Part shown: positions 1-64,000 of the stretch, in pieces
How positions within the stretch are numbered: position 1 is the first letter of the stretch
Layout: every line of letters begins with the position of its first letter
Source of the DNA: Pseudoxanthomonas sacheonensis
Lineage (GTDB): Bacteria > Pseudomonadota > Gammaproteobacteria > Xanthomonadales > Xanthomonadaceae
DNA: 64,000 nucleotides
Direction of reading: 5' to 3'
Assembly: GCF_010093305.1 (NCBI RefSeq)
Contig: NZ_PDWS01000019.1
Span: forward strand, 1 to 64,000
Position numbers and translations under genes: made by a program
Notes under the pieces: model-generated
What the model was told of the DNA's origin: nothing
Seen by the model: only the letters and a program-made list of their open reading frames with translations
The model's database searches: none

Positions 1-1
1 C

Positions 2-70
2 CTGCGCTTTGCGATCCGCGAAGGCGGCCGTACGGTCGGCGCCGGCGTGGTGGCCAAGATCATCAAGTGA
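2..70 (+). CDS. tuf: Elongation factor Tu, C-terminal end (partial)
   Basis: Only the last 22 codons and the TGA stop are in the window; the gene begins before base 1. The translated tail reads LRFAIREGGRTVGAGVVAKI and ends IK, the typical end of EF-Tu domain III. EF-Tu carries aminoacyl-tRNA to the ribosome as a GTP complex. Its place directly before rpsJ matches the str-S10 order (rpsL-rpsG-fusA-tuf, then rpsJ) of many gammaproteobacteria. A strong palindrome nine bases after the stop separates it from the S10 operon. Confidence 0.93.
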   Translation: MRFAIREGGRTVGAGVVAKIIK

Positions 71-79
71 CGCCCTGAC

Positions 80-110
80 CCGGTTGGGCCATGGCCCAAC
101 CGGCTTTGTC
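80..110 (+). terminator. Terminator of tuf
   Basis: Bases 80-103 are a perfect 24-nt palindrome (CCGGTTGGGCC, AT centre, GGCCCAACCGG) followed by CTTTGTC. It starts nine bases after the tuf stop codon. The T-run is short, so termination may be incomplete. Confidence 0.65.
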
Positions 111-118
111 AGGTCGTC

Positions 119-138
119 ATCCCCGCGTAGGCGGGGAT
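119..138. repeat. Short GC-rich palindrome after tuf
   Basis: ATCCCCGC and GCGGGGAT flank the loop GTAG (119-126 and 131-138). Similar ATCCCCGC palindromes are dispersed intergenic elements in many proteobacteria. A related CCCCGCA/TGCGGGG hairpin lies after rpoA at 14119-14147. Confidence 0.5.
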
Positions 139-342
139 CCACAAACAAGCCGCCAAGATGCTGGCAAAGCTCCAAAACTAAGTGTATGATTCGCGCCCGG
201 CTTTCAGGTCGGGCGTGTTGTTGCAGTATCCGCCAGCGCCTCCTGGGAGGTCGCCGGTTACCGCGAAAAGAGGTGCAGGAAGCGCCTCGTGTTCGCCAGA
301 CAAGGAAATGTCGCGTGATAGCCAGAATTGGCACCCCCGCTA

Positions 343-371
343 TTGACGGGGCGGTTCACGCGTCTTATACT
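343..371 (+). promoter_or_regulatory. S10 operon sigma70 promoter
   Basis: TTGACG (343-348) and TATACT (366-371) are 17 bases apart, close to the sigma70 consensus. It is about 170 bases before rpsJ and after the tuf terminator, so it should drive the S10 operon with a leader of roughly 165 nt. No better promoter is visible in the 472-base tuf-rpsJ gap. Confidence 0.75.
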
Positions 372-381
372 TTTCTGTCTG

Positions 382-415
382 GGCGGGCCGGTTTACCGGG
401 CCGCCTAGCTTTTCA
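382..415 (+). promoter_or_regulatory. S10 leader hairpin, possible attenuator
   Basis: The first transcribed bases fold into an 11-bp stem with one mismatch (382-392 with 395-405, loop TT), followed by TAGCTTTTC. In Escherichia coli, L4 represses its own operon through an S10 leader with a terminator-like hairpin. That this stem is its counterpart is inference. The rest of the leader (416-535) shows nothing else clear until the AAGGAAA ribosome site of rpsJ. Confidence 0.35.
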
Positions 416-542
416 GGATGAATCCCCACAGGCGGTCGCGGGTTCCAGCAGCGGCTAGCGGGGAAATAAACAGCAAGATCAATCAGGGGCAAGGCATCCC
501 AGAGGCCGCGCCCGTCGCTCTTTTAACCAAGGAAACTCCGTC

Positions 543-854
543 ATGGCGGACCAAAAGATCCGGATCCGGCTCAAAGCGTACGATCATCGCCTGATCGACC
601 GTTCGGCCAGCGAGATCGTAGAAACGGCCAAGCGGACCGGCGCGCAAGTGCGCGGCCCGATCCCGCTGCCGACCAAGATCGAGCGCTACACCATTCTGAC
701 CTCGCCGCACGTCGACAAAGACGCGCGTGACCAGTACGAGACCCGCACGCACAAGCGCGTGCTCGACATCGTCGACCCCAACGACAAGACCGTGGACGCG
801 CTGATGAAGCTCGAACTGGCTGCCGGCGTCGACGTCCAGATCAAGCTGACCTGA
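543..854 (+). CDS. rpsJ: 30S ribosomal protein S10
   Basis: The 103-residue product has the full family length, with the typical start ([16 protein letters not shown]) and a conserved [10 protein letters not shown] segment. S10 is a head protein of the small subunit and, as NusE, binds NusB in transcription antitermination. It is the first gene of the S10 operon, with AAGGAAA ten bases before the ATG. rplC follows after 10 bases. Confidence 0.98.
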
Positions 855-864
855 GGCCACTGAC

Positions 865-1518
865 ATGACCGCGAAGAAATATTCGTTGGGTCTGGTCGGC
901 CGCAAGGCTGGCATGACCCGGGTGTTCACCGAAGATGGCAAGTCCATCCCGGTCACCCTGATCGAAGCAACCCCGAACCGCATCACCCAGCTCAAGACCC
1001 CCGAAACCGACGGCTACAGCGCCGTGCAGGTGGTGGTGGGCACGCGCCGCGCCGCGCTGATCAACAAGCCGGCAGCCGGTCATCTGGCCAAGGCCAAGGT
1101 CGAAGGCGGTCGTGGCTTGTGGGAGCTGCGCGTGGAAGCCGACAAGCTGGGCGACTTCACCGTCGGCGGCGAAATCAAGGCCGACATCTTCGAAGTGGGC
1201 CAGAAGGTCGACGTCCAGGGCGTGACCAAGGGTAAGGGCTTCCAGGGCACCATCAAGCGCTGGAACTTCACCATGGGCGACGCTACCCACGGTAACTCGC
1301 TGTCGCACCGCCAGCCGGGTTCGCTCGGTCAGCGCCAGACGCCGGGTCGCGTGTTTCCGGGCAAGAAGATGTCCGGCCACATGGGTGCGGTGAACCAGAG
1401 CACGCAGAATCTGGAAGTCGTGAAAGTCGATGTCGAGCGCGGGCTGATCGCCATTCGTGGCGCGGTTCCGGGCGCCCCGGGCGGCGACGTGATCGTGCGT
1501 CCGTCGAGCAAGGGATAA
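865..1518 (+). CDS. rplC: 50S ribosomal protein L3
   Basis: The 217-residue protein starts with [17 protein letters not shown] and has the long central extension ([11 protein letters not shown], then [20 protein letters not shown]) that reaches the peptidyl-transferase centre. L3 is an early-assembly protein binding 23S rRNA near its 3' end. The Gln of the GSLGQRQ loop is the residue methylated by PrmB in E. coli. Spacing to rplD is 9 bases. Confidence 0.98.
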
Positions 1519-1527
1519 GGGAGAACG

Positions 1528-2136
1528 ATGATGGAACTTGCCATCACAGGCAGCGCCAACAAATTGTCGGTTTCCGACGAAGTGTTCGGCCGCGAATTCA
1601 GTGAAGACCTGGTCCACCAGGTCGTGGTCGCGTACCGCAATGCGGGGCGCGCCGGCACCAAGGCGCAGAAGACGCGCTCGGAAGTCAACGGCACCACCAA
1701 GAAGTCCAAGAAGCAGAAGGGTGGCGGTGCACGTCACGGCGCCCTGACCGCTCCGATCTTCGTGGGCGGCGGCGTGACCTTCGCGGCCAAGCCGCGCAGC
1801 TTCGAGCAGAAGGTCAACCGCAAGATGTACCGTGCGGCGATGAAGGCCATCCTGTCGGAACTCAACCGTCAGGGCCGTCTGATGGTCGTCGACTCGTTCG
1901 ACGTCGATTCGGCCAAGACCGCCGGCCTGATCGCCAAGCTCAAGGGCCTGGAAGTCGGTCGCCGTCCGCTGATCGTCACCGAAGAGGCTTCGGAACATCT
2001 GTACCTGTCGGCCCGCAATCTTCCCTACGTGGAAGTGCGCGATGTGCAGGGCCTGGATCCGGCTTCGCTGGTCGGCGCCGATACCGTGGTGATCACCGCC
2101 GATGCGGTCAAGAAGATCGAGGAGTGGCTGGCATGA
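1528..2136 (+). CDS. rplD: 50S ribosomal protein L4
   Basis: This 202-residue protein has the usual N-terminal domain, the basic extended loop around residues 55-80 ([14 protein letters not shown]) lining the exit tunnel, and a globular C-terminal domain. In E. coli free L4 represses the S10 operon, so it is the candidate effector for the leader hairpin at 382-415. Two ATG codons stand together (1528 and 1531); GGGAGAA upstream fits either. Its stop overlaps the rplW start as ATGA. Confidence 0.97.
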
Positions 2137-2447
2137 GCACCGCCGTCAAAATCAGCAACGAAAAAATCTTCAGCGTGCTGCGCGCTCCCCGGGTTTCCGA
2201 GAAGACCGCTCGCCTGCAGGAAGTCTCCAACCAATACGTCTTTGAAATCTCGAGCACCGCTACCAAGGCCGAAGTGAAGGCTGCGGTCGAGCAGTTGTTC
2301 GACGTCAAGGTCGAAGGCGTCAACGTGCTGAACGTCAAGGGCAAGAACAAGTCCTTCCGTAACCGCACCGGCAGCCGCGGCAGCTGGCGCAAGGCGTATG
2401 TGCGCCTGGCCGAAGGCCAGGCCATCGACGTAACCGCCAAGGCCTGA
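2133..2447 (+). CDS. rplW: 50S ribosomal protein L23
   Basis: L23 is 104 residues from the ATG at 2133, which overlaps the rplD stop in an ATGA junction and implies translational coupling. An upstream in-frame ATG at 2124 inside rplD would add three residues and lacks a better ribosome site. The sequence carries [20 protein letters not shown] and the basic loop [22 protein letters not shown]23 lies at the tunnel exit and docks SRP and trigger factor. Confidence 0.97.
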
Positions 2448-2457
2448 GGAACATCCC

Positions 2458-3285
2458 ATGCCATTAATGAAATTCAAGCCCACTTCGCCCGGCCGCCGTT
2501 CCGCGGTCCGCGTCGTGACGCCCGACCTGCACAAGGGCGCGCCGCACGCACCGCTGCTCGAGCCGCAAAGCAAGAGCGGCGGCCGCAACCACCACGGCCG
2601 CATCACCACCCGTCACATCGGTGGTGGCCACAAGCAGCACTACCGTCTGATCGACTTCAAGCGCGACAAGGTCGGCATTCCCGCCCGTGTCGAGCGCATC
2701 GAATACGATCCGAACCGCACCGCCCACATCGCGCTGCTTTGCTATGTCGATGGCGAACGCCGTTACATCATCGCGCCGAAGGGCCTGAAGGCGGGCGACC
2801 AGGTCATCGCGGGCAGCGACGCCCCGATCCGCGCCGGCAACACGCTTCCGCTGCGCAACATTCCGGTCGGCACCACGATCCATGCCATCGAGATGAAGCC
2901 GGGCAAGGGCGCGCAGATCGCCCGTGCCGCCGGCGCCGGCGTGCAGCTGGTCGCACGCGAGCAGGGTTTCGCCACGCTGCGTCTTCGCTCCGGCGAAATG
3001 CGCAAGGTGCAGATCGAATGCTGCGCGACCATCGGCGAAGTCGGCAACACCGAGCACAGCCTCGAGAAGCTGGGTAAAGCCGGTGCCAAGCGTTGGCGCG
3101 GCATCAAGCCGACCGTTCGCGGCGCGGCCATGAACCCGGTCGATCACCCGCACGGCGGTGGCGAGGCCAAGGCCGGCCAGGGCAACCCGCATCCGGTCAC
3201 CCCGTGGGGCGTACCGACCAAGGGTTACAAGACGCGCCATAACAAGCGCACCCAGCAATTCATCGTCCGCGATCGTAGGGGCTAA
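2458..3285 (+). CDS. rplB: 50S ribosomal protein L2
   Basis: The 275-residue protein has the L2 signature near the C-terminus ([12 protein letters not shown]), including the histidine linked to peptidyl transferase function in E. coli. The N-terminal part has [20 protein letters not shown]2 binds 23S domain IV and helps join the subunits. Length is normal (E. coli 273). rpsS follows after 6 bases. Confidence 0.98.
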
Positions 3286-3291
3286 TCGACC

Positions 3292-3570
3292 ATGGCACGT
3301 TCACTCAAGAAGGGCCCATTCGTCGACCATCACCTCATCAAGAAGGTGGAGGCCGCCGGTGGCAGCAAGCGTCCGATCAAGACCTGGTCGCGTCGTTCGA
3401 TGATTCTGCCGGAAATGGTGGGTTTCACCATCGCCGTGCACAACGGCAAGAACCATATCCCGGTGCTGGTCAACGAGAACATGGTCGGCCACAAACTCGG
3501 CGAATTCGCCGTCACCCGTACCTTCAAGGGTCACGGTGGCGACAAGAAAGCCGCGCCGGGCAAGCGTTAA
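3292..3570 (+). CDS. rpsS: 30S ribosomal protein S19
   Basis: This 92-residue protein begins [19 protein letters not shown] and contains the family motif [17 protein letters not shown]19 forms a complex with S13 in the 30S head near the A-site. Family members have 89-93 residues. The gene sits between rplB and rplV, with 6 and 10 bases of spacing. Confidence 0.98.
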
Positions 3571-3580
3571 GGAGATGACC

Positions 3581-3916
3581 ATGGAAGCCAAAGCCATCCT
3601 GCGCACCGCGCGCATCTCCGCACAGAAAGCCCGCCTGGTCGCCGACCAGGTGCGCGGCCTGTCGGCCGAACGCGCCGTCAACCTGCTGAAGTTCTCGGAC
3701 AAGAAAGCGGCGCACATGATCAAGAAAGTGGTTGAGTCGGCGATCGCCAATGCCGAGAACAACCAGGGCGCAGACGTCGACGAACTGAAGATCGTGACCA
3801 TCATGGTCGACGAAGGTCCGTCGCTGAAGCGTTTCATGGCCCGGGCCAAGGGCCGCGGCACCCGTATCCTCAAGCGCACCAGCCACATCACTGTGGTTGT
3901 GGGCGCAGGCAAGTAA
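3581..3916 (+). CDS. rplV: 50S ribosomal protein L22
   Basis: The 111-residue protein has [20 protein letters not shown] at the start and the tunnel-lining beta-hairpin near the C-terminus ([18 protein letters not shown]). I chose ATG 3581 because GGAG (3571-3574) is six bases upstream; ATG 3575 would be too close to it. The open frame extends 15 codons further up into rpsS and that part is not L22-like. Changes in this hairpin confer macrolide resistance in other bacteria; the loop here looks ordinary. Confidence 0.97.
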
Positions 3917-3934
3917 AGGCGGAAGGAAAAAACG

Positions 3935-4654
<720 letters not shown>

Positions 4655-4660
4655 TCGGCC

Positions 4661-5074
4661 ATGTTGCAACCAAAACGTACCAAGTACCGCAAGCAGCACA
4701 AAGGCCGCAACGACGGCCTGAGCTGGAGCGGCAATCTCGTCAGTTTCGGCGAGTACGGCCTGAAGGCCACTGCGCACGGTCAGCTGACCGCGCGCCAGAT
4801 CGAGGCCGCGCGCCGTTCCATCAGCCGTTACGTCAAGCGTGGCGGCAAGATGTGGATCCGCGTGTTCCCCGACAAGCCGATCACCAAGAAGCCCATCGAG
4901 GTCCGCATGGGCTCCGGTAAGGGCAACGTGGAATATTGGGTGGCTCAGATCCAGCCGGGCCGCATGATTTATGAAATCGAAGGCGTCACCGAGGAAATCG
5001 CACGCGAGGCTTTCCGCCTGGCGGCCGCCAAGTTGTCCGTGACCACCACTTTCGTTACCCGGACGGTGCGCTAA
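4661..5074 (+). CDS. rplP: 50S ribosomal protein L16
   Basis: L16 is 137 residues, starting [20 protein letters not shown]. It carries the conserved [19 protein letters not shown] and the [13 protein letters not shown] segment. L16 assembles late, near the A-site tRNA elbow. The arginine of the RMGSGKG loop corresponds to the residue hydroxylated in E. coli L16. Its TAA shares one base with the rpmC ATG (TAATG), so the two are coupled. Confidence 0.98.
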
Positions 5075-5259
5075 TGGAACTCAAACAACTCCGCGAGAAG
5101 TCGGCCGACCAGCTGAACGAACACCTGACCGACCTGCGCAAGGAGCAGTTCTCCCTGCGCATGCAACAGGTCACCGGTCAGCTGCCCAAGACCCATGAAA
5201 CCCGTCGGGTTCGCCGCGAGATCGCTCGCGTCAAGACCCTGCTCGGCAGCAAGAAGTAA
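5074..5259 (+). CDS. rpmC: 50S ribosomal protein L29
   Basis: The 61-residue all-helical protein starts [18 protein letters not shown] and ends with the family motif [16 protein letters not shown]29 sits next to L23 at the tunnel exit. It overlaps rplP by one base, and rpsQ follows 11 bases downstream. Confidence 0.97.
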
Positions 5260-5270
5260 GGACCGCCGTG

Positions 5271-5537
5271 ATGAGCGACAACAAAGAGAAATCTCAGCGC
5301 ACGGTCGAAGGCCGCGTCGTGAGCAACAAGATGGACAAGACCGTCACCGTGCTGGTGGAGCGTCAGGTCAAGCATGCGCTGTACGGCAAGTACATCCGCC
5401 GTTCGACCAAGCTGCATGCCCACGACGCCGACAACGCCTGCAACGAAGGCGACGTGGTCCGCGTGGTGGAGATCGCCCCGCTGTCCAAGACCAAGAACTG
5501 GCGCGTGGTGGAAATCGTCACCCGTGCGGCCGTCTAA
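5271..5537 (+). CDS. rpsQ: 30S ribosomal protein S17
   Basis: S17 is 88 residues from ATG 5271; a GTG directly before (5268) would add one residue. The OB-fold core shows [20 protein letters not shown] and the basic [14 protein letters not shown]17 is a primary 16S rRNA-binding protein at the 5' domain. AAGGACC lies upstream of the chosen start. Confidence 0.97.
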
Positions 5538-5553
5538 CAAGGAAACCTGAATC

Positions 5554-5922
5554 ATGATCCAGATGCAGAGCTACCTTGACGCGGCCGACAACTCCGGCGC
5601 CAAGGAACTGATGTGTATCAAAGTGCTGGGCGGCTCCAAGCGCCGTTACGCGCACATTGGCGACATCATCAAAGTGACCGTGAAGGACGCCATCCCGCGC
5701 GGCAAGGTCAAGAAGGGCGAAGTCTACGACGCCGTCGTGGTGCGTACCCGCAAGGGCGTGCGCCGTGCGGACGGTTCGCTGATCCGTTTCGACGGCAACG
5801 CGGCCGTGCTGCTCAACAACAAGCAGGAACCGATCGGTACCCGCATCTTCGGGCCAGTAACCCGCGAGCTGCGTTCCGAGAAGTTCATGAAGATCGTTTC
5901 GCTCGCGCCTGAAGTGCTCTGA
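5554..5922 (+). CDS. rplN: 50S ribosomal protein L14
   Basis: The 122-residue protein starts [20 protein letters not shown] and ends with the conserved [17 protein letters not shown]. Its length matches the family exactly. L14 contacts 16S rRNA helix 14 in an intersubunit bridge and is the target of the silencing factor RsfS. Spacing to rplX is 15 bases. Confidence 0.98.
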
Positions 5923-5937
5923 GCCGAGGACTTATAT

Positions 5938-6252
5938 ATGAACCGTATCAAGAAGGGCGACCAGGTGGTCGTCATCGCCGGCAAGGACAAGGGCAAGCGT
6001 GGTGACGTGGTGCGTGTGGACGGCGATCGCGTGATCGTCTCCAACGTCAACATCATCAAGCGCCACACCAAGCCGAATCCGCAGGCGGGCGTCGCCGGCG
6101 GCGTGGTCGAGCGTGAAGCTTCGATGCACATCTCCAATATCGCGCTGTTCAACCCGGCTTCCGGCAAGGGCGAGCGTATCGGTTTCAAGGTGCTGGAGGA
6201 TGGACGCAAATTGCGTGTGTTCCGCTCCAGCGGTGAGGCGCTCGACGCCTAA
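5938..6252 (+). CDS. rplX: 50S ribosomal protein L24
   Basis: The 104-residue product has the KOW motif near the N-terminus ([20 protein letters not shown]) and the HTKPNPQ segment. L24 is an assembly initiator binding the 5' end of 23S rRNA. Length is normal. GCCGAGGA lies shortly before the start. Confidence 0.97.
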
Positions 6253-6263
6253 GGAATGAAGTC

Positions 6264-6806
6264 ATGACCACCCGTCTCGAAAAGTTCTACAAGGAACAGG
6301 TTGTTCCCAGCCTGACCGAGAAGTTCGGCTACGCCAATCCGATGGAAGTGCCGCGCATCACCAAGATCACCATCAACATGGGCGTGGGCGAAGCCGCGAC
6401 CAACAAGAAGATCCTGGAGAACGCGGTCGCCGACCTGGCCAAGATCACCGGCCAGAAGCCGATCACCACCAAGTCGCGCGTTTCCGTGGCTTCGTTCAAG
6501 ATCCGCGACGGCTGGCCGATCGGCTGCAAGGTGACCCTGCGCCGCGCGAAGATGTACGAATTCTTCGATCGCCTGGTCAACGTGTCGCTGCCGCGCGTGC
6601 GCGACTTCCGCGGCGTGTCGGGCCGTTCGTTCGACGGGCGCGGCAACTACAACATGGGCGTGAAGGAACAGATCATCTTCCCGGAAATCGACTTCGACCA
6701 GGTCGACGCTGTCCGCGGCATGGATATCGCCATCACCACCACCGCCAAGACCGACGCCGAAGCCAAGGCGTTGCTCGAAGCTTTCAAATTCCCGTTCCGC
6801 AACTGA
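6264..6806 (+). CDS. rplE: 50S ribosomal protein L5
   Basis: The 180-residue protein shows [18 protein letters not shown] and the signature [21 protein letters not shown]5 binds 5S rRNA together with L18 and touches the P-site tRNA. Length is that of E. coli L5 plus one. rpsN starts 20 bases downstream behind AAGGAAA. Confidence 0.98.
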
Positions 6807-6826
6807 TTCGCCAAGGAAACCTGAGC

Positions 6827-7132
6827 ATGGCAAAGACCTCAATGGTTAACCGCGACATCAAGCGGGCCAAACTGTCCAAGAAGTACGCCGCCAAGCGCGA
6901 AGCGCTGAAGAAGACCATCTCCAGCCCGACCGCTTCGTACGAAGAGAAAATGGAAGCCGTGACCAAGCTGCAGAAGCTGCCGCGCGATTCGTCGCCGAGC
7001 CGCGAGCGCAACCGTTGCGCGCTGTCCGGCCGTTCGCGCGGCGTCTACAGCAAGTTCGGCCTGGGCCGCAACATGCTGCGCAAGGCGACGATGAACGGCG
7101 ACGTTCCCGGCTTGCGCAAGGCCAGCTGGTAA
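6827..7132 (+). CDS. rpsN: 30S ribosomal protein S14, zinc-free long form
   Basis: This 101-residue S14 lacks the CxxC...CxxC zinc ribbon, so it is the long C-minus form, as in E. coli. The C-terminal motif [20 protein letters not shown] is complete. S14 stabilises the 30S head. A 133-base spacer with a long hairpin separates it from rpsH, while neighbouring spacers are 5-30 bases. Confidence 0.98.
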
Positions 7133-7139
7133 GAAAGCC

Positions 7140-7211
7140 GGGATTAGGGATTGGAGATTCGGGATTGGCGAAAGCGCTTTTCCCAATCCCGAATCTCCAA
7201 TCCCTAATCCC
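7140..7211. repeat. Perfect 29-bp inverted repeat inside the spc operon
   Basis: Bases 7140-7168 and 7183-7211 are exact reverse complements around a 14-base loop. The arm is built from GGGATT units (GGGATTAGGGATTGGAGATT, then CGGGATTGG). It would form a very stable RNA hairpin between rpsN and rpsH. A related but imperfect GGGAATGGGGAAT element occurs at 23129-23215, so this appears to be a dispersed repeat. Confidence 0.9.
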
Positions 7212-7265
7212 AACCTAAGATTTTCGCGAAAGCGGATATCGGTGCTACTCAAAGGGTAATACGCA

Positions 7266-7661
7266 ATGAGCATGACTGATCCCATCGCCGACATGCTGGT
7301 CCGCATCAAGAATGCGGCCGCTGTAGGCAAGCCGACGGTGAAGATGCCGTCTTCCAACATCAAGGTCGCCATCGCCGGCGTGCTGAAGGCCGAAGGCTAT
7401 ATCGCCGATTCGCGCGTCAACACCGTCGACAACAAGCCGCAGCTCGAGATCGTGCTGAAGTACTTCGAAGGCAAGCCGGTGATCGAGCGTCTGACGCGCG
7501 TGTCCCGTTCGGGCCTGCGCAAGTACAGCGGCAAGGCCGATCTGCCCAAGGTGCTGGACGGCCTGGGCGTCGCCATCATTTCCACCTCCAAGGGCATCAT
7601 GACCGACTCGCAGGCGCGCCAGCAGGGCGTCGGCGGTGAAGTCCTGTGCTTCGTGGCTTAA
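7266..7661 (+). CDS. rpsH: 30S ribosomal protein S8
   Basis: The 131-residue protein starts [17 protein letters not shown] and ends with the family motif around [21 protein letters not shown]8 binds the 16S central domain, and in E. coli it represses the spc operon at the rplE start. The first ATG (7266) and a second at 7272 are both possible; AAGGGTAA is eight bases before the first. It is separated from rpsN by the 29-bp inverted repeat. Confidence 0.98.
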
Positions 7662-7673
7662 GGGAGTAAACGT

Positions 7674-8201
7674 ATGTCCCGTGTAGCCAAACAGCCGATC
7701 ACCCTGCCGAAGGGCGTCGAGTTCAAGAACCAGGACGATACCCTGAGCGTCAAGGGCGCCAAGGGCAGCCTGTCTCTGGCCAAGCCGGCCGGCGTCGAGA
7801 TCAAGCTCGAAGACGGCGTGCTGAACCTGTCCCCGGCCACCCCGGCCGACGACGCCATCACCGGCACCATCCGCGCGATCCTGGCCAACATGGTCAAGGG
7901 CGTGTCCGAAGGCTTCGAGCGCAAGCTCGAACTGGTGGGCGTGGGTTACCGCGCCGCCATGGCCGGCAAGGACCTGAACCTGTCGCTGGGCTTTTCGCAC
8001 CCGGTGCTGTTCAAGACCCCGGAAGGCATCACCATTTCCACGCCCACCCAGACCGAAATCCTGGTGCAGGGTTCGGACAAGCAGCGCGTCGGTGAAGTGG
8101 CCGCCAAGATTCGCGGTTTCCGTCCGCCGGAGCCCTACAAGGGCAAGGGCGTGAAGTACTCCGACGAAGTCATCATTCGCAAGGAAGCCAAGAAGGCCTA
8201 A
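7674..8201 (+). CDS. rplF: 50S ribosomal protein L6
   Basis: The 175-residue L6 has two tandem repeats of the L6 fold and the signature [11 protein letters not shown] near residues 150-160. L6 binds near the sarcin-ricin loop at the factor-binding site. AAGGGAG lies just before the ATG. Length is typical. Confidence 0.98.
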
Positions 8202-8230
8202 GGCCTATCCGCTTCCCAAGGATCAAGATC

Positions 8231-8587
8231 ATGAGCATCAAGAACAACGCCCGTCTCCGCCGCGCCAAGAGCACCCGCGCCCACATCCGTGTGCTCGGCG
8301 TGCCGCGCCTGTCGGTGCTGCGCACCGGCCAGCACCTGTACGCGCAGCTGTTCAGCGCCGACGGTTCCAAGGTCATCGTCGCGGCCAACACGCTGCAGGC
8401 CGACGTCAAGGAAGGCCTGAAGAGCGGCAAGAACAGCGAAGCCGCCGCCCGCGTGGGCAAGGTCATCGCCGAACGTGCCGTTGCCGCCGGTATCCAGAAG
8501 ATCGCCTTCGACCGTTCGGGCTACCGTTACCACGGCCGCATCAAGGCCCTGGCCGACGCCGCCCGCGAGGCCGGCCTGCAGTTCTGA
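8231..8587 (+). CDS. rplR: 50S ribosomal protein L18
   Basis: L18, 118 residues, shows the basic N-terminus ([16 protein letters not shown]) and the conserved end [20 protein letters not shown]. It carries 5S rRNA into the large subunit with L5. The gene is followed by an unusually long 169-base spacer before rpsE. Confidence 0.98.
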
Positions 8588-8756
8588 TTGACGCACGCAT
8601 ATTGAAACAGCTGGGGCCCGTCCCCACGCTTTGACCCGCCGACAGGGGATTCTGTCGGACGCACCGCGACTTTTGCGCGCGACTGCGGTCCACCGTTCCA
8701 TTCCACAACCATAAGCGGCTCAGCCGTAATCACTTACTCATCAAAGGAATACGCAG
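8588..8756 (+). other. Structured 169-base spacer between rplR and rpsE
   Basis: These genes are normally a few bases apart. No gene is visible here. There are two hairpins: TGGGG-CCCGT-CCCCA (about 8612-8626) and CCGACAG with CTGTCGG (8639-8645 and 8652-8658, 6-base loop). Neither is followed by a T-run. The rpsE ribosome site AAAGGAAT is at the end. A processing site or weak attenuator is possible but unproven. Confidence 0.5.
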
Positions 8757-9305
8757 ATGGCTGAAGAACAACGTGCACCGCGGGGTCGTGATCGCGACCG
8801 CAACCGCGAAGAGAAAGTAGACGACGGCATGATCGAGAAGCTGGTCGCGGTCAACCGCGTCAGCAAGACGGTCAAGGGCGGTCGCCAGTTCACCTTCACC
8901 GCGCTGACGGTGGTGGGCGACGGCAACGGCAAGATCGGTTTCGGCTACGGCAAGGCCCGCGAAGTGCCGGTCGCCATCCAGAAGTCGATGGAGTACGCAC
9001 GCAAGGGCATGCTCAATGTCGACCTGAACAACGGCACCCTGTGGCACCCGGTCAAGGCCGGCCACGGCGCGGCGCGTGTGTACATGCAGCCGGCCTCCGA
9101 AGGTACCGGCGTGATCGCCGGCGGCGCCATGCGCGCCGTGCTGGAAGCGGTGGGCGTGAAGAACGTGCTGGCCAAGGCCGTGGGTTCGCGCAACCCCATC
9201 AATCTGGTGCGCGCCACGCTGAAGGGCCTGGGCGACATGCAGTCGCCGACCCGCATCGCGGCCAAGCGCGGCAAGAAGATCGAGGAACTCAATTATGGCA
9301 AGTGA
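8757..9305 (+). CDS. rpsE: 30S ribosomal protein S5
   Basis: The 182-residue protein has the double-stranded-RNA-binding-like N domain ([20 protein letters not shown], then [10 protein letters not shown]) and the S5 C domain. S5 works with S4 in decoding accuracy. Compared with E. coli S5 (167 residues) it has a longer charged N-terminus ([18 protein letters not shown]). Its last 11 bases overlap rpmD. Confidence 0.98.
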
Positions 9306-9492
9306 GTCCAACAAGACCGGTACGGTCAAGGTCCGCCTGGTGCGCGGCCTGCGTGGTTCCCAGAGCATCCACCGCTTGTCGGTGAAGGCGCTGGGCCTGA
9401 ACAAGCTCAACGATGTGCGTGAACTGAAGGACAGCCCGCAGGTACGCGGCCTGATCAACAAGGTTCACTACCTCGTGCGCGTCGAGGAGTAA
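9295..9492 (+). CDS. rpmD: 50S ribosomal protein L30
   Basis: This 65-residue protein has the L30 core ([20 protein letters not shown], then [15 protein letters not shown]). It overlaps rpsE by 11 bases, so translation is probably coupled. L30 is a small peripheral large-subunit protein. rplO follows after 5 bases. Confidence 0.96.
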
Positions 9493-9497
9493 TCGAT

Positions 9498-9935
9498 ATG
9501 CATCTCAATACTTTGAAGCCGGGCGAAGGCGCCCGCACCGAACCCAAGCGCGTCGGACGCGGCATCGGTTCGGGCCTGGGCAAGACCTGCGGCCGCGGCC
9601 ACAAGGGTTCGTTCGCGCGTTCGGGCAAGGGCAAGATCAAGGCCAAGTTCGAAGGCGGCCAGATGCCCCTGATCAAGCGCCTGCCCAAGGTCGGCTTCCG
9701 GTCGAAGCTGAAGCTGGACTGCGCCGAAGTGCTGTCCTACCAGTTGGACAAGCTCGAAGCCGGCGAGATCGATTTCGCCGCGCTGCGTGCCGCCAAGCTG
9801 GTGCCGACCTCGGCCAAGCGCGCCAAGATCGTCAAGAAGGGCGAGCTGACCAAGAAGTTCGTGCTGAAGGGCATCGCTGCCACGGCCGGTGCCAAGGCGG
9901 CGATCGAAGCCGTCGGCGGCAGCGTGCAGGAGTAA
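9498..9935 (+). CDS. rplO: 50S ribosomal protein L15
   Basis: The 145-residue L15 begins [20 protein letters not shown] and has the glycine-rich stretch [18 protein letters not shown] that threads into 23S rRNA. Length is normal. secY begins 7 bases after the stop, as in most bacteria. Confidence 0.98.
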
Positions 9936-9942
9936 TCGACGA

Positions 9943-11295
9943 ATGGCGCAAGGCAACGCAGGCGGCGTAGGCGGGTTGGGCAAGTTCACCGAACTGCGCC
10001 AGCGTCTGCTGTTCGTGGTCGGTGCGCTGATCGTCTACCGCATCGGTTGCTTCATTCCGGTTCCCGGCGTGAACCCCGATGCGATGCTGGCGATGATGCA
10101 GGCGCAGGGCGGCGGCATCGTGGACATGTTCAACATGTTCTCGGGCGGCGCCTTGCACCGCTTCAGCATCTTCGCGCTCAACGTGATGCCTTACATCTCG
10201 GCGTCCATCGTGTTCCAGCTGGCCGTGCACATCTTCCCGTCGCTGAAGGCGATGCAGAAGGAAGGCGAATCCGGCCGCCGCAAGATCACCCAGTATTCGC
10301 GCATGGGCGCGGTATTGCTGGCGGTGGTGCAGGGCGGCAGCATCGCGGTCGCATTGCAGAACCAGATTGCGCCGAACGGCATGCCGGTGGTGTACAACCC
10401 GGGCATGGGCTTCGTGCTGACCGCGGTGGTGGCATTGACGGCAGGCACCATCTTCCTGATGTGGGTGGGCGAGCAGGTGACCGAGCGCGGCGTCGGCAAC
10501 GGCGTGTCGCTGATCATCTTCGCGGGCATCGTGGCCGGCTTGCCGGTGGCGGTGATCAATACGGTCGAGGCTTTCCGCAACGGCACCATCAGCGCCATCG
10601 CCTTGATCCTGATCGTCTTGACGGTAGCGGCATTCACCTACTTCGTCGTCTTCATGGAGCGGGGGCAGCGCCGCATCACGGTGAATTACGCCAGACGCCA
10701 GGGCGGCCGCAACGCGTACATGAACCAGACCTCGTTCCTGCCGCTCAAGCTCAACATGGCTGGCGTGATTCCGCCGATCTTCGCTTCCAGCATCCTGGCC
10801 TTCCCGGCCACGCTGGCGCTGTGGTCCGGCCAGTCCACCTCGACCGTGTGGCTGCAGCGCATCTCCCAGGCGCTGGCGCCGGGCGAGCCGCTGCACATGA
10901 TCGTGTTCGCGGCGATGATCATCGGCTTCGCGTTCTTCTATACAGCGCTGGTGTTCAACTCGCAGGAAACAGCCGATAACCTGAAGAAGTCGGGCGCGCT
11001 GATTCCGGGCATCCGTCCGGGCAAGGCGACCGCCGACTACGTGGACGCGGTGTTGACCCGCCTGACCGCGGTCGGTTCGCTGTACCTGGTCGCAGTCTGC
11101 CTGTTGCCGGAAATCATGCGCACCCAGCTGGGCACCTCGTTCTACTTCGGCGGCACCTCGCTGCTGATCGTAGTGGTGGTGGTGATGGATTTCATCGCCC
11201 AGGTCCAGGCGCACCTGATGTCGCACCAGTACGAAAGCCTGTTGAAGAAGGCGAACCTGAAAGGCGGCTCGCGCGGCGGTTTGGCGCGGGGCTAG
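9943..11295 (+). CDS. secY: Protein translocase subunit SecY
   Basis: The 450-residue membrane protein has about ten transmembrane segments, the first near residues 16-37. It is the pore of the SecYEG translocon that exports proteins and inserts membrane proteins. The cytoplasmic C5 loop [14 protein letters not shown] holds the conserved arginine that engages SecA and ribosomes. ATG 9943 gives the family length; an 18-codon upstream extension inside rplO is not SecY-like. It is the last gene before a 353-base non-coding gap, and rpmJ does not follow it. Confidence 0.98.
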
Positions 11296-11648
11296 AAACA
11301 ACACCAGCAGGCTCGCGGGGCGGACGCTCCGGGGCCGGCGACTTAGATGGGCGGCCCGTGCAGCGATCTCGTGCGCGGGTGAGAATCAGCCAGTTCCTGC
11401 GCAAGAGTAGCGCGGGACGGGAAGGGACGAAGGAAGGCGAAAGCCGGACATCGACCCGGATCAGGCCGGTTCCGGCGCCGGAGCATGGGCACACTCCCCA
11501 TGCCGTGGTTCTGGCAGGCTTCGGTCTGCCAGGGCTTCCCAGAAACCCGAGATCTTGTTAAAATTCGTAGTTCACTCCGCCGGCTTGCACCGAATCCTCA
11601 CGGATTTGCCTGCAATCGGGCCATCAAACACAGTTGGAGAGTCGCGTC
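11296..11648 (+). other. 353-base secY-rpsM gap without rpmJ
   Basis: No coding sequence with codon structure or similarity is apparent. In E. coli the 38-codon rpmJ (L36) gene lies here; its short Cys/Arg-rich protein cannot be found in any frame of this gap. The gap ends with a candidate promoter (11536-11564) and the rpsM ribosome site (GGAG at about 11637). The rest is GC-rich with no strong hairpin. Confidence 0.6.
11536..11564 (+). promoter_or_regulatory. Candidate promoter of the alpha operon
   Basis: TTCCCA (11536-11541, four of six consensus bases) and TAAAAT (11559-11564, five of six) are 17 bases apart, about 85 bases before rpsM. This would give rpsM-rpsK-rpsD-rpoA-rplQ its own transcription after the long secY gap. 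Confidence 0.45.
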
Positions 11649-12005
11649 ATGGCGCGTATTGCAGGTGTCAACCTGCCTGCCCAGAAGCATGTCTGGGTCG
11701 GGTTGCAGAGCATTTACGGCATAGGCCGTACCCGGTCGAAGAAGGTCTGCGAAACCGCAGGCGTGGCTTCCACCACCAAGATCCGTGACCTGTCCGAGCC
11801 GGAAGTCGAGCGCCTGCGCGCCGAAATCGGCAAGTTCATCGTCGAAGGCGACCTCCGTCGCGAAGTGGGTATGGCGATCAAGCGCCTGATGGACCTGGGT
11901 TGCTACCGCGGCCTGCGCCATCGCCGTGGCTTGCCGCTGCGTGGCCAGCGCACCCGTACCAATGCACGCACCCGCAAGGGTCCGCGCAAAGCCATCAAGA
12001 AGTAA
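11649..12005 (+). CDS. rpsM: 30S ribosomal protein S13
   Basis: S13 is 118 residues from the ATG at 11649 ([10 protein letters not shown]). The frame stays open five codons further up, but GGAG near 11637 fits 11649. It shows [16 protein letters not shown] and the basic tail [17 protein letters not shown] that touches P-site tRNA. S13 also forms intersubunit bridges in the 30S head. Confidence 0.98.
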
Positions 12006-12017
12006 GGGGCGCGCATC

Positions 12018-12410
12018 ATGGCCAAACCAGCAGCAGCAAAAGTGAAGAAGAAGATCAAGCGCGTCGTCACCGACGGCGTCGCCCACGTCCACGCTTCTTT
12101 CAACAACACCATCGTCACCATCACCGATCGCCAGGGCAATGCGCTGTCGTGGGCCACTTCGGGCGGCGCGGGTTTCCGCGGTTCCCGCAAGTCCACGCCG
12201 TTCGCAGCGCAGGTCGCCGCCGAAAAGGCCGGCCGCGCCGCACTGGACTACGGTCTGAAGTCGTTGGAAGTACGCATCAAGGGCCCCGGCCCGGGCCGCG
12301 AGTCCGCGGTGCGTTCGCTCAACAACGTTGGTTACAAAATCACCAACATCATCGACGTTACGCCTATCCCGCATAACGGTTGCCGCCCGCCCAAAAAGCG
12401 TCGCGTCTGA
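12018..12410 (+). CDS. rpsK: 30S ribosomal protein S11
   Basis: The 130-residue protein contains [20 protein letters not shown] and the end motif [19 protein letters not shown]11 lines the platform near the E-site and mRNA exit. The N-terminus ([14 protein letters not shown]) is the usual basic lead. Spacing to rpsD is 14 bases. Confidence 0.98.
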
Positions 12411-12424
12411 GGAGCTGAAGAGAA

Positions 12425-13054
12425 ATGGCTCGTTATATTGGTCCTACCTGTAAGCTCGCCCGCCGCGAAGGCGTCGATCTTTCCCTTAAAAGCCCGGCGC
12501 GCGCGCTGGATTCCAAGTGCAAGCTGGAGCAGAAGCCCGGCCAGCACGGCGCTACCGCCCGCAAGGGCAAGCTGTCCGACTACGCCACCCAGCTGCGCGA
12601 AAAGCAGAAGGTCAAGCGTATCTACGGCCTGCTGGAGCGTCAGTTCCGCAACTACTACAAGAAGGCCTCGACCAAGAAGGGCAACACCGGCGAGAACCTG
12701 CTGCAGTTGTTGGAAACCCGTCTGGACAACGTCGTCTACCGCATGGGCTTCGCCATCACCCGTCCCTCGGCCCGCCAGCTGGTTTCGCACCGCGGCGTGC
12801 TGGTCAACGGCAAGTCGGTGAACCTGCCGTCCTACCAGGTCAAGGCCGGCGACGCGATCGAGCTTTCCGAAAAGGCGCAGAAGCAGTTGCGCGTCCAGGA
12901 ATCGCTGACCGTGTCCGCACAGATGGACCTCAGCCCCTCGTGGGTTGAAGTGGACTCGAAGAAGTTCAGCGGCGTGTTCAAGGCCGTGCCGGATCGCGCA
13001 GATCTGCCTGCCGACATCAACGAAGCGCTGATCGTCGAGTTGTACTCGAAGTAA
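12425..13054 (+). CDS. rpsD: 30S ribosomal protein S4
   Basis: The 209-residue protein has an S4 RNA-binding domain ([20 protein letters not shown], about residues 115-135). S4 is a primary 16S-binding protein, and in E. coli it represses the alpha operon by binding the rpsM leader. N-terminal zinc cysteines seen in some species are not conserved here. A hairpin (13065-13087) lies between it and rpoA. Confidence 0.98.
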
Positions 13055-13064
13055 TCCCATCACG

Positions 13065-13087
13065 AATCCCCGGATCAGCCGGGGATT
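13065..13087 (+). promoter_or_regulatory. Hairpin between rpsD and rpoA
   Basis: AATCCCCGG (13065-13073) and CCGGGGATT (13079-13087) form a perfect 9-bp stem with a 5-base loop, followed by TTGCAGGAG, which includes the rpoA ribosome site. It could terminate some transcripts or slow access to the rpoA start, but the T-run is too short for a strong terminator. Confidence 0.45.
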
Positions 13088-13105
13088 TGCAGGAGACCAA
13101 GCAAC

Positions 13106-14104
13106 ATGACGGTTACCACACAGCAGGTGCTGCGCCCCCGCGGCCCGCAAATCGAACGCCTTGGCGACAATCGCGCCAAGGTCGTGATCGAGCCGCTGGA
13201 ACGCGGCTACGGCCACACCCTGGGCAACGCGCTGCGTCGCGTGCTGCTCTCGTCCATTCCCGGCTTCGCGATCACCGAAGTCGAGATCGACGGCGTTCTG
13301 CACGAATACAGCACCATCGAAGGCCTGCAGGAAGACGTGCTTGAAGTCCTGTTGAACCTGAAAGACGTCGCCATCCGCATCCACACCGGCGACAGCTCCA
13401 CCCTGACCCTGGCCAAGCAGGGCCCGGGCGTGGTCACCGCCGCGGACATCAAGACCGACCACAACGTCGAAATCCTCAACCCGGAACTGGTCATCTGCAA
13501 CCTGACCAAGGACACGGCGATCAACATGCGCCTGAAGATCGAGCGCGGTTTCGGCTATCAGCCGGCCGCCGCCCGTCGCCGTCCGGACGAAGAGACCCGC
13601 GCCATCGGCCGTCTGATGCTGGACGCCTCGTTCTCGCCGGTCCGCCGCGTCGCCTATGCGGTGGAAGCCGCACGCGTCGAGCAGCGCACCGACCTGGACA
13701 AGCTGGTCCTGGAAATCGAAACCAACGGCACCATCGACGCCGAGGAAGCCGTGCGCACCGCCGCCGACATCCTCAGCGACCAGCTGTCGGTGTTCGGCGA
13801 CTTCACCCACCGCGACCGCGGTGCGGCCAAGCCGGCCGCCAGCGGCGTGGATCCGGTGCTGTTGCGCCCGATCGACGACCTGGAGCTGACCGTGCGTTCG
13901 GCCAACTGCCTCAAGGCCGAGAGCATCTACTACATCGGCGACCTGATCCAGAAGACCGAAGTCGAACTGTTGAAGACCCCGAACCTCGGCAAGAAGTCGT
14001 TGACCGAGATCAAGGAAGTCCTCGCGCAGCGCGGCCTGTCCCTGGGCATGAAGCTGGAAAACTGGCCGCCGGCCGGCGTTTCCCAGCACGGCATGTTGGG
14101 CTGA
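13106..14104 (+). CDS. rpoA: RNA polymerase alpha subunit
   Basis: The 332-residue protein has the dimerising N-terminal domain (residues about 1-235, with [20 protein letters not shown]) and the C-terminal DNA-binding domain (about 255-320). The latter carries RSANCLKAE, which holds the residues that bind UP elements and activators, and [13 protein letters not shown]. Alpha nucleates RNA polymerase assembly. Hairpins flank the gene on both sides. Confidence 0.98.
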
Positions 14105-14118
14105 TCCGATAGCTGTAA

Positions 14119-14147
14119 CGGGTCCCCGCAACAACTGCGGGGATCCG
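14119..14147 (+). promoter_or_regulatory. Hairpin between rpoA and rplQ
   Basis: CGGGTCCCCGCA (14119-14130) pairs with TGCGGGGATCCG (14136-14147), a 12-bp stem with one G-T pair and a 5-base loop. It is not followed by a T-run (GTTGAAACC). It sits in a 195-base spacer where most relatives have a few dozen bases. No other feature is visible in that spacer except the rplQ ribosome site. Confidence 0.5.
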
Positions 14148-14299
14148 GTTGAAACCGCAACACAACGCCGACGCGCCCGAAGGTGCGCGGCGATGCCCGA
14201 TCAGGACGAACGGGCCAGGGCCATCCGCAGTCCAAGCACCAACGCCATGAAGGCGACAGCGAACTCCAACAGCATCAACATTAACCAGGAATCAAGACC

Positions 14300-14683
14300 A
14301 TGCGCCACCAGAAAGCCGGCCGCAAATTCAGCCGCACCAGCGCCCATCGCCAGGCGATGTTCAGCAACATGGCCGCTTCGTTGATCAAGCAGGGCCTGAT
14401 CCGCACCACCCTGCCCAAGGCCAAGGAACTGCGCCGCGTCGCGGAACCGCTCATCACCCTGGCCAAGGTCGATGGCGTCGCCAATCGCCGCCTTGCTTTC
14501 GCGCGTCTGCGCGACAAGGAAGCGGTGGGTACGCTGTTCACCACCCTGGGCCCGCGCTACCAGTCGCGTCCGGGCGGCTACCTGCGCATCCTCAAGTGCG
14601 GCTTCCGCTCCGGCGACAATGCGCCGATGGCGTATGTCGAACTGCTGGACCGTCCGGAAGCGGCGGCACTGTCGGCTGAGTAA
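14300..14683 (+). CDS. rplQ: 50S ribosomal protein L17
   Basis: L17 is 127 residues with the signature [20 protein letters not shown] at the start and [20 protein letters not shown] near the end. It sits at the bottom of the large subunit. This is the last gene of the alpha operon; a clear terminator follows at 14712. Confidence 0.98.
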
Positions 14684-14711
14684 TCCAAGCCTGCAGTAAG
14701 CGATACACAGA

Positions 14712-14738
14712 CCCCGGCCTGGCCGGGGTTTTGTTTTT
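14712..14738 (+). terminator. Terminator of the alpha operon
   Basis: CCCCGG (14712-14717) and CCGGGG (14723-14728) form a stem with loop CCTGG, followed at once by TTTTGTTTTT. This is a classical intrinsic terminator 28 bases after the rplQ stop. Confidence 0.9.
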
Positions 14739-14841
14739 CTGGCCGCCGGCATGAGTTGGCCGGCCAGCCGGCACTTGTGGCATGTGCCGATACGAGTCCA
14801 TGCGGAGATAATGGCGGCCATCGTTTCCGAGCAGGCTTGCC

Positions 14842-15354
14842 ATGAATCCTTTCCGCTGGTCGTTCCGCGCCCAATTTCTGACCGGTTTCGCCGTCTGCAT
14901 CGCCCTGTTGGGCTTCGCCTTCTATTCGCAGTACTACCTCGGCCTCAATCCCTGCCCGCTGTGCACCTTCCAGCGTGGCGCGTTCCTGCTGCTGGCGGTC
15001 GTATTCCTGATTGGCGGCTTGCATTCGCCGCGCGGTCCGCGTGGTCGCGGCGTCTACGGTGGGCTGGCGCTGGTGGCCTCGGCGCTGGGCCTGGCAGTGG
15101 CCGGACGCCACGTCTGGCTGCAGCACCTGCCCGCCGACAAGGTGCCGGCCTGCGGTCCGGACCTGGCGTACATGATGGAAGCGTTCCCTTTCGCCGACGT
15201 GCTGCGCAAGGTATTCACCGGTTCGGGCGAGTGCGCGGTGGTGGACTGGAGCTTCCTGGGTCTGTCGATGCCGGAATGGAGCCTGGCCTGGTTCCTGGCC
15301 TTGCTGGCCTGGGCGCTGTTCGCCGCATTCGGCCGGCGTAAGTTGCAAGCGTAA
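14842..15354 (+). CDS. dsbB: Disulfide bond formation protein B
   Basis: The 170-residue inner-membrane protein has four transmembrane segments and both redox cysteine pairs: CPLC in the first periplasmic loop (about residues 36-39, within NPCPLCTFQRG) and a second pair in the large periplasmic loop (VPACGPDLAYM, then SGECAVVDW). DsbB reoxidises DsbA and passes electrons to ubiquinone. The next gene starts 74 bases downstream and appears to have its own promoter. Confidence 0.96.
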   Translation: MNPFRWSFRAQFLTGFAVCIALLGFAFYSQYYLGLNPCPLCTFQRGAFLLLAVVFLIGGLHSPRGPRGRGVYGGLALVASALGLAVAGRHVWLQHLPADKVPACGPDLAYMMEAFPFADVLRKVFTGSGECAVVDWSFLGLSMPEWSLAWFLALLAWALFAAFGRRKLQA

Positions 15355-15361
15355 CGACATT

Positions 15362-15389
15362 TTGACGCGGCGCATCAATCTGGCAACAT
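15362..15389 (+). promoter_or_regulatory. Candidate promoter of the DAHP synthase gene
   Basis: TTGACG (15362-15367) is followed after 16 bases by CAACAT (15384-15389), which matches three of six -10 bases. It lies 40 bases before the ATG at 15429 and right after dsbB. The -35 box is good, the -10 box weak. Confidence 0.35.
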
Positions 15390-15428
15390 GGTGATCCGCT
15401 GAGTGACAGCAGATCAAGTAGCCCCACT

Positions 15429-16823
15429 ATGAGCAATACCGACCGCAATCTCCGTGCCGTGAATCTTCCCACCGACTGGGCGCCCGCTTCCTGGCGTTCG
15501 CGCACGGCGGTGCAGATGCCCACGTATCCGGACGCGGAGGCGTTGGAATCGGCGCTGGGCGAACTGCGCCAGTTGCCGCCGCTGGTGACCTCGTGGGAAA
15601 TTTTCTCGCTGAAGAAGCAACTGGCAGAGGCGCAGGAAGGCAAGCGTTTCCTGTTGCAGGGCGGCGATTGCGCCGAGAGCTTCAGCGATTGCGAATCGGG
15701 CCTGATCTCCAACCGTCTGAAAGTGCTGCTGCAGATGAGCCTGGTGCTGGTGCACGGTCTGCGTCTGCCGGTGGTGCGCGTAGGCCGCTTCGCCGGCCAG
15801 TACGCCAAGCCGCGTTCGACCGACACCGAAACCCGTGACGGTGTGACCTTGCCGAGCTACCGCGGCGACCTGGTCAACCAGCCGGAATTCACCGCAGAAG
15901 CGCGCATCCCCGATCCGCGCCGCATGATCAAGGCGCACGCACGTTCGGCGATGACCATGAATTTCGTGCGCGCGCTGATCGATGGCGGCTTCGCCGACCT
16001 GCATCATCCCGAATACTGGAACCTCAACTGGGTGGGCTACTCGCCCAACGCCAACGAATACCAGCAGATGGCCACTTCCATCGGCGATGCGGTGCGTTTC
16101 ATGGAAACGCTGGCCGGTTCGGAAGTGCACAACCTCAACCGCATCGATTTCTACACTTCGCACGAAGCCCTGCTGCTGCCGTACGAAGAAGCGCTGACCC
16201 GCGAAGTGCCGCGCCAGTGGGGCTGGTTCAACCTGAGCACGCACTACCCGTGGATCGGCATGCGCACCGCGGCGGTGGACGGCGCGCACGTGGAATACCT
16301 GCGCGGCGTTCGCAATCCGATCGCGTTGAAAGTCGGACCGTCGGTGAATCCCGACCAGCTGCTGCGCCTGATCGACATCCTCAATCCGGAAGACGAGCCG
16401 GGTCGCCTGACCTTCATCCATCGCATGGGCGCGGCGCAGATCGCCGAGAAGCTGCCGCCGCTGCTGGATGCGGTGCGCCGCGACGGCCGCCGCGTGCTGT
16501 GGGTGTGCGATCCGATGCACGGCAATACCGAAAGCACGTCCAACGGCTACAAGACGCGCCGCTTCGACAATATCCGCGGCGAAGTGGAGCAGTCGTTCGA
16601 CCTGCACGCCGCCGCCGGCACCCGCCTGGGCGGCGTGCATCTGGAGCTCACCGGCGAAGACGTGACCGAATGTACCGGCGGCGCGCGCGAACTCACCGAC
16701 GTGGATCTGGAACGCGCTTACCGCTCCACGGTGGATCCGCGCCTGAATTACGAGCAGTCGCTGGAGATCGCGATGTCGATCGTGCGCAAGCAGAACCAGC
16801 TGGCCGCACCCGCAGCGCGATAA
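15429..16823 (+). CDS. 3-deoxy-7-phosphoheptulonate synthase, class II
   Basis: This 464-residue enzyme condenses phosphoenolpyruvate and erythrose 4-phosphate, the first step of aromatic amino-acid synthesis. It belongs to the class II (plant-like) family, not the AroFGH type. Visible signatures are FLLQGGDCAESF with the metal-binding Cys, CDPMHGNT with the metal His, HLELTGEDVTEC with the metal Glu and STVDPRLNYEQS with the metal Asp. Length fits class II enzymes (about 450-475). The start follows the spaced promoter at 15362. It faces the amidase gene tail to tail. Confidence 0.95.
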   Translation: MSNTDRNLRAVNLPTDWAPASWRSRTAVQMPTYPDAEALESALGELRQLPPLVTSWEIFSLKKQLAEAQEGKRFLLQGGDCAESFSDCESGLISNRLKVLLQMSLVLVHGLRLPVVRVGRFAGQYAKPRSTDTETRDGVTLPSYRGDLVNQPEFTAEARIPDPRRMIKAHARSAMTMNFVRALIDGGFADLHHPEYWNLNWVGYSPNANEYQQMATSIGDAVRFMETLAGSEVHNLNRIDFYTSHEALLLPYEEALTREVPRQWGWFNLSTHYPWIGMRTAAVDGAHVEYLRGVRNPIALKVGPSVNPDQLLRLIDILNPEDEPGRLTFIHRMGAAQIAEKLPPLLDAVRRDGRRVLWVCDPMHGNTESTSNGYKTRRFDNIRGEVEQSFDLHAAAGTRLGGVHLELTGEDVTECTGGARELTDVDLERAYRSTVDPRLNYEQSLEIAMSIVRKQNQLAAPAAR

Positions 16824-16847
16824 TTCGTCTGCGCGAATTTGCTGTTG

Positions 16848-16907
16848 CCCATCCTTAGACGGATGGGCTGATTGTGGTTGATCGACGCGTCTCTGATCGG
16901 CGCGTCG
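16848..16907. terminator. Hairpins between convergent genes
   Basis: Two inverted repeats fill the 86-base gap: CCCATCC/GGATGGG (16848-16854 and 16861-16867) and CGACGCG/CGCGTCG (16883-16889 and 16901-16907). Neither has a long T-run. They could stop transcription from both sides. Confidence 0.4.
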
Positions 16908-16909
16908 CT

Positions 16910-18517
16910 TCACCGCGCAGGTTTGCGCGCGACGGTCACGCTGGGCAGGTATTGCGGCGGCATGCGCGCACCGGTGAGTTGCTCGTAGGCATAGCCCAAT
17001 TCGATGAGCCGCGGCTCGCTCCAGGCGGTGCCCATGAAAACGATCCCCAGCGGTAGCCCGTTGCTGCTGCCCATCGGAATGGTCAGGCTGGGATAGCCGG
17101 CCACGGCCGCAGCGCCATAACCGGCGCCGGGGAAGTGGTCGCCGGTCAGCGGATCGGTCACCCAGGCCGGGCCGGTGGCCGGAGCGATCAACGCATCCAG
17201 CTGCTGCGCCTTGAGCGCGGCGTCGATGCCTTCGGGGCCGGCAAGGCGGCGCGCGCGCGATCGGGCGCTGATGTATTCCATGTCGCCCAGTCCGCCCTTG
17301 GCGTTGGCCTGCTCGAACAATTCCTGCCCGAAGAACGGCATTTCCGAAGTGGGGTACTGCTGGTTGTAGCCGATCAACTGCGACAGGGTCTTGAGCGGCG
17401 CATCGTGCTTCTGCAGGTAGCGTTCCAGGCCGGCCTTGAATTCGTAGAGCAACAGTATGTTTTCGTCGTCCGACCATTGCCCGTCGGTCGGGATCTCGGC
17501 ATCGACGACGGTCGCGCCCGCTTCGCGCATGGTCTTGATAGCCACTTCCATCGCCGCGGCGGCATCGGGATGGATCGACAGCTTGCTACGCATCACGCCG
17601 ATGCGCGCGCCTTTCAGTCCATTGGCGTTCAAATGCGAGTGGTAGTCCAACGTGGTGTTCCAGGCGGTATTGGCGGTCGCAGGGTCGTCGTTGTCGCGGC
17701 CCGCCAGAACTGTCAGCAAATAGGCGGCGTCGGAGACGTTGCGGGTCATCGGGCCCGCAGTGTCCTGACTGAAGGAAATGGGGATGATGCCGTCGCGGCT
17801 CACCAGGCCGACGGTGGGCTTCAATCCCACCAGCCCGTTCATAGCAGCGGGGCAGATGATGCTGCCGTCGGTCTCGGTACCGATCGCGGCCACGGCAAGA
17901 TTCGCCGATACCGCCACCGCGCTGCCGGAACTGGAGCCGCAGGGATTGCGGTCCAGGGCATAAGGATTGCGCGTCTGTCCGCCGCGGCCGCTCCAGCCGG
18001 AGGTGGAGCGGGTGGAACGGAAATTGGCCCATTCGCTGAGGTTGGTCTTGCCCAGGATCACGGCGCCGGCTTCGCGCAGCCTGCGTACCAGGAACGCGTC
18101 GTTGGCGGGGCGGAAGTCCTTCATCGCCAGCGAGCCGGCGGAGTTGGCCATGGGCGTGGCGCCGATGTTGTCCTTGAGCAGGATCGGAATGCCGTGCAAT
18201 GGGCCGCGAACGGAGTTGGTCTTGCGTTCGACATCGCGCAGGGCCGCTTCCTTCAGCGCGTCCGGATTGATCTCGATCACCGCATTGAGCGTCGGCCCGG
18301 CCTTGTCGATGGCGGCGATGCGGTTCAGGTAGGCCTGGGTGAGGGCGCGGCTGTCCAGTTCGCCCTTCTGCATGCGGGTCTGCAGGTCGCTGATGTCGGC
18401 TTCGGCGAAGATGAAATCGGTAGGTTCTGTCGCCGAAGGGGAGGCGGCATCGGGCGCTTTGGGGCTGCAGGCGCCGAGGGCGAGCGTGATGGCCAGCAGA
18501 AGCGGTATGCGCCGCAT
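16910..18517 (-). CDS. Amidase-signature lipoprotein
   Basis: This 535-residue protein has a lipoprotein signal ([17 protein letters not shown]; Cys at 17). The amidase-signature domain fills most of the rest. The Ser-cisSer-Lys triad is visible: the lysine in [11 protein letters not shown], and [18 protein letters not shown] sequence written here as [19 protein letters not shown] followed by [12 protein letters not shown]. Such enzymes hydrolyse amides; the substrate cannot be read from the sequence. Anchoring by a lipid puts it at the periplasmic face. It lies 33 bases after the DUF2127-like gene and 570 bases from typA, possibly one transcript. Confidence 0.9.
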
Positions 18518-18550
18518 TGAGTTTCGTCCTGCGAGAAGGGCGCAGGCAGG

Positions 18551-19057
18551 CTACTCAGCATCCGCGGAACGCGCAATCTCGATGTTGGCGGACGCACGCC
18601 GCTTGACCAGGTCGCGCGCCAGCACCGCCACCACGATGAGGTTGAGTACCAGCACCGCCCAGGTGTGCCAGCCGTGGTGGTGGTACAGCGCGTACACATC
18701 CAGCGGCAGATAGGCCGCCGTACCCACGCAGCCCAGCCAGGAAGCCCATGCCTTGGCCCGCCACAGACCCCAGGCCTCGACCAGGCGCCAGACGGCGTAA
18801 AGCGACACGACCGCCACCGCCAGATGCACGGCGCCGGGGTTGATGGCGTCGAGCAACGAAGGCAGGGTGCCGTGATCGGGATTGAGGTTGAATTTGGCGA
18901 TCAGCGCGGCGATCACATTGCGCAGCGGCTGCGGCCCCAGCACTTCCAGGCTGGCGGCCGCAACCAGGGCCAGCAGGCCCTTCAGGCCCTCGAACAGGGC
19001 CAGCACATGCAAACCCGGATGCGCTTGCGGAGCCGGGTTGTAGGCGGTTTCCGTCAC
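18551..19057 (-). CDS. DUF2127-like small membrane protein
   Basis: The 168-residue protein has about four hydrophobic segments and the pattern HVLALFEGLKGLLALVAA near the N-terminus, as in DUF2127 proteins, whose function is unknown. A GTG at 19057 is the first start in frame, with no strong ribosome site visible. It starts 29 bases after typA on the same strand and 33 bases before the amidase, so the three may be cotranscribed. The C-terminus is basic (ARDLVKRRASAN). Confidence 0.65.
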   Translation of the reverse strand: MTETAYNPAPQAHPGLHVLALFEGLKGLLALVAAASLEVLGPQPLRNVIAALIAKFNLNPDHGTLPSLLDAINPGAVHLAVAVVSLYAVWRLVEAWGLWRAKAWASWLGCVGTAAYLPLDVYALYHHHGWHTWAVLVLNLIVVAVLARDLVKRRASANIEIARSADAE

Positions 19058-19086
19058 TACTGCGACGCGCTACTGGACAGGTCCGA

Positions 19087-20916
19087 TCAGGCGGCGCGTG
19101 AGGCGCGCTTGCGGTCGCTTTCGCTGAGGAACTTCTTGCGCAGGCGGATTTCCTTCGGAGTGACTTCCACCAGCTCGTCGTCCTCGATGAAGTCCAGCGC
19201 CTGCTCCAGCGTGTACTTGATGGCCGGGGTCAGCTTGATCGCGTCGTCCTTGCCCGAAGCGCGCATGTTGGTCAGCGGCTTGGTCTTGATGGCGTTGACG
19301 GTCAGATCGTTGTCCTTTGAGTGGATGCCGATCAGCTGGCCTTCGTACACGTTGTCGCCTTCGGCGGCGAACAGCTTGCCGCGCTCTTCCAACGGACCGA
19401 GCGAGTAGGCCGGGGTGGCGCCGGCGGCATTGGCGATCATCACGCCGTTCTGGCGCTTGGCGATGGCGCCCTGTTCCTTGGGACCGTAGTGGTCGAACAC
19501 GTGGAACAGCAGGCCCGAACCCTGGGTCAAGGTGCGGAACTCGTTCTGGAAACCGATCAGGCCGCGGGCCGGGATCATGTAGTCCAGACGTACGCGCCCC
19601 TTGCCGTCCGGCTCCATGTTCTTCAGCTGGCCCTTGCGGACGCCCAGCTTTTCCATGACGCCGCCCTGGTGCTGCTCTTCGATATCGACGACCAGCTGCT
19701 CCACCGGCTCCATCTGCTGTCCGTCGATTTCCTTGATGATGACTTCCGGGCGCGACACGGCCAGCTCGAAGCCTTCGCGGCGCATGGTTTCGATCAGCAC
19801 CGACAGGTGCAGCTCGCCGCGGCCGGAGACCAGGAACTTGTCCGGGTCCGAACCTTCCTCGACCTTCAGCGCCACGTTGTGCAGGGTTTCGCGTTCCAGG
19901 CGTTCGCGGATCTGGCGGCTGGTGATGAACTTGCCGCCGCTGTGCTCCTTGCTGCCGGCGAACGGCGAGTTGTTGACCTGGAAGGTCATCGAGATGGTCG
20001 GCTCGTCGACGGTCAGCGCGGGCAGCGCTTCGGGCGTATCCAGCGCGCAGATGGTGTCGGAGATGCTGAGGTCGGCCACGCCGGAAATGGCGACGATGTC
20101 GCCCGCTTCGGCTTCCTCCACCTCGATGCGCTCCAGGCCCAGGAAGCCGAGCACCTGCAGCACCTTGCCCTGGCGCTTCTTGCCGTGGCGGTCGACCACG
20201 CTGACCGGCATGTTGGTGCGCACCTTGCCGCGCTGGATGCGGCCGACGCCGATCAGGCCGACGAAGTTGTTGTAGTCCAGCTGGCTGACGCGCATCTGGA
20301 ACGGACCTTCGCGGTCCACGTCCGGCGGCGAGACATGCTTCATGATCGCTTCGTACAGCGGGGTCATGTCGCCTTCGCGGGCGGCGTCGTCCAGGCTGGC
20401 GTAGCCGTGCAGGGCCGAGGCATAGACGATGGGGAAGTCGAGCTGTTCGTTGGTCGCGCCCAGCTTGTCGAACAGGTCGAACACCTGGTCGATCACCCAG
20501 TCCGGACGCGCGCCCGGGCGGTCGATCTTGTTGACCACCACGATCGGCTTGAAGCCCATCGCGAAAGCCTTCTGGGTGACGAAACGGGTCTGCGGCATCG
20601 GGCCGTCCATCGCATCGACCAGGATCAGCACCGAATCGACCATCGACAGCACGCGCTCCACTTCGCCGCCGAAGTCGGCGTGTCCGGGGGTGTCGACGAT
20701 GTTGATGCGGTTGCCCTGCCAGTTGATGGCGGTGTTCTTGGACAGGATCGTGATGCCACGTTCCTTTTCCTGGTCGTTGCTGTCCATCATCCGCTCGGTG
20801 GTGACCGTGCGTTCGCTGAACGTGCCCGACTGCTTGAGCAGGCAGTCTACGAGGGTGGTCTTGCCGTGGTCGACGTGGGCGACGATGGCGATATTGCGGA
20901 GGTTCTGAATGGACAT
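19087..20916 (-). CDS. typA: Ribosome-dependent GTPase TypA/BipA
   Basis: The 609-residue translational GTPase has G1 [10 protein letters not shown] (about residues 12-21), G3 [12 protein letters not shown] and G4 NKIDR, followed by EF-G-like domains and the BipA-specific C-terminal domain. It acts in 50S assembly and in stress and low-temperature growth. Length matches the family. A TATAAT on the minus strand lies 53 bases upstream. Confidence 0.97.
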
Positions 20917-20968
20917 GACGAAAGACGCGATTTTGGAGCCGCGCTCGGGGTAGGGAAGGAAGCCGCGT

Positions 20969-20974
20969 ATTATA
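20969..20974 (-). promoter_or_regulatory. -10 box for typA
   Basis: On the minus strand these bases read TATAAT, 53 bases upstream of the typA start and preceded by CCGC. No good -35 hexamer is seen at 16-18 bases, so the call rests on the -10 box and position only. Confidence 0.35.
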
Positions 20975-21028
20975 GCGGGTTGGGACTACGAACGTACTTT
21001 AACTCGCCCCTCTGCCAGAGGACTCAAG

Positions 21029-21295
21029 ATGAACCGCTTGGCCCCTTCGGGATTCCCCCTAAAATCCCTGCTCGCCGTGGTTGCTTACCAGTCGTCCGGA
21101 GCGATTTTGCTGGGCTTCGCACTGTTCCTGTGGTTCACCCCCGGCCATCCGCTGGCGGCCGGGCCCCTGTCCGGTTTTGCCAAGCCCTTGTTGGTTGGGG
21201 CAGGGATAATGCTTGCCATTGGCTGCGTTTGGGCGATCCGAGTCGCCTGGCTCGCCACCAAATTCCTAATCCACCGCCTGAGACCTTCAAAATGA
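21029..21295 (+). CDS. Small membrane protein coupled to ppiB
   Basis: This 88-residue protein has two strongly hydrophobic segments (about residues 12-38 and 48-75) and a basic C-terminus ([11 protein letters not shown]). I do not recognise a family. The ATG has GAGG eight bases upstream. Its TGA overlaps the ppiB ATG as ATGA, so the two are translated together. Nothing suggests a function beyond the membrane location. Confidence 0.7.
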
Positions 21296-21789
21296 CCCAA
21301 CTCACCGCCACCTTCGACACCGCCCGCGGCCCCATCAAGATCGAGCTGTACCCCGACAAGGCCCCGCTGACGGTGGCCAATTTCGTGAACCTGGCCCAGC
21401 GCGGCTTCTACGACGGCCTCAGCTTCCACCGGGTCATTCCGGATTTCATGATCCAGGGCGGCTGCCCTGAAGGTTCCGGCCGCGGCGGCCCGGGCTACCG
21501 CTTCGAGGACGAAACCAATAATGGCGTGCGCCACGACCGTGGCGTGCTGTCCATGGCCAATGCCGGCCCCAACACCAACGGCAGCCAGTTCTTCATCACC
21601 CACGTGCCCACTCCGTGGCTGGACGGCAAGCACACCGTGTTCGGCAAGGTCCTCGAAGGCCTGGACGTGGTGGACAGCGTGGCCGGCGGCGATGCCATCA
21701 ACTCGGTGAAGATCGAAGGCGATGCATCGGCCGTACTGGCCGCCAACGCCGACCGGGTGGCCGAGTGGAACCGTCACCTCAGCGCCTGA
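21292..21789 (+). CDS. ppiB: Peptidyl-prolyl cis-trans isomerase B (cyclophilin)
   Basis: This 165-residue cytoplasmic cyclophilin shows the catalytic segment [13 protein letters not shown], then [20 protein letters not shown]. It catalyses prolyl isomerisation. There is no signal peptide. ATG 21292 overlaps the stop of the small membrane gene. The open frame runs far upstream on this strand, but that part is antisense to typA and not coding. Confidence 0.96.
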
Positions 21790-21924
21790 GGCGATCGGGC
21801 TGGCGTGGGAGGGGTTTTGGCCCCTCCCGCAACGGCAAGCCGGCCAGCGGTCCATGCTAAAATTTTGCGCCGCAATAAACGGTCCGCGGCAGCCAGTCCG
21901 TTCCCTCACCCCACGAGGTTTGCA

Positions 21925-23124
21925 ATGCTCCAGTTAGCAGGACGCATGGGCCGCGCCAAGCCCAGCGCGATCATGGCGGTCGCAGAAAAGGCCAAGAAGC
22001 TCAAGGCCGCCGGTCGCGACATCATCAGTTTCTCCATCGGCGTTCCCAATTTCCTGCCCGGCGAACACGTCTACCAGGCTGCGCGCGATGCGCTGGCCAA
22101 GGACTCGGGACAGTACGGTTCCAACCGCGGCGCCGATGCGCTGCTGGACGCGTTCCTGAAACACATGGAAGACCTGGGCCTGACCGGCTACACCCGCGCC
22201 AATCTGTCCACCGGCATCGGCGCCAAGCATGTGCTCTACAACCTGGCCGAAGCGCTGCTGGACGAAGGCGATACCATCGCTTTCCCGGCGCCGTACTGGA
22301 CCACCTACGTCGACATCGCCGAGATCGTCAACGCCAGGATCCTGGAGCTGCCGTGCCCGGCCAGCCAGGACTACAAGCTCACCGTCGCCCAGCTCGACGC
22401 CGCGCTGGCCACCAAGCCGAAGGTGTTCCTGTTCAACAACCCTTCCAATCCGACCGGCATGGTCTACACCAAGCAAGAGATCATCGCCCTGGCCGATGTG
22501 CTGGCGAAGTATCCGGATACCTGGATCATCACCGACGACATCTACAACCGCATGCTGTTCGACGGTTTGGAGTACTACAACTTCGTGCAGGCGCGCCCGG
22601 AACTGCGCACGCGCACGGTGTTCGTCGATTCGCTGTCCAAGACCTACGGCATGCCGGGCTGGCGGGTGGGCTTCATGGCAGGCCCCGAGGCCATCGCGCA
22701 AGCGGTGACCACGCTCAACTCCAACCACATCACCAACATTCCGGAAGTAACCACGGCCGCTGCCATCGCCGCGCTGTCAGGCCCGCAGGACGTGACCGAA
22801 GCAAAAAACCTGGAATTCCAGGGCAAGCGCGATCAGGTCATGGCCGCGCTCGCCGAAATACCGGGCGTGGTGTGCCCGCGTCCGCAGGGCGCGTTCTACG
22901 TGTTCCCGGACATCAGCGTTGCCTTCGGCAAGTCGCACAATGGTGCCGTCATCAACAACGACATCGACTTCTGCAATGCGCTGCTGGAAGCCAAGGGCGT
23001 GGCCTGCGTGCCGGGTTCGGCCTTCGGCGAGCCGCGCGCGCTGCGGATCAGCTATACCTGTCCGACGCCGCAGCTGGCGCCGGGCTTGCAGCGGATCCAG
23101 GAATTCTTCGCTGAATTGAAATAA
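21925..23124 (+). CDS. Class I pyridoxal-phosphate aminotransferase (aspartate/aromatic type)
   Basis: The 399-residue enzyme has the fold-type I signature: FNNPSNPTGMVY, the DDIYNRM segment, and the PLP lysine in DSLSKTYGMPGWRVGF. The C-terminal arginine for the substrate carboxylate is in ALRISYTCP. Sequence style fits the type Ib aspartate aminotransferases, which may also accept aromatic or prephenate-type substrates. ATG 21925 is preceded by ACGAGG. mdh follows after a repeat; its oxaloacetate product is a substrate of this enzyme class. Confidence 0.9.
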   Translation: MLQLAGRMGRAKPSAIMAVAEKAKKLKAAGRDIISFSIGVPNFLPGEHVYQAARDALAKDSGQYGSNRGADALLDAFLKHMEDLGLTGYTRANLSTGIGAKHVLYNLAEALLDEGDTIAFPAPYWTTYVDIAEIVNARILELPCPASQDYKLTVAQLDAALATKPKVFLFNNPSNPTGMVYTKQEIIALADVLAKYPDTWIITDDIYNRMLFDGLEYYNFVQARPELRTRTVFVDSLSKTYGMPGWRVGFMAGPEAIAQAVTTLNSNHITNIPEVTTAAAIAALSGPQDVTEAKNLEFQGKRDQVMAALAEIPGVVCPRPQGAFYVFPDISVAFGKSHNGAVINNDIDFCNALLEAKGVACVPGSAFGEPRALRISYTCPTPQLAPGLQRIQEFFAELK

Positions 23125-23128
23125 AACT

Positions 23129-23215
23129 GGGAATGGGGAATCGGGAATGGAGAGTCGTAAAAACGAAAACTCCACGCCTGCTTCTTCAATTCCCTTTTCC
23201 CTATTCCCCATTCCC
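23129..23215. repeat. Imperfect GGGAATGGGGAAT inverted repeat
   Basis: The left arm begins GGGAATGGGGAATCGGGAAT (23129-23148); the right arm (about 23192-23215) reads CCCTATTCCCCATTCCC at its end. The outer 13 bases match exactly, with scattered mismatches further in. The unit resembles the perfect element at 7140-7211, so they look like one dispersed family. It fills the gap before mdh. Confidence 0.75.
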
Positions 23216-23226
23216 GGAGTTTCACC

Positions 23227-24213
23227 ATGAAGACCCCCGTACGAGTTGCCGTCACCGGCGCCGCCGGCCAGATCGGTTACGCCTTGCTGTTCCGCATCGC
23301 CTCCGGCGAAATGCTGGGCAAGGACCAGCCGGTGATCCTGCAGTTGCTTGAGCTGCCGATCGACAAGGCCCAGGCCGCGCTGAAGGGCGTGATGATGGAG
23401 CTGGAAGACTGCGCGTTCCCGCTGCTGGCCGGCATGGTCGGCACCGACGATCCGGAAGTGGCGTTCAAGGACGCAGACGTGGCCCTGCTGGTCGGCGCGC
23501 GTCCGCGCGGCCCGGGCATGGAGCGCAAGGACCTGCTGCTGGAAAACGCCAAGATCTTCACCGCCCAGGGCGCGGCGTTGAACAAGGTCGCCAGCCGCAA
23601 CGTCAAGGTGCTGGTGGTGGGCAACCCGGCCAACACCAATGCCTACATCGCCATGAAGTCGGCGCCGGACCTGCCGGCCAAGAACTTCACTGCGATGCTG
23701 CGCCTGGACCACAACCGCGCGCTGTCGCAGCTGGCCAACAAGGCCGGCGTGGCGGTGGGCGATATCGAGAAGCTGATCGTGTGGGGCAACCACAGCCCGA
23801 CCATGTACCCGGACTACCGTTTCGCCACCGCCAATGGCGTTTCTCTCAAGGACAAGATCAACGACGCCGACTGGAACGCCAACGCGTTCATTCCGCAGGT
23901 GGGCAAGCGCGGCGCGGCGATCATCGAAGCGCGCGGCCTGTCCTCGGCCGCATCCGCAGCGAACGCGGCCATCGACCACATCCACGACTGGGTGCTGGGC
24001 AGCGGCGGCAAGTGGGTGACCATGGGCGTGCCGTCCGACGGCAGCTACGGCATTCCGGAAGGCGTGATGTACGGCGTGCCGGTGATCACCGCCAATGGGG
24101 AATACACCCGTGTAGAAGGCCTGGAAGTGGACGCCTTCAGCCGCGCCGCCATGGACAAGACCCTGGCCGAGCTGGAAGAAGAGCGTGCCGGCGTGGCGCA
24201 TTTGCTGGGCTGA
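23227..24213 (+). CDS. mdh: Malate dehydrogenase
   Basis: The 328-residue NAD-dependent enzyme interconverts malate and oxaloacetate. It shows the nucleotide motif [20 protein letters not shown], the substrate Arg region [23 protein letters not shown], the catalytic Asp in [13 protein letters not shown] and the catalytic His in [12 protein letters not shown]. This is the roughly 325-residue LDH-like group of MDH, not the E. coli type. CGGAG precedes the ATG. A strong terminator follows. Confidence 0.97.
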
Positions 24214-24235
24214 TCTTCGCAATCAAGGAAACCTG

Positions 24236-24265
24236 CGACGCCGGGCTTGCCCGGCGTCGTTGTTT
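24236..24265 (+). terminator. Terminator of mdh
   Basis: CGACGCCGGGC (24236-24246) and GCCCGGCGTCG (24249-24259) are exact reverse complements, followed by TTGTTT. It begins 22 bases after the mdh stop. Confidence 0.85.
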
Positions 24266-24302
24266 CTGACGCCCGTGAACTTTCCGCAGCCGATGGTGCG
24301 CC

Positions 24303-24414
24303 TCCCCCTTTGAAAAAGGGGGATTGAGGGGGATTTGCTTTTGCGTTTGACTTTGTTGTTGCTCCAATTAAGGGCAAGAGCAAATCCCCCGTAGCCCCCT
24401 TTTCCAAAGGGGGC
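24303..24414. repeat. Inverted pair of CAAATCCCCC repeats
   Basis: The left unit (24303-24344) and right unit (24375-24414) are inverted copies with few differences. Each has an internal hairpin of CCCCCTTT and AAGGGGG and ends in the sequence CAAATCCCCC (right) or its complement. A third single copy is at 38711-38752. The pair fills the mdh-prpE gap; no gene is visible there. Confidence 0.85.
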
Positions 24415-24526
24415 GAAGCCAGAGCCAAGGCCAAGGCCCATGGTGGAGACTAAGACCATGGTAGGGCGGCTGCGCGCGCTTCGCGGGTCTATGCTCCGCG
24501 GAGTGAATACACCCAGGGCCGCCGAC

Positions 24527-26428
24527 ATGGGTTACGAAGAGACCTATCGCCGTTCGATCGAACAACCCGAGGCCTTCTGGGCCGAGGAAGCCAAGGCCGT
24601 CCATTGGCATAGGCCGCCGCAGCGCATCCTGGACTACTCCAATCCGCCGTTCCGTCAATGGTTCGTCGGCGGCGAAACCAACCTCTGCTACAACGCGGTC
24701 GATCGCCACTTAGCCGAACGCGCCGATCAGCTGGCATTGGTCGCCATCTCCACCGAAACCAACGTCACCCGCGAGATCACCTATGCCGAGTTGCATCGCG
24801 AGGTCAATGCGTTCGCGGCGATCCTGAAGAAACTCGATGTCGGCCGAGGCGACCGCGTAGTCATCTACATGCCCAATATGGCCGAGGCGGTGTTCGCCAT
24901 GCTGGCCTGCGCGCGCATCGGCGCGGTGCATTCGGTGGTGTTCGGTGGGTTCGCCGCGCACAACCTGGCGCTGCGCATCGACGATGCGACGCCGAAACTG
25001 CTGATCGCCGCCGATGCCGGCATGCGCGGCGGCAAGGTGCTGCCGTACAAGGCGCTGGTGGACCAGGCTTGCGCGCAGTCGCAATCTCCGCCGCCCAAGG
25101 TGCTGATCGTCTCGCGCGGACTCGATCCGGCGCTGCCGAAGGTCGAAGGACGAGACATCGACTACGCCACGCTGCGCGCGGAAGTCGGCGACGCCGAGGT
25201 GCCGGTGGAATGGCTGGAATCCAACGAGCCCAGCTATCTGCTCTACACCTCAGGAACCACGGGCAAACCCAAGGGCGTGCAGCGCGATGTGGGCGGCTAT
25301 GCGGTGGCGCTGGCTTTGTCGATGCGTACCGTGTTCGACGTCGCCCCGGGGCAGGCGATGTTCTCCACTTCCGACGTGGGCTGGGCCGTGGGTCATTCCT
25401 ACAACGTGTACGGACCGTTGATCGGTGGGGCCACATCGCTGCTGTACGAAGGGTTGCCCTTCAGTCCCGACGCCGGCATCTGGTGGTCGCTGTGCGAGAA
25501 GTATGGCGTGCGCACCATGTTCTCTTCGCCTACGGCTATCCGCGTGCTGAAGAAGCACGATGCGTCCTTCATCCGCAATTGCGACCTCTCGAAACTGCAG
25601 TACCTGTTCCTGGCCGGCGAGCCGCTGGACGAGCCCACCGCGCACTGGATCCATGACGCGCTGGGCAAGCCGGTCATCGACAACTACTGGCAGACCGAAA
25701 CCGGCTGGCCGGCGATCACCTTGTTGCCGGGCCTGGACATGAAGCCGGTCAAGTTCGGCTCGCCTGGGTTTCCGAATCTCGGTTACCGGATGAAAGTGAT
25801 CGACGAGAACGACGGCGTCGAAGTGGCGGTCAACCGGAAAGGCGTGCTGGTGATCGAACCGCCGTTGCCGCCCGGGTGCATGACCACGATCTGGAACGAC
25901 GATGCGCGCTTCGTAAGCAGCTATTTCAGCCACTTCAAGGAGCTGCTGTACAGCTCTCTGGATTGGGCGATCCGCGACGAAGACGGTTATACCTTCATCC
26001 TGGGGCGCACCGACGATGTGATCAACGTGGCCGGCCATCGGCTCGGCACGCGCGAGATAGAGGAATCGGTTTCCGGTTACGGCGGGGTCGCCGAGGCAGC
26101 GGTGATCGGTGTTCACGACGAACTGAAGGGACAGGTGCCGGTGGTGTTCGCCACTTTGCGGAAAAACACCGAAGAACCGCACGAGCGCGTCGCCGCCGCA
26201 GACGGCATGCGTCGCGCGGTGGAGCACAACCTGGGCGCAGTGGCGCGTCCGGCGCGCGTCTACATCGTCAATGCCTTGCCCAAGACGCGTTCTGGAAAGC
26301 TGCTGCGACGCTCGCTGCAGGCGCTGGCGCAGGGCACCGATCCGGGCGATCTGTCCACGCTGGATGACCCCAATGCGCTGGAAGAAATCAAGAAGGCGCT
26401 GCTGCGGGGGCCTGAAGTGGGCAGCTGA
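24527..26428 (+). CDS. prpE: Propionyl-CoA synthetase
   Basis: The 633-residue ligase activates propionate with ATP and CoA, feeding the 2-methylcitrate cycle encoded next to it. Adenylate-forming motifs are present: YTSGTTGKPKGVQRD (A3), NYWQTETGWP (A5), GRTDDVINVAGHRLGTREIE (A7-A8) and the acetylation-site lysine in KTRSGKLLRR near the C-terminus. HSVVFGGFAAHNLALRI is typical of the PrpE/Acs group. ATG 24527 (MGYEETYRRS) gives the PrpE length (E. coli 628); the open frame reaches 29 codons upstream into repeat sequence. It converges with the HTH-citrate synthase gene. Confidence 0.93.
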   Translation: MGYEETYRRSIEQPEAFWAEEAKAVHWHRPPQRILDYSNPPFRQWFVGGETNLCYNAVDRHLAERADQLALVAISTETNVTREITYAELHREVNAFAAILKKLDVGRGDRVVIYMPNMAEAVFAMLACARIGAVHSVVFGGFAAHNLALRIDDATPKLLIAADAGMRGGKVLPYKALVDQACAQSQSPPPKVLIVSRGLDPALPKVEGRDIDYATLRAEVGDAEVPVEWLESNEPSYLLYTSGTTGKPKGVQRDVGGYAVALALSMRTVFDVAPGQAMFSTSDVGWAVGHSYNVYGPLIGGATSLLYEGLPFSPDAGIWWSLCEKYGVRTMFSSPTAIRVLKKHDASFIRNCDLSKLQYLFLAGEPLDEPTAHWIHDALGKPVIDNYWQTETGWPAITLLPGLDMKPVKFGSPGFPNLGYRMKVIDENDGVEVAVNRKGVLVIEPPLPPGCMTTIWNDDARFVSSYFSHFKELLYSSLDWAIRDEDGYTFILGRTDDVINVAGHRLGTREIEESVSGYGGVAEAAVIGVHDELKGQVPVVFATLRKNTEEPHERVAAADGMRRAVEHNLGAVARPARVYIVNALPKTRSGKLLRRSLQALAQGTDPGDLSTLDDPNALEEIKKALLRGPEVGS

Positions 26429-26475
26429 AACGGATGTGGCCCTTCCTTCCCCATAGGAAGGCATCATCGATTGTC

Positions 26476-26570
26476 GTAGGAGCGACGCAAGTCGCGAAGT
26501 TCGTAGCCCTGAAAATCGCGAGGCCGTTGAAGATCGGTGTTCCGTGCTTCGCGACTCGCGTCGCTCCTAC
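26476..26570. repeat. GTAG REP-like inverted pair
   Basis: The arms GTAGGAGCGACGCAAGTCGC plus GAAG (26476-26499) and its reverse complement with one mismatch (26547-26570) flank a 47-base centre. GTAG-headed palindromic repeats of this kind are known in Stenotrophomonas. The same GTAGGAGCGACG head recurs at 49829. It lies between the convergent prpE and HTH-citrate synthase genes. Confidence 0.88.
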
Positions 26571-26616
26571 AGAGGCGCTGGCTCTGCTGCCAAGCCGCGA
26601 GGACCACGTCCAGCAG

Positions 26617-27834
26617 CTATTCCTCCAACGACGGCGCCACCCCGGTGTAGCTCGCGCGTGGACGGATCAGCCTTCCCAGCGCCTGTTGCTCCAGCGCGTG
26701 CGCCAGCCAGCCGGCCAGGCGTCCGGCGGCGAACATCACCAGCGCCGGCGTGGCCGGCAATCCATGGATCTGGCAGATCGAGGCCAGCAGGAAGTCGATG
26801 TTGGGACGCTGGCCGCTGATTTCCTCGGCGACCGCGATGATTTCCTCCAGCCGCGACATCATCGGCGTGCCGGTCTGAGTTTCGCGGAGACGGGCGAGGA
26901 TCTCGCCGGCGCGCGGATCGCCGTGCGGGTACAGCGCGTGGCCGAAGCCCGGCAGGTCGTCGCCGCGCTGCCAGCGCGTTTCGATGAATTCGCGCACCGA
27001 CGGTGCCTCGCCCGCATCGGCGATCAGGGCGTGCGCGCGTGCGGTGGCGCCGCCGTGGCGCGGACCCGACAAAGCAGCCAGTCCGCTGCAGACTGTGGCA
27101 TGCAAGTGCGCGCCCGTGGAAGCGACCACGCGCGCGGCGAACGCGGAAACGTTGAGTTCATGATCGGCGCAGACCACCAGCGCAGCGCGCACCAGTTCGG
27201 CGAAACTCTCGTTGCCCGGTTTCCAACTGTTCGCCAGCAATCGATGTACCGGCCCCGCGAACGGCGGCTGCGCGACCAGCAGCGCCGCGTTGTGCCGCAA
27301 CAATGTGGCCGCGATTTCGTGACGCACTCGCGGCGCGGAGTTGAAGGAATGGCGTACTTCCAGCGCCAACAGAGGAATCGCCGACATCGCGCGTTCCAGC
27401 GGCGGCAAGCGTGCGTCGTTGGCGATCGCAGCCACGGTCGCGGGCCAGTGCGGGTCGATTTCCAGCGCGAAGGGGTCGTGCTCGCCGCAATCCCACAACA
27501 GGCGGGCGATGTCTTCCAGAGTGTCGCCGTCGCGGGCGGCGGCGATCGCGGACTTGCCGCGGTAGTAGGGGCCGTCAGGCCGGATCAGCGAGATCCGGGT
27601 CTCCAGCACCGGCAGGCCGCGGTCCAGGCTCTGTGCCGCGCCTCTGGCGGCACCGCGTCCGGCCTGCTTGCGTTTCGCCAGCCGCTCCACGTCCTGCCGC
27701 CGGTACAGGCGGCTGCGGTGGTCCGGGCCGGGGCGCGATTCCAGCAGGCCACGGCTGACATAGGCGTACAGCGTGGCCTGGCTGATGCCCAGGAGGAGGC
27801 AGGTGTCGCGGGCGGAGAGCAGGTCGGCGGCCAT
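26617..27834 (-). CDS. Helix-turn-helix domain fused to a citrate synthase domain
   Basis: This 405-residue protein begins with a MerR/excisionase-like helix-turn-helix (about residues 3-60: ADLLSARDTCLLLGISQATL, then YAYVSRGLLESR and SRLYRRQDVERLAKRK). A full citrate synthase-like domain follows. The catalytic residues of the family are kept: the His in ADHELNVSAFAARV, GPRHGGA, the His in GFGHALYPHGDPRA and the Asp in PNIDFLLAS. It is divergent from prpBC. Fusions of this type are annotated in other proteobacteria as citrate synthase family proteins without known role. I infer a regulator that senses a 2-methylcitrate-cycle metabolite. I chose ATG 27834; a start 30 codons upstream would run through the palindromes at 27844-27871. 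Confidence 0.85.
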   Translation of the reverse strand: MAADLLSARDTCLLLGISQATLYAYVSRGLLESRPGPDHRSRLYRRQDVERLAKRKQAGRGAARGAAQSLDRGLPVLETRISLIRPDGPYYRGKSAIAAARDGDTLEDIARLLWDCGEHDPFALEIDPHWPATVAAIANDARLPPLERAMSAIPLLALEVRHSFNSAPRVRHEIAATLLRHNAALLVAQPPFAGPVHRLLANSWKPGNESFAELVRAALVVCADHELNVSAFAARVVASTGAHLHATVCSGLAALSGPRHGGATARAHALIADAGEAPSVREFIETRWQRGDDLPGFGHALYPHGDPRAGEILARLRETQTGTPMMSRLEEIIAVAEEISGQRPNIDFLLASICQIHGLPATPALVMFAAGRLAGWLAHALEQQALGRLIRPRASYTGVAPSLEE

Positions 27835-27843
27835 GGCGATATA

Positions 27844-27871
27844 TTGATTGATTGGATCAAGATTGATCAAT
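27844..27871. promoter_or_regulatory. TTGAT/ATCAA palindromes between the HTH-citrate synthase gene and prpB
   Basis: Half-sites: TTGAT at 27844-27848, the palindrome TTGAT-TGG-ATCAA at 27848-27860, and the perfect 10-bp palindrome ATTGATCAAT at 27862-27871. They begin ten bases upstream of the HTH-citrate synthase start. They overlap its possible promoter (minus-strand TTGATC and CAATAT, 18 bases apart) and could cover a prpB -35 (TTGATC 27863-27868). A probable operator, unproven. The AT-rich block stands out in otherwise GC-rich DNA. Confidence 0.6.
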
Positions 27872-27979
27872 GCTCCGGATGGTGCCAGATTTGCGGCCCG
27901 ACGAGGGGCGTACCATTCGCGCACCTCCGCCGCCCGGCCTGCCGCGCCGTGGCGGATCCATCACGAGGAGTCCTGCCGC

Positions 27980-28882
27980 ATGAGCAACCCGTCCGCTGGC
28001 GCCCCCGTTTCTCAGGGAGTGAAGTTCCGCGCCGCGCTGGCCGCCGAATCGCCCCTGCAGGTGATCGGCGCCATCAACGCCAACCACGCGCTGCTGGCCA
28101 AGCGCGCCGGCTATCGCGCCATTTATCTTTCCGGCGGCGGGGTCGCGGCCGGTTCGCTGGGCCTGCCGGACCTGGGCATCAACACCCTGGAGGACGTGCT
28201 GGTGGACGTGCGCCGGATCACCGACGTGTGCGACCTGCCGTTGATGGTGGATATCGACACCGGTTTCGGCCCCAGTGCCTTCAACATCGAACGCACGGTG
28301 AAATCGCTGATCAAGGCCGGCGCGGCCGCTTGCCATATCGAAGACCAGGTGGGTGCCAAGCGTTGCGGCCACCGTCCGGGCAAGGAGATCGTGAGCGCCT
28401 CCGAAATGGTGGATCGGGTCAAGGCCGCCGCCGATGCCAAGACCGATCCCGACTTCTTCCTCATTGCACGCACCGATGCGATCCAGGTCGACGGCGTGGA
28501 CGCGGCCATCGAACGCGCCATCGCCTGCGTGGAAGCCGGTGCCGACGGCATCTTCGCCGAAGCCGCTTACGACCTGCCCACCTACCAGCGCTTCGTCGAA
28601 GCGGTGAAGGCGCCGGTGCTGGCCAACATCACCGAGTTCGGCAAGACGCCGCTGTTCACCCGCGAGGAACTGGCTTCGGTGGGCGTGGCTATCCAGCTTT
28701 ATCCGCTGTCGGCGTTCCGCGCCATGAACAAGGCCGCTGAAGCCGTGTACACCGCGATACGCCGCGATGGCCACCAGAAGAACGTGGTGGACATGATGCA
28801 GACGCGCGAGGAGTTGTACGAGCGCATCGGCTATCACCAATACGAGCAGAAGCTGGACGCATTGTTCGCTGCCAAGAAATAG
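27980..28882 (+). CDS. prpB: 2-methylisocitrate lyase
   Basis: The 300-residue enzyme cleaves 2-methylisocitrate to pyruvate and succinate, the last step of the cycle. It shows the metal-binding segment [17 protein letters not shown] (about residues 91-107) and the catalytic loop [15 protein letters not shown] with Cys near 129. The isocitrate-lyase-family TIM barrel is complete and length is normal (E. coli 296). GAGGAG lies ten bases before ATG 27980. It is the first gene of prpB-prpC-acnD-prpF. Its stop TAG is followed by a long repeat. Confidence 0.95.
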
Positions 28883-28888
28883 CTTCGA

Positions 28889-29012
28889 CCCTTCTCTCTG
28901 CGGGAGAAGGTGGCGCGAAGCGACGGATGAGGGTGCGGCGGAGTCCGTGCTGTTTGGACACCACGGACTCCGCCGTACCCTCACCCCAACCCCTCTCCCG
29001 GTGGGAGAGGGG
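28889..29012. repeat. Composite CTCTCCC/GGGAGAG repeat, prpB-prpC spacer
   Basis: The element has an outer hairpin at each end (CCTTCTCTCTGCGGGAGAAGG; then CCTCTCCCGGTGGGAGAGG, each split by its loop) and an inner inverted repeat CGGCGGAGTCCGTG / CACGGACTCCGCCG. It occupies nearly the whole 160-base spacer. Bases 28971-29012 are identical, as reverse complement, to 62299-62340 inside folC. A related copy is in the acnD-prpF spacer. Confidence 0.9.
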
Positions 29013-29042
29013 CTTCAAAAAAAACCAGATCGAGGTATTGAA

Positions 29043-30191
29043 ATGTCAGAAGCTGCCGTTCCCTTCAAGCCCAAGAAATCCGTCGCTCTATCCGGCACAG
29101 CAGCCGGCAACACCGCGCTGTGCACGGTCGGCCGCAGCGGCAACGATCTGCATTACCGCGGCTACGACATCCTGGATATCGCGCGCGCTTCGGAGTTCGA
29201 AGAAATCGCCTACCTGCTGGTGCACGGCAAGCTGCCCAACCGCGCCGAGCTGGCCGGCTACAAGGCCAAACTGAAATCGCTGCGCGGCGTGCCGGCCGCG
29301 GTGAAGGCTGCCTTGGAACAACTGCCTGCGTCCGCGCATCCTATGGACGTGATGCGCACCGGCGTTTCGGTGCTGGGCTGCGTGTCGCCGGAGAAGGACG
29401 ACCACAACCATCCCGGCGCGCGCGATATCGCCGACAAGCTGATGGCTTCGCTGGGCCCGATGCTGCTGTACTGGTACCACTGGAGCCATAACGGCAAGCG
29501 CATCGATACCGATACCGACGACGACAGCATCGGCGGCCACTTCCTGCACCTGCTGCATGGCGAGAAGCCGCGCGATTCCTGGGTGAAAGCGATGCATACC
29601 TCGCTGATCCTGTACGCCGAACACGAGTTCAACGCTTCGACTTTCGCTTGCCGCGTTATCGCCGGCACCGGCAGCGACATGTACAGCGCCATCGCCGGCG
29701 GCATCGGCGCGTTGCGCGGGCCCAAGCACGGCGGCGCCAACGAGGTCGCATTCGAAGTGCAGAAGCGCTACGAATCGCCCGACGAGGCCGAGGCCGACAT
29801 CAAAGCCCGCGTCGAACGCAAGGAAGTGGTCATCGGTTTCGGCCACCCGGTCTACACCACCGGCGATCCGCGCAACCAGGTGATCAAGGATGTGGCCCGC
29901 GAGCTGTCCGACGAGCAGGGCAGCCGCAAGATGTACGACATCGCCGAGCGCCTGGAAACGGTGATGTGGGACATCAAGAAGATGTTCCCCAATCTGGACT
30001 GGTTCAGCGCGGTCAGCTACCACATGATGGGCGTGCCCACCGCCATGTTCACCCCGCTGTTCGTGATCGCCCGCACCAGCGGCTGGAGCGCGCACGTGAT
30101 CGAACAGCGCATCGACGGCAAGATCATCCGTCCGAGCGCGAATTACACCGGCCCGGAAGACCTCGCCTTCGTGCCGCTCGACAAGCGCTAA
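29043..30191 (+). CDS. prpC: 2-methylcitrate synthase
   Basis: The 382-residue enzyme condenses propionyl-CoA and oxaloacetate. Active-site motifs are intact: [44 protein letters not shown] and the Asp in [14 protein letters not shown]. Length (E. coli PrpC 389) and the SNPVDW-less short form place it with PrpC rather than the 427-residue GltA. It starts 160 bases after prpB beyond a repeat, and acnD begins 76 bases later. Confidence 0.94.
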
Positions 30192-30267
30192 GCGACGCGC
30201 GGGCAGGGCCTTGTCCTGCCTGCGCGCAACCGAGTCCCAGCGCCAGCAACCCCACGGATCGCCAGCC

Positions 30268-32862
30268 ATGAACACCCAGTACCGCAAACCCTTGCCCGGC
30301 ACTTCGCTGGAATATTTCGATGCGCGCGCCGCAGTGGAGGCGATCCGGCCCGGCGCTTACGCCGCGCTGCCTTATACCTCGCGCGTACTGGCCGAAAATC
30401 TGGTGCGCCGCTGCGATCCGGCCACGCTGGTCGATTCGCTCAAGCAGCTGATAGAGCGCAAGCGCGATCTGGATTTCCCGTGGTTCCCGGCACGCGTGGT
30501 CTGCCACGACATCCTGGGCCAGACCGCGCTGGTGGATCTGGCCGGTTTGCGCGACGCCATCGCCGAGCAGGGCGGCGATCCGGCGCAGGTCAATCCGGTG
30601 GTGCCGGTGCAATTGATCGTCGACCATTCGCTGGCGGTGGAATGCGGCGGCTACGACCCGGATGCCTTCGCCAAGAACCGCGCCATCGAGGATCGCCGCA
30701 ACGAAGACCGCTTCCATTTCATCGACTGGACCAAACACGCATTCAAGAACATGGAAGTGATTCCGCCGGGCAACGGGATCATGCATCAGATCAACCTGGA
30801 GAAGATGTCGCCGGTAGTGCAAGTGCGCGACGGCGTGGCTTTCCCCGATACCTGCGTAGGCACCGACAGCCACACGCCGCACGTGGATGCGCTGGGCGTG
30901 ATCGCCATCGGCGTTGGCGGGCTGGAGGCGGAGAACGTGATGCTGGGCCGCGCTTCGTGGATGCGCCTGCCGGAAATCGTCGGCGTGCGGCTGACGGGCA
31001 GGCCGCAGCCCGGCATCACCGCCACCGACGTGGTGCTGGCGCTGACCGAATTCCTGCGCAAATCGAAAGTGGTCGGCGCCTGGTTGGAATTCCATGGCGA
31101 AGGCGCTGCGGCGCTGACCCTGGGCGACCGGGCGACCATCTCCAACATGGCGCCGGAATACGGCGCGACCGCGGCGATGTTCTCCATCGATTCCCAGACC
31201 ATCGATTACCTGCGCCTGACCGGCCGCGAGGAACAACAGGTGAAGCTGGTGGAGCTGTACGCGCGCCACACCGGCTTGTGGTCCGACAGCTTGGAGCATG
31301 CGCAATACGAGCGCACGCTGCAGTTCGACCTGTCCAGCGTGGTACGCAACATGGCAGGTCCGTCGAATCCGCATGCGCGCGTGGCCACCAGCGATCTGGC
31401 CGCCAAGGGCATCGCCGGCGCGTGGGAAGAAACGCCGGGACTGATGCCCGACGGCGCGGTGATCATCGCCGCCATCACCAGCTGCACCAACACCAGCAAT
31501 CCGCGCAACGTGATCGCCGCTGCGCTGCTGGCGCGCAATGCCAACCGCCTGGGGCTGCAGCGCAAGCCGTGGGTGAAATCCTCGCTTGCGCCGGGCTCCA
31601 AGGCCGTTGCGCTGTATCTGCAGGAAGGGGGTCTGCTGCCGGAGCTGGAAAAACTCGGCTTCGGCATCGTCGCCTTCGCCTGCACCACTTGCAACGGCAT
31701 GTCCGGTGCGCTGGATCCTGCGATCCAGCAGGAAATCATCGATCGCGATCTTTATGCCACCGCGGTGCTTTCTGGCAACCGCAACTTCGATGGCCGCATC
31801 CATCCTTATGCCAAGCAGGCGTTCCTCGCCTCGCCGGCGCTGGTGGTGGCTTATGCGATCGCCGGCACCATCCGCTTCGATATCGAAAAGGATGTGCTTG
31901 GCGTGGTGGATGGGAAGGAAATCCGCCTGAAGGATCTGTGGCCAAGCGACGAAGAGATCGATGCGGCGGTCGCTGCGTCGGTGAAGCCGGAGCAGTTCCG
32001 CAGCGTGTACAACCCGATGTTCGCAGTGCGTGTGGAGCATGGCCCCAAAGTCGAACCGCTCTACGACTGGCGGCCGCAGAGCACCTACATCCGCCGCCCG
32101 CCGTACTGGGAAGGGGCACTGGCCGGCGAACGCACGCTGCGCGGCATGCGTCCGCTGGCGGTGCTGCCCGACAACATCACCACCGACCATCTGTCGCCCT
32201 CCAACGCGATCATGCCCGACAGCGCCGCCGGCGAGTACCTCGCGAAGATGGGCGTGCCGGAAGAGGACTTCAATTCTTACGCCACCCACCGCGGCGACCA
32301 CCTGACGGCGCAGCGCGCGACCTTCGCCAATCCCAAGCTGTTCAATGAAATGGTGCGCAATGCAGACGGCAGCATCAGGCAGGGTTCTCTGGCGCGCGTC
32401 GAGCCGGAAGGGAAAGTCATGCGCATGTGGGAGGCCATCGAAACCTACATGCAGCGCAAGCAGCCGCTGATCGTCATCGCAGGCGCCGATTACGGCCAGG
32501 GCTCCTCGAGGGACTGGGCAGCCAAGGGCGTGCGTCTGGCCGGTGTGGAGGCGATCGCCGCCGAAGGTTTCGAGCGCATCCACCGCACCAACCTGATCGG
32601 CATGGGCGTGCTGCCGCTGGAGTTCAAACCGGGTACCGACCGCAACACGCTGGGCATCGACGGCACCGAGACTTTCGACGTGATCGGCGGACTCGCACCG
32701 CGTAGCGAGCTGACGCTGGCCGTCCATCGCCGCAATGGCGAGCGCGTAGAGGTCCCGGTTATCTGCCGACTGGACAGCGATGAGGAAGTATCGATCTACG
32801 AAGCCGGCGGCGTACTGCAACGCTTCGCGCAGGATTTTCTTGAATCCACAAAGGCAGCATGA
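30268..32862 (+). CDS. acnD: Fe/S-dependent 2-methylisocitrate dehydratase
   Basis: The 864-residue aconitase-family enzyme dehydrates 2-methylcitrate in the AcnD/PrpF variant of the pathway. The three iron-sulfur ligands appear as Cys in ITSCTNTSNPRN (about 406) and in FACTTCNGMSG (about 471 and 474). The swivel domain has GADYGQGSSRDWAAKGVRL. ATG 30268 (MNTQYRKPLPG) gives the AcnD length. Known AcnD proteins need PrpF, which is the next gene. Confidence 0.93.
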   Translation: MNTQYRKPLPGTSLEYFDARAAVEAIRPGAYAALPYTSRVLAENLVRRCDPATLVDSLKQLIERKRDLDFPWFPARVVCHDILGQTALVDLAGLRDAIAEQGGDPAQVNPVVPVQLIVDHSLAVECGGYDPDAFAKNRAIEDRRNEDRFHFIDWTKHAFKNMEVIPPGNGIMHQINLEKMSPVVQVRDGVAFPDTCVGTDSHTPHVDALGVIAIGVGGLEAENVMLGRASWMRLPEIVGVRLTGRPQPGITATDVVLALTEFLRKSKVVGAWLEFHGEGAAALTLGDRATISNMAPEYGATAAMFSIDSQTIDYLRLTGREEQQVKLVELYARHTGLWSDSLEHAQYERTLQFDLSSVVRNMAGPSNPHARVATSDLAAKGIAGAWEETPGLMPDGAVIIAAITSCTNTSNPRNVIAAALLARNANRLGLQRKPWVKSSLAPGSKAVALYLQEGGLLPELEKLGFGIVAFACTTCNGMSGALDPAIQQEIIDRDLYATAVLSGNRNFDGRIHPYAKQAFLASPALVVAYAIAGTIRFDIEKDVLGVVDGKEIRLKDLWPSDEEIDAAVAASVKPEQFRSVYNPMFAVRVEHGPKVEPLYDWRPQSTYIRRPPYWEGALAGERTLRGMRPLAVLPDNITTDHLSPSNAIMPDSAAGEYLAKMGVPEEDFNSYATHRGDHLTAQRATFANPKLFNEMVRNADGSIRQGSLARVEPEGKVMRMWEAIETYMQRKQPLIVIAGADYGQGSSRDWAAKGVRLAGVEAIAAEGFERIHRTNLIGMGVLPLEFKPGTDRNTLGIDGTETFDVIGGLAPRSELTLAVHRRNGERVEVPVICRLDSDEEVSIYEAGGVLQRFAQDFLESTKAA

Positions 32863-32866
32863 ACAA

Positions 32867-32995
32867 CCCTTCTCCCGCTTGCGGGAGAAGGTACCCGAAG
32901 AGCCTGCCCCGTACTCGATACGGGGGCGGACGAGGGTTCGGCTCATCGCGAACCGCGCCCTCACCCTTGTCCCTCTCCCGTGAACGGGAGAGGGG
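32867..32995. repeat. Composite CTCTCCC/GGGAGAG repeat, acnD-prpF spacer
   Basis: The ends are hairpins CTTCTCCCGCTTGCGGGAGAAG and, at 32972-32994, CCTCTCCCG/CGGGAGAGG around TGAA. The centre has TGCCCCGTACTCGATACGGGGGC and an inner repeat GGTTCGG/GCGAACC. Bases 32900-32922 match folC 62389-62411 (reverse complement) at 22 of 23 positions. It starts five bases after the acnD stop codon. Confidence 0.85.
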
Positions 32996-33027
32996 TTAAA
33001 ACGAATTCATTGAGCAGGTCGATTCCC

Positions 33028-34221
33028 ATGCCGCATCCACCGCAAATCCGCATTCCCGCCACCTACATGCGCGGCGGCACCAGCAAGGGCGTGTTCTTCC
33101 GCCTGCAGGACCTGCCCGCGGTGGCGCAGGTTCCGGGCAAGGCGCGCGATGCGTTGCTGTTGCGGGTGATCGGCTCGCCCGATCCCTACGGCAAACACAC
33201 CGACGGCATGGGCGGCGCCACGTCCAGCACCAGCAAGGTGGTGATCATCGCGCCGGCTTCGCAGCCCGATCACGACGTCGATTACTTGTACGGGCAGGTT
33301 CCGCTCAACGACAGCTTCATCGATTGGAGCGGCAACTGCGGCAACCTGTCTTCGGCGGTCGGTCCGTTCGCCATTTCCAATGGCTTTATCGATCCTGCGC
33401 GCGTTCCGCGCGACGGCATCTGCACCGTGCGCATCTGGCAGGCGAACATCGGCAAGACTATCATCGCGCATGTGCCGGTCAGCGATGGCCAGGTGCAGGA
33501 GACCGGGGATTTCGAACTGGACGGCGTGACTTTCCCCGCCGCCGAAATCCAGCTGGAGTTTCTCGATCCCGCCGATGAAGGCGATGGCGAAGGCGGCGGC
33601 GCCATGTTCCCCACCGGCAATCTTGTCGATGAACTCCAGGTGCCGGGCGTGGGTACGTTCAGGACCACCATGATCAATGCCGGCGTGCCCACGATTTTCG
33701 TCGATGCCACCGCACTGGGTTACGACGGCACCGAACTGCAGGGCGCGATCAACGAAGACAAGGCGGCGCTGGCCAAACTGGAAGCCATTCGCGCGCATGG
33801 TGCCGTGCGCATGGGGCTGATCGACGATGTCGCCCAGGCTGCGGCACGCCCGCTGACGCCGAAGATCGCCTTCGTCGCGCCGCCGAAGGACTACGTCTCT
33901 TCCAGCGGCAAGCCGGTGCATGCGGCCGACATCGACTTGCTGGCCCGCGCCATCTCCATGGGCAAACTGCACCACGCGATGATGGGCACCGCTTCGGTCG
34001 CCATCGCTTCGGCCGCGGCGGTGCCGGGCACGCTGGTCAACGCGGCCGCGGGCGGCGGCACTCGCGAAGTCATCGTCTTCGGACATCCCTCCGGCACCCT
34101 GCGCGTGGGCGCCGAAGCGAAACAGGCCGAGGGCCAGTGGACAGTGGCCAAAGCCATCATGAGCCGCAGCGCGCGAGTGCTGATGGAAGGCGCGGTGCGC
34201 GTACCAGGCGACGTCCTGTAG
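33028..34221 (+). CDS. prpF: PrpF, AconD-associated aconitate isomerase-like protein
   Basis: The 397-residue protein of the PrpF/DapF-like fold shows PATYMRGGTSKGVFF at the N-terminus, DGMGGATSSTSKV and SGNCGNLSSAVGPFA. PrpF works with AcnD, probably isomerising the trans-aconitate-type product to the cis form. ATG 33028 gives the family length (about 390-397). The stop codon TAG (34219-34221) is itself part of the GTAG head of a downstream repeat. Confidence 0.93.
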   Translation: MPHPPQIRIPATYMRGGTSKGVFFRLQDLPAVAQVPGKARDALLLRVIGSPDPYGKHTDGMGGATSSTSKVVIIAPASQPDHDVDYLYGQVPLNDSFIDWSGNCGNLSSAVGPFAISNGFIDPARVPRDGICTVRIWQANIGKTIIAHVPVSDGQVQETGDFELDGVTFPAAEIQLEFLDPADEGDGEGGGAMFPTGNLVDELQVPGVGTFRTTMINAGVPTIFVDATALGYDGTELQGAINEDKAALAKLEAIRAHGAVRMGLIDDVAQAAARPLTPKIAFVAPPKDYVSSSGKPVHAADIDLLARAISMGKLHHAMMGTASVAIASAAAVPGTLVNAAAGGGTREVIVFGHPSGTLRVGAEAKQAEGQWTVAKAIMSRSARVLMEGAVRVPGDVL

Positions 34222-34310
34222 GGTCGAGCTTGCCCGGCTGCTGTTCGCTCCGCTGAGCCCCTCCCACCCAATCCCAAAGACAAGAGCAGCGGGCAAGCTC
34301 GGCCCTACAG
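34216..34310. repeat. GTAG REP-like inverted pair after prpF
   Basis: CTGTAGGGTCGAGCTTGCCC at 34216-34235 is matched, inverted and with one mismatch, by the arm ending GGCCCTACAG at 34310. The GTAG at 34218-34221 contains the prpF stop codon. The centre shows no hairpin of note. Confidence 0.85.
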
Positions 34311-34429
34311 GGTTGCGTGGCCGCATTTGTGACCCTCATAACGGACGTGCCGTCGCGGGTCTGCAACCCTCTACGCGGGGAATTTTCGTAATGACGAGGG
34401 CGCCGCTTGGCCGGGCGCAAGGGGAGTCG

Positions 34430-34963
34430 ATGGACGCCGCAGAACTGTATTTCAAGACCGATGCCGGCAAGCAGGAGATCCTGGATCGCGGGCGCAAACT
34501 GCCCGCGGCGATGCGCTCGCTGCTGCTGATGGTCGACGGTCAGCGCGACCATGCGCAATTGCGCGAGCTGATGGCGGGCTTGCATGCGCCAGATAACGCG
34601 CTGGAACAACTGCTGGTCATGGGTCTGGTCAGGCGCCAGGAGCCGGCGTCGCCGACACGGGCAGTTACGGCGCCGCCGGCATCATCCCTATCGCCGCCAG
34701 CGCCGCCAGCCCCATTGCCGGGGGAAGTGAAGTTGCCTGCGGATTTCGGCCGCTACCGCAGCCTCTATGAAATCGTCACCGACACCGTGCGCAGGCACAT
34801 CGGCCTGAAGGGTTATTTCCTGCAGCTCAAAATCGAGAAATGCGCCGACGTGGACGCACTGCTGGCGTTGCTGCCGGAAATCGCCACGGCGCTGACCAAG
34901 GCCAAGGACCATACCTTCGCCAGCGAATGGCTGGCGCGCACGCGCGCGGAAATACAGGCCTGA
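34430..34963 (+). CDS. Protein of unknown function with proline-rich linker
   Basis: A 177-residue cytoplasmic protein that I do not recognise. It has an N-terminal helical part (about 1-65; LPAAMRSLLLMVDGQRDHAQ, then DNALEQLLVMGLVRR) resembling a small winged-helix-like module, a linker rich in Pro/Ala/Ser (about 70-95) and a C-terminal helical part (LYEIVTDTVRRHIGLKGYFL). There is no signal peptide or membrane segment. I chose ATG 34430 because AGGGGAG ends six bases before it; ATG 34391 is possible but lacks a ribosome site. It is alone between prpF and the convergent GST gene. Confidence 0.7.
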   Translation: MDAAELYFKTDAGKQEILDRGRKLPAAMRSLLLMVDGQRDHAQLRELMAGLHAPDNALEQLLVMGLVRRQEPASPTRAVTAPPASSLSPPAPPAPLPGEVKLPADFGRYRSLYEIVTDTVRRHIGLKGYFLQLKIEKCADVDALLALLPEIATALTKAKDHTFASEWLARTRAEIQA

Positions 34964-34999
34964 GCAGGGCATGGCTGCGCGCCATGCCCCGTCTTCGTC

Positions 35000-35608
35000 T
35001 TAAAGGCCTTCGGCCGCCATCGCGGCAGCGACGCTCTCATCGGCACGCATGCGGTCGAAGAAGCGTTCCAGGTTGTCCAGTCCCGAAAGGTCGACCTGCG
35101 TGGCCCTGGCCCAGCGCAAGGTAACGAACAGGTAGGGATCGGCGATGGAACGGGCGCCGGTCAACCAGTCCTTGCCGGCCAGCTGCGCGTCCAGACGCTC
35201 GAACAAGCCACGCAGTTTCCGGCGCGCGTTGTCCTTGCTCTTTTCGATCATCGCCTCGTCGCCCAGGAATCGCGTAGACCCGAATATCGGGTGGAATGCG
35301 GGATGCACATCGGCGTTGAGGAAAGCCAGCCAGCGGTTGATCTCGGCGCGGCTTTTCGGCGTGCCATCGCCGCCCAGGCCCGATTCGGGGAAAGCGTCCG
35401 CCAGGAAATTCAGGATCGCCGCGTTCTGGGTCAAGGTCCAGCCATCGACTTCCAGCACCGGCACGGCGCCGGCGGGATTGAGCGCCAGATACTCGGGCGT
35501 CTTCATGCCCGCCGCATCCATGACTTGCAAGTCGAACGGCTTGCCGATCCAGCGCAGCGCGATGTGGTCCGACAGCGAACAGGCGCCGGGTTTGGTGTAC
35601 AGCTTCAT
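35000..35608 (-). CDS. Glutathione S-transferase
   Basis: The 202-residue protein has a thioredoxin-like N domain (MKLYTKPGACSLSDHIALRW, typical of beta-class GSTs with the active-site Cys of GACSL) followed by the GSH-binding NPAGAVPVLEVDGW and LTQNAAILNFLAD. The C domain is helical, with SIADPYLFVTLRWA. It probably conjugates or reduces electrophiles with glutathione. I chose ATG 35608; an earlier ATG at 35623 adds MEMSR. It converges with the 34430 gene. Confidence 0.92.
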   Translation of the reverse strand: MKLYTKPGACSLSDHIALRWIGKPFDLQVMDAAGMKTPEYLALNPAGAVPVLEVDGWTLTQNAAILNFLADAFPESGLGGDGTPKSRAEINRWLAFLNADVHPAFHPIFGSTRFLGDEAMIEKSKDNARRKLRGLFERLDAQLAGKDWLTGARSIADPYLFVTLRWARATQVDLSGLDNLERFFDRMRADESVAAAMAAEGL

Positions 35609-35707
35609 GCGCGACATCTCCAAAGAAAACGGGCGGGGAATATTCCCAGCCCGTTCGCATATTGTCGATGCGGCGAAAGTTAAGCCTCCGTTGCGCAGCC
35701 TTTTCTA

Positions 35708-36163
35708 CTACGACTTCGGTTTCAGCTTCTGCACGCGCAGGAAGGTGTGATCGCCGATGGTGGCCACCTGGTAGGCGTTGCGCCAGCTCGGGCTGGCGAT
35801 GTTGTGCGCCATGAAGTGGCTGGCGCCTGGGACGATCTCCTTGCGCTGGCCGGGCGGCAAGGCCCAGTTGCGTTCGGCACCCAGGGCGACGTTGATCGAT
35901 TTGGCCCACGCGTCCGAATTCTGCAGGCGTGTGCCGGGCGCCACCAGGGTGGGGGCGAACTGTTTGCGGGCGGTGACCACTTCGCACATCGAATCGCCCC
36001 ACAGGCCGCTGTCCAGGCGGCGCAGGGCCACCTCGGCCACGGCCTGCTGGCCGCGCAGGGTCTGGTCGCGGGCTTCCAGGTAAACGGTGGTGCTGAGGCA
36101 GAGCGAGTCTGCGGCGGGCTGCGGCAACATGTGCGACAGCCAGAGAATCCAAGCCAACTTCAT
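35708..36163 (-). CDS. SleB-type cell wall hydrolase
   Basis: This short 151-residue protein has a hydrophobic N-terminus (LAWILWLSHMLPQPAA, probable export signal) and a hydrolase_2 (SleB catalytic) domain: LCLSTTVYLEARDQ with the predicted catalytic Glu, QQAVAEVALRRLDSGLWGDS, and later PGASHFMAH. SleB-like proteins cut peptidoglycan between muramic acid and N-acetylglucosamine. There is no spore context; in Gram-negatives such proteins act in wall remodelling. The start is the first in-frame ATG after the promoter gap, without a strong ribosome site (AAGGAG lies 12 bases upstream). Confidence 0.8.
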   Translation of the reverse strand: MKLAWILWLSHMLPQPAADSLCLSTTVYLEARDQTLRGQQAVAEVALRRLDSGLWGDSMCEVVTARKQFAPTLVAPGTRLQNSDAWAKSINVALGAERNWALPPGQRKEIVPGASHFMAHNIASPSWRNAYQVATIGDHTFLRVQKLKPKS

Positions 36164-36473
36164 TGAAACGAACTCCTTGCTCCGTCTTGGCAGCGTCCGC
36201 GCGCCCTTCCTCAGGAAAGGAGCGTTGGGTAGACACGGCGTCAGGGCGTCATGGGGAGGCAGCTACTCCGACGAGCTGCCCGAGGCCGGCCAGAAGGTGC
36301 GATCAGGGCCGGGGTGGCTCGCCAGTTGGAACGGGGGCGGGCCGAAAAAGTTGGCGCAAGGTAAGGGCCCAACCCCCAACCCCGCCTGAACCCCGAAGCT
36401 TGACAATCGGGCTAAGTGCTTGATTGGAAATGGAGTCTTTACTCTGGAGCGGCTGGTGCAAAGCGCCGCCGGG
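36164..36473. other. Gene-free region
   Basis: I see no supported gene on either strand in these 310 bases. The single open frame on the plus strand that crosses it lacks a ribosome site and continues antisense into the hydrolase gene. An isolated TTGACA (36400-36405) has no good -10 partner. The GTAG repeat pair follows at 36474. Confidence 0.5.
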
Positions 36474-38703
<2,230 letters not shown>

Positions 38704-38710
38704 TCAAGAT

Positions 38711-38752
38711 CAAGAGCAAATCCCCCTCGATCCCCCTTTTTCAAAGGGGAGG
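38711..38752. repeat. Single CAAATCCCCC repeat
   Basis: CAAGAGCAAATCCCCCTCGA (38711-38730) followed by a CCCCCTTTTTCAAAGGGG hairpin matches both units of the pair at 24303-24414. It lies in the gap between fadH (divergent start side) and the YczE-like gene. Confidence 0.8.
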
Positions 38753-38772
38753 CCGGAAAGAGTCGTTCAGCT

Positions 38773-39405
38773 CTATGGCGCAGCTTCGGTGATGATGTTG
38801 GCAGCCAGCACCCGTGGCCTGGGCGCGAACCGGCGCATCGTCACCGCGCACATCGGGCCGATGGAAAGCGCGAAGACCAGCGTTCCCCAGCCCGCATCGC
38901 CGCCCATCGACCAGCCCGCCAGCAGCACGGAGGCTTCGATCAGCGTCCGCACCAGGCCAATCGGCCATCCGGTGCGGCGATGCAGGCCGGTCATCAGGCC
39001 ATCGCGCGGGCCGGGGCCGAAGTTCGCGCCTATGTACATGCCGGTCGCCAGCGCCAGGATCAGCAATCCGCTGGCGAAGGCGGGCACCTGTTGCCACAGC
39101 CCATGGAATTCCGGGAACACCCAGAGCCCGAACTGCGCGCTGGGGCCGATCAGCAGCACATTCAGCACCGTGCCCAATCCGGGTTTCTGGCGGATCGGAA
39201 TCCACAGCAAAAGCACGGCCAGGCCGATAGCATTGGTCAATGCCCCGAACGACCAGCCGGTCTGTTCCGACAAACCCTGCGTCAATACGTCCCACGGCGC
39301 GATGCCCAGGCTGGCGCGCACCATCAGGCTGATCCCGATTCCATAGAGGAACAAGCCCAGGAGGAGTTGGGCGAAACGGCGTGCGAACAGGGGAGGCAAA
39401 GCCAT
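38773..39405 (-). CDS. YczE/YitT-like membrane protein
   Basis: The 210-residue protein has about five transmembrane segments. The N-terminal part FLYGIGISLMVRASLGIAPW is typical of the YczE family, and GANFGPGPRDGLMTGL follows. The family is widespread; its substrate or role is unknown. It starts in a minus-strand series, 114 bases after the lysE-type gene. A short fragment of the upstream dehydrogenase gene lies in that gap (39471-39498). Confidence 0.8.
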   Translation of the reverse strand: MALPPLFARRFAQLLLGLFLYGIGISLMVRASLGIAPWDVLTQGLSEQTGWSFGALTNAIGLAVLLLWIPIRQKPGLGTVLNVLLIGPSAQFGLWVFPEFHGLWQQVPAFASGLLILALATGMYIGANFGPGPRDGLMTGLHRRTGWPIGLVRTLIEASVLLAGWSMGGDAGWGTLVFALSIGPMCAVTMRRFAPRPRVLAANIITEAAP

Positions 39406-39470
39406 GCGTGCGATTCCAGTGCGGAGAACGATTCTATCGGCCGCATGCAGCGCATGCCTGCGACGCTCAG

Positions 39471-39498
39471 TTCCAGCCGGCGGTGCGTTTCGCGCATG
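39471..39498 (-). pseudogene. 28-nt relic of the 3' end of the 40204-41220 dehydrogenase gene
   Basis: These bases match 40246-40273 at 25 of 28 positions, in the same orientation. In the dehydrogenase the segment encodes RETHRRLE near the C-terminus; here the minus-strand reading also gives MRETHRRLE, then diverges. It is just downstream of the lysE-type gene, so that gene is bracketed by direct repeats. It is probably a remnant of a duplication. Confidence 0.7.
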
Positions 39499-39519
39499 CC
39501 GGTGCCCGCGCCGTGCCGC

Positions 39520-40161
39520 TCAGACCGCGTGATTGTTGCGCAGACGCAGTAAGCCGGCGCCGAGGACGACGAACATCGCTCCGGACAGGCGGTTGAATTG
39601 CCGCGCACGCGCGGCACTGGCGAACCAGTGGCCCATGCCGCGTACCAGCCCGGCATAGCAAAGATGCGACACCACCGTGCAGGCCGCGAAGGTCAGCGTC
39701 AGCATCAGGAACTGGCGCATCGCCGGCACTTCGCTGCTCATGAACTGCGGAAGCAGCGCGGTGAAGAAGAGGATGCTCTTGGGATTGGTCGTTGCCACCA
39801 GCAGGCCCTGCAAGAACAATCGTGCAATCGGCTGCCCCCTCATCCCCACCGCATTGGGTGCCGCGTCGAAGACGCTGGCCCGACTGCGCCATTGACGTAT
39901 GCCCAGATAGATCAGGTATACCGCGCCCGCCAGCTTGAGTGCGCCGAACAGCCACGCGGACGTCTTCAACAGCGCGCCCAGACCCAGCATCGCGGTCGCC
40001 GACACCAGAACGACTCCGGCCGCATTGCCGGCCGAACTGACGAGCGCCCGACGCATGCCCAGCGTCGCTGCATTGGATACCGCCAACAGAACGGCGGGGC
40101 CGGGACTGAACGCGGTGACCAGCGACAACATGCAAAACAACGACCACGCGGACAGGCTCAT
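39520..40161 (-). CDS. LysE/RhtB-family amino-acid exporter
   Basis: This 213-residue protein has about six transmembrane segments and the family start SLVTAFSPGPAVLLAVSNAA with the PGP motif. Further signatures are GNAAGVVLVSATAML and NPKSILFFTALLPQF. RhtB-type proteins export neutral amino acids or homoserine lactones; the substrate here is not readable. It begins 42 bases after the dehydrogenase stop, on the same strand. The 28-nt direct repeats flanking it suggest that it entered after the operon formed. Confidence 0.9.
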   Translation of the reverse strand: MSLSAWSLFCMLSLVTAFSPGPAVLLAVSNAATLGMRRALVSSAGNAAGVVLVSATAMLGLGALLKTSAWLFGALKLAGAVYLIYLGIRQWRSRASVFDAAPNAVGMRGQPIARLFLQGLLVATTNPKSILFFTALLPQFMSSEVPAMRQFLMLTLTFAACTVVSHLCYAGLVRGMGHWFASAARARQFNRLSGAMFVVLGAGLLRLRNNHAV

Positions 40162-40203
40162 CCGCCGTCTCTCCGGTTATCGAAAGCAAGAGGTCTCATG
40201 CGC

Positions 40204-41220
40204 CTACCAGCCCGCCAGCACCAGCTTGCCTATGGTCGTTCCCGATTCCAACCGGCGATGCGTTTCGCGCAGGTTGGCGGCGTTGATGGCGCCGATGGTT
40301 TCGGTGTGCGTGGTGCGCAGTTCGCCTGCGTCTACCAGGCTCGCCACCCGATTGAGCAGGTGGTGCTGCTCGATCATGTCCCCGGTTTTGAAACGCGCGC
40401 GCGCGAACATCATTTCCCAATGGATGCCGATGCATTTGGCCTTGTAGGGATCGCCTATGTTCAACGGGGCGCTGGGTTCCACGATCAATCCAACGTGTCC
40501 CTGTGGCGCAAGGATCCCGCCGATCGCTTCCCAATAGGGGTTCGGGTCGACCAGATTCAGCACCACGTCGACCTGTTCATGGCCGAGTGCGCTTAATTGC
40601 GCGTGCAGCGGTTGCCGATGATCGATCACGTGATGGGCGCCCAGCGATTTGCACCAGTCGACGGTTTCTTTGCGCGAAGCCGTGGCGATTACGGTGAAGC
40701 CGGCACGCCGCGCCAATTGGATGGCGATGGAACCGACACCGCCGGCACCGGCGATGATCAGCAGCGAACGCGTGTTGTTTTCCATGTCGATGGAGAACGG
40801 CATGCGGTCGAACAGCAATTCCCATGCGGTGATGGCGGTCAGCGGCAATGCCGCGGCCTGGGCGAAGTCCAGGGTCGCCGGTTTGCGGCCGACGATGCGT
40901 TCGTCGACCAGATGGAACTGCGCATTGGTGCCCGGGCGGGTGATGTCGCCGGCGTAATAGACCTCGTCGCCGGGTTTGAACAGAGTGACGTTTTCGCCGA
41001 CCGCTTCGACCACGCCTGCGGCGTCGTAACCCAGCACCTTCGGCTGCGCTTCCACTTGCGGCTTGGGCGAGCGGACCTTGGTGTCGACGGGATTGACCGA
41101 GACCGCTTCGACGCGGACCAGTACATCGTGGCCGGCAGCGACGGGTTTCGGCAGTTCGACGTCCTGCAGCGATTCGGGATCGCTGATCGGCAGGTAGCGG
41201 GTCAAGGCGATGGCTTTCAT
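40204..41220 (-). CDS. MDR-superfamily quinone oxidoreductase-like dehydrogenase
   Basis: The 338-residue protein has the GroES-like N domain (VLVRVEAVSVNPVDTKVR; KVLGYDAAGVVEAVGENVTL) and the Rossmann motif IAGAGGVGSIAIQLAR. The structural and catalytic zinc cysteines of classical alcohol dehydrogenases are absent, so it is of the zinc-free quinone-oxidoreductase type (zinc-binding dehydrogenase family by name only). It follows the aldo-keto reductase by 29 bases, and the two are probably cotranscribed. Confidence 0.9.
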   Translation of the reverse strand: MKAIALTRYLPISDPESLQDVELPKPVAAGHDVLVRVEAVSVNPVDTKVRSPKPQVEAQPKVLGYDAAGVVEAVGENVTLFKPGDEVYYAGDITRPGTNAQFHLVDERIVGRKPATLDFAQAAALPLTAITAWELLFDRMPFSIDMENNTRSLLIIAGAGGVGSIAIQLARRAGFTVIATASRKETVDWCKSLGAHHVIDHRQPLHAQLSALGHEQVDVVLNLVDPNPYWEAIGGILAPQGHVGLIVEPSAPLNIGDPYKAKCIGIHWEMMFARARFKTGDMIEQHHLLNRVASLVDAGELRTTHTETIGAINAANLRETHRRLESGTTIGKLVLAGW

Positions 41221-41249
41221 ATGGGGGCTCCAGTTTCGGCGTGGGGGTT

Positions 41250-42281
41250 TCAGACCGGGGTCGGGTTGCGTTCGGAGAACTGGCCGCGCCAGTACGGGTA
41301 GTAAGGATAGGGCGGGGTGAGCGCGCTGGCGGCATCCAGCTTGGCCACTTGTTCGGCCGACAGATTCCAGCCGACCGCACCCAGGTTCTGACGAAGTTGC
41401 TCTTCGTTGCGAGCGCCGACCAGCACGGTGGAAACGGTGGGACGTTGCAGCAGCCAGTTCAAGGCGATTTGCGGAATGGTCTTGCCGGTTTCTTCGGCCA
41501 CTTCATCCATCGCATCGATGATGCGGTAAAGACGTTCTTCATCGACGGGCGGCGCGAAATCGGCGGTGTCGTGCAAACGGCTGTTTTCCGGCAGCGGCTG
41601 TCCGCGACGGATCTTGCCGGTCAGGCGCCCCCAGCCCAGCGGGCTCCACACCACCGCGCCCACTCCCTGGTCCTGGCCCAGCGGCATCAGTTCCCATTCG
41701 TAGTCGCGGCCTATCAGCGAGTAATAGGTCTGGTTGGCGACGTAGCGCGAATAACCGCGCTGGTCGGCGATGGCCTGCGACTTCATCAGATGCCAGCCGG
41801 AGAAGTTGGATACGCCCAGGTAGCGCACCTTGCCCGCACGCACCAGACCATCCAGGGTCGAGAGGGTTTCCTCGACCGGTGTCATCGCATCGAAGGCGTG
41901 CAGTTGCAGCAGATCGATGTAGTCGGTGCCCAGGCGTTGCAGGGCCTTGTCCACGGCTTGCAGCAGATGGAAGCGCGAGCTGCCGGCGTCGTTCGGACCC
42001 TCGCCCGCGCGCAAGCCGGTCTTGGTGGAAAGAATCACTCGATCGCGCCGGCCTTTGATCGCCGCGCCCAGGATGGACTCGGACGCGCCGTCCGAATACA
42101 CATCGGCGGTGTCGAAGAAATTGAGGCCTGCTTCCAGGCTGATGTCGATCAATCGCCTGGCTTGCGCGTCGTCGGTATTTCCCCAGGCGCTGAACAACGG
42201 CCCCTTGCCACCGAAGGTGCCTGCGCCGAAGCCCAGTACCGGGACCTTGAAGCCTGAGTTGCCGAGAAAACGGGTTTCCAT
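41250..42281 (-). CDS. Aldo/keto reductase
   Basis: The 343-residue NADPH-dependent enzyme shows the catalytic tetrad in order: Asp in FFDTADVY, Tyr in VYSDGAS, Lys in STKTGL and His in LLQLHAFDAM. The NADP-binding end has PTVSTVLVGARNEEQLRQNL. These enzymes reduce aldehydes and ketones. The start at 42281 has AAGGAG seven bases upstream; an earlier ATG at 42296 is less likely. It lies 32 bases after the MFS gene in an MFS-AKR-dehydrogenase operon. Confidence 0.93.
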   Translation of the reverse strand: METRFLGNSGFKVPVLGFGAGTFGGKGPLFSAWGNTDDAQARRLIDISLEAGLNFFDTADVYSDGASESILGAAIKGRRDRVILSTKTGLRAGEGPNDAGSSRFHLLQAVDKALQRLGTDYIDLLQLHAFDAMTPVEETLSTLDGLVRAGKVRYLGVSNFSGWHLMKSQAIADQRGYSRYVANQTYYSLIGRDYEWELMPLGQDQGVGAVVWSPLGWGRLTGKIRRGQPLPENSRLHDTADFAPPVDEERLYRIIDAMDEVAEETGKTIPQIALNWLLQRPTVSTVLVGARNEEQLRQNLGAVGWNLSAEQVAKLDAASALTPPYPYYPYWRGQFSERNPTPV

Positions 42282-42313
42282 GGAGTGCTCCTTCAAAAAA
42301 GAAAATCAAACGT

Positions 42314-43531
42314 TCAGGCGCATTCGGTCTGTTCGACCATCGCCACGCAATCGCGCTTGCGCTCCAGCGCGATGGCCCACAAGGCCACCAGGAATGCGGA
42401 GAACGGCACCAGCGCCGCGACCCATGGCAGTGCGGTCAGGCCGGGGCCATGCACGATCACCACGCCGCCCAGCCAGGCGCCGAAAGCGTTGCCCAGGTTG
42501 AAGGCGCCGATGTTCAGACTGGAAGCCAGGCTTTGCGCGCCCGTCGCTTTCTGCAGCACCCACAGCTGCAAGGGAGAAACGGTGGCGAATGCGGCCGCGC
42601 CCAGCAGGCCGACGAACACCACCATCGCCCATTGGCTGTGCAGGACGAAGGTCATCAAACCCATCACCGCGGCCAAGGCGATCAAAGTGCCCAGCAGCGC
42701 TGGCAACAGACGGCGGTCGGCGAATTTTCCGCCCAGCAGATTGCCCACGATCATGCCCACGCCGAACACCAGCAGGATCGGCGATACGGCCGCTTCGGCG
42801 AAGCCGGCGATTTCGGTGAGCAAAGGCTGGATATAGGTGTAGACGGTGAACATGCCGCCGAAGCCGAGCACGGTCATCAGCAGGCCCAGCAGCACCTGCG
42901 GGCGCGCCACCGCCTTGATTTCCTCGCGGAAGGCCATCGGTGCGTCGCCGCCGCGATCCTTGGGCACCAGCGCGGCGATGACCACGGTGGCGATCACGCC
43001 GATCGCGGCGACCGCCCAGAAGGTCGAGCGCCAGCCGTAGTGCAGGCCCAGCCAGGCGCCCGCGGGCACGCCCAGCAGCGTGGCCACTGTCAGGCCGGTG
43101 AACATGATGGAAATCGCCGAGGCCTTGCGGTCTTCGGCGACCAGACCGGTCGCCACCACCGCGCCGACGCCGAAGAAGGTGCCGTGGGCCAGCGAGGTGA
43201 CCACGCGGGCGATCATCAGCACGGTGTAGTTGGGCGCCAGTGCGCAGGCCAGGTTGCCCAGGGTGAAGATCACCATCAGCGCCACCAGCACCGCCTTGCG
43301 CGGCATGCGGCTGGTGGCGGCGGTCAGCAGCGGCGCGCCGACGAACACGCCCAGGGCGTATCCGGAAATCAGCAGGCCGGCCGCGGCGATGGACACGTGC
43401 AGGTCGCTGGCGACCTGCATCAGCAGGCCCATGATCACGAATTCGGTCGTGCCGATGCCGAAGGCGCCGGCGGTCAGCGCGTACAGGGCGATGGGGAATC
43501 GCTTGGAGGAGGGGGAGATGGTGACGTTCAA
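42314..43531 (-). CDS. MFS drug/sugar efflux transporter, DHA1 family
   Basis: The 405-residue protein has twelve transmembrane segments. The start ALTAGAFGIGTTEFVIMGLL is typical of the AraJ/YdhP-like DHA1 group. The MFS A-motif region is TAATSRMPRKAVLVAL and a C-motif-like segment GVPAGAWLGLHYGWRSTF follows. These carriers export sugars or drugs. It is divergent from the LysR gene, with a palindromic box between them, which suggests LysR control. Confidence 0.92.
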   Translation of the reverse strand: MNVTISPSSKRFPIALYALTAGAFGIGTTEFVIMGLLMQVASDLHVSIAAAGLLISGYALGVFVGAPLLTAATSRMPRKAVLVALMVIFTLGNLACALAPNYTVLMIARVVTSLAHGTFFGVGAVVATGLVAEDRKASAISIMFTGLTVATLLGVPAGAWLGLHYGWRSTFWAVAAIGVIATVVIAALVPKDRGGDAPMAFREEIKAVARPQVLLGLLMTVLGFGGMFTVYTYIQPLLTEIAGFAEAAVSPILLVFGVGMIVGNLLGGKFADRRLLPALLGTLIALAAVMGLMTFVLHSQWAMVVFVGLLGAAAFATVSPLQLWVLQKATGAQSLASSLNIGAFNLGNAFGAWLGGVVIVHGPGLTALPWVAALVPFSAFLVALWAIALERKRDCVAMVEQTECA

Positions 43532-43570
43532 GGCAGCACTCAGATTTCGACTGGGCGCCAGCTTGGGACT

Positions 43571-43595
43571 TTCGCTGAATATGAAAAACAGCGAA
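43571..43595. promoter_or_regulatory. LysR-type operator
   Basis: TTCGCTG (43571-43577) and CAGCGAA (43589-43595) are a perfect inverted repeat with an 11-base AT-rich centre, containing the T-N11-A pattern bound by LysR proteins. It lies in the 96-base divergent spacer, 33 bases before the LysR ATG and 40 bases from the MFS start. Confidence 0.7.
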
Positions 43596-43627
43596 TATGG
43601 CTAATAACTCTCAATGAATTATTGATA

Positions 43628-44545
43628 ATGGATCGGGTAGGCGACCTCACCCTGTTTTTGCGCGTGCTGGACCTGGGTTCGATCACGGCTGCGGCCCATA
43701 GCCTGGATCTGTCGGTGGCGGTCGCCAGCCAGCGGCTGAAACGGCTGGAGCGCGATCTGGGCGTGCGTTTGCTGCACCGGACCACGCGCCGCCTGCATCC
43801 CACCCCGGAAGGCGCGGCGCTGGCGCAGCAAGGGCGGGTGCTGGTGGAGGACCTGGAATCGCTGGGTACCGGCCTGCGCGAAACCGCCACCGAGATCGCC
43901 GGCACGCTGCGGGTGACGCTGTCGGCTTCCTTCGGACGTCAATATGTGTCGCCGCTGCTGCCCGGGTTCCTGGCGCTGCATCCCAAACTGCGGATCAGCG
44001 TGCATCTCAGCGACCAGGTGGTGGATCTGGTCAGTGAGGGATTCGATCTGGCGATACGTATCGGCGCACTCGAGGACTCCAGTCTGGTGGCGCGCCATGT
44101 GGCCCCCAACCGGCGCGTGCTGTGCGCGTCGCCGGCATACCTGAAGCGCCGGGGCAATCCGCGCTTGCCCAAGGATCTGGCGGAGCACGACTGCCTGCTG
44201 CTGTTCGGCAGCAATGGCCGCCAGGACGTCTGGCGCCTGCACGACGCACAGGGCGAAGAACACGCGGTACGCGTGCAGGGACGGTTCGAAAGCAATTACG
44301 GCGAGTTGCTGCGCGACGCTTCGGTCGCGGGCGAAGGCATCGCCATCCATTCCCTGTGGCATATCGCCGACGATCTGCGCGCCGGCCGCTTGCGCGTGGT
44401 GTTGCCGGATTGCCGCCTGGCCACCACCGCGATCAGTGCGGTCATGCCGCAGCGCAGGCTGGTGCCGCCGCGGGTCGGAGCGTTCGTGGACTTTCTGGTT
44501 TCGCAGTTCGGCGACGCGCCGTGGGAACGCGGACTGAAAGTCTGA
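43628..44545 (+). CDS. LysR-family transcriptional regulator
   Basis: The 305-residue regulator has the N-terminal winged helix (DLTLFLRVLDLGSITAAAHS, then LERDLGVRLLHRTTRRLHPT) and a periplasmic-binding-like effector domain. It resembles the group that controls drug or aldehyde export and reductase genes. It reads away from the MFS-AKR-dehydrogenase operon, a typical arrangement for a regulator of that operon. The open frame extends 393 codons upstream on this strand, antisense to the MFS gene and not coding. Confidence 0.93.
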   Translation: MDRVGDLTLFLRVLDLGSITAAAHSLDLSVAVASQRLKRLERDLGVRLLHRTTRRLHPTPEGAALAQQGRVLVEDLESLGTGLRETATEIAGTLRVTLSASFGRQYVSPLLPGFLALHPKLRISVHLSDQVVDLVSEGFDLAIRIGALEDSSLVARHVAPNRRVLCASPAYLKRRGNPRLPKDLAEHDCLLLFGSNGRQDVWRLHDAQGEEHAVRVQGRFESNYGELLRDASVAGEGIAIHSLWHIADDLRAGRLRVVLPDCRLATTAISAVMPQRRLVPPRVGAFVDFLVSQFGDAPWERGLKV

Positions 44546-44563
44546 AAGCAGGTCTTTCAGGCC

Positions 44564-45349
44564 TTAATCGAAAGAAAATGCATCCATGGCCATGCCGCCC
44601 ATCTGCACCGCGTGATGCAGCCGCGCGGCGCGCGCGTCCGTGCCGCCAGCACCTAGCGCTATGTACAGCGGGTAGAGATGTTCGGTGGTGGGATGATTGC
44701 GACGGGCTTGCGGTAGCGCTTCCCAGTCGAGCGCGCCCTGCAGGTCTTTCGCCAGCAATTTCTCGCTGAGCGCATCGGTGAACGCCTGCACCCAGGGATA
44801 AGCCGGCGCGTCCTCATGCCGCCAGTCCAGCTCACGCAGATTGTGCGAATAGCCTCCGGAGCCGATGACCAGTACGCCTTGCTCGCGCAGTGGGGCCAGG
44901 GCCAAGCCCAGCTGGTAGTGCCAGACGGAAGACCGGGACGGATTCACCGACAGCGCCACCACGGGAATGTCCGCCTGCGGATACATGCGTCCAAGCGGCA
45001 CCCAGGTGCCGTGATCGATGCCGGTGCGCTCGTCCACGCGCGCCTCGAATCCGGCTGCGGCCAGCTGGCCGGCGATTTCCCCGGCCAAGGCTGGCGCGCC
45101 CTGGACCGGATATCGGATGTCGTACAGCGGCTTGGGGAAGCCGCCGAAGTCGTGGATGGTCTCCGGCGCCAGGTTGGAAGTCACAGTCGGTTCGCTTGCC
45201 AGGAAGTGCGCCGAGGCGACGACCACGGCGCGCGGACGCGGCAGCGATTTCCCCAGTCCGTCGAGAAAACGGGCGGTGGGCGAATCCTCCAGCGCCATCA
45301 TCGGCGAGCCGTGGGACAGGAACAGCGAGGGCAGGCGAGTGGTTTCCAT
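44564..45349 (-). CDS. ygiD: 4,5-DOPA-type extradiol dioxygenase (LigB family)
   Basis: The 261-residue enzyme has the family pattern FLSHGSPMMALEDSPTARFL at the start, the metal His in HGSP, the HDFGGFPKPLYDIRYP segment, IDHGTWVPLGRMYP and IGSGGYSHNLREL. Such proteins are zinc or iron extradiol dioxygenases acting on catechols (E. coli YgiD; plant DODA). The start at 45349 removes a 70-residue extension in the open frame that has no similarity. It is divergent from prpD. Confidence 0.88.
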   Translation of the reverse strand: METTRLPSLFLSHGSPMMALEDSPTARFLDGLGKSLPRPRAVVVASAHFLASEPTVTSNLAPETIHDFGGFPKPLYDIRYPVQGAPALAGEIAGQLAAAGFEARVDERTGIDHGTWVPLGRMYPQADIPVVALSVNPSRSSVWHYQLGLALAPLREQGVLVIGSGGYSHNLRELDWRHEDAPAYPWVQAFTDALSEKLLAKDLQGALDWEALPQARRNHPTTEHLYPLYIALGAGGTDARAARLHHAVQMGGMAMDAFSFD

Positions 45350-45506
45350 GGCCACAGGATCGGGGCGTACGGGCCTCGCGCCAAGGGCCACGGCCAAGCC
45401 GGTGTGTTGCAGCCATGAATGCGCCGGAGGGTCGCTTCGCGCCACGTACACGCGCACCGACGGAGCTGTCTGGAACAATGCCTGCGGCCACACCCGGATA
45501 CCGCTC

Positions 45507-46955
45507 ATGACCCCGCACGAACTCCGCTCCGCCGTGCGCCCGCATCCCGACCAGGCCATGGTCGATATCGCCGACTACGTGGTGGACTACCGGATCGATT
45601 CGGAGCATGCCTACGACACCGCGCGCTACATGCTGCTGGACTCGCTGGCCTGCGCGATGCTGGCGGTGAAGTTCCCGGATTGCGTGAAGCACCTGGGCCC
45701 CGTGGTTCCCGGTGCGACGATGCGAGACGGTGTGCCCATTCCAGGCACCGGCCATGAACTCGATCCCGTGCAAGCCGCTTTCGCCATCGGCACGCAGATC
45801 CGTTGGCTGGACTTCAACGACACCTGGCTGGCGGCCGAGTGGGGCCATCCGTCCGACAATCTGGGCGCCCTGCTGGCGGTGGCCGATTACCTCAGCCGCA
45901 GGGCCGGTCGCGAAGGGGGCAAGCCGCTGACCGTGCGCGATGTGTTGACCGCCGCGATCAAGGCCCATGAAATCCAGGGCGTCTATGCCCTGCTGAACTC
46001 GTTCAACCGGGTCGGCCTGGACCATGTGGTTCTGGTCAGGCTCGCCTCCACTGCCGTGGCCACCCGGATGCTGGGCGGCGGCAAGGAACAGATCGTCAAC
46101 GCGGTTTCGCATAGCTGGATCGACAATGGCGCGCTACGCACCTACCGCCACGCCCCCAATACCGGGCCCCGCAAAAGCTGGGCTGCGGGCGACGCCTGTC
46201 GCCGCGCGGTCATCCACGCGCTCAATGCCGTGAACGGCGAGACCGGCTACCCCAGTGCCCTGAGTGCGAAGACGTGGGGCTTCTACGACGTCGCCTTCAA
46301 GGGCGGAGAATTCCGGTTCGAGCGTCCGTTCGGCAGCTATGTCATGGAAAACGTGCTGTTCAAGATCAGCTTTCCGGCCGAATTCCACGCCCAGACCGCG
46401 GTCGAGTGCGCCATGACCCTGCATCCGCAGGTCAAAGGGCGGATCGGCCAGATCGAGAGGATCGTGCTGGAAACCCAGGAAGCGGGTCTGCGCATCATCG
46501 ACAAGACCGGCCCGCTGGCCAATTACGCCGACCGCGACCACTGCCTGCAGTACATGGTGGCCGTGCCCCTGATCTTCGGCCGCCTGAGCGCAGACGACTA
46601 CACCGACGCCGTCGCCGCCGACCCGCGTATCGACACCCTGCGCGGGTTGATGGAAGTCCGGGAGGACCCGCGGTTCACCCGGGACTACTTCGACCCCGAC
46701 AAGCGCTATATCGGCAACTCCGTACAGGTGTTCTTCAAGGACGGCGGCTGCACGGACCGGATTTCTATGGATTTCCCCATTGGCCACCGCAGGCGCCGCG
46801 CCGAAGGGATTCCGTTGCTGATGGCCAAGTGCGAGGCGGCGCTGCGTGCCAACCTGGCGACCGTGCAAGTCGACCGGATCATGGCCCTGGCAGCCGATCC
46901 CTCCCGGTTCGATACCCTGCCGGTCGATATATTCATGAACATGTACCGGACTTAG
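45507..46955 (+). CDS. prpD: 2-methylcitrate dehydratase
   Basis: The 482-residue protein matches classical PrpD (E. coli 483) in WLAAEWGHPSDNLGALLAVA, IKAHEIQGVYALLNSFNRVG and PSALSAKTWGFYDVAFKG. PrpD dehydrates 2-methylcitrate to 2-methyl-cis-aconitate without an iron-sulfur cluster. It is 11 kb from the prp cluster, which already has AcnD/PrpF for this reaction. ATG 45507 is chosen for length; no good ribosome site is visible. It is followed by the OmpA-family gene after 191 bases. Confidence 0.95.
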   Translation: MTPHELRSAVRPHPDQAMVDIADYVVDYRIDSEHAYDTARYMLLDSLACAMLAVKFPDCVKHLGPVVPGATMRDGVPIPGTGHELDPVQAAFAIGTQIRWLDFNDTWLAAEWGHPSDNLGALLAVADYLSRRAGREGGKPLTVRDVLTAAIKAHEIQGVYALLNSFNRVGLDHVVLVRLASTAVATRMLGGGKEQIVNAVSHSWIDNGALRTYRHAPNTGPRKSWAAGDACRRAVIHALNAVNGETGYPSALSAKTWGFYDVAFKGGEFRFERPFGSYVMENVLFKISFPAEFHAQTAVECAMTLHPQVKGRIGQIERIVLETQEAGLRIIDKTGPLANYADRDHCLQYMVAVPLIFGRLSADDYTDAVAADPRIDTLRGLMEVREDPRFTRDYFDPDKRYIGNSVQVFFKDGGCTDRISMDFPIGHRRRRAEGIPLLMAKCEAALRANLATVQVDRIMALAADPSRFDTLPVDIFMNMYRT

Positions 46956-47146
46956 AGTTATGAGATAGTGCGTCGGTTGGCCTGACTAACTTGTTATGGT
47001 ACCGTTAACACAGCCTTCACGTGGGCACGCATAATCTGCATGAGATGGCGTGCAGACATGGCCGTCTGAACAACCAAGAATAAAGCTGGACCGTTTAACG
47101 AAGTACACCGGTTTCTCTTACAACTGATTTTTTTAAGGAGCTGCAA

Positions 47147-48283
47147 ATGAACAAGAAACTTCTCTGTGCCGCAATGCTGGCCGGTCTGAGCTGGGCGCAG
47201 GCCGCTTCCGCTCAGGAGTTCGATGACCGCTGGTACCTCACCGGTTCGGCCGGTTACAACGTGCAGGACGACGACCGTCGCACCGAAAACACCCCGTTCG
47301 TCACCCTGGGTCTGGGCAAGTTCATCAGCCCGAACTGGTCCCTGGACGGTGAGCTGAACTATCAGAACCCGAACTTCGATGGCGGCGTTGCCGGCGCCAA
47401 CGACGACTTGAACTGGAGCCAGTACGGCGTATCGCTCGACCTGCGTCGCCACTTCATCTCCGAAGGCCGCGGCTGGAATCCCTACATCGTCGGCGGCCTG
47501 GGCTACCAGCGTTCGGAAGAAGAGTTCGATGCCTTCCCGAACCCGGATTCCCCGGGCGAACGTAAGGACGGCAATCTGGCCGCCAAGCTCGGCGCGGGTA
47601 TCCAGACTTCGTTCGACAAGCGCATCGCGGTGCGTGCCGAACTGGCCATGCGTTTCGACTTCGACGACAGCAGCGTCGCAGCCGAGGGCGGCCCGGATTG
47701 GGGCGGCTACCCGCACCAGCAGGAAGAGAGCTACTTCGGCGACATCCTGGCTTCGGTCGGTGTCGTGATTCCGCTCGGCCCGGCGCCGACGGCTGCGGTT
47801 GCGCCTGCTCCGGAAGTTGCTCCGAACTGCGCGGACCTGGATGACGACGGCGACGGCGTCAACAACTGCAACGACAAGTGCCCGGGTTCGCAGGCTGGCC
47901 AGACCATCGGTCCGGACGGCTGCCCGGTGGCGGTGGCGATCGACCTGAAGGGCGTGAACTTCAACTTCGACAAGTCGACCCTGCGTCCGGACGCGGTTGC
48001 GATCCTGAGCGAAGCCACCGAAATCCTGAAGCGTTACCCGGATCTGCGCGTTGAAGTGGCCGGCCATACCGACCAGTGCGGTAAGGACGCCTACAACCAG
48101 AGCCTGTCCGAGCGTCGCGCCAAGGCTGTGTACGACTACCTGACCACGAACGGCGTGGACGCCGGCCGTCTGGTGGGTCCGATCGGCTACGGCGAAAGCC
48201 GTCCGCTGGAAGACCTGGGCCAGGCCTTCCCGGCTTGCAAGAGCGAGAAGAACCGCCGCACCGAGCTGAACGTCCAGAACTGA
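47147..48283 (+). CDS. OmpA-family outer-membrane protein
   Basis: The 378-residue protein has a Sec signal (cleavage after ASA, about residue 22), a predicted 8-strand beta-barrel (about 25-205), a Pro/Ala hinge (APTAAVAPAPEVAP), one thrombospondin type-3 calcium repeat (DLDDDGDGVNNCNDKCPG) and the OmpA C-terminal peptidoglycan-binding domain. The latter has FDKSTLRPDAVAIL, VEVAGHTDQCGKDAYNQSLS and RRAKAVYDYL. It links the outer membrane to the wall. AAGGAG stands seven bases before the ATG, after an AT-rich leader. Strong terminator downstream. Confidence 0.93.
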   Translation: MNKKLLCAAMLAGLSWAQAASAQEFDDRWYLTGSAGYNVQDDDRRTENTPFVTLGLGKFISPNWSLDGELNYQNPNFDGGVAGANDDLNWSQYGVSLDLRRHFISEGRGWNPYIVGGLGYQRSEEEFDAFPNPDSPGERKDGNLAAKLGAGIQTSFDKRIAVRAELAMRFDFDDSSVAAEGGPDWGGYPHQQEESYFGDILASVGVVIPLGPAPTAAVAPAPEVAPNCADLDDDGDGVNNCNDKCPGSQAGQTIGPDGCPVAVAIDLKGVNFNFDKSTLRPDAVAILSEATEILKRYPDLRVEVAGHTDQCGKDAYNQSLSERRAKAVYDYLTTNGVDAGRLVGPIGYGESRPLEDLGQAFPACKSEKNRRTELNVQN

Positions 48284-48308
48284 TCGGACGCAGGTTCAAG
48301 CAGCACCA

Positions 48309-48339
48309 GAAGCCCGGCCTCGCGCCGGGCTTCTTTTTT
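48309..48339 (+). terminator. Terminator of the OmpA-family gene
   Basis: GAAGCCCGGC (48309-48318) pairs exactly with GCCGGGCTTC (48324-48333), a 10-bp stem and 5-base loop, followed by TTTTTT (48334-48339). It starts 26 bases after the stop. Confidence 0.95.
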
Positions 48340-48528
48340 GCGTGTGCGAAAAGCGTCGCGTGATCCCTCCGCGATGTTTCTTCAGGATGGTTGCGCGACA
48401 TGCCGCAACTTTGCCGCAGGCCGTGGACGAAAGCAGCGCACCGCAAATCGCGGGCTACCTGAGACTTTCCTTGATATTGGCTGCCGCGCTTCCTACACTC
48501 AGGCCCAATCCAACGCCCGGGTTCCCCA

Positions 48529-49026
48529 ATGCGCCGCTTCGCCGTCTCCAGCCTGCTTGCCTTCGCCGCGATTCCAGGCGCCAATGCGCTGCCCAATTGC
48601 ACAGGCACTTCCGTATCGCCGCCGTTGTCTTCGACGGCTTTGCTTGCGCCCGTCGCCCCGGAGCTGGCCACCAACACCACGCCCCTGGGCGCGCCCAGCG
48701 GCGTCCTGGCGCATGCCTACGACGAAGCCCAGTCGGTCGACCGCGTGCTGTTCCGGTTGCGCGTGCAGGCTTGCCAGAACGTTGCGATGGCGATGCCCGC
48801 GCAGAGCGTGGCCAACCCCAACGACCCGGCGGCCTACAAACCGAAGACGGCCTTCGACAACACGCCCTGGCGTTTCGACATGACCCAGAACGGCAAGCGC
48901 ATGACCGCCGATGAATTCGATGCCTGGATGAAGTCGCGCGGCGTGCGCGTGGTCAAGGGCGCGCCGGCGGCGGCAACGGCCGTACCGGTCGCGGCTCCGG
49001 CTGCCGAGCCGGTAAAGAAGAAGTAA
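48529..49026 (+). CDS. Secreted protein of unknown function
   Basis: This 165-residue protein has a probable signal peptide (MRRFAVSSLLAFAAIPGANA, cleavage near 20). It is Ala/Pro/Thr-rich, and the C-terminal part carries WRFDMTQNGKRMTADEFDAW, then MKSRGVRV, and an Ala/Pro/Lys tail. No known domain is recognised. It sits alone between the OmpA terminator and the pseudouridine synthase gene, which is in the same direction. Confidence 0.65.
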   Translation: MRRFAVSSLLAFAAIPGANALPNCTGTSVSPPLSSTALLAPVAPELATNTTPLGAPSGVLAHAYDEAQSVDRVLFRLRVQACQNVAMAMPAQSVANPNDPAAYKPKTAFDNTPWRFDMTQNGKRMTADEFDAWMKSRGVRVVKGAPAAATAVPVAAPAAEPVKKK

Positions 49027-49070
49027 TCTGGCCCTGCGCCGCGTTCGGCGAGGCGCGCGCTCCGTAATCC

Positions 49071-49832
49071 GTGGTTTCCGTCGACACGACCAAGCCGGCC
49101 CCTGCACCGAGGCATGGGCTTGCACGCACTTTGTCCAAGCTGGGAGTCTGCTCGCGTACCGAGGCCGCTGCCTGGATCGCAGCCGGACGCGTGTCGGTGG
49201 ATGGGCGGACCGTCGGCAACCCCGAATACCCGGTGGTCCGTGGCGTTCATCGCATCGCCGTGGATGGCAAGGAAATCGGGCAGGGCTTGCGTCATTACCT
49301 TGCGCTCAACAAACCGCGCGGGCTGGTGACCACAGCCAAGGATGAGCGTGGCCGCGACACGGTTTACCGATGCTTCGATGGCGCTGGCCTGGGCTGGATC
49401 GCACCGGTCGGCCGTCTGGACAAGGCCAGCGAAGGGTTGCTGCTGTTCACCAACGACCCCGAGTGGGCCGCGTCCATCACCGATCCGGAAACCGGACCGG
49501 ACAAGACCTACCACGTGCAGGTCGACCGCATTCCCGATGCCGCCTTGCTCGTGCGTCTGTCGGCGGGCGTGGTGGTGGAAGGAGAACCTCTCTGTGCGAA
49601 GTCCGCGCGGATGTTGCGCCATGGGGACAAGAACGCCTGGCTGGAGATCGTGCTGGACGAAGGCCGCAACCGGCAGATCCGCCGCTTGCTGGCCGAATCC
49701 GATATCGGCGTGTTGCGTTTGATCCGCACCGCGATAGGCGGGCTGGCGCTGGGAGAGTTGCCGAAAGGACAGTGGCGCCGCCTGTCGGCGGAAGAGGCCG
49801 CCACGCTATCGCCTGCCTCGTCATTGCCGTAG
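49071..49832 (+). CDS. RsuA/RluB-family pseudouridine synthase
   Basis: The 253-residue rRNA-modifying enzyme has an N-terminal S4 domain (LSKLGVCSRTEAAAWIAAGR) and the catalytic motif GRLDKASEGLLLFTND with the Asp nucleophile, then KTYHVQV and GRNRQIRRLLAE. It isomerises one uridine in 16S or 23S rRNA; whether it is the RsuA, RluB, RluE or RluF type cannot be decided here. The start is a GTG (49071) without a clear ribosome site. The stop codon TAG lies inside the palindrome at 49824-49871. Confidence 0.85.
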   Translation: MVSVDTTKPAPAPRHGLARTLSKLGVCSRTEAAAWIAAGRVSVDGRTVGNPEYPVVRGVHRIAVDGKEIGQGLRHYLALNKPRGLVTTAKDERGRDTVYRCFDGAGLGWIAPVGRLDKASEGLLLFTNDPEWAASITDPETGPDKTYHVQVDRIPDAALLVRLSAGVVVEGEPLCAKSARMLRHGDKNAWLEIVLDEGRNRQIRRLLAESDIGVLRLIRTAIGGLALGELPKGQWRRLSAEEAATLSPASSLP

Positions 49833-49871
49833 GAGCGACGTAAGTCGCGACTTACGTCGCTCCTACGGCAA
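49824..49871. repeat. Perfect 48-nt palindrome between convergent genes
   Basis: The reading TTGCCGTAGGAGCGACGTAA (49824-49843) continues GTCG and is followed by its exact reverse complement (49848-49871), with no loop bases. It contains the GTAGGAGCGACG head seen at 26476 on both strands. The TAG at 49830-49832 is the stop of the pseudouridine synthase. It may end transcription of both that gene and kbl. Confidence 0.95.
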
Positions 49872-49883
49872 ATTTTATGCCTA

Positions 49884-51101
49884 TCAGCTCTTGATGACGC
49901 CCAGCTCGCGCCCGATCAGGGTGAAGGCACCGATCGCGCGGTCGAGGTGTTCGCGCGAATGCGCTGCGCTCATCTGTGTGCGGATGCGGGCCTGGCCCTT
50001 GGCGACGACCGGGAAGAAGAATCCGATCGCGTAGATGCCTTCCTCCAGCAGCCGCTCGGCGAAGCGCTGCGCCAGCGGCGCGTCGTACAGCATCACCGGG
50101 CTGATGGGATGCACGCCCGGGCGGATGTCGAAACCCGCAGCGGTCATTTTTTCGCGGAAATAGCGGGTGTTTTCCGCCAGTTTCTCGCGCAGCTCGCCCG
50201 CCGAAGAAAGCATGTCGAAGGCCTTGATGCCGGCGGCGACCACATGCGGCGGAAGCGAGTTGGAAAACAGATAGGGGCGCGAACGCTGGCGCAACAGCTC
50301 GATGACTTCCTTCCTGGCGGTGGTGAACCCGCCCAGCGCCCCGCCCATCGCCTTGCCCAGCGTACCGGTGACGATGTCGATGCGGTCCAGCACGCCCTTG
50401 ACCTCGGCCGAACCGCGACCGGTCGCGCCCAGAAAACCGGTGGCGTGGCATTCGTCGATATGCACCAGCGCGCCGTATTTCTTCGCCAACGCCGTGATTT
50501 CGTCCAGCGGCGCGATGAAACCGTCCATGGAGAACACGCCGTCGGTGGTGATCAGTTTGGTCTTGCAGCCAGCGGCTTCGGCGGCCTGCAACTGCGCTTC
50601 CAGGTCGGCCATGTCGCAGTTGGCGTAGCGGAAACGCTTGGCCTTGCACAGACGCACGCCATCGATGATCGAAGCGTGGTTGAGCGCGTCGGAGATCACC
50701 GCATCGTTTTCGCCCAGCAGTGGTTCGAACAGGCCGCCGTTGGCGTCGAAGCAGGCAGCGTAGAGGATGGTGTCCTCGGTGCCGAAGAATTCGGCGATCT
50801 TCGCTTCCAACTGCTTGTGCAGATCCTGGGTGCCGCAGATGAAGCGCACGCTGGCCATGCCGAAGCCGTGCGTATCCAGCGCGTCCTTTGCCGCCTGGAT
50901 GATGTCCGGGTGGTCGGCCAGTCCCAGGTAGTTGTTGGCGCAGAAATTCAGCACTTTGCGGCCGTCGGCCAGCTCGATCTCGGCGGACTGGGGGCTGGTG
51001 ATGACGCGTTCGGCCTTGAACAGGCCTTGAGCACGGATGGCGTCCAGTTCGGCGATGTAGTGCTGAGTGAGAGCGGGGGACTGGGTCTGCGAGTCGGACA
51101 T
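49884..51101 (-). CDS. kbl: 2-amino-3-ketobutyrate coenzyme A ligase
   Basis: The 405-residue PLP enzyme cleaves 2-amino-3-ketobutyrate with CoA to glycine and acetyl-CoA, after Tdh oxidises threonine. It shows [35 protein letters not shown], the DECHATG segment and the PLP lysine in [13 protein letters not shown]. The start at 51101 fits the family (E. coli 398); the open frame continues 33 codons upstream. Usually it is paired directly with tdh; here tdh is 6.7 kb away behind the sulfate cassette. Confidence 0.95.
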
Positions 51102-51280
51102 GGCGTCTTGCGCTTCGAAAAAGAGCGCCAGTTTAACAATTCGTCGCATACGCCTGCCTCCGAGAATGGTGGCGTCATGCCGATCAGACATAAGGGGCAT
51201 GCCTTAATTCATTTCTCCTGGGCAATGTGCATGCGCAGCATCTGCATTCCAGCCAAAAGGCCTATTCAGGAAAGTCCGCC

Positions 51281-52735
51281 GTGGGAACAGGAATGCAGCG
51301 AAGCAAGGCGAAAGTCCAAGGGGCGTGGTGGGCGGGCGCCTTGGCATGCGCCTTGGCCGTTCCCGCTTCGGCACAAGAAAAGCTCACCGTGGAGCAGTTG
51401 CAGCAGCGCCTGGAAGCACTGGAGCGCCGCCTGAACGGCGCGCCGGTGGATACGGCCGAGGACGCGTCGGCCGGCGAGCCGGGGCTGGCCGGCCTGGACC
51501 AGCGTCTGCGCATCCTGGAGCGCAAGCTGGAACTGCAGCAGGAAGAGCAGGTAGCCAAGGCCAAGGAAGCGCCGGTGATCGCGGTCAACGACAAGGGTGC
51601 TTCCTTCAAGTCGGCCAATGGCGACTACGAAGTGAAGATCCGCGGCTTGCTGCAGGGCGACGGCCGCTTCTTCCTGGATGGGGTGCCGGCGGGCAACAAC
51701 GATACTTTCCTGTTGCGCACCGCGCGGCCGATCATCGAAGGTTCGCTCGGCAAGCTGGTGGGCTTCCGCTTCACGCCGGAATTCGCCGGCGACAGCGCCA
51801 GCATCGTCGATGCCTATGTGGACCTTCGTTTCGATCCCGCTTACACCGTGCGCGCGGGCAAGTTCACTTCGCCGGTGGGACTGGAGCGGCTGCAGTCTTC
51901 GTCCGCGTTGTCCGAGGTGGAGCGCGCGCTGCCCAGTGAGTTGGCGCCCAATCGCGACATAGGCATCCAGCTGCAGGGCGATTTGGCCGAAGGCCGCTTC
52001 GGCTACGCGATCGGCGTGTTCAACGGCACCGTCGACGGCCGCGATGCGGTCACCACCAATCCCGACAACGAGTTCGAGTACGCGGGGCGAGTGTTCTTCG
52101 AGCCGTTCAAGAACGACGCCAACGCGCTGTCCGGCCTGGGATTCGGCATCGGCGCCAGCGTCGGCGACAAACAGGGCGGCGGCGCCAATTTCCTGCCGCG
52201 TTACCGCACGCCCGGCCAGGTGCAATTCTTCAACTATCGTGCCGCGGCGTTGGCCGACGGACAGCACAGCCGTATTTCCCCGCAGGGCTACTACTATCGA
52301 AATGCATTCGGATTGCTTGCCGAGTACATTGTCTCCAAGCAGGAGGTCAGCATAGGCGGCGTCCGCGAAGAATTGTCGAACAAAGCCTGGCAGGCGACCG
52401 CCAGCTACGTGCTCACCGGCGAGGACGCCAGCTACCGCGGCGTGGTCAAACCCTCGCATCCATTCAGTCCGGGCAAGGACGGATGGGGCGCTTTCGAACT
52501 GGTCGGCCGTTACGGCGTGCTGGAGATCGACGAAGACGCCTTCCCGTTGTTCGCCGACCCGGCGGTGTCCGCCAGCGAAGCTTCCTCCTGGACGGTAGGT
52601 TTGAACTGGTATCTCAACAGCAACCTCAAGCTGGTATTGAACTACCTGCATACGAGTCTGGAAGGCGGCGCCGCGGGCGGCGCCGACCGCGAAGACGAGA
52701 AAGCCGTATTCACGCGCCTGCAAGTAGCCTTCTGA
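51281..52735 (+). CDS. OprO/OprP-like phosphate-selective porin
   Basis: The 484-residue outer-membrane protein begins with a signal peptide ([11 protein letters not shown]), followed by a coiled-coil of about 75 residues ([35 protein letters not shown]) and a 16-strand barrel-type domain with [27 protein letters not shown] and [12 protein letters not shown]. It belongs to the OprO/OprP family of anion-selective porins. I chose GTG 51281 (AGGAAA eight bases upstream); ATG 51293 is an alternative. It is directly before sbp, so sulfate or another oxyanion is the likely cargo here. Confidence 0.85.
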
Positions 52736-52754
52736 AAAAACCGGAGCCATTCCC

Positions 52755-53777
52755 ATGAAAATCGCCCCGATTCCATCGTCTCTCCGGGCCTTGCTGCTCG
52801 CCTTCGGTCTGACCATCGCTGCGGGCGCCTTGGCCAAGGACGTGAAGCTGCTCAATGTCTCCTACGATCCCACCCGCGAGCTTTACCGCGATTTCAACGC
52901 CGCTTTCGCCAAGGACTGGTTGCAGAAGAAAGGGCAGAAGGTGGAAATAGAAACTTCGCATGGCGGTTCCGGCAAGCAGGCGCGCGCGGTGATCGACGGG
53001 CTTGAGGCCGACGTAGTAACGCTGGCACTGGCCTACGACGTGGATTCCATTGCACAGCGCGCCAAGTTGTTCCCGGCCAGCTGGCAGAAGCGCCTGCCCG
53101 AAAACAGCTCGCCGTACACTTCCACCATCGTATTCCTGGTGCGCAAGGGCAACCCGAAGAAGATCAAGGACTGGCCCGACTTGCTGCGGCCCGGCGTCGC
53201 GGTGATCACGCCCAACCCCAAGACTTCCGGAGGCGCGCGCTGGAACTATCTCGCCGCATGGGCCTACGGTTTGAAGATTTTCAAGGGAGACGAAGCCAAG
53301 ACCCGCAACATGGTGCGCGCGCTGTTCCGCAACGTGCCGGTGCTGGATACCGGCGCGCGCGGATCCACCACTACTTTCGTGCAGAACGGAATAGGCGACG
53401 TGCTGCTGGCGTGGGAAAACGAAGCATTCCTGTCCATCGAGGAACTGGGCCCGGACAAGTTCGAGATCGTCGTGCCCAAACTGTCGATCCTGGCCGAACC
53501 GCCGGTGGCGCTGGTGGACAAGAACGTGGACAAGCATGGAACCCGCGAAGTGGCGCAGGCGTATCTGCAGTACCTGTATTCGCCGGAAGGGCAGAAGATC
53601 GCCGCCAAGCACTACTATCGTCCGCGCTATCCTCAATATGCCGACCCGGCCGACGTCGCGCGCTTCCCGAAAGTCGAGCTGGTGACCATCGACCAGGTAT
53701 TCGGCTCATGGGCCCAGGCGCAGGCCAAGCATTTCGCCGAGGGCGGCGTGTTCGACCAGATCCAGTCGGAGAAATAA
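52755..53777 (+). CDS. sbp: Sulfate-binding protein of the sulfate ABC importer
   Basis: The 340-residue periplasmic protein has a signal peptide (ending ALA near 24) and the Sbp/CysP signatures [51 protein letters not shown] and [16 protein letters not shown]. It captures sulfate for CysTWA. It starts 19 bases after the porin and abuts the cysT start. Confidence 0.95.
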
Positions 53778-54632
53778 TTGGCAGCGACCGCACCCTTGCC
53801 GTCCGCCAGGCGGGCACGACGCAATCGCGTGGTGCCCGGTTTTGGTTTGAGCCTGGGCGTCACCTTGGCTTGGCTTTCGTTGATCGTGCTGATTCCGCTG
53901 GCCGGTCTGCTGCTGAAGGCTGGTGGCCTGGGCTGGCAGGGCCTATGGCAGATCTGGACCGAACCGCGCGTGCTGGCTGCGTTGAAATTGAGCTTCGGTA
54001 CCGCACTGGTCGCGGCGGCATTCAACGCGGTGATGGGCACGCTGGTGGCCTGGGTACTGGTGCGCTACCGCTTTCCCGGCAAGCGCGTGTTCGATGCGAT
54101 GATCGACCTGCCATTCGCCTTGCCCACCGCCGTGGCCGGCATCGCGCTGACTTCGCTGTACGGACCCAATGGCTGGGTGGGGCGTTGGTTCGAAAGCGTC
54201 GGCATCAAAATCGCCTACACGCCGCTGGGCATTACCCTGGCGCTGGTGTTCATCGGCCTGCCGTTCGTGGTGCGGGTAGTCCAACCGGTGCTGTCCGAAG
54301 TGGAGCGCGAACTGGAGGAGGCCGCCGCGACGCTGGGCGCCAACCGCTGGCAGGCGGTGCGGCGGGTGATCCTACCGGCGCTGTGGCCGGCGATCGTGAC
54401 CGGCTTCGGCTTGGCCTTCGCGCGCGGCGTCGGCGAATACGGCTCGGTGATCTTCATCGCCGGCAACCTGCCGGGCCTGACCGAAATCGCTCCGTTGCTG
54501 ATCACTTTCAGACTGGACGAATACCAATACGCCGACGCCGCGGCCATCGCCCTGGCGATGCTGCTGCTGTCGCTGCTGATGCTGCTGGCGATCAATGCGC
54601 TGCAGGCGAAGCTCTCACGGCGCGGACGTTAA
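53778..54632 (+). CDS. cysT: Sulfate ABC transporter permease CysT
   Basis: The 284-residue membrane subunit has about six transmembrane segments and the EAA loop [20 protein letters not shown] that docks to CysA. The start is a TTG at 53778, the first codon after the sbp stop; GGAG at 53768 serves as ribosome site. No ATG lies near. The N-terminal 25 residues are basic and variable. Confidence 0.93.
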
Positions 54633-54633
54633 G

Positions 54634-55602
54634 ATGAGCGAAGCCACGACCGCCGTCATCGCCCTGCCGTCCGAGAACTCCTTGGTGACCCCCGCCAGCG
54701 ACCGCCGCAGCAACGCTACTCCCGCGATCACCGAACCGCGCTGGGTGCAGCTGCTGTTGATCGGCGCCGCGTTGCTGTTCCTGCTCGGTTTCCTGCTGTT
54801 GCCGCTGGTGCTGGTGTTCGCCGAAGCGCTGGGCAATGGCGTGCAGGCATTCGTTGATGCGGTTACCGAAACCGACGCCCTGGCCGCGATCGAGCTCACC
54901 CTGCTGGTGACCGCGATCGTGGTGCCGCTGAACCTGGTCTTCGGCATCGCTGCAGCATGGGCGATCAGCAAGCACGAGTTCCGCGGCAAGCGCCTGCTGG
55001 TGAGCCTGATCGATCTTCCCTTCGCGGTCTCGCCGGTGGTGGCGGGCCTGGTGTTCGTGCTGATCTTCGGCGCGCAGGGCTGGGCCTGGCCGTTGATCGA
55101 GGAAGGCTGGCATTTCGATCTCCCGTTGCTCGGCGCAACCACGCTGCAGTTGCCGAAGATCATCTACGCCGTGCCGGGCATCGTGCTGGCGACGGTATTC
55201 GTCACCTTCCCCTTCATCGCCCGCGAGCTGATGCCGCTGATGGAGCAGCAGGGCACCGACGAAGAACTGGCTGCGTTGAGCCTGGGCGCCAGCGGCTGGC
55301 AGACGTTCTGGCGCGTGACCCTGCCCAACATCCGCTGGGCGCTGCTGTACGGCGTGCTGCTGTGCAGTGCGCGGGCGATGGGCGAGTTCGGCGCGGTATC
55401 GGTGGTGTCGGGGCATATCCGCGGCCGCACCAACACGCTGCCGCTGCATGTGGAAGCGCTCTACAACGACATCGGCCAGAGCCATGGCGCCGCCTTCGCG
55501 GTCGCCTCGCTGCTGGCCATCACCGCGCTGATCACTCTGGTGGTCAAGGCATACCTGGAATGGCGGCACGGCGAATCGCTCGCCGCCAACCATCGTCATT
55601 GA
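54634..55602 (+). CDS. cysW: Sulfate ABC transporter permease CysW
   Basis: The 322-residue partner of CysT has six predicted transmembrane segments and the EAA loop [20 protein letters not shown]. Its N-terminal extension of about 35 residues is longer than in E. coli CysW (291). The ATG follows the cysT stop by one base. [24 protein letters not shown] segment ([18 protein letters not shown]) near the C-terminus is typical. Confidence 0.94.
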
Positions 55603-55612
55603 GGCTGCACCC

Positions 55613-56662
55613 ATGACCATCCGCATCGAAAACCTCAGCAAGCGCTATGGCGATTTCACTGCCCTGGATGGCATCAGCCTGAATGTGCGCGACGGCGAAC
55701 TGCTGGCGTTGCTGGGGCCTTCCGGTTCCGGCAAGACCACCTTGCTGCGCGCCATTGCCGGCCTGGAACAGGCCGATGGCGGCCGCGTGCTGCTGGGCGG
55801 CGAAGACGCTTCGCAGTTGAGCGTGCAGGCCAGGCGGGTGGGCTTCGTGTTCCAGCACTACGCGTTGTTCCGGCACATGAACGTACGCGAGAACATCGCC
55901 TTCGGCCTGCGCGTGCGCCGCGGCGAAAAGCGCTGGCCCGACGCGCGCATCCGCGAACGGGTCAGCGAACTGCTCTCGCTGGTGCAGTTGGAAGGGCTGG
56001 AAGCGCGCTTTCCGTCGCAACTCTCCGGCGGCCAGCGCCAACGCGTGGCGCTGGCGCGCGCGCTGGCGATCGAACCGCGCGTGTTGCTGCTGGACGAGCC
56101 GTTCGGCGCGCTGGACGCGCAGGTGCGCCGCGATCTGCGCCGCTGGTTGCGCGAGATCCACGACCGCACCGGATTGACTACCGTGTTCGTCACCCACGAC
56201 CAGGAGGAAGCGCTGGAACTCGCCGACCGGGTCGCCATCCTCAATCAGGGCCGCATCGAACAGCTGGGCAGTCCGGCCGAGACCTACGACGAACCGGCCA
56301 GCCCGTTCGTGTATTCCTTCGTCGGCGCGGTCAATCGGTTGCCTGGGCATTCGACGCAAGGGCGGCTGCGGGTCGCGGGGCTGGATCTGGATCTTCGCGA
56401 CAAACCGGAGCTGCAGGGTCCGGTCGAACTCTATGTGCGCCCGGAGCATCTGGCGGTGACCGATTCGGGCGATACCTGGCTGGCGACCGTGCTGGCTAGC
56501 CAGCGCAGCGGGCCACGGCAGCGTTTGTGGGCGCGTCTGCAGGAAGGCGATGCGGAGGTCGAAGTGGAACTGCCGGGAGGGGCAGGGCTACCGGCTTATC
56601 CGACGGGCTCCCAAATCCGGCTGGCGCCATCGCGATTCGGCGTGTTCGCAGCGGGGGAATAG
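55613..56662 (+). CDS. cysA: Sulfate/thiosulfate import ATP-binding protein CysA
   Basis: The 349-residue ATPase of the importer has Walker [10 protein letters not shown], the signature [16 protein letters not shown], Walker [15 protein letters not shown] and the H-loop [17 protein letters not shown]-terminal TOBE-like domain (from about 240; [11 protein letters not shown]) follows. It starts 10 bases after cysW. The product drives sulfate uptake for cysteine synthesis. Confidence 0.96.
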
Positions 56663-56711
56663 TTCCATCTGAAACATCCGAAAGTTTGCGCGAACTTTAT
56701 GGCGTGGGTAC

Positions 56712-56740
56712 TTGACGAGGCGAATGTTGCGTCGCAATAT
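56712..56740 (+). promoter_or_regulatory. Candidate promoter of the TorF-type porin gene
   Basis: TTGACG (56712-56717) and CAATAT (56735-56740) are 17 bases apart. The -10 box is weak (three of six) but the AT-rich CAATATCAA stands out, about 85 bases before the start at 56825. Confidence 0.4.
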
Positions 56741-56824
56741 CAATTCGGTTAAAAAATCGTGAACCTGCGATTGCGATTTTGTTTAAACCCGCGCCCGAAG
56801 CCCACGCCTATCAGGAGAACCCGG

Positions 56825-57607
56825 ATGAAGCCAGTCAAACTCAGTATTGCTCTAGCGGTCGCATTGTTGGCGACACCGTTTGTGTCGTTTGCTCAAGAAG
56901 CCGAGGCGCCCGCCGCCGAAGAAGAGGCTTCGTCGCCTTTCAGCGCCACCTTCGCCGTCACCTCCGACTACGTGTTCCGCGGCGTGTCGCAGACCGATGA
57001 AGGCCCCGCCTTCCAGGCTGGCGTGACCTACTCGGCGCCCTTCGGCCTGTATGCGGGCATCTGGGGCTCCAACGTGGATTTCGGCGATCCGGATCCGGCA
57101 GCCGGCATTCGCGGCCCAAACTACGAGCTCGACTACTTCGTCGGTTGGAACAAGGATCTGAGCGATGCGTGGAATCTCGACCTCGGCGTAACCCGCTACA
57201 CCTACGAGGACGACAGCAGGTTCTACGGCAACATCAACTACAACGAATATATCGCCAAGCTGACGTGGAGCGGTCCGGTGACGATCGGCGGCATCCTTGC
57301 CTATGCCGATGATTACGGCAATGCCGATGCCGAAGAGATATACAGCGGCCTGTCGGCTTCATATGACATCGGTGAGTCCGGCTTCAGCCTTGGCGCATCG
57401 ACTGGCTACACCTCGATTGAGGCGGCTGATGACGGTGGTCGCTCCGATTACTTCGATGGTTCGGTCACGCTCAGCAAGAGCTTCGGTCCGGCCACCGCCA
57501 CGGTGGGTTATTACGACACCTTCGGTTCCGATGCCGACGAACTGAAGGACGGCTCGGACATCTACGACGATCGCGTGGCGGTGACCATTACCGTCGCGGT
57601 GCCGTAA
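56825..57607 (+). CDS. TorF-family (TIGR02001-type) outer-membrane protein
   Basis: The 260-residue protein has a signal peptide ending FAQ near residue 23, a Glu/Ala-rich stretch and the family pattern FAVTSDYVFRGVSQTDEGPA. The barrel-type sequence alternates hydrophobic and polar residues and ends in VAVTITVAVP, a typical outer-membrane C-terminus. The family is a putative porin of unknown substrate. CAGGAGAA precedes ATG 56825; the frame is open 22 codons further up. It follows cysA in the same direction with its own promoter candidate. Confidence 0.88.
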   Translation: MKPVKLSIALAVALLATPFVSFAQEAEAPAAEEEASSPFSATFAVTSDYVFRGVSQTDEGPAFQAGVTYSAPFGLYAGIWGSNVDFGDPDPAAGIRGPNYELDYFVGWNKDLSDAWNLDLGVTRYTYEDDSRFYGNINYNEYIAKLTWSGPVTIGGILAYADDYGNADAEEIYSGLSASYDIGESGFSLGASTGYTSIEAADDGGRSDYFDGSVTLSKSFGPATATVGYYDTFGSDADELKDGSDIYDDRVAVTITVAVP

Positions 57608-57641
57608 GCGGTCGCTACAAACCGCTAGAGCAAAAAAACCG

Positions 57642-57668
57642 GAAGGGCGCCGAAAGGCGCCCTTCTTT
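57642..57668 (+). terminator. Terminator of the TorF-type gene
   Basis: GAAGGGCGCC (57642-57651) and GGCGCCCTTC (57656-57665) form a 10-bp stem closed by a GAAA tetraloop, followed by TTTG. It starts 35 bases after the stop. Confidence 0.85.
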
Positions 57669-57710
57669 GTAGCCATGCCGGTGAGTACGGAACGTGCGTC
57701 AATTCCAGCA

Positions 57711-57735
57711 GTAGGTCGGGGCTACGCCCCCGACA
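57711..57735. repeat. Single GTAG hairpin
   Basis: GTAGGTCGGGGCTACGCCCC plus CGACA contains GTCGGGG and CCCCGAC arms headed by GTAG, like the other GTAG repeats here. It lies in the 172-base gap between the TorF terminator and tdh, which faces it. Confidence 0.65.
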
Positions 57736-57779
57736 CCCGGGAAGGTCGGTTCACGCGTCGGCCACGTAGAGTCAGCCGC

Positions 57780-58802
57780 TCAGTTCCAGCTCAATACCAC
57801 CTTGCCGGCCTTGCCCGCTTCCATCAGGTCGAAGCCCTTCTGGAAATCGTCGATAGGCATCTGGTGGGTCAGCACCTTGCCCAGCGGGAAACCGCCCAGC
57901 ACCAGCTGGGTCATCTTGTACCAGGTCTCGTACATCTTGCGGCCGTAGATGCCCTGCACGGTGAGGCCCTTGAAGATGATGCGGTCCCAATCCACGCCGG
58001 CGCCCTTGGGCAGAATACCGAGCAGCGCGATCTTGCCGCCGTGGTACATGCAGTCGAGCATGTCGTTGAAGGCCGCGGGATTGCCGCTCATCTCCAGGCC
58101 CACGTCGAAGCCTTCCATGTGCAGATCGGCCATCACGTCCTTCAGCGATTGCTTGGCCACGTTGACCACGCGGGTGGCGCCCATGTCGGCCGCCAGTTTC
58201 AAGCGGAAATCGTTGACGTCGGTGACCACCACGTTGCGCGCGCCGATGTGCTTGCAGATGCCCGCGGCGATCACGCCGATGGGGCCGGCGCCGGTGATCA
58301 GCACGTCCTCGCCGACCACGTCGAATTCCAGCGCGCAGTGCGCGGCGTTGCCGTAGGGGTCGAAGAACGCGGCCAGTTCGCTGGGAATCTGGTCGGGGAT
58401 GGGCCACAGGTTGCTGGCCGGCATCACCATGTATTCGGCGAAGGCGCCATCGCGGTTCACGCCGATGCCCACCGTGTGCGGGCACAGGTGCGGACGGCCG
58501 CCGCGGCAGTTGCGGCAGTGGCCGCAGACGATGTGCCCTTCGGCGGAAACACGCTGGCCCAACACGTAACCGCTGACGCCCGGGCCCATCTCCACGATGC
58601 GACCCACGAACTCGTGGCCGATCACCAGACCCGGTTTGATGGTGCGCTGGCTCCAGTCGTCCCACAGATAGATGTGCAGATCGGTGCCGCAGATCGCGGT
58701 CTTCTCCAGCTTGATCAGCACTTCATTGGGGCCGGGCTGGGGCACGGGCACCTGTTCCATCCAGATCCCTTTGCCTGCTTCCCGTTTGACCAGTGCTTTC
58801 AT
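57780..58802 (-). CDS. tdh: L-threonine 3-dehydrogenase
   Basis: The 340-residue zinc NAD enzyme oxidises threonine to 2-amino-3-ketobutyrate, the substrate of Kbl. Catalytic zinc ligands appear in [10 protein letters not shown] and IGHEFVG; the structural zinc site is [15 protein letters not shown]; the NAD motif is [13 protein letters not shown] chose ATG 58802 ([10 protein letters not shown]), giving the family length of 340; ATG 58814 would add four residues. Its partner kbl is 6.7 kb away on the same strand. Confidence 0.95.
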
Positions 58803-58960
58803 CGTTTGCGCCATGACGGTGCAGGCCCTGCCTTGAGAGAGGGCGCGAATTATACGCCGCCGCCCATGGCCGGCCGTTGGCCCTCCCTGCCATAAGTCAT
58901 GGAGTCGCCGGCAAACAGGCTGGCTACAATCCAAAGTCCATGATCTGCAAGGAATTGCCC

Positions 58961-61126
58961 GTGCGTTTGAACCTGCTTGCCGTTTCGCTAGCCGTCGCCT
59001 TCGCGGCCCAGACCGGCGCCGCCCAGGCCGCCGAAGGCATGTGGGTGCCGCAACAGCTTCCCGAAATCTCCGGGCCGTTGAAGAAGGCCGGCCTCAAGCT
59101 CAACCCCAAGCAACTGGCCGATCTGACCGGCGACCCGATGGGCGCGGTAGTGGCGCTGGGCGGCTGCACGGCAAGTTTCGTTTCCCCGGGCGGCCTGGTG
59201 GTCACCAACCACCATTGCGCTTACGGCGCCATCCAGCTGAACTCGACCGCGGAGAAAAACCTGATCAAGCAGGGCTTCAACCCGGCTACGCCCGCCGATG
59301 AAGTCAGCGCAGGTCCCAACGCGCGCATCTACGTGCTGGATTCGATCAAGGACGCCACCGCCGAGGCCAAGGCCGCCATCGCCTCGGCCGGCGACGATCC
59401 GTTGGCGCGGACTCGCGCACTGGAAACCTTCGACAAAAAACTCACTGCCGAATGCGAGGCCGAAGCGGGCTTCCGCTGCAAGCTCTACAGTTTTTCCGGC
59501 GGCAATGCCTATCGCCTGTTCCGCAATCTGGAAATCAAGGACGTGCGCCTTGCCTATGCGCCGCCCAGCGGAGTGGGCAAGTACGGCGGCGAAATCGACA
59601 ACTGGATGTGGCCGCGCCATACCGGCGACTTCGCTTTCTATCGCGCCTATGTGGGCAAGGATGGCAAGCCGGCCGCGTTCTCCAAAGACAACGTGCCTTA
59701 CCGGCCGAAGCACTGGTTGAAGTTCGCCGACAAGGCGCTGGGCGAGGGCGACTTCGTGATGGTGGCCGGCTATCCGGGATCCACCAACCGCTACGCGCTG
59801 GCCAGCGAATTCGACAGCACCGCAGGCTGGAATTATCCGATTGCCGTCAAGCACTACAAGAACCTGATCGCGCTGGTGGACGCGGCAGGCAAGAAGAATC
59901 CCGATATCCAGGTGAAGTACGCCAGCACCATGGCCGGTTGGAACAACACCAGCAAGAACTACGAAGGCCAGCTGGCGGGCTTCGAGCGCATCGATGCCGC
60001 CTGGCAGAAGCACGCCGATGAAGAAGCGGTTCTGGTGTGGCTGCGTGGCCGCGGCGCGCAGGGAAATGCCGCGCTGGCGGCGCACGACAAGCTGATCGAA
60101 CTCGGCGAGGCGGCCAAGACCACGCGCGAACGCGATCTGGTCGTCGGCCAGATCAACAACACCGCGATGCTGGGTACGGCGATCCAGTTGTACCGCCTGT
60201 CCATCGAACGCGAAAAACCCGACGCCGAGCGCGAGGCCGGTTACCAGCAACGCGACTATCCCTCCATCGAAGGCGCACAGAAACAGCTGGAGCGGCGCTA
60301 TGTGCCGGCGATGGACCGGCAATTGCAGCAGTATTGGTTGCGGCAGTACGTGCAGCTGCCGGCGGCGCAAAGACTGGCCCCTATCGACAAGTTTCTGGTC
60401 GGCAGCAAAGAGCAGAACCTCACCCGTGCGCTGGACCGGTTGGCCAAGACCAGGCTGGGCAGCACCGACGAGCGCATGAAGTGGCTGAAGGCGGACCGCA
60501 AGGCGTTCGAATCCAGCACCGATCCCGCCATCCAATACGCCGTCGCAGTGATGCCTTCGCTGCTCAAGCTTGAGGAGGAGCGCAAGACGCGGGCTGGCGA
60601 GGCCTTGCTGGTGCGGCCGGTCTATCTGCAGGCGGTGGCCGATTACCGCAAGAGCAAGGGCGAGTTCGTGTATCCAGACGCCAACCTTTCGCTGCGCATC
60701 ACTTTCGGCAACGTGGTCGGTTACCAGCCGAAGGACGGAGTGGAATACACGCCGTTCACCACTGTCGAAGGCGTCGCCGCCAAGGCGACCGGCGCGGAGC
60801 CGTTCGACGCGCCGCAGGCCTTGCTCGATGCGGTCAAGGCCAGGCGTTACGGCGGTCTGGAAGACAAGCGCCTGGGCACGGTGCCGGTGGATTATCTGTC
60901 CAACCTGGACATCACCGGCGGCAATTCCGGTTCCCCGGTATTGGATGCGCACGGCAAGCTGGTGGGGCTGGCGTTCGACGGCAACTGGGAGTCGGTCAGT
61001 TCCAATTGGGTGTTCGATCCGAAGATGACGCGCATGATCTCCGTCGATGGCCGCTACCTGCGCTGGATCATGCAGGAGGTCTACCCGGCGCCGCGGCTGC
61101 TGAAGGAAATGGGCGCGGCGCGCTGA
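58961..61126 (+). CDS. S46-family dipeptidyl-peptidase (DAP BII-like)
   Basis: The 721-residue periplasmic serine exopeptidase releases dipeptides from peptide N-termini. GTG 58961 has AAGGA seven bases upstream and gives a signal peptide ending AQAA near 24; an ATG at 58940 has no such site. The triad is His85 in [10 protein letters not shown], Asp223 in [10 protein letters not shown] and Ser656 in GGNSGSPVL. From memory, Pseudoxanthomonas mexicana DAP BII has 722 residues with His86, Asp224 and Ser657, an offset of exactly one. It stands apart from tdh, which diverges. Confidence 0.93.
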
Positions 61127-61320
61127 TCGACACGGGCATCCGTCCATGGCAATGGTTTGCCCCGGTTCTTGGCGCTGACCACTGTTGGTTTGCCGGCGCG
61201 CTGCGGCGCGTTCTGGCGTCATGGCGCTTTGGGTTTGTCGCGGCGCGGTATCATTCGCTCCCGTCGTCGTTTCAAGCCCTGGAACGCCCGGCTTCACCTC
61301 TACACGGAACCATTCCCCCA

Positions 61321-61965
61321 ATGCGCATCCTGCTTGCCCGCCACGGCGAAACGCCGTGGAACGCCGAAGGCCGCTACCAAGGCCAGATCGACATCCCGTT
61401 ATCGCCCATGGGCGAATCGCAGGCCGCTGCGCTGGGCGTGCGCCTGGCGGACGTCGACATCGCCCGCGCGGTGGCCTCGCCGCTGTCGCGCGCGCGCCGC
61501 ACTGCCGAACTGGCCCTGGGCGAAGCGCGGGTGCCGATGCTCGCCCTGGACCCCGATCTGCAGGAAATCGCGCACGGCGAATGGGAAGGCTTGCTGGCCA
61601 GCGAAATCAACGACAAAGATCCGGCACGGCTGCGTGCGTGGCGCGAAGAGCCCGAAACCGTGCTCATGCCCGGCGGAGAATCCCTGCGCCAGGTGCTGGA
61701 CCGTTCCTGGCAGGGGCTGTCGCGCGCGGCCGATGGCCTGGGCGAGGGCGACACGCTGCTGGTCGTCGCGCACGATGCGGTCAATCGCGTGATCCTGTGC
61801 CGCGTCCTCGGCCTGCCCTTGTCCAAGCTGTGGAGCTTCCGCCAGGCGCCGACTACGCTCAACCTGCTGGAAGGCCCGGACGTGGAGCATCTGGAAATCG
61901 TCCGTCTCAACGATTGCGCGCACCACACGCCGTTCTTCGGCGAAGCGGTGCATCGGGCGCTGTAA
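61321..61965 (+). CDS. Histidine phosphatase (phosphoglycerate mutase-like)
   Basis: The 214-residue protein starts with the catalytic motif LLARHGETPWNAEGRYQGQ (phosphorylated His in RHGE) and has the second catalytic His in VVAHDAVNRVIL and the Glu region HGEWEGLL. It belongs to the CobC/GpmB-like branch; the substrate is uncertain. It begins 194 bases after the peptidase, and folC starts 4 bases after its stop, so the two are probably one transcript. Confidence 0.88.
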   Translation: MRILLARHGETPWNAEGRYQGQIDIPLSPMGESQAAALGVRLADVDIARAVASPLSRARRTAELALGEARVPMLALDPDLQEIAHGEWEGLLASEINDKDPARLRAWREEPETVLMPGGESLRQVLDRSWQGLSRAADGLGEGDTLLVVAHDAVNRVILCRVLGLPLSKLWSFRQAPTTLNLLEGPDVEHLEIVRLNDCAHHTPFFGEAVHRAL

Positions 61966-61969
61966 GTCC

Positions 61970-63373
61970 ATGGCGCGCACGCTGCAGGAATGGCTCGATT
62001 ACATCGAGCAGCAACATCCGAAGTCCATCGAGCTGGGCCTGGAGCGCACACGCGAAGCGGCGCGCCGGCTGTCGCTGGGCAAACCCGCCACGCACGTCAT
62101 CACGGTTGGCGGCACCAACGGCAAGGGTTCCACGGTAGCGTTCATCGAGGCCATCGCCCGCGCGGCAGGATTGAGAGTCGGCACCTACACTTCGCCGCAT
62201 CTGCTGCGCTACAACGAACGCGTGCGCATCGAGGGACGCGAGGCCAGCGATGAAGAACTGGTCGCTGCATTCGAAGCGGTGGAGGCGGCGCGTTTGAGCC
62301 CCTCTCCCACCGGGAGAGGGGTTGGGGTGAGGGTACGGCGAAGTGGGGATTCCCCAGGTTGCAGTCCAACACCATCCCCACCCAACCTCGTATCAAGTAC
62401 GGGGCAGGCTCCTCCCCCTGAAGGGGAAGGCTCAAGCGTGCCACTCACCTATTTCGAGTTCGGAACACTGGCTGCGCTCTGGCTTTTCCAACAATCGAAT
62501 CTCGACCTGGCAGTGCTGGAAGTCGGCCTCGGCGGCCGCCTGGACGCGGTGAACATCGTCGACCCCGACGTCGCCGTCATCACCACCGTCGATATCGACC
62601 ACATCGACTGGCTGGGCAGCGACCGCGAAAGCATAGGCTTCGAGAAAGCGGGCATCGCACGCGCGTGGAAGCCGCTGGTGCTGGGCGAGATCGACTCGCC
62701 TTCCAGCGTCCTGCGCCACGCCTACGCCATCGGCGCCAACGCGGTGCGGCTGGGCAGCGACTTCATCCATGAGCCTGTGGATGAATCGCACTGGCGCTGG
62801 CGCGATGCCGGTTTCGCGATCGAGCTGCCGAATCCGAAGCTCAGCGCGCCGGTGCAGCGCGCCAACGCAGCGACCGCCATCGCGGCATTGCGCGCGCTGG
62901 ATATCGAACTGCCGACGTCCGCATTGGCGAGCGGCGTTGCTTCGGCAACGCTCCCCGGAAGATTGCAACGCTTCGACCTGCATGGCACACCGGTAATCGT
63001 GGACGTGGGCCACAACCCGCAGGCCGCGCGCGAACTGTCGGCATGGTTGCGGGCCGAACCTGTGCCTGGACGCACACTTGCGGTGTTCGCTGCCCTGGCC
63101 GACAAGGACGTGCAGGGCGTGGTTGCGGCGCTTGAGGGCGAAGTCTCGGATTGGTTGCTCGCCGGCTTGGAGAGCGTGGGCGCGCGCGGGCAATCGGCGG
63201 ATGAGCTGGCGTCGAAGGTCAGCGGCGCGGCAGCCGCAGGCTCGCGCCACGCCGACGTGCATGCCGCATTGCAGGCGGCTCTGGCGCAGGCGCATTCGGA
63301 AGATCGGATACTCGTGTTCGGTTCCTTCCACACCGTTGCCGAAGCGCTGGCGATCCTGCATTCAGGTCAATGA
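61970..63373 (+). CDS. folC: Bifunctional folylpolyglutamate/dihydrofolate synthase with repeat-derived insert
   Basis: FolC adds glutamate to folates and makes dihydrofolate. The 467-residue frame has the P-loop TVGGTNGKGSTVAFIEAIAR (about 45-64), the TYTSPHLLRYNERV segment, LEVGLGGRLDAVNIVDPDVA, DHIDWLG and DVGHNPQAAREL. It exceeds the E. coli length (422) by 45 residues. The excess is residues 109-156, from [18 protein letters not shown] to APPPEGEGSS, between EAAR and PLTYFEFG, where the family normally has one or two residues. That stretch is encoded by the dispersed repeat at 62293-62434. The gene stays open on both sides, so the insert is in frame. Confidence 0.93.
   Translation: MARTLQEWLDYIEQQHPKSIELGLERTREAARRLSLGKPATHVITVGGTNGKGSTVAFIEAIARAAGLRVGTYTSPHLLRYNERVRIEGREASDEELVAAFEAVEAARLSPSPTGRGVGVRVRRSGDSPGCSPTPSPPNLVSSTGQAPPPEGEGSSVPLTYFEFGTLAALWLFQQSNLDLAVLEVGLGGRLDAVNIVDPDVAVITTVDIDHIDWLGSDRESIGFEKAGIARAWKPLVLGEIDSPSSVLRHAYAIGANAVRLGSDFIHEPVDESHWRWRDAGFAIELPNPKLSAPVQRANAATAIAALRALDIELPTSALASGVASATLPGRLQRFDLHGTPVIVDVGHNPQAARELSAWLRAEPVPGRTLAVFAALADKDVQGVVAALEGEVSDWLLAGLESVGARGQSADELASKVSGAAAAGSRHADVHAALQAALAQAHSEDRILVFGSFHTVAEALAILHSGQ
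62293..62434. repeat. Composite CTCTCCC/GGGAGAG repeat inside folC
   Basis: Bases 62299-62340 are a 42-of-42 reverse-complement match to 28971-29012 (prpB-prpC spacer). Bases 62389-62411 match 32922-32900 (acnD-prpF spacer) at 22 of 23 positions. The terminal hairpins (CCCTCTCCC/GGGAGAGGG at 62300-62320; TCCCCCTGAAGGGGA near the other end) are kept. It encodes folC residues of about 109-156. Confidence 0.92.
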
Positions 63374-63397
63374 CGGGGAAGCCGTTTCGCGGCACCG

Positions 63398-63403
63398 TAT
63401 AAT
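63398..63403 (+). promoter_or_regulatory. -10 box before dedD
   Basis: TATAAT, a perfect -10 hexamer, stands 39 bases before the dedD start, shortly after the folC stop. No fitting -35 hexamer is visible at 16-18 bases. Confidence 0.35.
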
Positions 63404-63441
63404 TCGCACGGCATTCCCGCCGCGTCGTTTTGCGAGCCCGC

Positions 63442-64000
63442 ATGGATACCGCACTCAAACAACGCCTGATCGGCGCCGTCGTCCTGGTGGCGCTGGCGGT
63501 GATCTTCCTGCCGATGCTGATCAAGGGTCCCGCGCCCGACAGCGGCGTGTCGGACGTACCGCTGGAGGTGCCGGCCGCGCCGGGCGGGCAATACGAAACC
63601 CGCGAACTTCCCTTGGTGACGCCCGGCAACGCTCCGGCGGGCGGCGTGGTGGGCATGGATGAGAAGCCGGCTGCCGCGCCGGCAAGCGCAAGCGAGGCCG
63701 TTCCGCTCGGCGCTGCCCCGGCCACCGCAGCGGGCGCCATGCTGCCGGCCAGCACGGCAGGCGGCAACTACGCGGTCAACTTCGGTGCTTACGCCACCCC
63801 GTCAGACGCCGACGCGGTGATCTCGCGCCTCAAGCAGTCCTCGCTTCCGGCTTTCCGCGAGCCCACCACCATCAACGGCAAAACCGCCTATCGCGTGCGT
63901 ATCGGACCTTACGCCGAGCGCGCCGATGCCGAAACCGTGCGCTTGCAGGCGTCGCAGGTGCGCAGCGACGTGAAAGCGCAGGTGGTGACCCTGGATGCCG
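63442..64000 (+). CDS. dedD: SPOR-domain cell division protein DedD (partial)
   Basis: Bases 63442-64000 encode the first 186 residues; the gene continues beyond the window. A short cytoplasmic start is followed by a transmembrane segment (AVVLVALAVIFLPMLI, about residues 12-27), an Ala/Pro-rich linker and a SPOR domain from about residue 108 (NYAVNFGAYATPSDADAVIS; AYRVRIGPYAERADAE). SPOR domains bind denuded septal peptidoglycan. folC-dedD-cvpA-purF is the usual order in gammaproteobacteria. Confidence 0.9.
   Translation, partial: MDTALKQRLIGAVVLVALAVIFLPMLIKGPAPDSGVSDVPLEVPAAPGGQYETRELPLVTPGNAPAGGVVGMDEKPAAAPASASEAVPLGAAPATAAGAMLPASTAGGNYAVNFGAYATPSDADAVISRLKQSSLPAFREPTTINGKTAYRVRIGPYAERADAETVRLQASQVRSDVKAQVVTLDA

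Follow-up and report, generated by a model that had tools for sequence, protein, structure and literature searches.

A dispersed palindromic repeat translated in frame within FolC of Pseudoxanthomonas sacheonensis, and an association of such repeats with DUF559 genes

The window analysed here comprises the first 64,000 nucleotides of contig NZ_PDWS01000019.1 of P. sacheonensis, whose genome is labelled G000 in the comparisons below. On its forward strand, folC (61970..63373) encodes a dihydrofolate/tetrahydrofolate synthase of 467 aa, which scores above the cut-offs of the NCBIfam models NF008101 and TIGR01499, and in which a Pfam scan detected two Mur-ligase domains and nothing else. A palindromic element (62294..62435, same strand) lies in frame within the gene, and as the reading frame is open throughout, the enzyme is otherwise complete, as the initial annotation had maintained. 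That annotation had also described an element of roughly 142 bases in frame in folC, which is correct, although its limits of 62293..62434 have to be replaced by those given here, because the ends of the element are marked by a 7-bp inverted repeat (TTGAGCC at 62294-62300 and GGCTCAA at 62429-62435). Similarly, about 47 residues had been thought to be added: the insert does correspond to residues 109-156, with V157 following, but relatives of 422 aa without it read EAAR-GD or GE-T-PLTYFE, hence have two residues at the site, and the net gain is therefore 45. As the insert replaces these two codons of the empty site, no target-site duplication can be defined by comparing empty and filled copies of folC.

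The left end module of the element is a hairpin of the type termed M1, CCCCTCTCCC-acc-GGGAGAGGGG (62299..62321), followed by an inner arm, TTGGGGTGAGGGTACGGCG (62322..62340), that is common to many M1 copies of the genome. Beyond a spacer are an opposite inner arm of M2 type, CCATCCCCACCCAACC (62372..62387), a nested short palindrome, cctcgtatcaagtacggggcaggct (62386..62410), which is translated as LVSSTGQA and resembles a stretch inside other copies, and an imperfect right-end hairpin, CCTCCCCCTGAAGGGGAAGG (62411..62430), again of M2 type; all these parts were read on the forward strand. Folded as a single strand, the element with its flanks (62285-62445) reaches -89.3 kcal/mol, with a z score of -5.2 relative to shuffled sequences. 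No match to Rfam was found at 61900-63400 up to an E value of 0.1.

Two further copies are present in the window, and the matches to them that had originally been reported were reproduced. The identity of 62299-62340 to the reverse complement of 28971-29012 (42 of 42 bases) extends to 62297-62340, so that 44 bases match the 28.97-kb spacer copy exactly; a second stretch, 62389-62411, equals 32922-32900 at 22 of 23 positions. Both partner copies sit between ORFs, outside coding sequence as had been stated, the surrounding genes being presumed by the initial annotation to form a prp operon. The copy holding the 44-bp match (28884..29013, reverse strand, limits approximate) combines M3-type and M1 hairpins, and the other (32867..32996, limits likewise approximate) has M3-type and M1-type hairpins with the nested palindrome. 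Across the 4.04-Mb genome, the M1 core CTCACCCCAACCCCTCTCCC has 41 exact matches and 45 with at most one mismatch, compared to a single match for the reversed control; when two mismatches are allowed the control is no longer clean (49 matches against 43), so only the stricter count was used. The folC element is a dispersed palindromic repeat that is commoner than expected by chance, and the proposal that such a repeat is translated in frame as part of an essential enzyme is borne out.

The structure predicted by AlphaFold2 gives residues 115-153 a pLDDT below 50, between helices at 94-109 and 161-174, and agrees over the remainder of the protein with E. coli FolC (1w78), the top Foldseek match of the model. 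The loop is thus probably disordered, as had been anticipated. Its dN/dS was 1.54 in the comparison of G000 with the same-genus genome G027 (1.31 with slightly shifted borders), 0.61 for G028/G030, 1.33 for G021/G008 and 0.74 for G034/G002, as opposed to 0.13-0.19 in the flanks of the four pairs, which implies that the peptide is little constrained. The excess of amino acid change in the loop was significant in three pairs (p = 1e-5, 0.048 and 0.001) and not significant in G034/G002 (p = 0.37). It might be argued that the loop is under selection because it gives FolC a new property, in regulation, binding or stability, given that the frame is open in all 11 genomes of the genus with the loop and that the hairpins persist at the level of both DNA and RNA. 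However, an open frame is demanded by the rest of the enzyme in any case, and selection for the loop is made highly improbable by the contrast in dN/dS (0.6-1.5 against 0.13-0.19), the predicted disorder, the differing modules in relatives and the occurrence of similar peptides in unrelated enzymes.

A search with FolC gave matches in 60 of 61 genomes and in one further genome of the genus, with all 38 same-genus genomes covered. An insert of at least 50 nt follows R108 in 11 of these 38, in every case in frame. FolC proteins without residues 109-156 are found in the other 27, which have no insert of that length and have two residues, mostly GD or GE, at the site; there are no internal stops in any FolC match of the genus. 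The possibility of an assembly artefact is ruled out by G027, a separate genome with a FolC 93% identical to that of P. sacheonensis and an insert of equal length and type. An M1 hairpin or M1 arm can be recognised in ten of the 11 inserts, the diverged insert of G035 having none. The left boundary is alike across the inserted genomes, and the right half, assigned by eye, is of M2 type in G000, G027, G026, G028, G030 and G015 and of M3 type in G034, G021, G002 and G008.

The distribution of these inserts requires a minimum of seven presence/absence changes on a tree built from 1407 columns of concatenated flanks, some nodes of which are weakly supported; shuffled labels require 9.8 on average and as few as six, which implies that the clustering of inserts on the tree is weak. 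The FolC tree requires at least eight, and the inserted alleles are not grouped on it. A wider set was drawn from the best 120 FolC homologs listed, of which 117 could be typed by peptide pattern, the remaining three being dropped for want of a left anchor. The loop is present in 80 of the 117, a proportion inflated by the homologs having been found with a loop-bearing query, and a minimum of 14 presence/absence changes (shuffled mean 31.8) and 50 changes of loop type (shuffled mean 72.3) have to be postulated. Among the loops of these homologs are M3-M3 pairs as well as short remnants and other families. Outside the genus, from which 80 named loci were retained by similarity, a loop conserved in distant FolC proteins with no similarity to the repeats would have told against the initial annotation. 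Instead, the site is occupied in folC of Luteimonas gilva by M1 and M3 hairpins, and in that of the metagenome-assembled genome RBC082 by an M3-like hairpin with the nested palindrome; in the loop of Lysobacter sp. M2-1, which is 24 residues longer, none of the hairpin types sought was detected.

Hence the uptake of a repeat by FolC, as first described, stands, but its description as a single event does not: with at least seven changes and modules exchanged between species, this codon is a recurrently used site. The history could nevertheless be simpler than this number suggests, if one ancestral insertion had been followed by precise deletion or by exchange of alleles between species, and been rewritten by gene conversion. 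The uniform left boundary, the greater number of changes needed on average by shuffled labels (9.8 against seven) and the exchange of modules, which is compatible with conversion between copies, all fit such a history, which we consider unlikely, although less so than any other alternative discussed here. The empty sites are short and clean, consisting of two residues, and the inserted alleles remain ungrouped on the FolC tree with its eight changes. Furthermore, conversion between similar copies does not yield unrelated families at one site, as are found in mfd and priA.

These two genes emerged when 83 core sites of M1, M2 and M3 in G000 were scanned for codon usage, with folC and a neighbouring gene as seeds; five of the sites were flagged as lying inside one open coding frame. 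Four were confirmed by gene family, in hrpB, putA, priA and mfd. The folC site itself was not flagged, owing to the low score of its upstream stretch. Two spanning candidates, one flagged (L191) and one not (L171), were rejected as genes when their translations were read. From the ORFs read at locus L143, mreC and mrdA of this genome also have in-frame copies, in both cases in the C-terminal tail. At least seven genes of this genome are therefore affected (folC, hrpB, putA, priA, mfd, mreC and mrdA), rather than the one initially described.

In hrpB, putA, priA and mfd, as in folC, the inserts are in frame in otherwise complete genes and absent from some relatives. Scored by length, inserts of at least 50 nt are present in 11 of 38 genomes of the genus for hrpB, seven of 29 for putA, four of 37 for priA and 14 of 38 for mfd, and all are multiples of three in length. 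Of these inserts, 11 of 11, four of seven, three of four and 13 of 14, respectively, contain motifs of known hairpin families, as judged with M1 and M3 patterns that are loose and overlapping. At the mfd site, one hairpin type is found in G000 and an unrelated family, CATCCCCGCGAAGGCGGGGA, in G021, G026 and G027; nine other genomes have an M3-to-M1 type, either intact or shortened, and in G003 yet another palindrome was discerned by eye. A third family, CCCCCTTT..AAAGGGGG, occupies priA of G025, and a differing palindrome, again judged by eye, putA of G026; hrpB has M1 and M3 types only. The presence of unrelated repeats at the same residue favours permissive loops and frequent insertion over one inherited event.

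The original reading was incomplete in another respect, as the repeats also accompany a candidate mobility gene encoding DUF559. In one instance (L024), such a gene is flanked by two M1 hairpins. DUF559 has 85 matches in 34 of the 38 genomes of the genus; three weak matches (<40 bits) were left out, and 81 of the remaining 82 loci have 150 bp of sequence on both sides. A hairpin with a perfect stem of at least seven was found within 150 bp upstream at 64 of these 81 loci, downstream at 58, on both sides at 47 and on either side at 75, compared to 69 of 308 control segments situated 200-500 bp away; many of the loci look orthologous by their neighbours and are hence not independent. By this stem criterion, the other six loci have no hairpin. 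A subset of 30 loci, examined with 140-bp windows, gave 19 upstream, 18 downstream and 11 on both sides, against 17 of 174 controls. An association was also evident on plasmids of other taxa (Azospirillum, Sinorhizobium, Shinella, Sphingomonas, Sphingobium, Novosphingobium, Methylobacterium, Deinococcus and Picosynechococcus): in a sample of 12 out of 43 matching records, all 12 have a hairpin within 150 bp of DUF559, five of them on both sides, as against eight of 48 control segments.

The hairpins around DUF559 belong to several families. M1 hairpins stand on both sides at 22 of the 81 loci, the M2 family brackets DUF559 at two (L358 and L363) and the M3 family at L428, L441, L445, L447 and L449, so that separate DUF559 loci exist for M1, M2, M3 and the CCCCCTTT family; G025, which carries the insert of the CCCCCTTT family in priA, has a matching DUF559 gene (L440). 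At 40 of the 47 two-sided loci, the two hairpins have an 8-mer in common, compared to a mean of 17.8 and a maximum of 28 in 1000 shuffles. Counting the hairpins that flank DUF559 itself, there are 4-45 M1 matches in the 20 genomes with an M1-flanked DUF559 and 0-9 in the 18 without (p = 1.5e-7), a relationship that persists in independent contrasts (r = 0.80, p = 2e-9). The M1-flanked DUF559 gene of G000, on contig C15, contains an in-frame TAG, and its counterpart in the sister genome G027 is open; M1 may therefore no longer move in this genome. In other species a DUF559 element adjoins a downstream gene similar to that of the 32.9-kb copy in the window; the suggestion that this copy arose from such an element by deletion was abandoned, as comparison by eye showed different upstream neighbours.

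We take DUF559 to be of PD-(D/E)XK type. Its predicted fold (mean pLDDT 79) has 3hrl as nearest match, which was also recovered by sequence search, followed by the homing endonuclease I-Bth0305I; Vsr came at ranks 10 and 13 (E about 0.1), below PvuRTs1I and several mitoribosome chains. Annotation of defence systems with PADLOC gave no match for DUF559.

The direction of the link between hairpins and DUF559 is ambiguous, and DUF559 could have entered pre-existing hairpins instead of moving them. The hairpins would then serve as landing sites for DUF559 genes, as REPs do for some insertion sequences, and the repeats would not be mobilised by DUF559, an arrangement with which the 28 of 81 loci with a hairpin on one side only are in keeping. 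The matching ends at 40 of the 47 two-sided loci, the extent to which M1 copy number tracks M1-flanked DUF559 and the existence of several hairpin families with DUF559 loci of their own are less easily accommodated, and the landing-site interpretation is accordingly judged doubtful.

The main rival to DUF559 as the enzyme responsible is RAYT. On this view a RAYT (Y1_Tnp) would move the folC insert, itself a REP/REPIN-like element of the ordinary kind, and DUF559 would merely be situated among REPs. The paired inverted hairpins do look like REP dimers, and Y1_Tnp matches are found in 35 of the 38 genomes, with eight in P. sacheonensis, one of them below the cut-off. However, neither M1 nor M3 occurs near any of these eight loci within about 1 kb on each side; an M2 pair lies about 730 bp from one of them (L349), and another (L353) has a different hairpin family nearby. 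Y1_Tnp is also present in genomes with no M1 match (G012, G016 and G033). Furthermore, among the 47 M1 copies inspected in this genome, the tag GTAG or CTAC lies within 8 nt of the hairpin in one, and CGTC or GACG in none. Movement by RAYT thus appears improbable, more so than the landing-site arrangement.

DUF559 itself is found inside a coding sequence. In four species (G019, G026, G027 and G035), a Mur-ligase-like gene contains M3 hairpins and a complete DUF559 in frame, the latter forming residues 135-240 of a 766-aa protein in G019. The ortholog in G000 resembles cyanophycin synthetase, scoring below the cut-off of that family. Seventeen loci were compared, from 16 genomes of the genus and one of another family, and both flanks were available in 15: these four have DUF559, G000 has 17 residues encoding one M3 hairpin, and the other ten have 7-25 residues, among which the stretch in G034 may be a remnant too. 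Unlike the folC loop, the in-frame DUF559 is strongly constrained, with a dN/dS of 0.06-0.16 in five of six pairs and the sixth saturated, synonymous sites being close to saturation. In G010, DUF559 at the M3-bracketed locus L428 is contained in a long open frame as well. This frame had been read by eye from its translation as a DNA methyltransferase, an identification that found no support from NCBIfam, which names DUF559 alone on the 466-aa stretch.

The explanation we favour, and consider probable as a whole, is that the folC insert is a non-autonomous element with two hairpins, moved by DUF559 and kept as a tolerated loop. DUF559 would move the hairpin repeats by acting as a nuclease that cuts or nicks DNA, upon which the hairpin-ended element might be copied to new places, a role analogous to that thought to be played by RAYT transposases with REPs. 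Insertions into genes would survive only where a loop tolerates them and their length is a multiple of three, and the FolC loop would accordingly be a passenger and not a gain of function. Short and mixed-end forms, such as the copy in folC, could arise when copies undergo internal deletion or recombine with one another. The ends of that copy, with M1 on the left and an M2-type hairpin on the right, differ from the matching ends of most two-sided DUF559 loci, an observation against the involvement of DUF559 unless mixed-end copies stem from recombination or cross-mobilisation. Movement of the element itself was not observed. In Legionella, DUF559 occurs together with a transposase in repeated segments, according to PMC12308824, implying that elsewhere another enzyme may do the moving.

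A broader proposal, to which we attach even weight for and against, is that DUF559 represents an unnamed class of mobile elements in Proteobacteria, Deinococcus and Cyanobacteria, each consisting of a gene for a Vsr-like endonuclease and of hairpin ends specific to its family. Such elements would spawn large families of non-autonomous palindromic repeats and, either complete or in reduced form, insert in frame where loops of essential proteins, that of FolC among them, are permissive, with the result that disordered segments would be gained and lost by enzymes again and again. No link of DUF559 or COG2852 to palindromic repeats was found in excerpts of PMC12907096, PMC8861277, PMC12308824 and PMC7251935, nor was one of DUF559 in the open-licence literature searched more generally; that literature likewise yielded no report of several housekeeping enzymes in which one codon is used again by unrelated families.

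Several known systems resemble parts of what is described here. The RPEs of Rickettsia are palindromic repeats of about 150 bp in several families, many of them in frame in unrelated genes, as reviewed in PMC10969869. The folC element, likened to them by description, is RPE-like in the general sense of a protein-coding palindrome of a dispersed family, but it occurs in a gammaproteobacterium outside Rickettsia and has two exchangeable hairpin modules; moreover, different families are found at the same codon across species, together with a candidate nuclease gene that has the same ends. For REPs of the GTAG and CGTC families, PMC3733652 describes dimers contained wholly within ORFs, many of them in genes for DNA repair, and REPs that differ between X. 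campestris and X. oryzae at about one site in recB; it links GTAG repeats to tyrosine transposases and CGTC repeats to no transposase, and the word DUF559 is absent from it. The elements described here are similar in placing hairpins inside ORFs, with differing families at about one site, and differ in that the M1 hairpins of this genome almost never have the corresponding tags. They share with REPIN/RAYT systems the paired inverted hairpins, the tens of copies and, at conserved positions of the chromosome, a nuclease gene with the same hairpins on its flanks. The enzyme here is however DUF559, which is Vsr-like, and not a Y1 tyrosine transposase, and no RAYT lies near M1 in this genome. The predicted fold of DUF559 recalls that of Vsr and of I-Bth0305I (3r3p), a homing endonuclease of Vsr-like type, and the insertion of an endonuclease gene into a conserved gene is itself reminiscent of homing endonucleases; unlike I-Bth0305I, no intron or intein was recognised, and the insert appears to stay in the protein.

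Protein-coding palindromes in frame are thus already known from Rickettsia RPEs and intragenic REPs. To these the present genomes add a case spanning several species, in which repeat DNA has repeatedly entered essential proteins at the same codon, and empty, full and remnant states can be compared. The DUF559 link would reach further than the known systems: if true, a large group of GC-rich palindromic repeats would acquire a candidate enzyme, a function would be suggested for a widespread domain, and the spread of such repeats would become directly testable.

At the site in folC at which P. sacheonensis carries an in-frame two-hairpin element, further variants are found in other genomes. Two genomes of the genus, G028 (locus L036) and G030 (L039), have an additional insert within the loop of the hairpin of family M1, which encodes GDQRKSPRE or GDQRKSPWE; the whole insert is still a multiple of three in length. 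In Lysobacter sedimenti (L073), the loop of FolC at the same site is eight residues longer (ALRQAQDDRD), and the corresponding DNA, CCTTCGACAAGCTCAGGA, resembles what is presumably one more dispersed repeat. In-frame M1-M1 elements that resemble each other are present in the C-terminal tails of two cell-shape genes located near each other on contig C23 of P. sacheonensis, mreC (L143, 3288-4412) and mrdA, encoding PBP2 (L143, 704-2893).

An M1-flanked gene for the Vsr-like nuclease DUF559 in P. sacheonensis (L391, also in L024; G000:C15:64682-64984) contains an in-frame TAG, and the DUF559 gene is open in relatives sharing its neighbours, such as G027; these neighbours, judged by eye, read like hmgA and hpd. 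In G010, a DUF559 domain and hairpins lie inside a single long open frame (L428, G010:C12:395050-395364), for which an NCBIfam search returned DUF559 as the sole name and none for a host gene. C-terminal tail patterns, such as PHPNPSPDGRGA or a 12-letter protein pattern, are matched by 110 of the 120 listed DUF559 homologs (P0121-P0240), mostly close relatives of the query, and this tail looks like the translated downstream hairpin.

Other palindromes also occur in the window, including a hairpin with a perfect 23 bp stem (TTGCCGTAGGAGCGACGTAAGTCGC...; 49824-49871) and, at about 7140-7230, an extended inverted repeat built from GGGATTGGAGATT-type units; the putA site in G026 is filled by a GAACGAGGAACGAG-type palindrome that differs in sequence. 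The CCCCCTTT...AAAGGGGG hairpins, paired at 24303-24414 and with another at about 38720, resemble the family that is inserted in frame in the G025 priA gene and that also brackets DUF559 at three loci (L440, L443 and L446).
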